DNA of 64,000 nucleotides from Norana najaformis (lineage: Eukaryota; Annelida; Clitellata; Crassiclitellata; Hormogastridae), in contig OZ029913.1 of assembly GCA_964023275.1 (NCBI GenBank), forward strand, positions 39,186,757 through 39,250,756. Direction: 5' to 3'. This document shows, one piece after another, positions 1 through 64,000 of the stretch (positions are counted from its first letter, which is position 1; each line of letters begins with the position of its first letter). Position numbers and translations under genes: made by a program. The notes below the pieces were generated by a model. The model saw only the letters and a program-made list of their open reading frames with translations, did not search any database and had not been told where the DNA came from.

Positions 1-583
1 TTTGTTTGTTAAACGTTTATAGTGCCTCCACAAAAAGAGCTGCTCTCAGCACAAGTGCCTTTGGGAATAGGCAAATTTTACACAATACATGTACATGTAA
101 TTGAGGCCAGGTTTCACTTGAAGCGAGCATCGACCGAAGCATTAGCACTTTGACAATTTAATGCCATAAAAGTCATTAGTACAGATTACATTAATCAGAC
201 TGGTTAACAGGCCCTACAGACACAGACTGGTCAACATGGATACCAATATGGATACCAATTACAAGATATGTGCCAAGCCCCCAAAGCGTTAGACTAACTT
301 GTTAAGCTCTATGTACAGTTACACATAACGCGGAATAACATTAGGTTCAGGAAACTATCCAGTTTCCATCACAAAAGAAAAACTGCCGGGGAAAAGCAAA
401 GCCAACATCTTCTGCCTAACTAACTAAAGGTCTCTGAACTTAATCTGGCCAACTTTCTTCTGATAAACATGAAAACTACATCTACCATTTACATTTGCAT
501 GGTGGTTGTAAAAATGGCAAAATATCAAATGAAGCGATAATACATGAAGTTGATCAAGTGACACTCTGTTGATCACAGGACTC
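1..583. other. 3' flank / probable 3'UTR of cathepsin D
   Basis: Sequence downstream (minus sense) of the cathepsin D stop codon. I see no AATAAA in minus sense and no other gene. The transcript end may lie beyond the window edge. Confidence 0.4.
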
Positions 584-8827
<8,244 letters not shown>

Positions 8828-9106
8828 CGCTCGCAACGCACAGCTAATTGCACAAATGAGATAAATTAGCCAGCAATACGCGTTTAAATTTAGGCCCCTT
8901 GCAAAACACTCTCTCAGAAGCTTGTCACATCAACGTCGGTTACGAACTCATTCGACTAGTCATATGACTATTTAGGTCGTTCTCGTGTCGCTCGCAGACA
9001 ATAAAACGAGGACGTCCAGCTCAACACAATTTTGTATGCAGACTGTCCACCATGTTTACACGAAGCATACTCGGAGTATTAATATAATAACAATAATAAT
9101 TAGCAA
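8828..9106. promoter_or_regulatory. Probable promoter/5' flank of cathepsin D
   Basis: Immediately upstream (minus sense) of the start codon. It is richer in CG dinucleotides than the surrounding introns. It contains a CATATG E-box inside a GTCATATGAC palindrome near 8960. I see no convincing TATA box. The assignment is positional. Confidence 0.35.
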
Positions 9107-9360
9107 CTTCTAATGCGCCAGTGTCTAATGCACAAGGCATCAACCGATGGCACACCAAAACCAAGCCACAATCAGGTCGATATCCAGAAGGTCAGTCCGC
9201 ACGACAGAGAGGCAGCCTATGGTGGATAAGCAATTTGAAACAGGTAAGTTTTAAGTTGAGAACGAAATGACAGGAGCGACTGAGCAGAACGAACAGACAC
9301 AGGGAGGGAATTCCAAAATTTTGGTCCAGCAACCGAAAATGCTCGTATTAACCATTAACA
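9107..9360 (+). repeat. Dispersed repeat family B, copy 1
   Basis: CAGTGTCTAATGCACAAGGC, then CAACCGATGG, CCAGAAG and CTATGGTGGATAAGCA, recur in the same order at 46405-46522 at roughly 85 percent identity by eye. Shorter relatives (a CTTCTATAGCGCC start with AATGCACAAGGCATCA) occur near 24100, 25858, 49846, 51892 and 60026. Confidence 0.65.
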
Positions 9361-9892
9361 CATGGAACACAAGAGGATAGCTCAAGCAACGTAGGGCAAA
9401 TATTTTAAGAAGAGACCAAGATTATTAGCCACTCTCCCAAAAAATACGTAAGGAGGGGGCATGATGCATTCTGGTATAGCTTGAACAGTCCATGATTGCT
9501 GGGGGAGTGATCACCTGCCTTGCCTTTTAACGCTCAACGTGTGATAATAGATGAGCTGCACCTATCCAAAGTGCCTGTAAAAAGGCCAACTGGGTTAACT
9601 TCGAAGCTGACTGAAAGCGGAGGTCACCCCAGGTATCATTACAGAGGACATTGAGCTCAGCCACAATTTGATTGTGGAAAAACTCTGACGGGAGCGGAGA
9701 GACATATTCCGAGGAGCAAGCCGCGTATGGATGCGAAGGGCATGCCTTACTGGACAAAGCGCACAGACGAAGTGAAAGAGGAAAAGTGACGATTTTGCCT
9801 CTGCTCTAACCGCACAGAAGCGGTGAATGCGCGAAATGGGGCCAAGACCCTGATGCAGAGGACGAAAATTCCGAAAGACATCCAAGATTAAG

Positions 9893-10128
9893 TTTTTCTA
9901 CAGCGATAGTATGGCTTCAAACCTGCTCATTTTTCAATCAATTAATAGGGTGAGATCCTTCACCACTGTATGGCTTATTTCAGAGGTTTAAATCTCGGGC
10001 TAGTACGGTCCGTACACGGGGACCTTAAATGGCGTGGCGCCCACTCAAACGGGCAGCGTGGTGAAGGATCTCATTGCAAAATGAGCAGGGGCGAGGCCAT
10101 ACGGTCGCTATATAAAACCTATACATTT
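9893..10128. repeat. Foldback element with long terminal inverted repeats
   Basis: The left arm (9893 to about 9970, with GTATGGC, CCTGCTCATTTT and GAGATCCTTCACCAC) is the reverse complement of the right arm (about 10052-10128), allowing one gap of about 14 bp in the right arm. A second, inverted partial copy lies at 11050-11180. No transposase gene is visible. Confidence 0.75.
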
Positions 10129-10136
10129 AAATTTGT

Positions 10137-10335
10137 TACCGTTGCCCGTTTGACTTGGCGCCGCTCCATAGCCATAGCTGCTCCGCCTCTCTGGAGTAAA
10201 CTCCCACCAGAATTACAACAATTATCTGACCCTTCCTACGAACTCACCAGCAGTGCATCCCTTTCATACTCTGCACAGGTCTTTCACTCAAACTGAAAAC
10301 ACCTCTTCCACAAATCCTATCCTGATTACTCCTTT
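10137..10335 (+). mobile_element. Decayed L2/CR1-like LINE, reverse transcriptase C-terminal end
   Basis: The translation RSIAIAAPPLWSKLPPEL followed by FHSNLKTPL matches the well-known end of CR1/L2-type ORF2 proteins (an AxxLWNSLPxxLR motif, then FKxxLKTHLF). Only this tail survives; stops follow. It directly adjoins the foldback element at 9893-10128. Confidence 0.65.
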
Positions 10336-11049
10336 CCCCTTAATTATCTACCTCGCCGCTCCAATTCTAAACATCATCCTCTGTAGCTATGCCACTGTCT
10401 GCCTGCCTGACCCTTGTGTCTTAACCTGGAACCGAATCTGACTCTATCTCACTATCGATTTTGTTTTGACTGAGCAGTTGTGAATAGCTGGTCCCCGCGA
10501 CTTAGAATTCTTTGAGCGCTGTAGAAAACTTGAATGTACGATAACAATTACATGTTCTAGTTCTAGGCGTTTGGATTCAATGCTGTGTACTCTACAATTA
10601 CCTCGTTGACTCCGAGCATGCTCGGAGCAGTAGTGGAACAAGCACCAGATGTCAGCTCTAAAACGAGGACGTCCAGCTAAACGTTCTTGTCATGCAAAGT
10701 AACTGTTCCAGAATTCTTTACGCAAATCCACCAGTTTGTTCGATTGAGGCATTATGATGCAACATAATCCTAAGTGCCTCTCGAAGGCGCTCCTCGCTAG
10801 CTTAATTAAGGCTTGAGTTAAGAACAGGAAGTTTTCCTGTAGACAAAAAAATGCTTGCTTAACTGAAGAAATCACCCTAGTGGGCTCTTGCACACAGTTA
10901 GAACCTAACAACGGTTGACAGTTGAAACAGTGTTCGGGGTTCTTGACCTGTGTTGCATTATAATACAGAACACGGCAGCCGAATGAAACGTTCGCACGTT
11001 ACGCCACCGACTGGCGCTCCCTATACGATGATGTTAGAAGAATGTAAAT

Positions 11050-11180
11050 GTAGAAGTTTTTCTATAGCGACTGTATGGCCTCGACCCTGCTCATTTTAAA
11101 ATGAATAGATTGGGTCATCGCTGCCTGTCTGGATGGGCGCCACGCCATTTAAGGACCGTGGTAGTCCGAGATTTAATTTT
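11050..11180. repeat. Second, inverted copy of the 9893-10128 foldback family
   Basis: It shares the CTGTATGGCCTCGACCCTGC arm and then a GGGCGCCACGCCATTTAAGG core, which is the reverse complement of the core at about 9989-10043. Only one arm is well preserved. Confidence 0.7.
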
Positions 11181-11290
11181 CTTAAATATAGCCACCATGG
11201 GTATGCGAACCGGACGTTGAGTGTAGACGTTCATCACGCCACCAGGTTCATTAAGTCGTTAATAGTCGGCCAATTCGTTTCAAAAATTTC

Positions 11291-11360
11291 TTGGTGGTGG
11301 TCGATTGGTGGTGGTCGATTGGTGGTGGTCGATTGGTCGTGGTCGATTGGTGGTGGTCGA
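11291..11360. repeat. 14-bp minisatellite, five copies
   Basis: The unit TTGGTGGTGGTCGA is repeated exactly five times over 70 bp with a single substitution in copy four. It explains the Trp/Gly/Val-rich short frames here. Confidence 0.95.
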
Positions 11361-13377
11361 GGACCCTTCAAAAACCTTGGCTTGCCGTTTCATCACCAAC
11401 TCGACATTTTTCAGTCACAGACAGACCAGCCATTCTATTAAAAGTCTGCCAATTCGAATCAGTGGTCTGGTTTCGGCGATTGATGTCCAATTACTGTCCA
11501 AATTCAAAGCAGACTTAATGAAATTTGCGCACGGGGTATATGTCTGAACATACAAAAATTATCAAGCAAATTCTATGATAACTTAACTGTCAAAATGAAC
11601 GAGACGCGTCAACGATAATAGGCAACATTGGCCACTGTCGACATCTGGCAATTTTTTTACACCGAATCTTAAACCATCTAACGCAATATCTTACTATAGA
11701 TGAATATTGATGACAACGACGTTATCAAACATTATAATAATAATTATCTGCGGACTTCCGTAGCGCATTGTTATAATGCTCATGGCATCAGCTGGTGGTC
11801 ACTACTAAATAAAATTGTTGTGGGTCATTCCACCAGCTCAACTCAACCAATTTTGAGCGACGTCCACACTCGACCATCTGAGAATTGGCCGGAATTTAGC
11901 CACATGCTGCAAAATGTGTTTGATGAAAAAGCCTACATTTTCTGCAAAATATGAACTATTTAGGCCTATATCTTTAGAACTGTTAAACCATATTATATCG
12001 TAATAGTAATCCAGAGCCCAACGAAAGCCACATCTCATGGACCAGCTGATTCACCGGCGCTCAGTCAAAACAAAATCGGTAGGGAAAAGGGTTCGGTCCC
12101 AGGTCAAGATCCAAATATCAGGCAGAGAAAGCATGGCAGCTACATCGGGTGATGTCTGGGATTGAAGCGGAGAGATAAGAGGAAAAGGGGACTCAGGATA
12201 GGATCTGTGAAAGAGAAATGTTTTAGGTGATTTTTCAGCTGTCCAGCTTATAATGTAGATTGCAAGTCAAATTCCAGGGCGAGTCCGGTCAAAAGCCAAG
12301 ACGGGAATCCGAGAAGACAGAAATAGCTTACAGAGGCAATGGTTCCAGAAACTTCTGGAAGAGATGAGTTTTTAGTCGAGATCTGAAGGCCAAAACAGAC
12401 TTTTTACAAACAACAAAATGTTAAAACAGTCACATATGCTTTAACAATCATATTCTCGGACAATTTTATTAAGACAGGATGGTCTGTAAAAATGCATTTG
12501 AGCCATTTAAGCCACGCTTACTTACTCCAGTTTTCGTCTGTGCTATTGTTTCTTCGCTGACGAGCAGAGAACCAGTCGAAATAGCGTTGCTACGGTGTAT
12601 GAAAAGTGCATTTAATATTGTGAAAAAAATTATTGTGGGTATATTTTCTTAAATAAACGCTAGTCGAAAAATGCAGGTCTTTATAAGCTGCTATTCAATC
12701 AGGTGGCATGGTTAAATTAAGATATTGCTCACAAACTCGCAGATTATGAAAATTATTGAACCAAGATTACTGTACGGTAGCATGTAGATCAAATTCAAAC
12801 CACGAGTTTATATAATATAATTTTAAAAAATTAGTTCATGTTGTATTTTAACAATATTAAATATATATTGAAAGCAGCATCTGATCGGCAGTCATTTGTG
12901 CTTATAATCGAACAACAGTGTTTCTTGGAAGGATTTAAAAGAGCCATCAGAAGAATTTTCGTGTTGTATTATATATTTTTCAAAAGTAGGTCCAAGCCTT
13001 ACAGCTGGCGTACGAGGTTTTATTAAGTTAAGATCCAACAAAAGTATCGCTACATAATTCAATAATTCACTTTTTTATAGTTATAGTATGGTACGTTTTA
13101 CTTCTTCAGTGCAAAATGGAGTTAAATGACGGTAATACACTGAAGAAATGGGTGTAGATGTAACGGATTATTTTCCCAATGATCGTGTTACTCTGAGGTG
13201 CATTGGCAATCGCTGAACATTTGGAAGAAGTTCTTCTGTGGGGCGGCTGCGTTGAAGTGTGGGCTTATTGTAAATTAATGAAATAATTATTTTCTCGAGA
13301 GAGACGCCACAAACTATCTCCAAACTTGACAGGCATTCGTTCGAACTACTTCTCTTGACGCTAGTAAATCGGTAACC
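11361..13377. other. Spacer upstream of RCOR, repeats and probable promoter
   Basis: No gene seen. 11760-11835 resembles repeat family B. 12228-12370 contains AAATTCCAGGGCGAGTCCGG and neighbours that match 51965-52015, the 3' flank of the L2-like LINE. The last roughly 250 bp before 13378 should hold the RCOR 5'UTR and promoter; I see no clear TATA box. Confidence 0.4.
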
Positions 13378-16300
13378 ATGGTCGTTGTCGGGGAAAAGAG
13401 CTACAAGCACATAGATGAGGGACCGATTAGGAACGTGAGACGAACCCGGAGTCCAACGGCGGCCGCTGAAGACTCCAGCGGTAGTGATGAAGACGGTGAG
13501 CTTGCGAATAACAACAGTAATGTTAAAGTATAATAGTCATAAAAATGATAGTTGTTTAAATTTAATAGAGTTATATTAACGAACAATGAATGAAGCTTTA
13601 GAAGGTGCTAATTTGAACAGTACTGCTGCTAGTGCTTAGCTTTGAAAACCGAGGAATGCAAACGATGTTATGTTATTTCAAGAATAAATAATGGCAAATT
13701 TGTAATCATTCAGCGATGAATAGGCAAACTTAAGCCTTGTTTGAGAGTGACAGAAAAATTTAATTTTTATTGTTGCTTGTTGTTTCCTGTTGCGTTCAAG
13801 ACAGCGGAATGCGTATCGGACCAGAGTATCAAGCAGAAATTCCAGAATTTAACCCACGTAAGTAATTGCTGTCTCTTCAAGAGCTCTGCCTTCTGGCCAT
13901 CTGGCTGTCACACTGTTTCCAAACCATGCAGAGATTTAGAAACAATGACAAGTCTAAATTCCAGATACACAGAAACCTCATTTTTGGCACTTCTTTGGTG
14001 GGAGGCATAACATGTATACACTTATGACAACATTGTGTTACTGCAACATGGGTTTTAAGTTCCATGTTCCTGTGTTATGTACTTAATATTGAATCTATTT
14101 TGATCTTGCAGAGGCTGAGCCGGAAGTGAAGACAGAGGCAATGCTTGTCTGGGCACCTCATCCAGATCCAACGCTCGATGCTCGAAGTAAGTTAACGTTG
14201 AATTTTAAACTGCGGTTGTAGTAATGTTGTAATAGTTGTCTGTGCTGTAGTTGTGGGAATAATGCATGAATTGCCCTCTGCCAATCAGTGTTGAAGAGAC
14301 AATGAAAGAATGTTAGCCATCCAGTTGTGTACCAGAAGTACTCTGGGAAGAGTTTGGGTCTGGTTTATGGAGGTGTCTAGTTTTGTATAATTGAGGTCTA
14401 TAGTGATTGGGCAATAGATGGTCTACCCTTTACCCACTGTAACCTGACTTCTGGTTTCACTGGATTTTGAACAGGCTATTCCACTGGATTATGAGTTTTT
14501 ACTAAGGTTTCATTTCAAGTACCACTGATTTATGCCTTGTGCATTTTTATAATGGCGTTAACCTGTCGTGTGACTATTATTGGCCCCGACTTGACTCCAG
14601 TGACCTTGAGACCTTACTTGTGTATCATTATTAAGTAATTCTGGCATTTAACAGTTGTTTTGTGTTTAAAAAATAAATTATATTAGTTAATGTTCTCTAT
14701 TTTATTTTATTTTTGATTTTTGAAAAAATGAATCATGATCTTAATGTTTTCTGTTTTATTTAAATAGTCGACGAATATTCAGCCGAGGCTAAGGAAAAGC
14801 ATGGCTACAACTTGGAACAGGTATGCCTTGCACAATTCGTAGTGATTCCAGTGCAGCGTTTCAACCGCTTTCTGTTTAAACTATCGAAATCAGTTGACTT
14901 CTTTGACTATTTTGGCACAGGTGTAAATGTTCAGAACTTGACTGATGTCTCTTACACTGGCGTATATTTCAGTCTAAGCAGAAAAACTTGAATCTTTTAC
15001 CCTTTCTATAATTCAGAGAGGTTCTTTAAAGGTGCTATATAATTGTTACTGTCGTCAGGCATCTGCGAGCTGTCGTAAGGTCATTATCAGATTTCGTATG
15101 TGTTGCAACACTGACCTGGGACTCAGAACATGAAGTAAATGTCAACTCTGGATGGGAATCCGTTGGTTGGGTTAAGTGTTTGTGAGAGCTTGCCGGTGGT
15201 GACTTTTCTATTTGAGCATTGTTTGCCAACTGATGAACCTTTTCTTCTGAACAAACTTCAACACCATTTAGGCTAGTGTAGGCAGAACATTTCATTCAAA
15301 CAAACTTTTAACACCATTGAGGCTAACGCAGGCAGCGCTTTTGTTTTTTTTAATGTCTAGATATTATTTATTTCTGCATTTATAAAGTACAGATATCTAA
15401 CGACTAATACATAACATAGCTGTTATTTGGGGTGTTTTGATGCAGTCGCTTGGAATGCTCTTTTGGCACAAACACAGCATCGATAAAGCGAAAGCAGATC
15501 TGCCGAATTTCACGCCTTTCCCTGAGGATTGGACTGTTGAGGATCGGGCACTATTTGAACAGGCGTTCGGCTTCCACGGGAAATGTTTTCACAAAATACG
15601 ACAAATGGTAAACAGCTTCTTTTGCACTGATGCTTCTTTTGGATGTGTTCAGTTGATTTGATTTAAAATTATTTAACAACATTAATTGACTGAACATCAA
15701 CAGCAATTTAATACAGATAACGGAATAAGAAAAAATCGATATCTGCAGTTATTGAGACAGAAGTCTTGCCTCCTCGTCTGCCTTTGTCGGCTATACTGTC
15801 TAATTCACGTGACCACTGTTTAAACAATTTGTAGCTTCCTGATAAGTCGATTGGTTGCCTTGTGAAATACTACTACTCATGGAAAAAGACAAGATCGCGT
15901 ACAAGTCTGATTGACCGTCAGGCCAACAAGATAGCAAACAGCCGAGATGTCAGGTAAATGCATTTCATTGAGAGGTAATTCATTAGATGGCACTGTCTAA
16001 ATGATACAACTCATTACATCAGGCTCTGCATTTGGTAACTGCTTTGCTACTAATTTTTTCTGTCTGGGTTGTGAATATTGTCATATAATTTTATGCTGGT
16101 TGTCATGGAGGCCCCGAATAAGAGGTTGGATACCTTTGACATGTGCCTCAGAAGGATTCTCAAAATCTTCTATACAGACCTTTTCACCAACGAAGAGATC
16201 AGAGCTAGGACAGCTACTGTACCAGAGTCTACCATCATCTGGGAATGTCAACTGCGTTTCTTTGGACATGCTGCACGGGCCCCACCTGAAGAGGACCATG

Positions 16301-19300
16301 TAAGAGTTCTACGGTCAGTGATGAATAAAGTCCCTAGAGACTGGAAGAGGCTGGTAGATCCAGCTACCTGGACCAGAACAGTTGAAAAGGATCTGGAACG
16401 ACATGGTTTTGGGCTGCATTCTGCATGGAGAAAAGCCCAAGACGGATGGGCGTGGTGATACATTGTGCTGCTCATTTGAGTTTGCACCTGGAGAGAGAGA
16501 CATAGTGAGAGAGAAACAGAGAGAGAGAGAGAGAGACGGAGAGAGAGAGACAGAGGGAGAGAGAGAGACAGAGAGGGAGATAGAGGTTGTCATGATTTTA
16601 CTGCTTATCGTGCTGTCAGTATTTTTTAACCTTGACAAAGCAGTATTGTTAAGTTTTAGGATGACGGTTATATTGCTAGTGATTGTAAGATGTGACTTGT
16701 TAAGGTTTATGAATGTATGCTTGTATGTATGATGTATGTGTCTATGTTTGTATATGAACATTTATATAATACATTTAAAGAACCTCTAGGAGTTGGTGAA
16801 ACATGGCTGTGTGATAGTTCTAAAAAGTTCGACATCAGGTAAGCTGAGAATGTTTCTTGAGATAATTATGGTCCAAATAACAGTTTTTGAGAATTTTTAG
16901 AAATATTTTGCTGTGTATTTTGTAGTGACGAGGAAATGGAGGCAAGTGGTTCCAGTGACAGTGACAATGATGCAGCCAAACAGAACATAGTTAGTACTTA
17001 TTTCTTGGTATGATCTTCGTCGTTTTATTAAAGTATTATCAGCGGGCAGTAAATTCACAAAAACGTAAATACATGTTCTTCTAAGCCTTAAATCTTAAAA
17101 TTTTATGTTAACTTCTTTTGATAAAGTCTGAGCAATCAATGGAGGGAGATCTTTACCTGGATCTGCATGTCCTGATGTCCTGGCTGCAAGTATCTTTCAT
17201 GAGCACTTTAAAACTGTTGTCTATTGGCAGAGGCACAGAGGATGTCTGAGTATGTTTTGAAGCGGTGTTGTATAAATGCTGTGAATAAAATAAATAAAAT
17301 AGTGATCCTGCTGAACCTTGGACCTTGTTGAGTGCCGCAAAAATTATTGGTGACTCTGTTGGATCTCGGATTAGGTTCTGTGAAGCTCTATGTAAATTTG
17401 CAGATACGTTACCTTTGTATATTGATTTACAATGAATAAGCATAAACTTTGCAGAAGGAGGAATCAAAGAGCACCATGTCGCGTGCTGGAATAGGCAGTC
17501 GTAAAGCCGACATTCATGCAAAGATGCGAAGCAAACGAAAGCCACCGAGAGGAATGTATCTGCATCAAGAGTGTCTGATGTCAGTAGCTACCGGGCCGCC
17601 TGGACAGGGTGATGCCATCCTGAAGCAGTACGAAGCTGAACTTGTTGAACTTAAGCGACAGGTTGGTAGGCCACTGCAATCCAACCACAGAAAATTCTTT
17701 TCTTACAGGTTGCATGGCTCAACAACAAATTGTCAATTTAACACTAAACATTGAAATTCTGTCCCTTGGTAGCACAGTTTTGTGTAAAGTTTATGAAGAA
17801 AAATTCAGAGTAACAGTATATAACGGACTGTGGAAACACTCAACTGATGTTAATGACACTGTGGCATCAAAAGACGTAGCACGTCGTAATAGAAAGTGGT
17901 TCAAAAAAGATGCTATGTACAAGACAAGATGACACGAGCAGCTCATGTTCTTTGTGTTGTATGGTAGGTTCAGAATAACAAGCAAGTTCTGAGCGTATTG
18001 AAGGAAAAATCATCTGGCGGAATCGACCAATTCAGAATTCCAGAGGTTAGTAGTGATAATTTCTCGATCTTCTGGAACAGTTGTCCACTCAGAATTAGAG
18101 CTTTACTAATGTCAAGAATAGCTGACGAATCTTCAGCTTATCTTAAAGATGTGCCATTTAAAATCTGTGAGGTAGCCATGTTTTGTTGCTTTGTGAGGTT
18201 CTTTAAAAGTAGTATCGCTTTAATGGGAATCATTGGTTTTGGGTAAAATTGGATAGATGTTCCTATAAGCAGCAGTCCCAGTTTGTATCTAGTTTGTATA
18301 TAGTGCCTTGTGAGAACCAGGTTTGTACTGCAAATTTATCTGCATCATTACTCTGCCAACCATCCCAGTCTTTGGCTTGCTTGCCTCCAGGCTTTGTGTA
18401 GCCCAAACTTGAGCAGTTGAAGATCTGCCTCGATCCTCCAGTCCATGTGTGCCTTGGTTGTGCAACTGGTCTCTTCCCACTCCTTGGGGACTGGAAATCA
18501 AGGCTTGGAATGCCCTGGCGTGATCCTGCCTACCATCACACCGTGCAAAGTGCCCAATTGTCTGGAGTATTGGACAGAACATGGAATTCACATGATTCCT
18601 GTTGGGCACCATTGTTGGAAGGCATCCAGTTTCTTCTATAGGAACTGTGAGCATCCAGGTCTTAGCCCCCAGGTCTCAGGAGCACAGGTGGTATGTAAGA
18701 TGTAAACAGGCACATTTTTATGTCTAACTGAATGGTTATGCTCCGAATTCCCCAAGGCTGTTCATACAGTCGTGGGCAATTGTTATTTGCAATCGGACCA
18801 AAGGCTTACTGCTGCCATGAGGCTTAACGTTCGACCTGAGTTAGTTGAACCGTCCTACAAGTTCCATCTTGTTTCCTGCAACCTGCATGTGTTCCAACAT
18901 TGGAGGTGGCTCCAGCATTGTCTGAATCTTGGTTATTGCCCACTTTTTATCTCCCTTCCAAACCATTGTGCTTCCTGGTCCAGTATTTCCAATGAAGGGT
19001 CCATAATCTCCAGAATTTCGACAAGAAGGGCCACATCATTGGCAGAGTCCAGGTTGAAGAACATCTCCAATCCAAAGTGTGCACCTGCTTGACCTTTGGC
19101 AACAGTCTGTTCCATGATCTGGTTTATTGGTGGCTAAAAAAAGTATGGGACAAGTTTGCAGTCCTGTCATGCTGCACTTTCCCCTCTGTCAATCTGGTCA
19201 CACTGTCAATACGTACAGCACTCGTGTTGTTGCAGAGCTCTGTTTTAAGGTCTGAAATCTTTCAGGAATCTTAAGGTAGAGGAACGATTTTTCTGCTGTC

Positions 19301-22110
19301 TACAGAATCAGATGCCACGTGTGAATCAACATACACAATCCATAGTAGCTGCCATTACTCCCTTTGCTACTGCCTGGGTAAATGAAGCTGGTTGGAGTGT
19401 AGAAATTACTGCGGGATTACCATCCAGCCATACCTGGGAAGGTCTTTGCAGGTGTCCTTTTAGCGAGGATCTAGGAGCACCTGTTACAGTGTAGGCCCGT
19501 GCAACAGAGCAGCTTCATTCTTGGAAGATCTGCTGTGGATTGCATTCACAGCTGATCATACAAAGCAAATACTGCTGCTGTTGGAAGTTGGAACTGTTTG
19601 GTTCCATTAACAGTTGTTACAGTATTAGTGATTGTAAACTGTTATTTCGCAGATGGGTGAATTCTAAGTGTTAGTTTATTTTCAGTGTTACTGTAAGAAC
19701 AGTTTTAATTGATTTTATATTGTAGGGTGTACAGAAAATTAATGGAAAGTGGACAAACGAAGAGTTGCTCTTGGCCGTTCAAGGTCTGTTAATTTGTACA
19801 CTTATATGGTGAAATTTTGCAGTGACTGTCTGTTTGGGCAGAGAATTTTTGCTGTGCTATGATTCCATATTCTTTTTATGTTCAGAACAAGATGGATGCA
19901 ATTTGGGAGGAAACTGCCCTCGCTACTTAACACTTTTTAACGGGATGCATTTCCCCCATACATTTAACTTGTGTTTCACACTTCGCCAACCATAAATTGC
20001 ACCCTGGGAACAAATACTGGGTTAATAAAATAATTCTTACTCCTGCAACGGTCGACCATTTGTTGCTTTCTACGTGTGTCCGAGACCCCAGCAGTAGTAA
20101 ATTTTCCAGCTGTTCGAGCATTTGCTTGTCGTTGAATTATTGTTTTTATTGAACTTTACCATCACTTCGGTTAGCGAGGAACGCCTGTGAGAGGTATTTG
20201 CACTTGGATTGGGTTGCAGCACTTTTTTGCAAGGTACTTAAAAGCTGCTGTGTTAAGTGCCTAGGTTACTAACTAACTTAAAAGGCTCCATACAAATGTT
20301 ACATGAAAGAAATTTGTCTTTACTACAAAATAATACATTAACTGTTACTGATTTTGTAATAGTAATTATTAAAGCAATAATGAAGACAGTTGTTTGGTTT
20401 AGGAGTTAGAAAGTACGGCAAGGATTTCAAAGCAATTGCAGAGGTGATAGGAAACAAGACAGAATCCCTTTGTCGGAGTTTCTTTGTCAACTACCGTCGG
20501 CGCTACAACCTGGACGAGGTCCTAGCAGAATACGAAAAGGAACACGGCAAACAAGGCATCTCAAAGGAGGCTGAAAAAGATGAGGTTTGTGTTGGCTAAG
20601 CGTTATTGTCCTAATAAACAAGATTTCAACTTGCTGAAAAATGGGAGGTTTGTGCTGGTAAATCTTATCTAATTTGGAAACTTATGTAGCGTGTTGTCCA
20701 AGTAGCAAGGCACTGATTGGCACAATAATGGAGAGTTTGTTTGGGTAATCTAATATAATCTGCAAATTTTTAAAGCATTCTTATCCTACTACTTGATTGG
20801 CCACAAGAAAGATCTGCATAATCTAATCGGGACACTTCTGTAGTGCCATCTTCCTAATGCAAAAGCATAAGACTGTTTTGTGTAGTGTAATCTGTTCTAA
20901 TCTGGAAACTTCTACAGTGTGGTTATCAATACACAAGGCATGATTGACCAAAAAAGTAGGATTCCCAGTTTTCACAAGCAGTTTAAAGAGGACAGTGCTA
21001 AAATTTAACTTAGGGTGACATTTGTATAACATTTTTAAGGAATTTGCACTGCAAACTGGTCTTAATTGCAACACTATGTAGATGATGCTGTGGTTGGACC
21101 AGCAACTTCATTTGTCATAGACAGTAGGGAATTAAAGAGTTGCTCACAATTGTTTGTAGAGTGCAATGGAAGTAGATGGCAACACTGAGAATGGAAGCGC
21201 TTCAGGAGCAGCCGCAGCAGCACCTGCATCCGCAGCAGCACCTGCATCCGCAGGAGCATCAGCCATGCAGCCGGTCACATCAGCTTCGGCATCCGTTGTT
21301 TCTGCACCTTCTTCATCATCCGTTGTTTCTGCACCTTCTTCATCAGCCAGTTGCGAGCTTCAATCCACCAACACTCCTTCCTTGGATGTGGCTGCACCAA
21401 TAGTGTCAATGCCTGACAGGTAAATTCTGTTCTATTCGACAGGTTAAGTCTGTTGTACCTAGCAGATAAATTCTCTTCTACCACCAGGTAAATTCTGTTT
21501 TATCAGAAATTAAATTCTGTACTGCCTTTTTTGATTTTCACCTGGGTTATTGACATGCAAGAAACCCTGCACATCAGTGAAGTAGGATAAGATTTAAGGT
21601 CCTCTTCTTGAAATGAGCCACAGTAGTTGGCAGTCCCAGAACACATGGAGCTATATGTTCCAGTCTTGGATCAGTCTGGTTGATGATTGCTACGTTCTGT
21701 AGTCCAGGGTGACCTCGTCTCACAATCTCCTATTGCGACTCCAGCATGACATGCTTTCTTGTCCACTGGAACTTCTTTCTGGAACAGTCTTCCTCTGGAA
21801 ATCTGTGCTGTTCCTGCTGATGCACAAGACTTTTTCAGTGAAACTTGAGACACATTTCAAGAAATGTTAGGTAGCCACGTTCCAGCTCTTTTGTCAGGTA
21901 CTTTAAAGGCACTATATAAGTGTTAAGATACATGGACTACAGTTTTACTCTTTGCCACAATCTACTTTAGTCATTTTTTGTATGAATAATTGATAATACA
22001 TTAATAGTAAGTTGAAACTATTAACAGCTCAAGTGTAAAGTGGCTAAAATTTGCTGCTCTTGTTGTGCAGGATATCATCTGAAGGCCCGGTCAGTATGCT
22101 AACTGACTAG
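13378..22110 (+). CDS. RCOR: REST corepressor (CoREST/RCOR), complete, 13 exons
   Basis: Exons: 13378-13495, 13801-13857, 14112-14186, 14768-14820, 15446-15607, 15835-15953, 16926-17007, 17455-17661, 17968-18045, 19726-19783, 20403-20584, 21160-21419, 22071-22110. They sum to 1491 nt (496 aa plus TAG). The ELM2 region (about 43-125) carries [17 protein letters not shown] and [24 protein letters not shown]1 (about 130-176) starts [13 protein letters not shown]. The LSD1-binding linker includes [12 protein letters not shown] and [16 protein letters not shown], and SANT2 (about 326-375) has [10 protein letters not shown]. Known role: scaffold linking LSD1/KDM1A and HDAC1/2 for H3K4 demethylation and neuronal gene repression. 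The C-terminus is Ala/Ser-rich and built partly from 18- and 27-bp tandem duplications. The 3' end of exon 7 is the least certain border: an alternative GT at 16991 also keeps phase. Confidence 0.97.
16078..16458 (+). mobile_element. LINE fragment (family R), RT C-terminal region, in RCOR intron 6
   Basis: A 126-codon open frame reads [10 protein letters not shown], then [20 protein letters not shown], then a Trp-Thr-Arg-Thr-Val-Glu block and [14 protein letters not shown]. These are the end motifs (RLRWFGHxxRM, then TWRxxVExDL) of non-LTR retrotransposon reverse transcriptases. Homologous tails occur at 18289-18654 (minus) and 41390-41640 (plus). The 5' part is missing, so this is a truncated insertion. 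Confidence 0.75.
16494..16583. repeat. (GA)n-rich microsatellite
   Basis: GAGAGAGACA-type purine tract of about 90 bp directly 3' of the LINE fragment at 16078-16458, in RCOR intron 6. It may be the grown-out tail of that insertion. Confidence 0.9.
18289..19110 (-). mobile_element. Decayed LINE (family R), antisense in RCOR intron 9
   Basis: In minus sense 18933-19115 reads [20 protein letters not shown], a mutated form of the RT catalytic block F-ADD-VALLAE (here the first catalytic Asp is replaced by Asn). Further downstream come [20 protein letters not shown] and a Trp/Glu/Asp-Leu tail homologous to the copy at 16078-16458. The 3' end at about 18290 terminates in CACAAGGCACTATATA, the same style of tail as the many short repeats in this window. 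Several frameshifts are present. Confidence 0.65.
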
Positions 22111-25100
22111 AAATCTTTGGCAGTTTGTCAGAGAATCAGCATCTTTGATCTTCTTTCAAAACATTTGTAAAATAGATGCATATGTTTTGACGTTGCTTGC
22201 TGTTGGCCGCGATCCGAGGCAAATCCGTATTATCCAAGTGATCCTTAACCGAATTTGTGAATTTGTTAACCTCTATGTAATAACAAATGTGGCCAACATT
22301 TTCTCGAAGCATCTGCCTGGTATGCATTTCACCAAGCTGATGTGTAATTTCACTCTGGAGAATGAAATAATGAGAAATTTATGTACATGGGTTGTGGCCT
22401 TTAGGTTACTGGTGCAGTTTTCCTCGTGTGCTTATGGGATTTTGCCTTTGGGACTTGGTCGTTGTTCCATGAAAACTGTAAATGAAGTTAATTTTCTTAA
22501 TTTCTATGGGCGATTTTGCTAATTTTGCGCATGTTCTGTCATCATTGTCACACACAGTCACTAATGGAAGAAGGCTGAATGCAGTCAGCTGGCTGTTGCT
22601 GTTGGTGTTTGCTCTTTCTGGACAATGAATTGCTCAGTTGCTCTCTAAAAATGTTAAAGCAGTTAGTTTCCTTACGTCCAGGACATTTGCCTTCTACCTC
22701 AGTGTATGAAATTCAGTTCCTGGAATGTTGTGTGAATATGGCAGTGTGGTGTTATCTGAAGAAAATTGCTGCATCGGTCTTGGTGTTTGCACTTGTTTGA
22801 GCTTCTGAGAACTGTTGTTGATAGAGAGCTGTATTAATTGAACCCACAACACATTTTAATTACACTGTTGGACGTTTTGACTGTAATGTGAACTTGAACT
22901 TGAGAACCACCAACACGTACTGGGGTTTGCCAGATTGCTTATTCCAGCAGCATAGGTGAATTTGAAGTCTTAGTGAAAGGATCAGTTACAAGTAATAACA
23001 GGTTATGCTGTAACAGGTACCAAAGTAACAGGTAACAGTTTGTTCTGGAACTGTGGTTTTATTCTTGCAATAAATAATGAACAAGTTCTGTTCAAAGCAT
23101 GGACACTTGTGCTGCATTGTAAAGTATCCTGAACTCTTGCAGTTTATGCCATGTCAGATTCAGAATTAATTGGCAGTTAAAAGCAATTAACTGGCAGTTT
23201 AAACTGTAATTGGTAATCATAAGGAATGAGAGCCTAATATTTGCCGAGCATCCAAAGTTGCTGGTTGGCAGGTTGTTGCCGTCTGTATGCATTTTAGCTT
23301 TTTGCTGCAGGTTAAAACCGTTAGGTTTAAATTCCCAGTCATGTGAGAAAAGTTGGTTTTTGTTGACGTGATTGGGTGCAGACGCATATGTGTTTTGATA
23401 ATATATTTATGACTCTGGTGTGCAGCCAATGCACTTCTACATTTGTTCCCAACAGGGTTTGATCAGTATTTATAAGTAAATTTTTGTCATCACAAAAGAG
23501 AACAGTGACAGTGTGGTAACAACTAGCCTTTCATTGCAGAGTTTTGAGTTTGAATTCTGTAGTGTGTGGATGGGGTCTTTACAGGTAGTCATCAAAACGC
23601 AAGTTTCTTTGGGTGTTATGGATTGCATACAGTGTAACGTAACAGTGAAATTATTTTACTAGAATCTGTTCTGTTGTATGGTCAGGTCTAGAGTTGGAGG
23701 ACAAAAAGTAGGCGATTATATGACGTAGGCAAGGACCTCAACTTGTAAATACTGAAGGAGTTTTGAATATTATATAAGTATGCTGTTTTGTGTCTTTGTT
23801 TACTTCCTTATCTGGTACCGAGATAAAATTTTTGCTGAGACTCTACATTTGCAAACTGAACCTTTTTAAAAAGGGAACCAAAATGATTATCACTTTAATG
23901 TAAACAAAAATGTAACATTTCCAAGAATTCAAATTGAAATTGTAGCTATGCAAAATTCTAAAACAACCGTGATTATGGTTTATCTTGCTAGTTTTTTTTA
24001 CTATGGATGCTTCAGTGTAAACAGTAATCAATGAAAAACTTAGTTCTTCAAAAACGAATATGTGGCCAGGGCCTGAAATGCTCATTAGTTTTCTACATAA
24101 TTTTTATAGCGCCATTATCTAATGACCAAGCATCAATCAGTGGCGCTGAGCAACTGTACGAATTGAAGGACTTGCTCAAGGTTCTTTGACACTAACCATC
24201 TTCTTGTAGGAAGGTTCAAACCCATACATACACACTGCAAATCGAGTGCTGAATCAGTTGGACAGTTGCACAGATCTCTTCGGTTCCTTCGATCAGCATG
24301 TCCAAGAATTTGTATCTTGTGGGACAAGAAAATTAGTTTTCCAGTGGAAACTCCCAAGCATCCAATTACGAAGAACTCTGAATCTCAGAACCACTGCCTT
24401 AACCTTAACCTACTGTTGCATTGATACGGCAATGATGCAAACAATTTCTAAAGATATCTACACCTGAATCATGATTACAATTATCACATCAAAAAAATTG
24501 TATATAGCTATGTACAATTCGGAAAAACCTACATTAAAACATTATAACGCCATCTTGGCCATGTCTCCACAACACGGTTGTGTTAGAATGAATCAAATTG
24601 GAAAATGTCCCAAACTGACATTTGTGTCAAAAATGAATCATGTTAAAGCAGCTTTCAGTATACTTATGAGTTACTAGTCAAGTTCACCAAAATAGGAAAT
24701 GTTGCCCTGAATAGGCGGTGCTGGAGTGAAAATGGGAATTATACTTCCGGTAGTTTGTTTACTGGAAGTCACAAATGAACAAAATTGGGCTATTGTTTTC
24801 GTACGAAGCTATCACTATTTACTAGCCACCCTGCAAACGAAAGTTGGCATTGTCCACTTTCACAAATATTTCCAACTATGCAAATAATGGGGACACTGCC
24901 CACAAAATTTATGCCAGCCAAACAACAAATTCACTGTGATGCTCTTCAGTTGAAACAAAGCTGCCAAATTATGCTTCTGAAGGGCTGAAAACCCAACCGG
25001 CCAACATTTACATTTATATGAAAGACTGAATCTCTATAAAATTACACCTCTTAAACATAGAATCGCCCAAAAACGTACCCAGTCTGAAAACAACATCATG

Positions 25101-26843
25101 AAACTAACTCGGCCTGAACATACCTTGATATCACCAATGACATCTGTATTAAAACAAGTTAATTATTATTGCAGTTGCACTACAGAAGTTGCTAGATTAG
25201 AATACTGTAGTTGATCAATAAAAGTCTACAAAACATCAGGAGTTTGTTCTCAATCATCTAGAGAAATTCCTTAATAAAAGTATCTATTTACTGCTGCAGA
25301 ATCATTATTGATCACTGCATGCAAATGTAAGAAGTCACAAGATGTTATTCATGCAATAGAGTTTTTCAAGTGCCTACCACAGAAATGGGGAAACATTTCA
25401 GATCAGATTTCTTCCCCTGCCACAAACCCTAACTATTTGCATAAATAGGCAATAGATTTGTGAACTATATGAAACCACCTAACACTGGAACCTCTATAAG
25501 GCCATCTTTAAGAGCCTTTTGAAGTACCACACAAAAACAGGATAGAATTAAATGCGGTTTTGTTCCAAATGGAGTTACACTGAACCACGTCCATGCCCAT
25601 GTTACATAAGAATTTGTTTTTATAAAATAAAGTGAGTTGTAATGAGCATCCAGTATATGATAAAACATTGAGTGTATAAATTATGCACGTTGTACACAGC
25701 ATGCTATGCACAGCAGTATATACGCATGAACCAGTATCAAAAAGACCAAATCGCAATAGCCCAGATAATGATTGAAGCAGTGGTAATAAGTTGCACCTGA
25801 TTTTGAACAGAAATGGTCAAATATAACTGCATTCTTACTCTAATCTAACCACATAGCTTCTATAGCACCGTTACTGTGCACAAGGCATCAAACAACGGCA
25901 CCCCACCGATTCCACAAGGTCATTCTGGTGAGAAACAGACAGCCTAAGTAGGAACAGAACAAGATGGAACTTTGCATTCAGATTCCATAAATGTCCTGCT
26001 TGTGGCATACTAATCGGGAGCTCTGTTTAGCGGTAGTCCATACTACTTCAGTTTAGTTAGCTAGTTATCCACACTTCACCACATAATGTAGTCTATTAAG
26101 AACCTCTTGAACATCTTCAACAGGTTCTTTGGAATGATTTGCATACCACAGTTAGTCTGAGGTCTCATTACAAATTAAATACCATAAAGTCCAAGAAAAT
26201 GAAGTCACCAACATTTGATACTCATGTTTGCCTATTGAGGTTGGTTCAAGGGACTTCTTATTGAGTCACAGATGTGTGTGCTGCTATGGTCTGGTAAGGT
26301 AAGACAGGGCAAGGTAACTGTTCCTTTACTACTCTATATCTCTGATCTGTTACATCCTGAATGGTTCTATTCAAAAGTATTATGAAATTCAGTTTTGCTT
26401 CATCGATCTATGCCTTGTATAATAACAGGGCTACTGAAGTCTCCAGATTAGATTATGTCAGATCAGATTATATAGCTCCAGTAACAACAGTCATCAATCA
26501 ATTTTGCAAGAAGCACAAACAATAGCATTGCAGAAATGCTCATGTAGGGCCAACAAGAGCCAAAATAACCAGCAAGTGATTTTCAGTTGGTATTAGAGAG
26601 GAAAAATCTTTGGACAAGATCCTAAAGGGTGGAAGAAAATGCATCCAAATGGAGGGATTCTGAGCAAGAGGGGCTGATTTACACCTACCCCTCAGTAAAT
26701 TGCACCCTGAAAGCAACAACAATTACCAAGGCAAGAGTCATATTCTTGGCTTATTGCATTACACCTTTTTAAATGGGTCACTGCAAAAGTACTATTAAAT
26801 ACATGCCTAAATGCACAGTATTGTGGAATTGATTGGGTCAGAC
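22111..26843. other. 3' flanks between convergent RCOR and ABCG genes
   Basis: The RCOR 3'UTR starts at 22111; a candidate poly(A) signal AATAAA lies at 23069-23074 (others near 25214 and 25272). No gene seen. Repeat traces: GGCACTATATAAG-type tail at 21896-21922 (just inside the RCOR intron), family B pieces at about 24100-24140 and 25858-25935, and a weak tRNA-like stretch at 23515-23580. The ABCG 3'UTR should occupy part of the right side. Confidence 0.5.
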
Positions 26844-29800
26844 TCAGTGGAACTTGACGCGCCATCTGAGAACGAGATAGCACGCAATGCGCAGTATGAT
26901 AAAGAACGAACAGAGAACGATGAAGTCAACATAGAACTTGGCGTGCTCGACATCCAGTTCTCGAAGAATGGCATCGGCTTCTGTGAATATGCACATGTGT
27001 TTATCGTTCTTTTTTTCACAGTCCAGCGGTTCTCGGTCAAAGCCGTATATTGCCTGCAGTACGCCCTCAAATGAATATCTGACAACAGAAACACAACATT
27101 TTCAATGAAGGACAGGCATTCGTCAGTGGCTACCTGATCAGTAGTAGAACCTCTCTATGGTTGAAGCTGATAACCTGCCCACCCTCTAAACAGGTGGGTC
27201 AGCCCACAATGGCAATCAGGCATTGATCACATGTGACCAAACTCCATCAAAAAACAACACATGAAATCTATGAGGAACTTGAGAATAAATGTGTATAAGA
27301 TTAAATTCACCAGGTCCCAGCACCTCTTGGATGATCTTAAATGGTGTTATATAAACATCCATAGTAATAGTGACCCAAGGAGGTTGGAAGAAACCAATTA
27401 GAAAAACACTAGTTGCTAAGTTTAGGGGCATACATCCTTTAGCCCATCCTCTGAAACCGTCATTGCTGTGGGTATGTCGAGCAATGAATGAATGGGGAAA
27501 GTGCATCTTAGCTTTAGCAGTCTGACTCTGTGAGGAAGGGGAAATCAAGGCATACTAGGTTAATAATTCACTGGTCAACATAGAAATCGTTACTGACTGG
27601 AAAAGGCCCTAATGTGTAGCATCTTGGTGTGCTGAACACGAATATAACCATAAAAATTTTTTATTGGCTCTCGTTTTGAAAATATTTCATATAGTTCATT
27701 TTTTATGTTTCACCATGTAAATTTATGCAGTAGGACTGCGACAATATCCTAAATAAGTCTAGAATGATGTAATATTCCACCTCATTGTATAATCCCATCA
27801 TGGACACATCATGCACAGTTGATTACGTCATTTTCTGATGCAATGTAAAACTACAGCCAGTCGGCTGCTGACGTAAGATGACGTCAACAGTGTACTATAT
27901 AAAGCGAGTCGGAACGGTTGAGCATTTACAATATTACAGACTTTGTGCGAGACAGTTTAAGTTACTGTTTTATAAAACTATTATTACTTTATCCATTTAG
28001 ATACAATACAGAACAGTAATGCCTCGGAAGTGCGTAAATACTGTGGACAACTTTTGTTACATTTGTGGGGAAGTGACATTTGCCAACCAGAAGAAAAGTA
28101 TCACTTATCAAGTCAAGAAGGCATATCATGCTTACTTCGAATGCAAGGTTGGTGACCCAGACAAGCCATGGGCCCCGCATATATGCTGTGCTACATGTAC
28201 AACACAGCTTTCACAGTGGTTGAATGGCAAAAGACCATCAATGCCGTTTGCAGTTCCCATGGTGTGGAGAGAGCAAAGCAACCACGTAGATGACTGTTAC
28301 TTCTGCTTGGTTCCTCCTCTTTCCGGTGGAATAACGAAGCAAAAGAAGTCGACAATAGTCTACCCAAACATTCCGTCAGCATTGAGACCAGTTCCACATG
28401 GTGATGGACTTCCTATTCCAGAACCTCCAGCAGAATATATTTTCCTTGATTCATCTGATGAGGACAAGGGTGAGCCGACATGTTCTTCTCCTGGTCCGTC
28501 AGCGTGCAGTGATCCCGATTTTCACTGTGGTGCATCATCAACCCCACACAGAATAACACAGGAAGAACTAAATGACCTTGTTCGTGATTTGGACTTATCC
28601 AAAAACAAGGCAGAATTGCTAGGATCAAGACTCCAACAATGGAATCTTCTAAAAGAAGATGTCACAATTACTTCATATAGAAAGCGCCATCAGCAGTTGG
28701 AACCTTTCTTTATGAAGGAAGGTAATCTGGTATTCTGTTCCAATAATGACTACCTCATGAATGCCTTACAGATCACTCATGACCCACAAGAATGGAGACT
28801 CTTTGTAGACTCTTCAACACTGAGTCTTAAGGCTGTGCTTTTGCACAATGGAAACCGTCTTCCATCTATTCCATTAGCGCATGCTGTCCACATGAAAGAG
28901 ACATACGATAACGTAAAACAGCTACTGCATTCCATTGACTATAACAGGTACAAATGGCACCTGTGTGGTGATTTGAAGGTAGTTGCCATTTTAATGGGAC
29001 TGCAGCAAGGATATACAAAATATATGTGTTTCTTGTGTGAGTGGGATAGCCGAGCAAGAGAGTTGCACTACGTGCGGAAGGAATGGACTCCCAGACAAAA
29101 CATGGCAGTTGGACAGAAGAATATCCAGCACCCAGCTCTGGTCGAGGCTCACAAAATCCTACTACCACCCCTTCACATCAAACTAGGTTTGGTGAAGAAC
29201 TTCGTGAAAGCCATGGACCGCACTTCGCCAGCTTTCCGATACCTGCATGAAAAATTCCCTCGACTCAGCGAAGCAAAGATTAAAGAGGGAGTTTTTGTGG
29301 GTCCTCAGATTAGAGAACTCTTCAAAGATGACCGCTTCAACAACTTGCTGGAGGGTGATGCGAAACAAGCATGGAATGCTTTTCGTCTAGTGTCTACAGA
29401 CTTTCTGGGGAATGTTAGGGCAGAAAACTACAAGGAACTAGTAGAAGACATGCTCAAGCAGTACCAGAAATTTCGCTGCAATATGTCTCTGAAGATGCAT
29501 TTCCTTCATTCCCATCTGGATTTCTTCCCTGACAACTGTGGTATGGTTAGTGACGAACATGGCGAACGTTTTCATCAAGATATCGCAACAATGGAGCAAA
29601 GGTACCAGGGAAAATGGTGCACTACAATGTTGGCTGACTACTGCTGGACACTCCGCAGAGATGTACAAGAGACAGGCAAAAAAATCTAAGAACTAGTCTA
29701 TGACCTGGTTTTTACAAATATTAACTGTAAGTGTATCACTATTGGCATGCATTGTGCGATATAAAATTACTTCATTTCAGATTACAAAAAAAACTAGAGC

Positions 29801-32800
29801 CAATTCGGCATTTTCACTGTCATATTCGTGTTCAGCACATACAAATTGATAAGAACTGACTAATTTCATTTCAGTAACATGACTTTTGTAAAAATTTGTT
29901 GTCCAGTGATATAATCACTCCATCATGGAACCTAATCTTACACACAACCAGTAATCTAGTCCTACACAATATGAGCAAATCAATCTCATATACATAGCAA
30001 GTAATCTAATCTTTTATACACATGAGAAATCTAATCTTATGAACATTAGTAATCTAATCTTATAAACAATATGAGTAATCTAATCATATAAACAATATGA
30101 GTAATCTAATTTTAAAAACAATAACAGTAATCTAAGCTTATAAACAATATGAGTAAGCTAATTTTACAAACAATAATAACAGTAATCTAATCTTATATAC
30201 ACAATGAGTAATCTAATCTTATAAACAATAAGAGTAATATAATATATTATATACACAATGAGTAATATAATCTTCTTTTATACATGATGAATAATCTACT
30301 AATCTGACCTGATGTAGGACAGGTACGAGAGCCACTGAAGGTATTTTGGCATCGTGTCAAAGTTGACAAAGAACCCACTGAAGAGTAGAACAGGGATGGA
30401 TGTTACCGGACCAAGGAATACAGCCACCTGCAAACGAAGCATTTCCACTCCAATGATTATTAACAGCCTCCAAAGCCACAGCATCACAAAAAGGCATCGC
30501 CACACTGTGAAATAACTCTAGCGCATTATCAGACATGACAATGGAAACCCAACAACTACCAAATACCCTACCTCACTCACCAATTACCATACACTAACTC
30601 AATTAAAATACTTGCTGACTCTTAACTACCAATTACCTTATCTTACCCACCAATTATCTTAACTTAACTATTAATACCAATTTATTTTATTATTTATTTT
30701 ATTCAGAGCGCATATAACTTACCTTCTAATTAATTATGTGCTTGCCTACTAATTACCTAATTTTATCCACCGGTAGCACGTCTGTAGGCTAATAAGTTCT
30801 CTACTAATTACCTTATCTAACCTACACTGCTAGAAATTTTGCTGTTTTTACAATTTGTGTCCAATCACTGGCAGCAATGTACAAAGGAAACAACCGTAAA
30901 AAACAGCGGGCCATAGTTAATGCTAGATAGTAATTTTACAGAGATGTGACTGTAAAACCTTGTGGAGAAAAACTGTACAGTGAATGTTGTTTAACCGCAA
31001 ATTACGCAGGACTATTGCTTCCCTTGGCCGTTGAGATCTTCACCCATAATCCCGGGCAGGAGCCTCACTATACCAAGGGGACGGGTCCCAGCAGGATTTA
31101 GTTACCAACAAGTGGCATCCAACCCTGCAACAGGCATGCATCTGCCGGGAACTGCCCAGGAACACAGCTACAGTGCATCCTGGGTTAATTACCAATCATC
31201 TTATTTACTAATTACCTAATTTTACCCACCAAAATGAGTGGTGCATGTGTAGGCTAAATAGTTGCCACCTAATTTCTTTATCTTACCTACCAGTTACCAT
31301 GGCCCAGCTGAAGAATTACCTGCAGTGAAGTTCCGGCTCCGATGAGCAGGCCGAGTGACTGAGCGACAAGCGATGTCTGAGTGGAAAGTGTCAGAAACAT
31401 AACAAATCGCACAAAATCGTTCGGCTGATTCGTCATCCAGTAGACAATGCTTCCATACACTAACGGAAATATGATCTGGAAACAATGGCGGTAACAGTTA
31501 TAGTAAACCATACCAAAATCTCTTGACAACGGTACACAAAGTGCGTCACATTACTTACACGTTATCATCCAAATCATATTACAGTTACTCCTGCAAGAAA
31601 AATAGGAAAAAGGAAGAAAAACAAAACGGAAGAAGAAAGGTAAAAGGTAAACCAAAAGCAGCATCAACCAAATCACCAATTCTACCAGCTTCAGAACACT
31701 GCAGCAATTGTCAATCAAACTAAACAGGTGGAATTTTACCTGAAATGGCATGTCAGCCAATGTTTTTGCCATGTAGTACGCCTTGAGGCTGTACCAGTAG
31801 TTGAGATGCTCTCGCACAAACACGGCCATTTCCGTCGGAACTGAAAAAACATTAACATGTAACTGTAACCAACACATTCACTGTTAAGTCTCTAGCAGAC
31901 TAAAGCAAGATAACAGAACAGCACCACCTAAACATTCAACCGTTAAAGACACTCATTAACAGGGTAAAAGGTTCCAAGGATTTGTACTGTACATTAGCAA
32001 AATGAAGAACAAGTCTAATCGATTGGTAATCTCATCTAACCTAAAGCCAATATACCAGTGTGTATTGTGTACTAGAAACAATAAAAGCAAATCTACTCTA
32101 AAATAATCTAACAACTTATGAATTTCTTATTTCCAAGGAATTCCATGTATGTTAGTTAGCAAGTTGAAAGGATAATCTAATCTAGTAGAGTCAAACAAAT
32201 TCCATGGTGCCAGCACATGTCAATGGCAGAAGCACTGACGTACATGTGAGAACGGTCGGCATGAGCGCTGTGAACATGAGAAACAGCATGCAGAAGAAGA
32301 GACAGCCAGTGTTGTTGTAGGCTTTGCTTGACTCGTTACCAATGCCCAGGTAAAGCAGACCAATCAGAATTCCAATTGTCAGGTGTGAGATTAGGCGCAG
32401 ACGAGTCAACGTCTGCAACATACCGTAACAAAATATAATGTCAGGTAATATAATTTCAAGGTAGCGTAACAAGGTCATGTAACATAATGTAACATAAGGT
32501 AAGGTAAGGTAAGGTAATGGAACATAAGCTAATGTAACATAGGTACAAGGGTGGATTCAATGGGGCCAATCCAGGCCGCCCTTATAAAGGCACGCAATTC
32601 AGTTTCCCTGACCCTAAATGGTTTTGTTGAGGATTGCATATTAGAAAGTCACAAGATATCCTGGAAAACTAACAGGAGTAAAGAAATGTTAACGAAATTC
32701 CTGGAAAAGTCAAGAAAATCTGAGAAAGTCAGAAAGAAACAAAGGAAAGGTCCTCAAAAACTGTGCTCAGTCAAAGAAGATCACAAGAAAATTGCTGACA

Positions 32801-35800
32801 ATTTGAAAAGAATTACCAGAAACTAAGTGCGACCTTGATTACTAGGCCCTCCTCACGGAAACTTCTGGATCCACCAGTGGGAAGGTAAAGTAAGTTAACT
32901 AAATGTCTGATTTCTGCCACTGAACTTCTGCATTGGACCTTCATCACTGAACAGTCTTCTCATTGTTCGTTCATGAATAAGCTCACTGCAGCTTTAAATA
33001 CATGCCTTTTCCATCAAACTGACAATATAGGTTGCTTCTTAGAGATACTTAAGAGGCAATATATAAATGTTCTGTTACACTTACAATTACATGTATTACA
33101 GTAAATTAAGAAATGAATCACGTTGTATATTTAATTCTAGAGAATAGAATTTGAGAGAGGAAAAAACCTAAACATACACAGACATGCCATGGTTCGGAGT
33201 ACATTTTAAAAAGCATTTGTAGAGATAAGTTTGACAACCATGCATGCAGTGCTATTCAGAGGTACTTTAAAGGCGTTATTAAGAGAATTGCTACAAACAT
33301 ACATACATGACACATACACAGGCTTGATAAATAGCACGAAAAAGGAAAAAAGGAACATACCGAGTCTCTAATGATAGACATGAAGGTTCGTACAAAGAGA
33401 ACTCGGAACTGTGTGAGACAACTGGTAGCAAATGTGCGACATTCCAACTCACTGCAATCCTAAAACAAACCAAGTGAATCAGCTTATTACGTTCACCTAA
33501 AGTCTGTTTTGTCTGTATTTGAGTACAGTGAACAAAATGGAAAGAAGTATAACAGGCTGGTGTTTGGAAAAACGCAAAAAGTTTAATAATAAAACAAGTA
33601 GCATCCTGTGCAGCTGGATTTGTATGTCTTTGATGTTTTCTTTATTTTCATTGTTTCTTTATCCAGTTACCCAATGCTTATGAGGTGAATTCATAAATTA
33701 ATGTAATACCAGTACCTGATTAATAACAATGATAATAAATAAAAATAATAATAAAATTAATAATATAAATAATAATTACAGGTCTGTATGTTGCAGTGAA
33801 AAAGTTCAAGGCTATGCCATCTGGATGTCTTCTATGGTTCTGTTTTATCCACAGAGTTTTTAAAGATGTGAATTATGAAGCATGCATGGTTTTACGTGTG
33901 TATTTAGATATTTACAAAGTGCCTTTTAAGTGCCTCTCAAAGGCGCTGAAACAAAAAAAAAAATCAGTGACTAAAGTCACCTAATTAATCTCACTCTCAG
34001 ACTTTACCTTGGTCAATAACAAGAGCTGCAGCAGATAGTCATTTGAAAGCAATACTTAACCACAAGTCGCTTGCATTTGGCTAGAATGCTCATAGACATC
34101 AAGTGTCTTGCTGTCAAATCACAATAAGCATCTCCTAATTCCACACCATTTTGTATAATTTCAATAAAACATCTATGTTACTGTCTGACCAAGTGACTTC
34201 TTGGTCACCAGACTACTGGTTACTCTAGAGTAAGTTGTTTCCAGATATCACTTGTAACTACAATAAAGCAGTGACTGTGCTTTATCACCAAACAATTATG
34301 TCTAAGTGCTTACTGGCTACACTAGTGTCTGCTGTTTCATAACTCTTTAATACGGTACTTGAGTTGAGACTGTGTGTTGCTCTGCGGTCATAATGCAGGC
34401 CCAAAGAAGCAAATTAATTTTTAAAATATGAAAGAATTCTTAATTAATAGGCTCTTATGACATTTCTCTGTAATCTTGTCCACTCAGCTGAAATGATAAA
34501 TGCCATCACCTGAGGTTAATAGTATGATGTATTTATAGAACTAAAAGAACTTCAATACTTCCTTTAAGAACTGCATGCCTATTGCATACAGTAGATTAAT
34601 ATCTTGAGCATTATGATAATGGTGCTGTAGAAGTCACTAGATTAGATTAGATTAGTTCCAGCGTTTCTGTATAAAATTAGTATTAATGTCAAACATGAGC
34701 TTCACTAGAGTATGCATGCAGAGTGGATTGCTGCAACACACTAAAATACTAAATTTGTCTTTGCTCACTTCTCACTTCATAAATTCTGTATCTACCCTTC
34801 AAAGCTTCAACTCTTGTTATCCCAATCCAGATCAGTACTGGTTTTCTCAATTGCTGGTCCGATGTTCTGGAATTTGCTGCTTGTTTCTGTCTGCTCTGCA
34901 GGTTCACTGATGTTGTTCAGGTCAGTGCTTAAGTTTACAGGTTGCTTATCCTCTGTAGCCCATCCCCAGTCTCTAAGGCCTCACGGATCCAACCTGGTTC
35001 TGTTCAATGGGTTGTTATCATTTCATAAATTCTGCAGTTTTGCTTGGAAGCGACCATCAGTAGATGCCATGTGCATTAAGATAACAGCACCATAGAAATC
35101 ATTAGATTGGACCGAATATAAAAACCTGTTTGCTGATCTGGAAATCATGCGGAAGTTGCCGGCAAGTGCCATCTTTCTCAATATCGTCATCCAAAATGTC
35201 TGTTTCGTTTGTACTGAGGAGATTGGCACAGCCATCCCTGTACGCAAGCACTTTGTCGTAGTCGCTTCGCACAACGCCATCTTGAAGCAAATTGCAGAAC
35301 TCTTTTGACAACTTGTCGTTGTTTTGTTTCTTCTCAGAGATCTGGAACTGATCGCACAGTCCGGACTGCACGGCTACCACCAGTTTCGGTACAACATCAC
35401 CGTATTCACCACAAGCAACTTCCATTACTTCAAAAGAGAATCATATTATAAATAGGCAAGCCAAGGCAAGGTACAGTAAGGTAAGGTAAGCTGAGATAAG
35501 AAAACGTAACTAAATGTAAGGTAAGGAATGGTATGGTGAGATACAGTAAGGTAAGGCAAGGAACAGGTATGTTAAGGAAAAGGTAAGAAAAAGTATGGCA
35601 AGGCAGGGCATGGCAAGGCAAGGCAAGGAAAAGTAAGGATAGGTAATGAAAAGTATGGTAAGGTAAGACACTGTAAGGAAAGCTGGTCGATCTGGTATTT
35701 GCGCTGCTCGTATGTCAAGTGTTAACTACACTTTTTTTTCTCCCTTTCTTGAAGACTTGTTCAGTCAGCAAACCAGCTGAATTGTTGACTGTTAACCTGT

Positions 35801-38800
35801 GAATCAGGTGTTACATTTGTTTAACAGCAATCAGACATCTGTATAGTGTCCTGTAGGTTATTACAGATGCTACATATATATATTCCGATACATACATAGA
35901 TACATAGTACATAGAATCATAGTTGAGACTGAGAGAGAGAACGAGATAGTAATTCAACAATGGATTCACTTGCATCCGTATACTCATACCAAGCAATTCA
36001 GCCAGCACCGTCAAGTATGGTGGGGTGTGTTACAAAAACAGCCAAACTGACAATCAAATGACCTACCATAATCAGCTGGGTTATGGTATGACGGACAGTT
36101 GAGACCCTGTGAACCGAGAAAGGGAACCAGTCCAGGAATATTGCCATAATATACACATTGGCCCTCTGCCAACATGTACAGCTGAAAGCAAATACAGAAA
36201 TGGCTTGAAATTCATTATTCAGTATTTGCTGGTGGCTCTGTAATTTTTGACATTAGGGACTGGGGAGACCTGAGTTTTTTACACTAATGTGGATGCTTTT
36301 GCAACCAAGTGTGGACACTTATTTGTAACCTTAATTGTAGTAAAAATGTGCAACATCACGTGTCGATCTTTAGTACAACAATATTGTAAATTTATATTTT
36401 TTGTGAAAGAGGCACAAATCGTTGCCAGAAAATAGGCTGCAGATGTTTTCATACCTTGGACTTAATCGCACCCCTAGATGGAAATTTGCTAGAAAATGCT
36501 TACTCGAATATTACTGGATGGCTTCACTTTGGGAGCAGATTATGTCTCAAACGAAAGAGCTACTGCACACTCTTAGCTTTATATTATGACAAAATACTGA
36601 ACTTGCATTTATGTGCCAAAATCAGTCATTTAAGGTGCTCATGGTCATTTAGATTCATTGCCTGCTGTTGGCTGGCATTTTCAAATAAGATCAAGATAGA
36701 AAACTAGTGAAAGTTGTACATAAGATGTTGGATACAAAAAGTAAGTACATTTTATGACTCCAGTTTGCAGTTTTCTTGAGTACAGTGATTCTTTACGTTT
36801 CAGATGCGTATAATCAGTAATTTATTTTAGCCTCCCAAATTTTATCGATAATCACGTATGCTGCACACATCAATCAATAATCATGTATGTCGCAAACAGC
36901 AATCAATAATCACATAGGCCGCACTCTGCAATCAATAATCACGTATGCTGCACATATCATGCATTCCCGGCAGAATGTGCCAAAGAATTAGTTCCTGCAG
37001 TGTAGCTGCTCATCGATCATGAACTTAATTCTACCAAAAAATCGCCAACTCTTCCACTCAATCTCAACAAAGACCCAAAGTCCCTCACAGGAAAAAATGA
37101 ATTTCATATGCTAAAATGATGCAGGGGCTTAGGCGATCGCATTAGGAATGCTAAAACAATAAATTGCCATTTTCCTGTATGTAAGCATGTAGGAAGATTG
37201 AAATTTAACTAACCATTAGTAGTATTTACATTTACATTACACATCACTTAAAATTTCTTCTGTACTATGTTACAGGAGAAAGTCGAAGATGTTTTCAATA
37301 TTATGGTCCAGTTAGACTATTTTAAGTTGTTCATTCGTCACAGTACATTTGTATCGTGTAATAGGCAGCTCCATTAAGCGGGACTTTGTCCTGAGATAGT
37401 TTGCATATTATTGTTATGTCACTACTGGGTTCAACAAATAAACGAATGAACGAATGAAATTAAAGCGTAGGTAGTTGACATTTAAGAAACAACTACACGA
37501 GAAATGTTTGTGTTTTGGCATAAATTGACCTACACAAATGCACATATGCATAGAGGTATGCTTCAAAGTATCTATAAAAAGCCCACATTAAACGAGACAG
37601 CATTCGTCATTGATTTACATATTTTTGTCCACGGGCACCTATCTCTAACCAGCAACAGTACTACCACTAGAGAATATATGCATATTCCCTATCCACCCTT
37701 GTAATTAAAACTTCATTCAGCTTCTCAGAAAGAAAACATCAGTGAGATTCCTGTGCACAGCACTGACAACCAATTTTGTTGGACCCACTCTGGGCCCATA
37801 GCAGCCACCAGTAGCCACTAATGACAAAGTGTGGGCAAGCTATGGGCCCAAGGAATATGGCTGCCTGGGTAAAATCAATCTGGGTAAACATAACACAGTT
37901 AAACTGTTAGTTTAACTTTTAATGGTGCAACAAATCATTTCATGTTCTATAACTGCCTTCAACTATTGAAGCAGCTTTCCAATATTGTTTCGTGCATGGC
38001 ATTCTCAGGTAACAACTGTTTAATCTGGTCTTATTAATAGCCAGGCTTTGAACTGTGATTTGCCTAGAACCACTACAGACAAGAAGACAGACAGATGGAT
38101 AGACAGACAGACATAAGACACAGATAGAAAGAGGCAGAGGCAGGCCAGAAAATGACATTCCTCTCTTGCTGCTATTATATCCGACAGGCAGTAAATGTAT
38201 CAGAATTTCTCAGTGCCACACAAAAACCGCAACAGGAAGACCAGCTTAATCACCATCGCTTTATCGAAACAAGTCCGCAACAGCCAGGTTGTTTTGGTCA
38301 GTTTCGTCGCCAGGTCAGAATCCAGGGAGGGGTGGAGGTCAAGCCTGGGAGATAACATAGTGCTATTGCTGGTGATGGTGCTCATGAGATGGTGCATCAG
38401 CCAAATCTGAATATAAGCTTGAAAATTTCGGTTTCAGCCTCTAGTGAAACGCTGTAGGAGAGGGCAAGGGGAGGAGTACTCGTACTGATAGGCGAGAAAT
38501 GGACCCAGCGAACTGGCAACAGACACACAGACAGACAGAGGCAGAAGTAGAAGCAGAGGTAGCAGCAGGAACGCACGGACCGGCAGACAGCCAGATGGAG
38601 GCAATCAGAGACAGACCGAGAGACAAAGATAGCTGATAAATCCAGGGCAAAGTATTTATCCTAAAGGTGACGCATGATAAGTCACCGCACAAACTCCGCC
38701 ACTGCTGTTAAGTGCGAAAGAATTTCCTTAACTGCACAAGTTGTCTCAAGAGTCTGTCAGTGAGGAATTTTCTGCGCATGTCCGGAGATGCATAATAAAA

Positions 38801-41800
38801 GCTTGGCCTCCACACAGATGGCAAACACTGGTCTAATGACAGTTTAAATTTAGGCCTATCTTTGTTCATCAAATCTGTCCTTGTGAAATTTCGTGGATGC
38901 TTTTGTTATTCACTGATGTTGTTGCTGTTATTGTAGTTAAATGAAGACATAAACTGATAGCGGCATTAACTGAAATACGCCAAAACCTCCTTACTTTATC
39001 TATTTATTTATTGCACTTATTATGCATGCAAGGTCAGTAATACAATGCTGAGGTGTGAGACAACTGATGCAAACAACGTTTTCATGGCTGCTACTAGGAG
39101 TCCAGCTAGCAGGCTCCAAACTGCAATCACTGGATTACTGACCTAGTGTGCTACGAAACAGACCACCACACAGCACACAAAAAATCTACTGAAAGGTACT
39201 TAGTAACACTGTAAGTTAAATAGTTAAGGATGGTGCTCAATCCAAAACAGGCATAATTCCGGCAACAAACTGGATTACCCTATATAACGGTATTACATAT
39301 CAGGTGGCCTTAACAATAAATTATGTATAAGCTAGTGATGAACAAGCAATTCAAATGACTGAGGTCTGGTATCTTGGTCAACTCTAAAGGGGCATTGCGT
39401 TTACCAGTAAAGACAAAACAATATCAGATTCAAATTGAACTCACATGATCGAACATCTCAAAGAGTTTTGCGCTCGGCTGGTGGATCGTACAGATGACAG
39501 TTCGTCCACCCTGTGCAAGTGATTTCAAAAGCGAAATGCATTGAAAGCATGATGCACTGTCCAAACCACTGAAAGCAAGCACAAAAACATGGCCCTTAAT
39601 TTAAACAACCACAAACCCCAGGATTTAACCTCTAGCTATTATAATGCACAATACATCAGCTGAGGGTTGCTTGACGTGAAACCACAGACATATAGATTTA
39701 AACGTATATCTAGTTGGAAGGATTGATTCGTTTCTTTGACAGGCTAAGTGCAGCGGCCTTTTGAGGGGAGACCATATATTTGTGAGAAAGTTCAAAAAAG
39801 TCATCCCATAAAATTTGTTAACCAGTAACATCCAGCAAAGCACTTCCACAAATTCAATTTCATTTAAATTACTATACTTTCAAGCACTGCTGCATAAAAA
39901 GTATTCATCATTTGCATTACACTATTCTCATGATTGCTTCAATATCAATGCTGTTAGTTTTCATTCAAACTGAATATAAAGTTGAACACTGTTAATTTCC
40001 TCTCAATCTGTAGATACAGTTAGACTTTTAAGCTGTTTTTGATACTGCACTGCTTTTACTGACATTGCGCTACATTTTCATCGTTTTGTATGCATTGTTG
40101 TCGAATAATGAGGCCTTTGTCTCATGCTAATAAACATTACTTACTTACTTAAAAGTCACAATCCATTGGGAAAGCTTGCTCAAAATGTTACAGGTTAGAG
40201 AAGCCAGAAATCAGGCTACATTGAGTAAGCAAGTTGAAACAGATGAGTCTTAAGTTTAGCCTTGAATTAAATTAAAAAAATTAACAGAATGTCTAAAACT
40301 GGGCAGTGACTTCAAATCTTTGGACCAGCTACTAAGAATGTCCAAGAGCCCAAAACTATCATGGTTCATGTGCATTTTCATACATGTGCTTACATAACAT
40401 CTTACGCAAACACAGATAACTTGTTATGCTGAAATACAAATTACACGTGGCATTAAAGCAGGTAAGCTCACCTGGTTGGCTCATCGAAAAACATGACAGG
40501 TGGATTATTTACAAGTTCCAGCGCAATGGACAGTCGCTTTCTCTGTCCGCCTGACAGGTTGGCTGTCCGTGTCTGTTTACAGTCAAGAAGACTCAGTGTT
40601 CCCAGAATCTCATCAACCTATTACAACATGAGGTATCACAATGCAAAACAGTAGAGGCGATTAGGTTTGAGAGCTAGAGGTCATGTCAGAAAATGGAAGT
40701 CTCATTGTTTTTCAGTGGCACTTATGTGTTTTAGCCCCAGCCCCTTAACTGGATTCTAACCTCTGAATACCTTTAAAATGAAAATCTCATAAAATAACTA
40801 CACTATACTGCAGCCAGTATTATTCCGGGGCAAATATAGTGTGTCCCCGTTACTCAGTGGCTGGCGGACATGTCCCTCTTTGTGCATATTTTGGCATTCA
40901 GTACCAATCAGTTGCTACATATTTCCCAGCCAGAACGTCTATGTTGGGAAATTCTTGGACCAACGTTGTCCAACATTTTCCCAACATGTGCATGTTGGCT
41001 GGGGTACCATTTATTTATTAATAAACTGATTAGTAGTCTCAAGCTGCTCGCTGCTGCCACCAAGGTGATGGCAGCTGCAAGCCTGAAGTCTGGTGGCAAA
41101 TATCAATTGGCCACAACTGTATGAACACACTTAATCAAGGAATCTGGTGTGCAAATATTTGCCTAGACACAAAACTTTAACTGTTTACAGCTTAATACCT
41201 GTGCTCCTTTATGAGGCTGAAACTGGGATGGTAATAGTGGCCCTAGAGAAGAACTGAGATGATTGAAACAAGAGACTCCGGATGTTTAGGCACTTCGCGA
41301 TGACAGCCTGATACTTGAGGAGAATCCCGAATTCCATATTCAGAACACACCACCAATTCAGAAATATACACGAGACAGAACCGGTCTAGGAGATGATTGA
41401 AACAAGAAGACTCCGGATGTGTGGGCATTTCGCGATGACAGTTAGAACCAAGCAAGGTCTGAGACATTTTCTGCCTCCCCACAAAGGGCAGGAAGAGACA
41501 AGTAAAACGACCATGGTGCACACATGGTGGAACTGGACGGTGGAGGCAGATTTTCACCCATTGAACTTTGGACTACACATTGCCAGAAGACAAACCCAAC
41601 AGTTGTCAAAATGGCAATGCTCCTAAGAGGGGCATGCCACTGATTAGAATAATGTTCCAGTTTGTGCATTCATTAGCGAATACTAGCAACGTACCAAGTA
41701 TTGTTTCTCATGATGCGGCATTCGTTCAGTGAGCTTCAGATTTGCTGAGCACATCATTGCTTCGTAGACACTCAGGTGGGGAAGTAGGTGATCGTCCTGC

Positions 41801-44800
41801 ATTATGTAACAGGACATCTTTCGAAAGCTGCGCAGGTCACGATCGTTCCCATTGACCGTTATGCGTCCCATGACCGACTGGCTCCTGCAAGAACCACAAA
41901 CCTGTTAGGCATGTATGTATGTAATATATATGTATGTAATATGTATGTATATGTGTATGTATGTCTGTATGAATGCATGTATGTTTGCATACATGTATGT
42001 ATGCATATATATATATATATTACATATGTATGAATACTAGTACATATGCATGAACGCATGCATGTAAGTATGTATTTATTTGAACTTTTTCTAGCAACCA
42101 ATAAGAATTTCACAAAGGTGCTGAAACATGACTATCTAACCAACAGACCTACAAAGGTGTCATGGGTCGAGAAAGGATGCCTGGACAGAAAGACACTGCA
42201 ACATTTCTATCTCAACAGCACCCCCAGTGAACTCAATTATGAAATGAGTGCATATATTTTAAGCACTTTACACCCATGGCCGTCTCTTGGGGTAAGCAGA
42301 ACAAGCCTTAAGGGAACCCTCATACTGTATGCTCAGACTACAACAAAGTCTATCACTTTTTCCCAAAGATGCCTCTTAGGGTTGGCTTCAGCTGTGGCTA
42401 AAGATTCTTCTTCTTCATCTCTGTACTCATCAAAATTTTTACGTGGTCAGCCCCTCATTCTGAAATAGCATATCTGGCATCCAGAGATTCAAGACCTTTA
42501 CTTTACCACAGCTTTATGTCAAAATTTTTAACTGGCAAAATATATTCCCCTTCTGTGATGAAATACAATTTTTTGGCACAGAAATCTGTCTGTGTCTACC
42601 TGTTAACTGCCTGTGCCTGTCTTTTTAGCTGTGTCTGTCAGTTTGGAGAAGAAATCCTTTTATCCTTCTAACACTGAAATGATAAGGAATTTCATGCATG
42701 CATAGTTGGATGCTTGGTTGCTGTCAAGCAGTAATTCCAAACTAGGTGCCGTTCGATATTTGCTCAGCGGAGAAAGTCTCCTAGCACCATTGGCTTTTAA
42801 CTGATATGATGCTATAAAGTGGATAGCCTTCATACTACATGCAGCAATAACTCTACATAATTTCCAATCTACTTGACCATTCTTACATTGACACCTTTAA
42901 GAGTTGCATATTAAGTATATATTCAACTCTGGGTGTGCAGTAGTCTAGTCACTCTTGTGGTTAGAGTGATGAACTGTCAACCCATAGGTAGGGGGTTAAA
43001 ATCCCACCAGGGCAGAAAGATATTTCAAGATTTCTGCTCCAATTGCACCTCTAGCAAACTCGGCTATAAAACGAGTACGCTGACCATAACCTACACCGTT
43101 AATGGGAAGACCAGACAGCAAGTGGACTAGACATCTTACGCTGAGGCTAAGAAAATGATGTTGCTAACCAGTAGTAAAATGAGTGTTTTAAACACAGTGC
43201 CAGATGAGTGTGGCTTTTAAATCAATGATGACTACCATTTTTAAATCAACCCAAACAAGTATAATTTTTAAATCACTCTAAAGCAAGTAAGATTCTAGAA
43301 CATTCTGAAGTAATAATAATAATAATAATAAAATATTAATAAAAATTATTTATAAAATATTAATAATAAAATATTAATAAAAAATAATAATAATAACTCT
43401 ACAAATGCTTTACATTTATTGCAATATCATGTGACAATGTACCACTTTTGTATCAAATAAATATTTACACATTTATACACATAGAATCTTGAACTTGATA
43501 CCACAGGGCATTAACAATAATTAATAATAAAAGAACAGCAGCAGACCTTTGACCTAGCACTGAGAGGCAGCCATGGGAATGAAGTGCTAGCGATAGTTTC
43601 AAGATGGCGAGGACCAGAGTTTAGCTCAACATCAACAAAAAGAAATAGCAGAAGGCAAACAAGAAAAATGTACTTCTGATACGTTTTGGACTGAGATGAA
43701 GTTTAGGAAGAAAGGGGTATGGCAAAATCTACTGTCATCTGTTAACAACCAAAACTGGAATAATCAACTGTCTGATTCACAATTTGTGCATGTAAAAATT
43801 ATGAATTACCATGACGTGTTTCAGTTTAATAAATTTTACTAAACTGTCTGCATTCGTCTAGCTGTTATCATAAGAAAATGTCAGTCTCAATCTCATGTCC
43901 AAAAACTCACTGACATAGCACATCAGTGGTAAGAGCCGAGTGGTATCGGAAGAGCAGGCAGCAAAGGCACAAACTGCCAGCCATCCTCATATGCCAAGGC
44001 CAAGAAAATTGAATTTGCTAATACTTCATACTCAAGCCTGCCTATTGGTGTTAGCTTAATGGTCTGCTTCTCTTTTATTATTAATTATTGGCAGTGCCCA
44101 GTGGTATCAAGTTCAAGATCCTATGTGCAAACATTTGTTTGATAAAAAAGAGGCACAATGTCACGTGATATTGTAATCTAAAAGCACTTATCTCTTTATT
44201 AATTATTATTATTATTATTATTATTATTGTTATTATTATTATTATCGTCATTGCCATCAGCATCATCATTCTCAAACACGAAATACATGCTCCGAGTTCA
44301 GTGGTGTTGGTGGGAAATTCCACCTTTTACTAGGGTTAATTGGGACTTACCACCCCTGGCTAATTTAGGCAGATTTTTCCACCCCTACCACAGCCATTCT
44401 ACTGACAACTGGAATTGTTCACCACGATACGATACGACCTTTTGTTTTTACAGTGTGCTGACATAAAAGGCTTTGTAGGATTTTGATTTACAGCCCCATT
44501 GCATCTGGTCAACATCACTGACGCCTGTCACCGTGTGGTCTGCACTGACACAATGCTCAGCACAAGTACGCATGTACTTGCACAATATATATATATATAT
44601 ATATATGCATATATATTACTAGTGTAAGTTATACATATATATATGTCATGTACCAGTATATGTCTGGGATATATTAGGCATTCAGGCATATATATGTACA
44701 GTATGTATACACAGACACATAATGGTATAACAGCATGAAGTAAAATCAGTTTCTGTGGTAAAAATCAGTTTCTCAAGGAACAACTTTGGTAGCTATAACC

Positions 44801-47800
44801 ATGATCATTTTATAACCAAATTCATATCATATGGGAGTGCACTTTAACAGTTCTATGATATACATGTATATCTAAAGGATCCAACTGAAAAGGAAATCCA
44901 TAAACCGGTGTACTAAAGTATACAGTACTTTAAGACACTATATAAATGTCCGCATGCATGCATACCAAGTTAATAAGTTAAGAGGTAAGTGAAAGGTATG
45001 TCACCTGTAGCCAGCCAGTATATTCATTAGTGTTGACTTTCCAGCTCCACTGGGTCCCATTATTGCTGTCAGCTGTCCAGCACAGAACTTCCCCGAAATA
45101 CATTTTAATATTGTTTTGTACCCTGAAGAAAAACAAAACATTTGCTAAACGCACATACGGGTACAACTCCTTGCATCAGACTTCATTTGAATGCAAATTC
45201 TGATGAAGTGCAAATGGATTTGAATTTTTTTAAATATCTCTTAGAATAAAAACTTGCTACATGATCTAACCTAACCCATCTAACCTAATCTATGTCATAT
45301 AATGTACCTAATGTAATCTAATCTAATGTAATCTAATGACTTCTGTAGCGCTTTACCATAATGTACAATAAAATCAATGGTCATTTCAAGTGAAAATGTA
45401 GTAAAAAAATCATGATACTTTGGAGAAATCCAGTTGAAATCCCATAGGTCAGGGACCAGAAGTCAGGCATTTTAAGACAAGTATTGATATACGAAACAGA
45501 AAATAGGCTTATATAGGTGCTTGTTACATTACATTACATACTAAGGAGGTCATTTAATTGCTCAGTTATTACATGCCTCTGTCAAGAGCAGTCTTTAGTG
45601 CAACAGTGACACTTGTTGCAGCAGTGATACTCGTTGAAGGGTCTCAAGAAGACAAATTATATTTCCCGCTGGGGAATTGAACCAAAACTGTTGTGCTGGG
45701 AGTGATGGATTCTAACCAACAGTATACGGCCCCCCCCTCAACAAAATCAACAGAGAAGTGAGATATGCTGACTCACAACAGATCAACTCCGAAAGCCCAT
45801 CCTAAGTGCAAAAATCGTCATGTTAGGCCACTCTGGCTAATTGCATATTGAAAACCTACGTAAATGGGATCATTAGGATAACAAGAGCATATTATATAAT
45901 TACTCAAACCCTCCCCTTTATAAAGTTAATGGGTCTTCACTGAAAACACACTCTGAGCTGAAAACCCACTGCTCAAAGAATCAATTTTCAACCCTTTAGG
46001 TTTATAGTAATGTCTGCTAATAGCAGACAACAGCGAAACCTGGAATACTGGGCCTTCACTGTGGCCTAAGAAAACAAAAGAGAAATGTCTGCTGTTGGCT
46101 GCAGGCTATAATTCCGACAGATTTGATATAGCTTAAAGATATTAAAACAAGTCGTCAGACACATTGCAGAGGCTACTTTGACTTGAATGCTAAAATTCTG
46201 ATGGATTCCAAGTCAATATGGCTTAAAGGTTCAAAAACAAGAAAAGACGGCAGACACTTATGTAGCCACAATTCTGATACAGGTACATCCAATATGGCTT
46301 ACAGATATTGAAAATAAATTGACATGACTGACACCAGTGTGGCTACAGAATTCATACAGAGGTATAAATTAAAAATGGCTTTAAAAGACCCTAATTCTTT
46401 ATTTACTAACTTCTATCAAGCCAGTGTCTAATGCACAAGGCACCAACCGATGGTGCACCAAAACTAAGCCAATATCCAGAAGATCAGTCCACTAAGACAG
46501 AGGCAGTCTATGGTGGATAAGCACAACCCTAGTAAATAGATGGGCTGGCCTGCGAACACAACGGGTATTATTAGTATGGTCAGAATCTTGAAACAGATAA
46601 AACGGTAAAAAACACAATAAAATTAACAGGCAAACTTCACTGGTACCACAGTCATGACCTAGTAAAATGATCAACCCATAAACATGAAAGAGAGGCACAA
46701 AAGAAACAAACTGGCAACCGGACAGGGTCAGATGAAACAGATAAACTAAACATGATGTCTTAGAACCGGTACAGTGGGTTCTACCAGAAGCATTGGTGGA
46801 TCCAGAAGTTTATAAAATGGATACAATGTAGGCAAAGTAACAAGTAACAAGGCTGTACTTTACTTCATCGATTACACCTTCCTGGAGTAAGCAGAAAAAT
46901 TTTGTCATTTCTGACGACCTTTAATTAATTTTCCACAGTCTGAATTACCTGTTTTAGCTTCCTTGCTTTTTAAATTTTTAGTTTCTCGTTTTTATTATGA
47001 CCTTTATAATTTTACGTAGTTCCTCATGACATTTTCTTTGCTTCATAAGTTTATTAGGCAACCCTCACCCTAACCAGTTTTGGGGCCAACTCAGCGGCAT
47101 GCCTGTCCCCACCTCCAAACAGGTTTGCATAAACTTTTTAATTCAATGGTACCAGCGCAAAGGGCAAAGGGCAGAGACTAGACTAATCAAAGCTTATAAG
47201 ACAGAGGGCCTCCTACTAGGGGACAAGGTTAAGGACCTAACCGGGCAGTTTAAAGTGATTCTTCTGGTATGGATGGGCCCAACAAATTTTGATCTGTTTC
47301 TGTTTGTGGGATCTTATCCTTCAGATTAAACACAGGTAAACAAGAAGGCTCTTAGCTCCTAAATTAGGCTGCACATATATTCATTGTTTACTGGTCAAAC
47401 ACAAGCCAACCAACTGAGAAGTTCCACTGTCCACTGTCCAGAAGCTCACAAATAATATAACGAATAGCAGTTCCTGAAACCAACCCTGCCAGGCTGCCCT
47501 CAGTAGAAAGTGCTTGCAACTTCACCTTCTCAGCCTTGGCATATGAGAGTTGGTCTGTTACAGTTGTCTAGCTTGTCGTCGGATCTTCTCATTGACGGTG
47601 CACTCTTTATACAGCCAGCTTCGCTAGGTGGCGCAAGTGGAACAGAAACCTTGCAGTAATTATCTTCCCATTCTGGTGGTGGGATTCGATAGTGTTAATC
47701 AACAGTGTGTCAACGTTCTGCTCAAGGTCCCTACACAGTAACAGTCTCTGGAAGACTCATATGCACAGCCACTGCATTACAAACTTACTGTCTTGTCCTA

Positions 47801-50800
47801 GCATGCACGAATGAAAAGTTAAAACACAGTTTAAAATACGGAATGGTTCAAAACACTAAATGTACAAATGATAAAAAACGAAAAGGACCAAATGCGGTTA
47901 TCCTATAAATCTACAAAAATGCCGCACAACTTTTAAGCACTTGAACAATGATCATAGCAAATAAAAGAGAAATTCAAACATCAAATTCGTTCTTGGAAAA
48001 TGTTAAGACATGCAAATCATGAAGAATAACAACAACAAACTCGTTGGGACAAAAACAAGTACAGGAAAAATAGCAGAGCAGTTGCAAGTATCCTAAACAG
48101 CATGCGATTCAGTTACCACCACATTATACAACACTCTTGGCATGAATGTGAGCTCTGTGAGCAAGCACTGTCTTCTCCACATCTAAAATGGTCTTTGACA
48201 ATGGCAAATCAAGCTGCATCTATTTCTGAACTTGGGGCTTGCTGCAAGGTTGAGAAGAAAAGAAGCAGGAGTAGAGGGAGACGGAAGAGAAGGAGAATGA
48301 GAAGAATAACGAGGAGGAGAAAAAGGACAAAAAGAAGAATAAACAGGAGGCAAAAAAGCAGGCAAAAGAGGAAAGCAGGAGGAGAAGAAGGAAGAGAAGA
48401 CCGATACCTAGCAGCAGGAGAAGAAGAACAATAACAATAGCAACAAGAACAGCAACAAGAACAACTAGAAGAAGACTTTTGTATATTGTCTGTTAAGGAC
48501 CTCTCAGAAGCACTGCAAACAAAACCCTCTATGGGATCTTGATGGGTGTGCCTAAATATATATGAGAATTTCAACTATGAGTCATGCAAGACATCTTTTG
48601 TCAAATTCCTGAAAACTTTCTTTAAGATAAAGATGCTTTAGCTGGGGAATTTTCATAAGTTTTTACCTGACTGACAGTTCCAGATGTCTCTCTTGGCTAC
48701 ATCCAAGACAAACAGCAACCAACACAAGTGGATTTAAACGCTAGAAACCTCCCATTACTTATCAAAACTCCCTTCTGTATAACACAGCTACGGGTTGACC
48801 TCTTGGGATAAGATAGGGGTTGAACTCCCTGACAAATAAAACCCTTGGCTACCTCTTTACACTTTAGCAGGCATGTTTGAACTCTAAAATAGCGCTATAT
48901 GAATGATGGGTTAGATTACCTTAGATCAACATAACAAGTGAATTCCTTTGATACTCAACCTCTGAAAGAATAGCAATCATTCTCTTAAAAGTAATGTCCA
49001 TTAACTCTTCACACTCCTAAAAGAACAGAGACAAGGACAAGTGTGGCTAGAACAGTTAGACTTGAACTGCCTGCCTTAGAATCAATACCCATTCATTGTC
49101 GCCTACTGTCAGGCTACTCAAGGTCACTACTGCAGAGGCCACAGTAACTTCTCAGCATAGGTCACAGGAAACGTGCTTCATTAATGTCTGCTGTTTTAGG
49201 CATGTCATGGTGATCTGTTGGCAGCACACAGGATCTGTAATCCAACGATTATGGGTTCAAGCCTGCTGAGCAGACTCTGTGAAACGGCCCTTGAAAATCT
49301 GTTTGCCCACACCTGTCTCTGTGAAATGGCCCTTGAAAATCTGTTTGCCCACACCTGTCTTGTGTCTCAGATTCAGGTTTACCGACCGTGCGCACGTAAT
49401 TAGTGCAACAGATAATGTGGGGTATGGGTTCCTTTACAATCATTCTTTGATGTTCTGTAGAAAAAGATAACCAACATTTAGAGAACAATGGGTTCAAAAG
49501 TGTGACCTCCCATGCATACAAATTGATGGTACCTCAATGAGAAGAACATTGTGGGCTATCAGATTTTCAATTATGGTAGCCCATGTTAAGTGTTTCTTAT
49601 CAGCCGTCACTCTACAGGTCACTTCAAAGAAACCAATACTTGACTTGTGCCAATGTACAGTTTGTTCTTGTAGACCCAAGGCAAATCTGTTGGGTTTCAG
49701 CCTTATAGATAACTTCCCTATTTTTCTGTGCTGCCCCTGAATTTGTAATTTTTTCAAATTCGGATTAAGAAGCACAGTTTGGATTTCAGACTAATTAACT
49801 GACAACTACAGTTTAATCCAGAGCTTATAATCTAACCTAATCTAATGACTTCTCTGGTGCCCTTATCCTAATGCACAAAGCATCAATTAACGATGCTTCG
49901 ATACCATAGTAGAAAATTGTAATCTGTTGAAGAAGCTGGTTGAAATCCTATAAATTCGAAATAATCAAGTTTCGGCTAAAGTACGTTCCTGAAGCAATAT
50001 CTAAAAAGCGAAGACGATAGGTCAGGTAATAAAGCAACACTTGCTGTGCTTACTGCCAGCAAAATGTGCCTAAGAGGTCTATAAAGGCCCATTACTCTAT
50101 GGCCCTTGATCACTGCTAATTAGGCCTATACAGGACAAGGGTGAAATTATGGGTAGGAACAAAATGTACACTGAAATGCACCCCAATTCATTCAGAAAAT
50201 TTATATCACACCTCTTCAAGATATTTACTCAGATTTGTTAAATGGAGATAGTGGTAACTGTTAAGAATCATCTGTTACACATAATACACAATTAAGGCAA
50301 TAGGTAGCACTACGAAAGAACTGAACTCTCTTTAGTGAACTATATAAATAACTTTCAGCATGTCTGCCATATTATGATCAGTATAGTTGCTTAAACTGAG
50401 TTCTTAATCTTCTCTCTCCTGGGTCTAATCAGTGAATTCCAACAATTACCGTTGAGGTTAAAGTCTCCCCTCCCCTTTACAAATCGAACCTATACAGACT
50501 ACAAGCTGTAGCAAAGTCTATAAATGGGATTTGAAAACTCTTAATTAGGATTTTTTTACAATCAGTTAGTCAATAAGTGATAGTTTCTGCTCATGCTTCC
50601 ATTATTTTCAAGAAAACTGTTAAACCGACTTACATACTCGCTTTGCATGTTGTGATGTATAACGATCAAGCTCCAATTAATTCATGAACATTTCACATCA
50701 ATTTACTCTTTAAAAAGTTTTGTTCAATAACTCATCAACAATTCGTTAGATGGTGATACGGAACGTTGGAAAACGGAAAACGGAATCGGAAGTGTTTCTG

Positions 50801-51122
50801 CTCCTTGGTTTCCCAACATCACACCATAAGAATAAAAATATTGGGGCTAAAATTTGTCAGGTGTCGTACCTTTCTTCCTTCCTTCACTAACGGTATATGT
50901 AAGATCCTTAAATTCGATGTCTACAGCCTTTCTCTTGGGCAGCTGGGCGAACGCTGAGGCAGTTTCCACTGTCCGGTTGTCCACTTTCTTCAGTCGCGTA
51001 GCAATTCCTCCGAAGCGCGAGGCCATTCCAGCTGTTCCTCCGACGGCTGTCTTCTCCAGCAGCCTGCCGCTATCGTCCAGGACCAGCGGTACGTGAATCT
51101 GAACGGATAGAAGCTCCGCCAT
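26844..51122 (-). CDS. ABCG1: ABCG1/ABCG4-type ABC half-transporter, complete, 13 exons
   Basis: Exons (5' to 3'): 51122-50870, 45122-45005, 41884-41695, 40617-40472, 39568-39445, 36181-36067, 35427-35126, 33459-33361, 32412-32244, 31840-31740, 31475-31320, 30427-30309, 27078-26844. Phases agree and they total 2127 nt (708 aa plus TGA). The nucleotide-binding domain comes first: Walker A GPSGAGKS (about 107-114), Q-loop YIMQDD, signature LSGGQRKR (about 208-215), Walker B VMFFDEPT (about 228-235), H-loop TIHQP (His265). A six-helix membrane domain follows, with [20 protein letters not shown] and [15 protein letters not shown]. The reverse ABCG domain order and the [20 protein letters not shown] lead-in identify the ABCG1/ABCG4 clade, known for dimeric cholesterol/sterol efflux. 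ABCG1 versus ABCG4 cannot be separated here; invertebrates usually have one pre-duplication copy. The loop before the membrane domain (exon 7) is longer and more acidic than in vertebrates. Confidence 0.97.
27869..27903 (+). promoter_or_regulatory. Transposon promoter: CRE sites and TATA box
   Basis: TGACGTAA at 27869-27876, a perfect CRE TGACGTCA at 27879-27886 and TATATAAA at 27896-27903 are stacked about 115 nt before the transposon gene's ATG. A further TTACGTCA is at 27823-27830. The spacing fits a Pol II core promoter with transcription starting near 27925-27930. Confidence 0.6.
28019..29689 (+). CDS. Putative DDE-type transposase with N-terminal Cys-rich region, 556 aa
   Basis: A single uninterrupted frame, the longest in the window, lies between the inverted repeats. 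The N-terminus has Cys/His pairs fit for zinc binding (CYIC at 13-16, C42, HICC and C60, CYFC at 93-96). An acidic Ser/Pro-rich linker (140-175) follows. The core has candidate catalytic residues D264 (LFVDSS), D318 (CGDLK) and E513 or E516 ([11 protein letters not shown]), with a Cys-x2-Cys (337-340) after the second Asp, a spacing known in CMC, hAT and Kolobok RNase-H-like transposases. Proteins with MPRKC...CYxCGE starts, [20 protein letters not shown] and [13 protein letters not shown] motifs are, as I recall, common unnamed multi-copy proteins in arthropods and other invertebrates. The transposase role is inferred from the inverted repeats and these motifs. Confidence 0.8.
   Translation: MPRKCVNTVDNFCYICGEVTFANQKKSITYQVKKAYHAYFECKVGDPDKPWAPHICCATCTTQLSQWLNGKRPSMPFAVPMVWREQSNHVDDCYFCLVPPLSGGITKQKKSTIVYPNIPSALRPVPHGDGLPIPEPPAEYIFLDSSDEDKGEPTCSSPGPSACSDPDFHCGASSTPHRITQEELNDLVRDLDLSKNKAELLGSRLQQWNLLKEDVTITSYRKRHQQLEPFFMKEGNLVFCSNNDYLMNALQITHDPQEWRLFVDSSTLSLKAVLLHNGNRLPSIPLAHAVHMKETYDNVKQLLHSIDYNRYKWHLCGDLKVVAILMGLQQGYTKYMCFLCEWDSRARELHYVRKEWTPRQNMAVGQKNIQHPALVEAHKILLPPLHIKLGLVKNFVKAMDRTSPAFRYLHEKFPRLSEAKIKEGVFVGPQIRELFKDDRFNNLLEGDAKQAWNAFRLVSTDFLGNVRAENYKELVEDMLKQYQKFRCNMSLKMHFLHSHLDFFPDNCGMVSDEHGERFHQDIATMEQRYQGKWCTTMLADYCWTLRRDVQETGKKI
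29950..30299. repeat. Degenerate 25-28 bp minisatellite next to ABCG exon 12
   Basis: About thirteen drifting copies of a unit close to AGTAATCTAATCTTATAAAC plus AATATG fill the space between the transposon's right end and the exon 12 splice donor (30308-30307). Confidence 0.85.
32494..32520. repeat. (AAGGT)n pentanucleotide repeat
   Basis: Four to five AAGGT units in ABCG intron 8. The remaining 900 bp of this intron hold a GGCGTTATTA-type repeat tail near 33258-33280 and another near 33040-33068, but no gene. Confidence 0.8.
33460..35125. other. ABCG intron 7, no gene
   Basis: AT-rich tract at 33715-33780. A GTGCCTCTCAAAGGCGCTG repeat tail at 33920-33945. A GATTAGATTAGATTAG tail near 34636-34655, of the type that follows short repeats elsewhere in the window. 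Nothing coding seen. Confidence 0.5.
35455..35690. repeat. Degenerate (AAGGT/AAGGC)n tract
   Basis: Over 200 bp of AAGGTAAGGT, AAGGCAAGG and similar pentamers with point changes in ABCG intron 6. Confidence 0.85.
36848..36958. repeat. Tandem repeat, about 30 bp by four copies
   Basis: Copies of a CAATCAATAATCACGTATG-type unit followed by CTGCACA in ABCG intron 5. The rest of this 3.3 kb intron shows short GACA/CAGA tracts at about 38080-38130 and 38515-38615, an inverted repeat at 37780-37855 (GGGCCCATAG with CTATGGGCCC) and no gene. Confidence 0.8.
40920..41008. repeat. Palindromic foldback in ABCG intron 3
   Basis: A 45-bp near-perfect palindrome (40942-40986, TGTTGGGAAA at one end and TTTCCCAACA at the other, centre CAACGTTG) is itself flanked by inverted CCCAGCC and GGCTGGG. 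This is probably a MITE relic or a cruciform-prone site. Confidence 0.75.
41218..41640 (+). mobile_element. LINE fragment (family R) with internal duplication, ABCG intron 3
   Basis: The frame at 41393-41626 reads [12 protein letters not shown] and then [20 protein letters not shown], homologous to the tails at 16078 and 18289. The GAGATGATTGAAACAAGA start and following 35 bp occur twice (41257 and 41390), so about 133 bp were duplicated in place. Stops are present; not functional. Confidence 0.65.
41905..42070. repeat. (TATG)n/(TA)n microsatellite
   Basis: GTATGTATGT and CATGTATG units grade into ATATATAT, in ABCG intron 2 just upstream (minus sense) of exon 3. Confidence 0.9.
42930..43165 (+). 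repeat. tRNA-derived SINE
   Basis: The head reads TTGTGGTTAGAGTGATGAAC (box A-like) and GGGGTTAAAATCCCACC (box B-like), followed by a body ending GCTAAGAAAATGATGTTGCT. A related body end occurs at about 44005-44030. It is in ABCG intron 2. Confidence 0.65.
43312..43396. repeat. (AAT)n tract
   Basis: AATAATAATAAT interrupted by AAAATATT segments, ABCG intron 2. Confidence 0.9.
43905..44055 (+). repeat. SINE-like copy, body only clear
   Basis: GTGGTAAGAGCCGAGTGGTATCGG at the start and CCAAGGCCAAGAAAATTGAA at the end resemble the SINE at 42930-43165. The box B is too mutated to be sure. Confidence 0.4.
44200..44250. repeat. (ATT)n tract
   Basis: ATTATTATT array with few interruptions, ABCG intron 2. 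A short (TA)n follows at 44587-44607. Confidence 0.9.
45640..45735 (-). repeat. tRNA-derived SINE head
   Basis: Minus sense: CTGTTGGTTAGAATCCATCA then GGTTCAATTCCCC (box B). ABCG intron 1. Confidence 0.6.
46405..46522 (+). repeat. Dispersed repeat family B, copy 2
   Basis: Collinear with 9107-9232 through CAGTGTCTAATGCACAAGGC, CCAGAAGATCAGTCC and TCTATGGTGGATAAGCAC. ABCG intron 1. Confidence 0.65.
48240..48440. repeat. Purine-rich low-complexity tract
   Basis: About 200 bp of GAAGAAGGAGGAGAAG-type purines in ABCG intron 1. On the ABCG transcript strand it is a pyrimidine tract. It produces an Arg/Lys-rich frame with no recognisable domain. Confidence 0.85.
49208..49400 (+). repeat. tRNA-derived SINE with internal 42-bp tandem duplication
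   Basis: ATCTGTAATCCAACGATTAT and GGGTTCAAGCC (box B) form the head. A unit starting TGTGAAAYGGCCCTTGAAAA is present twice in tandem (about 49275-49357). It is the better of two copies (the other is at 2705-2850). ABCG intron 1. Confidence 0.6.
49564..49697 (-). other. Duplicated 134-bp coding-like block, copy 1
   Basis: Minus sense encodes [16 protein letters not shown] and then [20 protein letters not shown] without a stop. It matches 54655-54788 with 4 differences in 134 bp and no indels. It lies in ABCG intron 1 inside a 93-codon open frame (49494-49775). I do not recognise the protein. The first bases read AACCCAACAG before ATTTGCC, which could be a splice acceptor. Confidence 0.6.
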
Positions 51123-51420
51123 TTTGTCCGAGAAAACTGGAGCAGATATGGTAGATGCGCCGACGATCTCATAGAATAGCAGACGACGTGAATTTGTTTT
51201 CTTTCACTCGTCCATTGTGGACGCTGCGAAACACAGCGGTGCAGGTTATTCCGGTTACATTAATATCGCGGGTACAGCTGTACCCAGAGCCTATCATATG
51301 CTCATGTTGACCCTGGAGTGCGAGCACTTTTATAGGGGTGTCAGCTTTAAAATGCACCACTGTGCGTTTATAACTTTTAAAATAAAACCAATATTTTGTT
51401 AACCTAACGCAACACAACCA
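51123..51420. promoter_or_regulatory. Probable 5'UTR/promoter region of the ABCG gene
   Basis: Directly upstream (minus sense) of the ABCG start codon. Moderately CG-containing. No TATA box identified. Assigned by position only; a more distal promoter is possible at 53640-54250. Confidence 0.3.
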
Positions 51421-51964
51421 AAATATTTTGTAAACTAATCTGTTTAACTCAGTATTCCAATGAAATTAAAATTGTTTTCTTTCCATGACGGCTTGCTTAC
51501 CTATAGGACAAATGGACGCTTCAAACTATATTTAGATGGCCAGCAGGCTAACTAAATATTAATAAGCTGTGTCCAATCAAATCATCAAATAGTGATGTCA
51601 CCTAATTATTATGCTAAATACATGGATATCCTAGTGTTCCTTTGGCCGAGAATAATAATATATACGGATCTGCCATTGGGACACAATAATATTTTTACGC
51701 TTCGCCGAAGCGAAAGAAAAGAGGTGGGAGGGCTGCGGATTGTTCTTTCGCCCGATGTAAACAGATAATACGAAAGTAACGACAGTAAATTGACGCCAAG
51801 ATTACGAGATTTACTCGTGTTAATTTTTAACCAGCACCATTAATCCAATAACAAAATCCTACTCTGTTCACCTCAAATGTTACTAGTTGAGAACTTCTAT
51901 AGCGCCACTGTATTAATGCTCGTGGCATTAGTCGATGGTCGGTGTTAAACAAAAGCCTTGTGCA

Positions 51965-53250
51965 AGCTAAATTCCAGGGCTAGTCCGATCGAAAGCCAAG
52001 AAAGGAATCAGAGAAGACACGGAAACACGGAAAAGCCTGCCAAGAGTTGTCCTTGTACACGAAATAGTCAGAAGACCAAGTAGAGTATAGAAGTGTTGGG
52101 AGTCAGCGCAGAGTAAAGATTGTGAGGTTGGATGAAATGAAGAGTCTTGTAGGCCTATACGATTAGCCCAGTCTTGAAAATTAGTGGCTTCTCTATGGTC
52201 AGCCAATGTAATGCTATAAGGATTGGAGATATATATTCATAGTTTTGAGTTTTAGTGATAACTTGTAAAGGTATTTTGGACCCTTTGAAGCTTCCCCAAA
52301 GTAGCTTTTGAAATGCCAGGAAGTAGAGAGTTGCAGTAGTCAAACAAACTAGGGCAGAATAGGGAATGTGGCTCTTAATTCTAATGGTAGTGGGCAGACC
52401 TGCATATAGAGTTAACGTGTTCACTGAATAACAGACTGGAATTAAATACAACACCAAAACAGTAGACTGAACAATTATATTGAATGACAGATATGCCTAG
52501 TTGGACTGAACTCAAAAAGTTAAATTTATTCAGCTGCAGCAAAATTCAAAAAAGGGGAAACTCAGTTTTGGATGGCTTTAAGAGCAGTTCATTTTTTGCC
52601 ATCCAAAACTGAACTCATCATTTGAAGATACCATAGAGCAAGAGAGCTGGAAGAAAAGGAACTACAGAATAAAAAAAGAAATTTAGTATCACCAACATAA
52701 GGATGGTGAATGCTTTGACTAAGTAATACACTTAGTGGAGTGATGTAAAAAGAGAAACGTAAGAGACCAAGAACAGAGTCATGAAGGGTGAAGTAGATGA
52801 TTGGTACCCAGTCTGACGCTGCTTCACTGATGAAGACAGTTTGAGTACGGGGAGTAAGATATGACTGGAACCAGTTTAGGGCCAGACCTAATAACCAAAC
52901 AAATCCTCATGGTGATGGAGCAGACAAGTCAAGAAGAGCAAGTGCAGTTACTTTGCAGCTACATTGTCCAGAATTAAACCAAGGCTTCGGATCATGAGCA
53001 ACAATTTTTTGGATTTAAGAGGAATGTGCTTATCAAGAAGTTCAGTTAGAACAGACTGGAGTTGGTGAGACAGGGGATCCACAGATAGGTTTGGGTCAAA
53101 AAAAGGGAGTGATAAGCAGATGGCATTTTTGAAAGTCTGGACATTTAGTTGATGCCAGGGTCTGAAAATGATAACAGTGTAATTTGGTGGTGGCTTGGTA
53201 GGGAAAGAAATGGATGTGATGACAGCAAGATGATCAGAAGGATGTTTCCT
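51965..53250 (-). mobile_element. Decayed L2/CR1-like LINE reverse transcriptase
   Basis: Minus-sense translations give SVLGLLRFSFY (from the RT motif QGSVLGPLLFxLY, 52743-52780), HHPYVGDTKF (from HLYADDTQL, 52680-52710) and ISPILIALHWLTIEKPLIFK (from ITPILKxLHWLPI, 52155-52260), in the correct order for an L2/CR1-type ORF2. Frames are broken and the catalytic YADD is lost. A 14-bp hairpin (52563-52576 with 52598-52611) lies inside it. Confidence 0.75.
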
Positions 53251-53489
53251 TAATCAAGACATCTTGAATTATGTGACATTCTTGACTTCTGAACCCATCC
53301 TTTGAGACATTTCATGAAAGGCGCTATACAATTTACCAGCTACATGCATACATACGGTACACTCTGTATTCTTGAAACCTGTATTCTTTTTGGTATAATG
53401 GCTACAGTGGATGCTCTCAGACACTTGCCAACCATTCGTTTTTGACCACTTGTGGTGTCAAGCGGTCGCACGTGAACGTACATACAGTC

Positions 53490-53640
53490 CGTCCGTGCGT
53501 CCGTCCGTCTGTCTATCCCCCCATCCGCCCGTTCATCTGCCCGCACATTCTGATCAGTTCGTATTATGTTCTTGAACGTCTGTTTCTGTATGTCTCTGTG
53601 TGTGCGCGTATGTTTGTGTCTGTGTGTCTGTCTGTCGACT
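53490..53640. repeat. (GTCC)n/(GTCT)n-like tetranucleotide tract
   Basis: CCGTCCGTCCGTCTGTCTAT grading into TGTGTGTCTGTCTGTC. It explains the Thr/Arg/Asp-rich antisense frame here. Confidence 0.85.
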
Positions 53641-54250
53641 CGTGTTACGAGCACAGATTTATCACCCTGAAGGCCTTCACCCGTAATGCCCGTTCCGTAC
53701 TTGGCCCCACGACACAAACCCGCACGATTACCACGTAGCAACGGCCACCGTGGCTGGCCTGGTACGCGCGCACTCATAACTATACATATTAATATACATT
53801 CACTAGAAAGGCGCCGACGTCGTCTGCCGCTGCATTTACTGCGGCCAATAGAAATGTCTGGCGGCCACGGCCTGACGTAATGATTATGCGTGACCCCGCC
53901 CTTCCTTTATGTTTGCAAACTTTTGTGTTTACATTTGGCAAAAGCTGTTAGTCCGTTGCAAAAATTAATGTGAAGACTGCTTGTATTAAATTTAGCCATT
54001 AAATCAAAGAATGCTTGCGGTAACATGCGAAATTCAAATTAGTAAGTAAGCTAATGGTTAAATCTAACGTGATCGAACAAGTAAAAGGTAAACTGCGCAC
54101 CAAAGCCGAACCTTAAGTGCAACGTCAGTGTGTCCGTTCTGTTTCAATGCCATGTCAGTGACCTGAAATGTCCGGCCAATGGGACCAGCCAGAGCCCGGA
54201 ACCAGTATGTCGTGTTTGGGTGACGTCGCATAGCTAACAGAAGAGGGGCT
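53640..54250. promoter_or_regulatory. CpG-rich, promoter-like patch with CCAAT and CRE motifs
   Basis: CG dinucleotides become frequent (GGCGCCGACGTCGTC near 53810). Motifs: GGCCAATAG (about 53843), TGACGTAAT (about 53874), CCCCGCCC (about 53894), GGCCAATGGG (about 54174) and GTGACGTCGC (about 54220). No coding exon is visible beside it. It could be a distal or non-coding first exon promoter of ABCG, or belong to an RNA gene I cannot see. Confidence 0.4.
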
Positions 54251-54654
54251 GCAGGATGCGAAACTGCACAAAAGGATCAAGTTAATAAGCACTTAGGTCC
54301 AAATTGACCCAAACAAGCACAGAGAGCAGGCTCTGAACGGCATGGACTGTGTGTTAAGCCTGAACGCGCACGTACTAAGCAAAGGTGGTAGACTGTTGAT
54401 GACTGTGACTCGTATAGCAGGATTAGGTCTAGGCCTATGATGTGCTGCAGTGGGCAACACCGACTCCCATAAACATCCGAACTGTGGTAGGCCCAAAGCT
54501 AGGCCTACAATATTATTGTCATATAGGCCTAGGCCTGATTCTGGCAGACAGGCCACGAGACTGTCTATAGATAAGATTCATAAATGATCATTTTATTTAT
54601 GCAATACCCGAATTATATAATATTTGATGTTTTCAGTTGTTTCGTTCGCCCCAG

Positions 54655-54788
54655 TTTTCAATTATGGTGGCCCATGTTAAATGTTTCTTATCAGCCGTCA
54701 CTCTACAGGTCACTTCAAAGAAACCAATACTTGACTTCTGCCAATGTACAGTTTGTTCTTGCAGACCCAAGGCAAATCTGTTGGGTTT
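54655..54788 (-). other. Duplicated 134-bp coding-like block, copy 2
   Basis: Same block as 49564-49697. Of four substitutions, three are silent third-position changes (Leu, His, Ala codons) and one changes His to Gln in the minus-sense frame. Flanks on both sides are unrelated to copy 1. Confidence 0.6.
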
Positions 54789-54965
54789 TTCATATTTTAC
54801 TGAATAGGGGACTGTGAGCGGTTCCATACAGTTTCGCTAGGAGCCAGTATGCGAAATGGTCTAAACAGCTCGGTTATTGTAGTGAGATGGATAAGGTCCA
54901 AAAAACAGTGAATTACTCAACAAGTGTATAAAAGTATGAAACTTTGCACTTATACTGAAAACAAC

Positions 54966-55164
54966 ATGCTGAATCCATATTTAAAGAGATTCAGCGATTT
55001 ATATGGCGCCATCTTTCTTTAAAATGAAGCCAAACAACATGCCTGAAATTCACATTTATTTCTAAATGTGAATTTCAGGCATGATAATGGTCACAGGAGA
55101 ATATAGTTTGTTTCATATGCTGAATCCAAAATTAAAGAGATGCAGCAATTTTTATGGCGCCATC
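54966..55164. repeat. Composite repeat: two direct repeats around a perfect hairpin
   Basis: A 48-bp unit starting ATGCTGAATCCA and ending TTTATATGGCGCCATC (54966-55012) recurs with a few changes at 55116-55164. Between them lies a perfect hairpin with 21-bp arms (55038-55058 and 55063-55083, CATGCCTGAAATTCACATTTA) and a TTTC loop. Confidence 0.85.
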
Positions 55165-55550
55165 GTCCTAGAAACGTCCAAATTACAAATGACATCGTCC
55201 AGATGCAAAATAAAGAAAAACAGAAATATTTAAAGAATGTGCAGAATAAGACATTTAATCCTGCCCACTGCCTGTAGACTTGGAACTGGCACATCAACTA
55301 TGACTGTGGCTAAGTTAATTTTTTTGGGTTTTTACACATTACGAGTACGCGTTTGAGGGTAAGTAAATTACTTACTTGCTTACTCGGCGAAGACCAAGGA
55401 GACTGTTAATCAGCAAGGAAGCGCCATGACTAACAAGTCTGGTATGAAAAGTCAAACGCTTCTTAATTTACATGTAGGCCTATGTACTGTTAACTGAAGC
55501 CAACATTTAAAAATGACCCCAAAAACTTTCGGGTCCTCGCTGTTAATTGA

Positions 55551-55655
55551 CATGTATGTATGTATGTATGTATGTGTGTATGTATGTATGTATGTATGTA
55601 TGTATGTATGTATGTATGTATGTATGTATGTATGTGTGTATGTATGTATGTATAT
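55551..55655. repeat. (GTAT)n microsatellite
   Basis: About 26 nearly perfect GTAT units. A short-repeat tail (TATAGCACATTTTAAGAACC and CTCAAAAGCGCTGTACC) follows at 55661-55705. Confidence 0.95.
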
Positions 55656-56492
55656 ATATAGTCTTTTATATAGCACATTTTAAGAACCTCTCAAAAGCGC
55701 TGTACCTGTTCAGTACGTTTACTAATTCTCATCAACTGAGACTTTTTTGTATGCGAATTAGTTTGAGTCATTGCTACAGCCCAAGCAAACTGATTTGGAA
55801 CAAGTGAACCTTTCAAATGTTTTGTTAATGGCTTGTAACCTGAAGAATTACAACAAAACATCTAATATAATAAGCTGTTCTTTTCACCTATACCTAATAA
55901 TATTAATTATTACATAGTATTGCAAGGCACGTTTACTGATGTTGTGGGGGACAGTAACTGACTTTCCCGACATCCGGAAGTGCTTGCTTCGACCGCATTA
56001 CACTCTGGCACCACCTACAGCAGCCACTTTCACAGTCTTCTATTGGTTGTTTAATACCACTGAATATTAAGTCTTTCATTTACCCCTTTCCGCCCAGTAA
56101 TAATAGGTCTTTTAGGTCGGCCGATTAACATACTTTGGCAGTCGTTTTAGACCACCAACAGCTGAGTTCAGGGAGCCGTTTATAAAACTCAGCAATAGCA
56201 TTAAGGGTTTCCTACAAATAAGATGTCGGCCATGTATTTCGCACTTTAGCAATTCAACAGCCCGGAAGAAAATAGCCGACAACCAAGCGAAGTAAGTAAG
56301 TAAGTAATGCATTTGTTACCATGCCATGTGTCCATCGGCTGAGCGAGGAATCGTAAGCGTGCACAAACACACAAACATTAAATACACAATACATATAAAT
56401 GAAGATGCACAGCCATGAAGATGGCAGACAAACAGAATCTCAAAAATGCAGAATATTTCTAAGCTTCGTCATTTCTGCACTGAAACGCTACT

Positions 56493-56772
56493 GTTCCATA
56501 GCAACAGAATAAGTTATTACCATGTTCGTTGCTGTAGTGACACATTGAATTGAATGATAACCACGCCCGTTGTCATGGCAAAGCGATGAATGGGTACCAT
56601 GCCCGCTGCTCTAGTAACACTATAAATAAGCACGATACCGGATGCCATAGCGAAATTAAATGATTATATGTCTGTTGCCATGGCGACACGATAATTACGA
56701 CACTTATCCGTTGCCATGACGACAATCGAATCTTCGATGTAGAATTCGGTCGTCGACCGTTGCTATAGAGAC
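56493..56772. promoter_or_regulatory. Array of eight RFX X-box-like palindromes
   Basis: Units of the form GTTGCCATGGCGAC begin at 56493, 56528, 56569, 56605, 56641, 56674, 56710 and 56759, with spacing of 33-49 bp and often a CACGATAATTACGAC-like filler. The best units are 56674-56687 and 56710-56723. The array covers the stop codon (56763-56765) and the following 3' flank of the ETS gene. GTYNCCATRGNAAC is the known RFX site, but a tandem repeat or MITE origin is equally possible. Confidence 0.6.
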
Positions 56773-58794
56773 TGCAGATGATGGCGAGGAATTTTCTCGA
56801 GGAGTTTTTCCAGCGAACAGGTGAAGGCGTACTGGTATCGCTTTCCGGGGATCTTGATCATGAATCCTTTGTCGTAGTAGTAGCGGAGGGCTCGGCTCAG
56901 CTTCTCGTAGGTCATCAGGGGTCGGTTCTTGTACTGACCCCAGAGGCAAGCCACCTCCTCCGTGTCGAAGATCTTGAACTCCCACTTGCACCCCGTCCAG
57001 GAAATTATGTGGCGCTTTCGACGATCAAGTAGCAACAGAAGGATGAACTGCCAGAGACGCAGCTGTCCATTACCTATTTCAGAGAAACAATTTGATGTCC
57101 TATATTTTATATCATTATTATCATTATCCATGGGCGTCCGCACGTTGATACAAGGGGATCGTCTCCTGATTTTAAATCTAAATATACAAAGTTACAAAGA
57201 ATATTATTCTTAAATACTGAAAGTAGGTTATGCTGACGTCTGTTTTGCTTGCTTATTAACCCATACAGAGTGTTTATATGTAAATGTACGCTGGATCGGT
57301 GGCACTGGCACAAGGGCACTTGTATATTGTGCCTTCATCTGCTATCACCTATAACCTCCCTAAGTTTGAACAACAAATGTGACAGCTGCTTTCATAAGAT
57401 ATACTGTTAATACAGAGGGGCAAAGAAACCCTCATCGGCTTAGCAGCATGGCGTTGATAAATCTAGACGAGAGAAAGCCTGGTTTGCAACAGCAGACCAG
57501 ATGCTTTGGATGAACGACAAAGTGTATATGTCTAAGACTTCGGATCCTCCTGCTACCTGTATCCAATGCCATCTTTGTAAAACTAATGATACTAATTACA
57601 AATGGTGAGCCGTCTGCCTGGAACGAGATGGGCCATGAAACGTTGAGCTGATGAAAGCAGTTTTGATTTGAAAGGGGGCCTTTGAAAACACGCAGTGCAG
57701 TCGTCAAGTGTTTAGTTTAACGACATAGTTCGTATGCTATAGGAGTTAAAGATTATCTTAATATAGGTGATATTCACTGCATCAAAGACTAGGTAGTTTT
57801 ATTTCAAAATTGTTATTTTATAATTATAATTGTTGATCACGCAATTCAGGTTTGTCAGAGACAAAATCTGCGGTAGCTGTGCTGATATGTTAGCTTCTTG
57901 CTATTACTATTAATTATTTTGACTACAAGCAACAGGAAAGTTCACAGCGGTGAGTGATAATAAATATGAAATGATACATTTTTCTACTTAATTATATGCA
58001 CCACTAAATTTGGTCGCGGAGAGATTGTAGCAAGATTTCATAATGAATTAAATTGCCTTTCTTAATGTATAGTCTTTGTATGTATCTGGCTCCTTGCATA
58101 GCGTTTTTTGTGAACCTCTCTTGGGCGCTAAACATTGCTAACCAACAGATCTTGTGTTCTCTGTGTTTCTGACGCATTTTCTGAACTTCCTTCCTGAATT
58201 GTTTGCCCTTCTGTCGCAGATTTCTGCTGGCGCCCAATGTCCTAATCATAATCGTTTACATCGTCATCATCTTCATAGTCATTGCCATCATTGTTACCAT
58301 CATCCATCATCACCACCATCATCAGCTTCAGTATCATCATTACGTATCACCTATGATCATCATTTATCCATTCGTTCTTTCGTTCGTTCATTCATTCGCC
58401 GTCCTGATGTTGGGCACCACCATTGATATGGTCCCAAAATAACATAAATCGTCATCATTTTAGTCGTCGTTATCACAGTTATTCCTACCGTTGTTTTCGT
58501 CGCTGTTTGGTTTCTGCGTCTCTATCGAATCTGAACGGACTGTGACCGAATTCAGTCGAGCGTTACGGTCCCCCAGAGGTCGTCTGCCAATCGACTGACA
58601 ACTCATAGTCAGTTGTTGACCATTCGTTGTCAGTGCTTGACCACTCGAGGTCAGTTGATGATCAATCGACGCATGATTTCGTTTGCATTCTGTTTGTTTG
58701 AAAACATAAACCAAGAAAACAGTCGTCTGTAAAAATTTCAACAGTTGTATAAAGACACATACACACGCGCGCGCACAGGCCCCTGTATATATAA

Positions 58795-58859
<65 letters not shown>

Positions 58860-61800
58860 TAAAACTACACTGGCGGATTTCGTGTTATAAAAATTTGTCA
58901 ATGCTGCCTTCGTGACACTCAGTGAGGCAAGTCATAAAGCCATTCAGTCATGACTCAACTTCGTTCGTTCGTTCATTTATTAATTCGTTAATCTGCCTGC
59001 AGTTACTTAATTAATCGTTCGTTTATCCATCCATCCAATATTTAATTAATTCCATCTTTCATACATCCAGTCCTCTCTCCCTTCATTCATCTCCATTTAT
59101 CTTTCCCTTCCTTCCTTCATCCCTCCTTCCTCCCTCCCTCATTCGTTTCTTTTTGTTCATTCTTTCATTCATTCGTTTACTAGTCAAATAATCAAATAAT
59201 TAATTCTTATAGTTCATCTACCCATCCCTCCATCTATTAACTTCCCTCCTCCTTACTCTGCTTGTTTTCCGCCAACCCACTCACCCATCCAGTCGGACTA
59301 CAATCGAACAAATTCTCGAAGACAAAAGCAGATGGCAGACAAGACTACCGAAACGACCCTGCCTACCATCCGTGAGTATTTCCAAATGTTCCCACAAGAT
59401 GTCACCAGCAAACGGTGGCGATCGCGACAGCAGCAGTCGTTTGCCGCCATCGATCAGCCGTTGACCAGTGCTGCCAGACAAACAGCCGACCACTCCTATG
59501 TCCAGGTTGAACTGCTGGACTGACCATTGCAGCCACTGAACCACATCCACTTCGCTCCACTTCAACGGATCTGTAGCATCAAAGTAAGATGCTAATGAAA
59601 GACGACGACGACGACGACAATGATGACGATGGTGACGATGATGATGAAGGCGACGACGATGATGATAATGTAGATGACGATGATGATGTAGATGACGATG
59701 ATGATGATGAAGATGACAACGTCGACGATAACAATGACGACGCTGACGATGAAAATGAGAAAAATTAATGCTAGAGAAAGTGGTGGTGGAGGAAGAACAG
59801 GATGAGGAGAAGGAGAAGAGGGTAGTAGTAGTAGTAGTGACTGTACCAGTAGTATCTACTAGTAATAGTAGCAGTAGTACTGAAGTAGCAACAGTAGTAT
59901 TAGTAGTAGTGGCCTCCTAGCAGTGGAGAAGGAGGACGAGATGCCTGAGAATTATAAGAGCCGAAGAAGCATTACAAGGGAACCGATTAGATGTGCATAA
60001 TTAGTTGCTTTTAACTGGTTTGTGACTTCTATAGCACCGTTACCATGATGCCCAAGGCAAGGTAACAAATATTATAGGGCCCACCTTCAGGTATCTGCAG
60101 ATCGAGGCGGACTTTGTCGAAATCTGCAAAAAGGGTTCGAATTGCTGTTTTCATCTTTTCTCTCGTAATCGTTTGCTTTTCTTCCTCTTCCGCTTTTTCG
60201 GAACCATCCGCGGAAAAATCTAAAGCAAAACACAAGAACGAGCATGCGTTGTTTCTGTGTATAATTCAGAGGCTAAGGAGTAGCTGCGCATTCATGCACA
60301 TATCCGCCCTCTAGCGAGCGTAAAAGATGTCGCTCAGCGTCATACAACAGGGCGACATCTAGCGAATGAATTTAGCAGTTAAAATTTAGCAACCTCTCAC
60401 TTTCATACTGTAACCAGGAACTAGGAAATAAGTTAAATTTTAGCTTTAGCCGTAGAGTTGTGTTTTATTAGGCCGACGTTTGATAGCATGACTGAGCATT
60501 GACTTTTGGCCTGGGGTCGAACTCCCAACCACAGCCAATCCAGCTCTGCAAGATTAGCGTAATTAGCATAAGCATAGGCCTACTTCTCTTCTTCAAGGCA
60601 TCGAACTTCGAGAAGAATGAAGTTTACAGGAAAGAAATATAAGGAAGTTCTCATATCTGCAATGCATAATACATTATGTATTAATTATGAATTCAATTTG
60701 ATCCCAGCATTGCTCCGTCTGAATTAAGTTACCCCAATATATGCATATGTTCCTGTTAGGTTTAATGTACAAATAACCTACATATGCAAGTATGGTATAA
60801 CTTAACCTGGTATGCAAATAGGCCTATACCTAGAGACCCACGGTATACAATTAACCTTAACATACTAGTAGGTCTAAAGGTCTGTGGTAAAGTATAATAC
60901 CTAATTGCCTAATGCACAATACGCAAGCACAGACCAAAAGGGCTAAGTTTATGGTACAATTAATCCTAATAAGCAACTCGAACTATATACATCCTCGATT
61001 TAACGTGGCGCCCATCGTCTCTTATACGAAGGCGTCTTTAAATACAGCCTACTAATATCATTACTATACAAATTATCACAGCGAGCAAGAAGGCCTGCGG
61101 ATCTATGGTGGGCCTAAAGCTATTCGGATAGCTCTTTAAGCCTATAATGTCTACCTTTGTAATTAGGGCCTACAGAAAACGGCTATGTAGGCCTACTGCA
61201 TAAATGCATGTGTGTTTATTACATATCATGTTTACTGTTGGAAATGAGAGGCAATGACGTTGTGTCCATATAAAGATTTGTTTTCTGCAAACATGTAAAG
61301 GCCTAACTATTATACATATATGTGCCTAACTATGTAGCATAGGTCTAACCGAGTAGTAGGCCTTTTAATTCCAATTACGTTACACTCCACCGATGAACGA
61401 CAGTCCCTATACTAGCAAATAGAGCGCAGGAGGAATATATAACACATGGCCGTGACTTTGGACTGTTTTCCTCGTCTGTTGATATGATTCTTAACAATTT
61501 TAATTTGTAGTTAATTTGTCAATATTTACGCGGTATACTTATTCGGTCCTTTATTAGTTAACTAACTGCGTACTAAATATGCATATACTTACTTGACTCG
61601 ACGATGGTTTCCAAGTTCGCCCTGAGCACTGACGGTGAGTGATAATGTGTGAAACTGTTACTGTTTTCGTTTATTTTTAACGACGTTAAATTCGAATGTG
61701 GTCGGCTATGATTTAATTCAACGTCAGGTGATAAACCTGTTGAGAATTGATTAAAGAGAGTTGACGCAGTTTGAGAAAAGAAAGAGTGCAAAAGGTCTAG

Positions 61801-62598
61801 GGGCTCTGAGACTGATGCAGACTTTGGCGTCTGTTGGAGAGACCTCGACCTGAATTTTCGTTCTTTTGACATGGATTGGACCGAGGTTAAGTCCTGGGGT
61901 TGTAAGTACTGTGGTAGTAAGTCCTGTGGTAAGTACTTCGGCGTGGATCGAAGGGACGGACATGATACAGGTTGCACTACAAGCCGTGACCTTGACAGCG
62001 GTAAATGAAGTGGCGTGGAGTGCGACGAAAGTTGGAAGGAGCATTGAGGCATGAACTGCGATTTGTACAAAAGCGAAGACTCTGACAAGGCGATTGGTGC
62101 AGAGGCCTCTGATAAGTCTACTGATGCAGAGACCGGAGACAAGGCCACTTGTGCAGCAGAGACCTGGGATAAAGCCCCTGGTGCAAAGGACCTCGATAAG
62201 GCTACTGGTACAGGAGTCGGAGACAAAGACTTTGATGCGTAGTTCCTGTAGGTCGGACATTCTCCGTGCGAGATTCCGTTAGAAGTCCATCCGTAGCAAT
62301 TCCGCTTTTCTCCGACAAATTGTACTCCTCTACGACTCCTAGACGTTGCCGCAGGAAACTTACATACAGAGGTAAACCGATCTGTGCCGTCATTTGCAAG
62401 CGACCCAACTTCTTTCGTGTTCATACTGTTATTGGATATAACACGATCGTGACGTCTTCTTGGAAATGACGTAAACGTTGGAGTTTTGTTGCGCGATGAT
62501 CTTTCGCGTTCAACATCGCTCACGAATTCAGTCGAGCACTTTGGAAATTTTGACCACGTGTGTCCACCTACAGGAACTTCCGCCCAAGCTTTCTGCAT
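56763..62598 (-). CDS. ETS-family transcription factor with PNT (Pointed) domain, 4 exons
   Basis: Exons (5' to 3'): 62598-61593, 60219-60085, 59570-59367, 57073-56763. All introns are phase 1 and the sum is 1656 nt (551 aa plus TAG). Exon 1 is a 335-residue Ser/Arg-rich low-complexity region with five 9-10-residue repeats (VALSRSFAPG type). Exon 2 is an acidic/basic helix. Exon 3 is a PNT/SAM domain, from LKWSEVDVVQWLQWSVQQF to FAGDILWEHLEIL. Exon 4 is the ETS winged helix, from LRLWQFILLLLLDRRKR to the recognition helix MTYEKLSRALRYYYDKG, with both DNA-contacting arginines present. Known role: sequence-specific binding of GGAA sites. The subfamily is uncertain: motifs lean to ETS1/2 and GABPA, but the protein is divergent. 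The start ATG has an in-frame stop six codons upstream; the same spot (ATGCAG) could instead be a splice acceptor. Confidence 0.88.
57074..59366. other. ETS gene intron 3, microsatellites, no extra exon found
   Basis: I looked for a further phase 1/1 exon between PNT and ETS and found none convincing. The intron holds a GCGCTATGCAAGGAGCC-like repeat tail (58075-58135), TCATCAT-rich DNA (58260-58340), (TA)n with a CGCGCGC lead (58765-58857) and ATTC/CTTC-rich low complexity (58930-59270). Confidence 0.5.
58785..58857. repeat. (TA)n microsatellite
   Basis: About 30 TA units preceded by ACACACGCGCGCGCAC, ETS intron 3. Confidence 0.95.
59600..59765. repeat. (GAC/GAT)n trinucleotide tract
   Basis: About 160 bp of GACGAC, GATGATGAT and GACGATGATG units in ETS intron 2, only 30 bp before the PNT exon acceptor in transcript order. 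A (TAG)n tract follows at 59824-59910. Confidence 0.9.
60306..60366. promoter_or_regulatory. Pair of CTCF-like motifs
   Basis: CCGCCCTCTAGCGAGC at about 60306 and GGGCGACATCTAGCGAATG at about 60347 both carry a YTCTAGCG or ATCTAGCG core like the known CCCTCTAGTGG form of CTCF sites. ETS intron 1. Unverified. Confidence 0.35.
60480..60560 (-). repeat. tRNA-derived SINE head (decayed)
   Basis: Minus sense: CTTGCAGAGCTGGATTGGC then GGGAGTTCGACCCC (box B). ETS intron 1. Confidence 0.45.
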
Positions 62599-62599
62599 T

Positions 62600-63400
62600 G
62601 TTTTTGAAAAAGAATGTTATTGTAGGCCTATACTAGTAAACTAAGCCTATTTATAAACACATATGTTAGAATTCATTAACTAAAGTCTCACTCGAAGAGT
62701 AATTTAAAATTAAAAAAACTGTGTGTAGCGTTTAATTAACAATTCTTTCACTAGACTGTTACTCTGACACTGGGAACATAAACAGTTACAATCGAATTGA
62801 ATTTAGGTAACTGGTATTTAGCAGGAACTACCTTAGCTGTTCAACCCAGTAATGCTTCCATTATAGGCCTACAACCAATCAAAGAAGTATACGCACAAAC
62901 CTGACCAATCAGAATGGGTTTCCCTAGGTCTCCCGCCTGAATAGGGAAATCAATTACAGGTGTCTAATCTACTTAAACAAATGGAGTGTGGGTGTGGGTG
63001 TGGGCGTGGGACGAACCACACAAACAGACGCAGACATATAATCGTGCACCACGCAGCAAACTAGAGTGGCAATCTGAGACCATGAATCGGATGTTTGTAG
63101 AGCGGAATGCTAGCCAGGGTTGGTAATTTATTGTGCGCCCTCATAATATATGTGAACTATAATCCGCAGTGCGTATATATATTAAGACGCTTCCTTAAAC
63201 AGCAAGGTCTCCTGAGCTGATCAGAGAAAGTGTCATCTGTAGTGCAGTATAACCTCTAAAACCCAGTTTCAGCTGAAATTTCTCTCAGAAACACGATACG
63301 GTTATTTGCGCAGACAGCACAGTTTGATGTAGCTACTGTACTGGTCGTGTGCGTAACGGTCTGCTTAAAATTCAGACTTCGACGCACGCTATAACGAGTT
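62600..63400. promoter_or_regulatory. Probable upstream/promoter region of the ETS gene
   Basis: CCAATC at 62875-62880 and 62905-62910 and a GT-rich KLF/SP-like box (GGGTGTGGGTGTGGGCGTGGG) at about 62990-63010. No TATA box identified. Position relative to the ETS start makes promoter function plausible. Confidence 0.35.
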
Positions 63401-63404
63401 TATA

Positions 63405-63500
<96 letters not shown>
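63405..63500. repeat. (TA)n microsatellite
   Basis: Some 45 uninterrupted TA units. Confidence 0.97.
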
Positions 63501-63501
<1 letters not shown>

Positions 63502-64000
63502 CAGGACCTATCTCTGTATTAATACGTATAATTATATATCAAGTGTCCAGATTGTAATTGTTATAGCAGATTTGTATAGTGCCTGTTCAAGAGAAACTTT
63601 TTAAATTTTTAAAGGCGTTGCCAATCTGACAGCAAAAAACTGCCATCGAACAGAATGGTTTTTTCAAGTGGTTATAAGGAATAGAGGCACAGAAAGACAT
63701 AGGAGCTCATGGCGGGCGTTGTTAGGCAGCCTATACGTTTCCAGAAAGAGGGACCAACCACAACGAAGCTTCTATGCTGTAGGGCCTACCGTGAAGATCA
63801 GGCAGGTGGGGATATACCAGGTCACCTTATACGAAGCAGACCGAAGGATTTATGGCCAGGAATGGCTGAGACCGAGAAACGTCTGTTGCTGCCTGAGATA
63901 AGATGGAGCAAATCCTGCAAGGCAATAATTACGCATAAGAATTAAGATCTTAAACTCAAAGCGTTTTGCATATAGGTAACCAGTGCAGGTCCTCTCGTAT
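63501..64000. other. Right-edge sequence, no recognised gene
   Basis: A TATAGTGCCTGTTCAAGAG repeat tail at about 63575-63600, then 350 bp with two overlapping short open frames of no recognisable family. It may be part of an interspersed repeat that continues past the window. Confidence 0.4.

Follow-up and report, generated by a model that had tools for sequence, protein, structure and literature searches.

Chapaev3 transposons are distant relatives of Transib and of the RAG recombinase, which cuts antibody genes. We know of no Chapaev3 element with demonstrated activity in cells, and no such report was conspicuous among the matches listed in the openly licensed literature, which is weak evidence of absence. 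Passages of Zhang et al. 2014 (PMC4079192) describe Chapaev3 as having CAC..GTG ends, a TWA duplication between A and T, and a transposase with C(2)C, LH, and H(4)H motifs (556 aa in Garfield_BM); they call the flanking A and T "always" present, and they argue from sequence for recent bursts and horizontal transfer. In parts of Kapitonov and Koonin 2015 (PMC4411706), Chapaev3 is placed in the Transib superfamily, with an N-terminal zinc domain named Chapa, and an extract of PMC12730594 groups EnSpm, Mirage, Chapaev, and Transib as CMCT. The Chapa domain has been published both in Chapaev and at the N terminus of RAG1.

The window, by which we mean the whole 64,000-nucleotide stretch of Norana najaformis contig OZ029913.1 that was analyzed, contains a 2,340-bp element at 27569..29908 (plus strand), delimited by a genome search and by the boundaries of its copies. 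With a probability of roughly 0.93, we regard it as a copy, in partial decay, of a Chapaev3 cut-and-paste family (CMC/Transib group) that has expanded recently and may still be mobile. The assignment is based on termini common to the copies, which number about a thousand, on a target duplication of 3 bp, on conserved DDE candidates, on the C(2)C, LH, and H(4)H motifs, and on a fold predicted to be of the RAG1/Transib type. The subgroup is most likely Chapaev3, with its 3-bp TWA-type target duplication; this placement follows the published description and motifs.

Across 28 compared loci (the window copy counted), the left end, CACTGGTCAACAT, lies at the equivalent of position 27569 in every case, and the right end falls exactly at the equivalent of 29908 in 25, with deviating terminal bases in L015, L020, and L023; the termini thus have the 5'-CAC..GTG-3' form of Chapaev3. 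Repeat alignment and a control score delimit an imperfect left terminal inverted repeat (27569..27677, plus strand), which starts with CACTGGTCAACA, and a right one (29790..29908, minus strand), which finishes with TGTTGTCCAGTG. The imperfect repeat occupies ~110 nt on each side, in the ordered paired blocks 27569-27580/29897-29908, 27589-27603/29864-29878, and 27628-27677/29790-29839, and when 2,690 pairs of 152-bp stretches were drawn at random from this window, 2 of them reached its local score of 87. The ends and the long, block-wise inverted repeats reported in the first-pass annotation, made from this sequence by itself, are therefore confirmed. Its reading of the unit as a DNA transposon with CMC-type ends was also right, the family being of the cut-and-paste kind. 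Full-length siblings are mostly 2,351 to 2,355 bp long among those read, versus 2,340 bp for the window copy. A TATA-like sequence at 27894..27904 (plus strand), read by eye ~115 bp upstream of the start codon, is a putative promoter.

The genome searched comprises 608 Mb in 17 contigs. Scoring of 40 of 1,159 candidates showed all 40, including the window copy, to be essentially full length and ~99% identical. At up to 3 mismatches, the first 35 bases of the left end have 955 genome matches and the last 32 bases of the right end have 939, reversed-pattern controls giving 0 for each; the search for shared termini that the first-pass annotation had proposed thus returned a multicopy family of about a thousand nearly identical members, in line with the youth it had surmised, and not a single-copy domesticated gene. 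Ends facing low coordinates number 1,070 (527 left ends on the plus strand and 543 right ends on the minus strand), which we take as a lower bound, i.e., at least 1,070 elements or end-bearing fragments. A further 20 copies, sampled from contig 1 in coordinate order by an exact left 35-mer and lying outside the 40 scored, include 13 that are full length and differ by 0.4 to 1.1% from sibling L005; four end before the right terminus, and the remaining three carry internal rearrangements or interruptions, one of them (L066) being without its right end as well.

The 1,070 low-facing ends outnumber the 824 high-facing ends, whichever the orientation of the element (P = 2e-8, assuming independent ends). 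An artefact of the search was considered and rejected for the left pattern, the reverse complement of which gave mirror counts (428/527). In a truncation survey of 36 loci (L059 to L094, 16 of them chosen for a seemingly missing end), the high-coordinate end is missing from 13, and in 10 of these, what follows the break matches the low flank with a score higher than any of 200 shuffles gave, although the margin is a single point in L075 and L081 and the L090 sequence is a simple repeat; L080, L084, and L087 fall below the threshold. No such repeat occurs in the three loci that lack the low end, two of which are informative (the L067 stretch stops inside the element). We observed, at L066, L071, L073, L075, L079, L081, L085, L086, and L089, a high-end truncation followed by an 11- to 60-bp low-flank repeat at or near the break.

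The best reading of the truncated loci with flank repeats is that, proceeding from low to high coordinates, the assembly has joined an insertion-bearing allele to an empty one, in which case the excess of 246 among 1,070 ends would make roughly a fifth of insertions heterozygous. That these copies are instead real products of transposition or repair, a question that concerns the copies and not the identity of the element, is improbable but carries some weight: at most of these loci, the flank repeat begins exactly where the element is cut off or a few bases away, and some of the repeats are long (~42 bp in L079). Against this, the bias tracks not element orientation but assembly coordinates, to which any repair process would be blind, and the two flank copies in L071 and L066 differ at a few bases, as expected of two haplotypes.

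Target-site duplications were scored in a first set of 40 copies with both exact ends, from 64 loci scanned, and in a second set of 40, which shows the same termini, but for which exact ends were the sole criterion of selection. An exact 3-bp duplication flanks 22/40 copies in the first set, versus 6.3 expected from mismatched pairs, with no excess at lengths of 2, 4, 5, or 6 bp, and 26/40 in the second. When the sets are pooled (48/80 exact), TTA or TAA makes up 34 of the 48 triplets, with A on the 5' side of 37 and T on the 3' side of 39, so that TWA between A and T holds as a majority rule, weaker than the "always" found in passages of PMC4079192. The exact 3-bp duplication is absent in 32 of the 80 copies, including the window copy, and 14 of the 48 exact triplets are neither TTA nor TAA. 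Many of the 32 have the same triplet displaced by 1 to 3 bases, which could reflect longer duplications, extra bases, or chance. In L062, L068, L078, L088, L095, L105, L111, L127, and L139, the displacement is by 2 bases from the right end, for which a longer duplication, bases carried over from the donor, or chance could account. We also considered whether additional bases lie between the duplication and one end of the element: a 2-nt excess in 8/18 non-exact copies of the first set (null rate of 0.11) was not significant in the second (5/14; P = 0.20), and we therefore claim no mechanism.

Other duplication lengths point away from other superfamilies. The longest flank match at the 28 loci, with 0 to 9 bp tried, is 3 bp in 17, 2 bp in 5, and 1 or 0 bp in 6. 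The 8-bp duplication of hAT elements occurs in 0/28 loci, and exact 4-bp matches, Kolobok elements having a 4-bp TTAA duplication, occur in 0/28 loci, 0/40 copies of the first set (overlapping loci), and 2/40 of the second. Exact 5-bp matches, as for Transib, number 0/40 and 1/40 in the two sets, in which 3 bp dominates. The comparison of copies suggested in the first-pass annotation has fixed the exact ends and indicates a 3-bp, TWA-type duplication.

The transposase is encoded by an open reading frame (ORF) of 556 codons at 28019..29689 (plus strand, as are all features within it). We aligned 96 sequences, consisting of the window protein and 95 of 120 listed relatives, and the three motifs named in excerpts of PMC4079192, C(2)C (C337-C340, 29027..29038), LH (L385-H386, 29171..29176), and H(4)H (H494-H499, 29498..29515), are present in all 96. 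Also invariant in 96/96 are the candidate catalytic residues D264 (28808..28810) and D318 (28970..28972), together with E513 and E516 (29555..29566), one of which is the candidate glutamate; given these residues and the fold matches, we infer catalytic roles for D264, D318, and E513 or E516 as a DDE triad in an RNase H fold, as in Chapaev3. The catalytic core (28544..29683, residues 176 to 555) has a predicted fold whose best matches are RAG1, HzTransib, and BbRAGL. VIA scores for other RAG1 and HzTransib entries range down to 14.8 and 12.2, respectively, the latter close to the P element at 11.7, and this spread, along with the two flank repeats that pass by narrow margins, slightly lowers the odds that we give both to the Chapaev3 explanation and to the reading of an active, ZAD-bearing family considered below. 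The N-terminal zinc-binding-like domain (28019..28432) has seven invariant residues (C13, C16, C57, C60, H89, C93, and C96) and a predicted fold weakly resembling ZAD; it is perhaps the published Chapa domain, for which no ZAD proposal appeared among the matches listed in the openly licensed literature. A Pfam search of the protein up to an E value of 10 returned nothing but Retrotrans_gag (E = 0.11), and searches of PDB sequences with the single sequence and with a profile matched neither RAG1 nor Transib.

An EnSpm/CACTA element of the CMC group could share much of this, as EnSpm likewise has 5'-CAC..GTG-3' ends, 3-bp duplications, and C(2)C and H(3-4)H motifs, according to an extract of PMC12730594, and the CAC ends and 3-bp duplication found here are common to CMC and do not discriminate. 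We nevertheless consider such an element very unlikely: the A-TWA-T preference, the single ORF of ~560 aa, the LH motif, and the N-terminal zinc-type domain fit the published Chapaev3 description, and no Pfam transposase family was matched (weak evidence). The view in the first-pass annotation that the protein is no recognizable CACTA TnpD is thus tentative. Still less credible is a transposon of the Transib or RAG1-like (TransibSU/ProtoRAG) kind. Although RAG1, HzTransib, and BbRAGL are the top fold matches, the duplication is 3 bp and not the 5 bp given as typical of Transibs in a portion of PMC4411706, the core is only 9 to 15% identical, over the aligned part, to chains of RAG1, Transib, and BbRAGL, and the ORF list shows no second ORF of at least 110 aa inside the element and, hence, no RAG2-like partner.

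The window copy of this Chapaev3 family is not the intact element it had been taken for. Its ORF does stand without an internal stop, as the first-pass annotation claimed, but a 14-bp deletion at 29661..29662 (plus strand), seen in none of the 27 siblings aligned with it (the best matches to the window copy), shifts the frame relative to them and accounts for the 556-aa length with altered last residues; the exact target duplication, as noted above, is also missing. Relative to the same siblings, the copy has 8 private substitutions and one extra base common to 2 others. A 563-aa ORF is present in 22/41 copies read (48 loci were scanned, and the 41 with both ends were read, no start being located in L021, L072, and L077), so that full-length frames exist in the family, although not in the window copy; they occur in 20 of the 28 best-matching loci versus 2 of 13 others, in a biased sample. 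The idea that the copy is under selection is unsupported, as 6/6 substitutions in its ORF are nonsynonymous (a small number), and the damage since insertion looks neutral. A domesticated host gene under selection, to which an open 556-codon frame within an intron might point, has next to no chance of being the answer, in view of about a thousand copies of the ends, which refute a single-copy gene, the uniformly nonsynonymous changes, and the frameshifting deletion.

The element lies antisense within an intron of an ABCG-type gene (27079..30308, minus strand; coordinates by eye from an in-frame exon reading), as had been proposed: the reading frame continues from the minus-strand exon that ends at 30309 into the one that starts at 27078, and an upstream exon has an ABC2_membrane match (32191-32556). 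A tandem repeat of ~12 copies of a 26-bp unit (29966-30274) begins 58 bp beyond the right end of the transposon. Elsewhere in the window, the minus strand carries exons with Ets and SAM_PNT (Pointed) domains at 56763-57191 and 59281-59916, perhaps of a single ETS-family gene, and a plus-strand ORF at 16075-16458 resembles, by eye, a fragment of a non-LTR retrotransposon.

As a Chapaev3 element, it would move by means of a transposase that binds both inverted repeats, perhaps dimerizing through its N-terminal zinc domain, and excises the element with its RNase H-fold active site; joining into A-TWA-T targets with a 3-bp stagger, followed by repair, would yield the duplication. The window copy would have inserted antisense in the ABCG intron and then accumulated damage, and any mobility that it retains probably needs transposase from a sibling. 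The family comprises roughly one thousand copies that are nearly identical, some of them with full-length frames, and shows signs that insertions are heterozygous; it is thus a good natural candidate for an active Chapaev3, in which the chemistry of cleavage, the selection of targets, and the function of the zinc domain linked to RAG1 could be tested. More tentatively, and with the odds against it, the family may be transposing now, with at least about a fifth of insertions heterozygous, by a transposase that combines a RAG1/Transib-type core with a ZAD-like zinc dimerization domain, Chapa being a relative of ZAD; if true, this would provide a natural, active outgroup for testing the origin of RAG1 and its non-core region. 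What makes the family of interest is how large and how young the burst is, the possibility that it is active at present, and the weak resemblance to ZAD.

Among known systems, EnSpm/CACTA elements share the CAC..GTG ends and 3-bp duplication, but the present element has no CACTA-type Pfam match, and its target motif and LH motif are closer to Chapaev3. Transib, ProtoRAG, and RAG1 share the predicted catalytic core fold, along with the CAC ends and the C(2)C and H..H motifs that excerpts of PMC12730594 assign to the CMCT clade at large; they differ in their 5-bp duplications and in sequence (9 to 15% core identity), and the RAG2-like partner is absent here. That Chapaev3 is linked to RAG1 has been published before, and the structure predicted here agrees. 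Compared with the Chapaev3 elements in passages of PMC4079192, the family stands apart in its thousand or so copies, the sampled full-length ones within ~1% of one sibling, and in a sizeable minority of target duplications that are non-TWA or shifted. Its transposase has one exon, like most other Chapaev3 in those passages, whereas Merrow and Garfield have two. In the remaining features, it resembles the Merrow, Garfield, and Conan elements described there: CAC..GTG ends, a 3-bp TWA-type duplication between A and T, a transposase of ~556 aa with C(2)C, LH, and H(4)H motifs, a total length of ~2.3 kb, and relatives in several animal groups.
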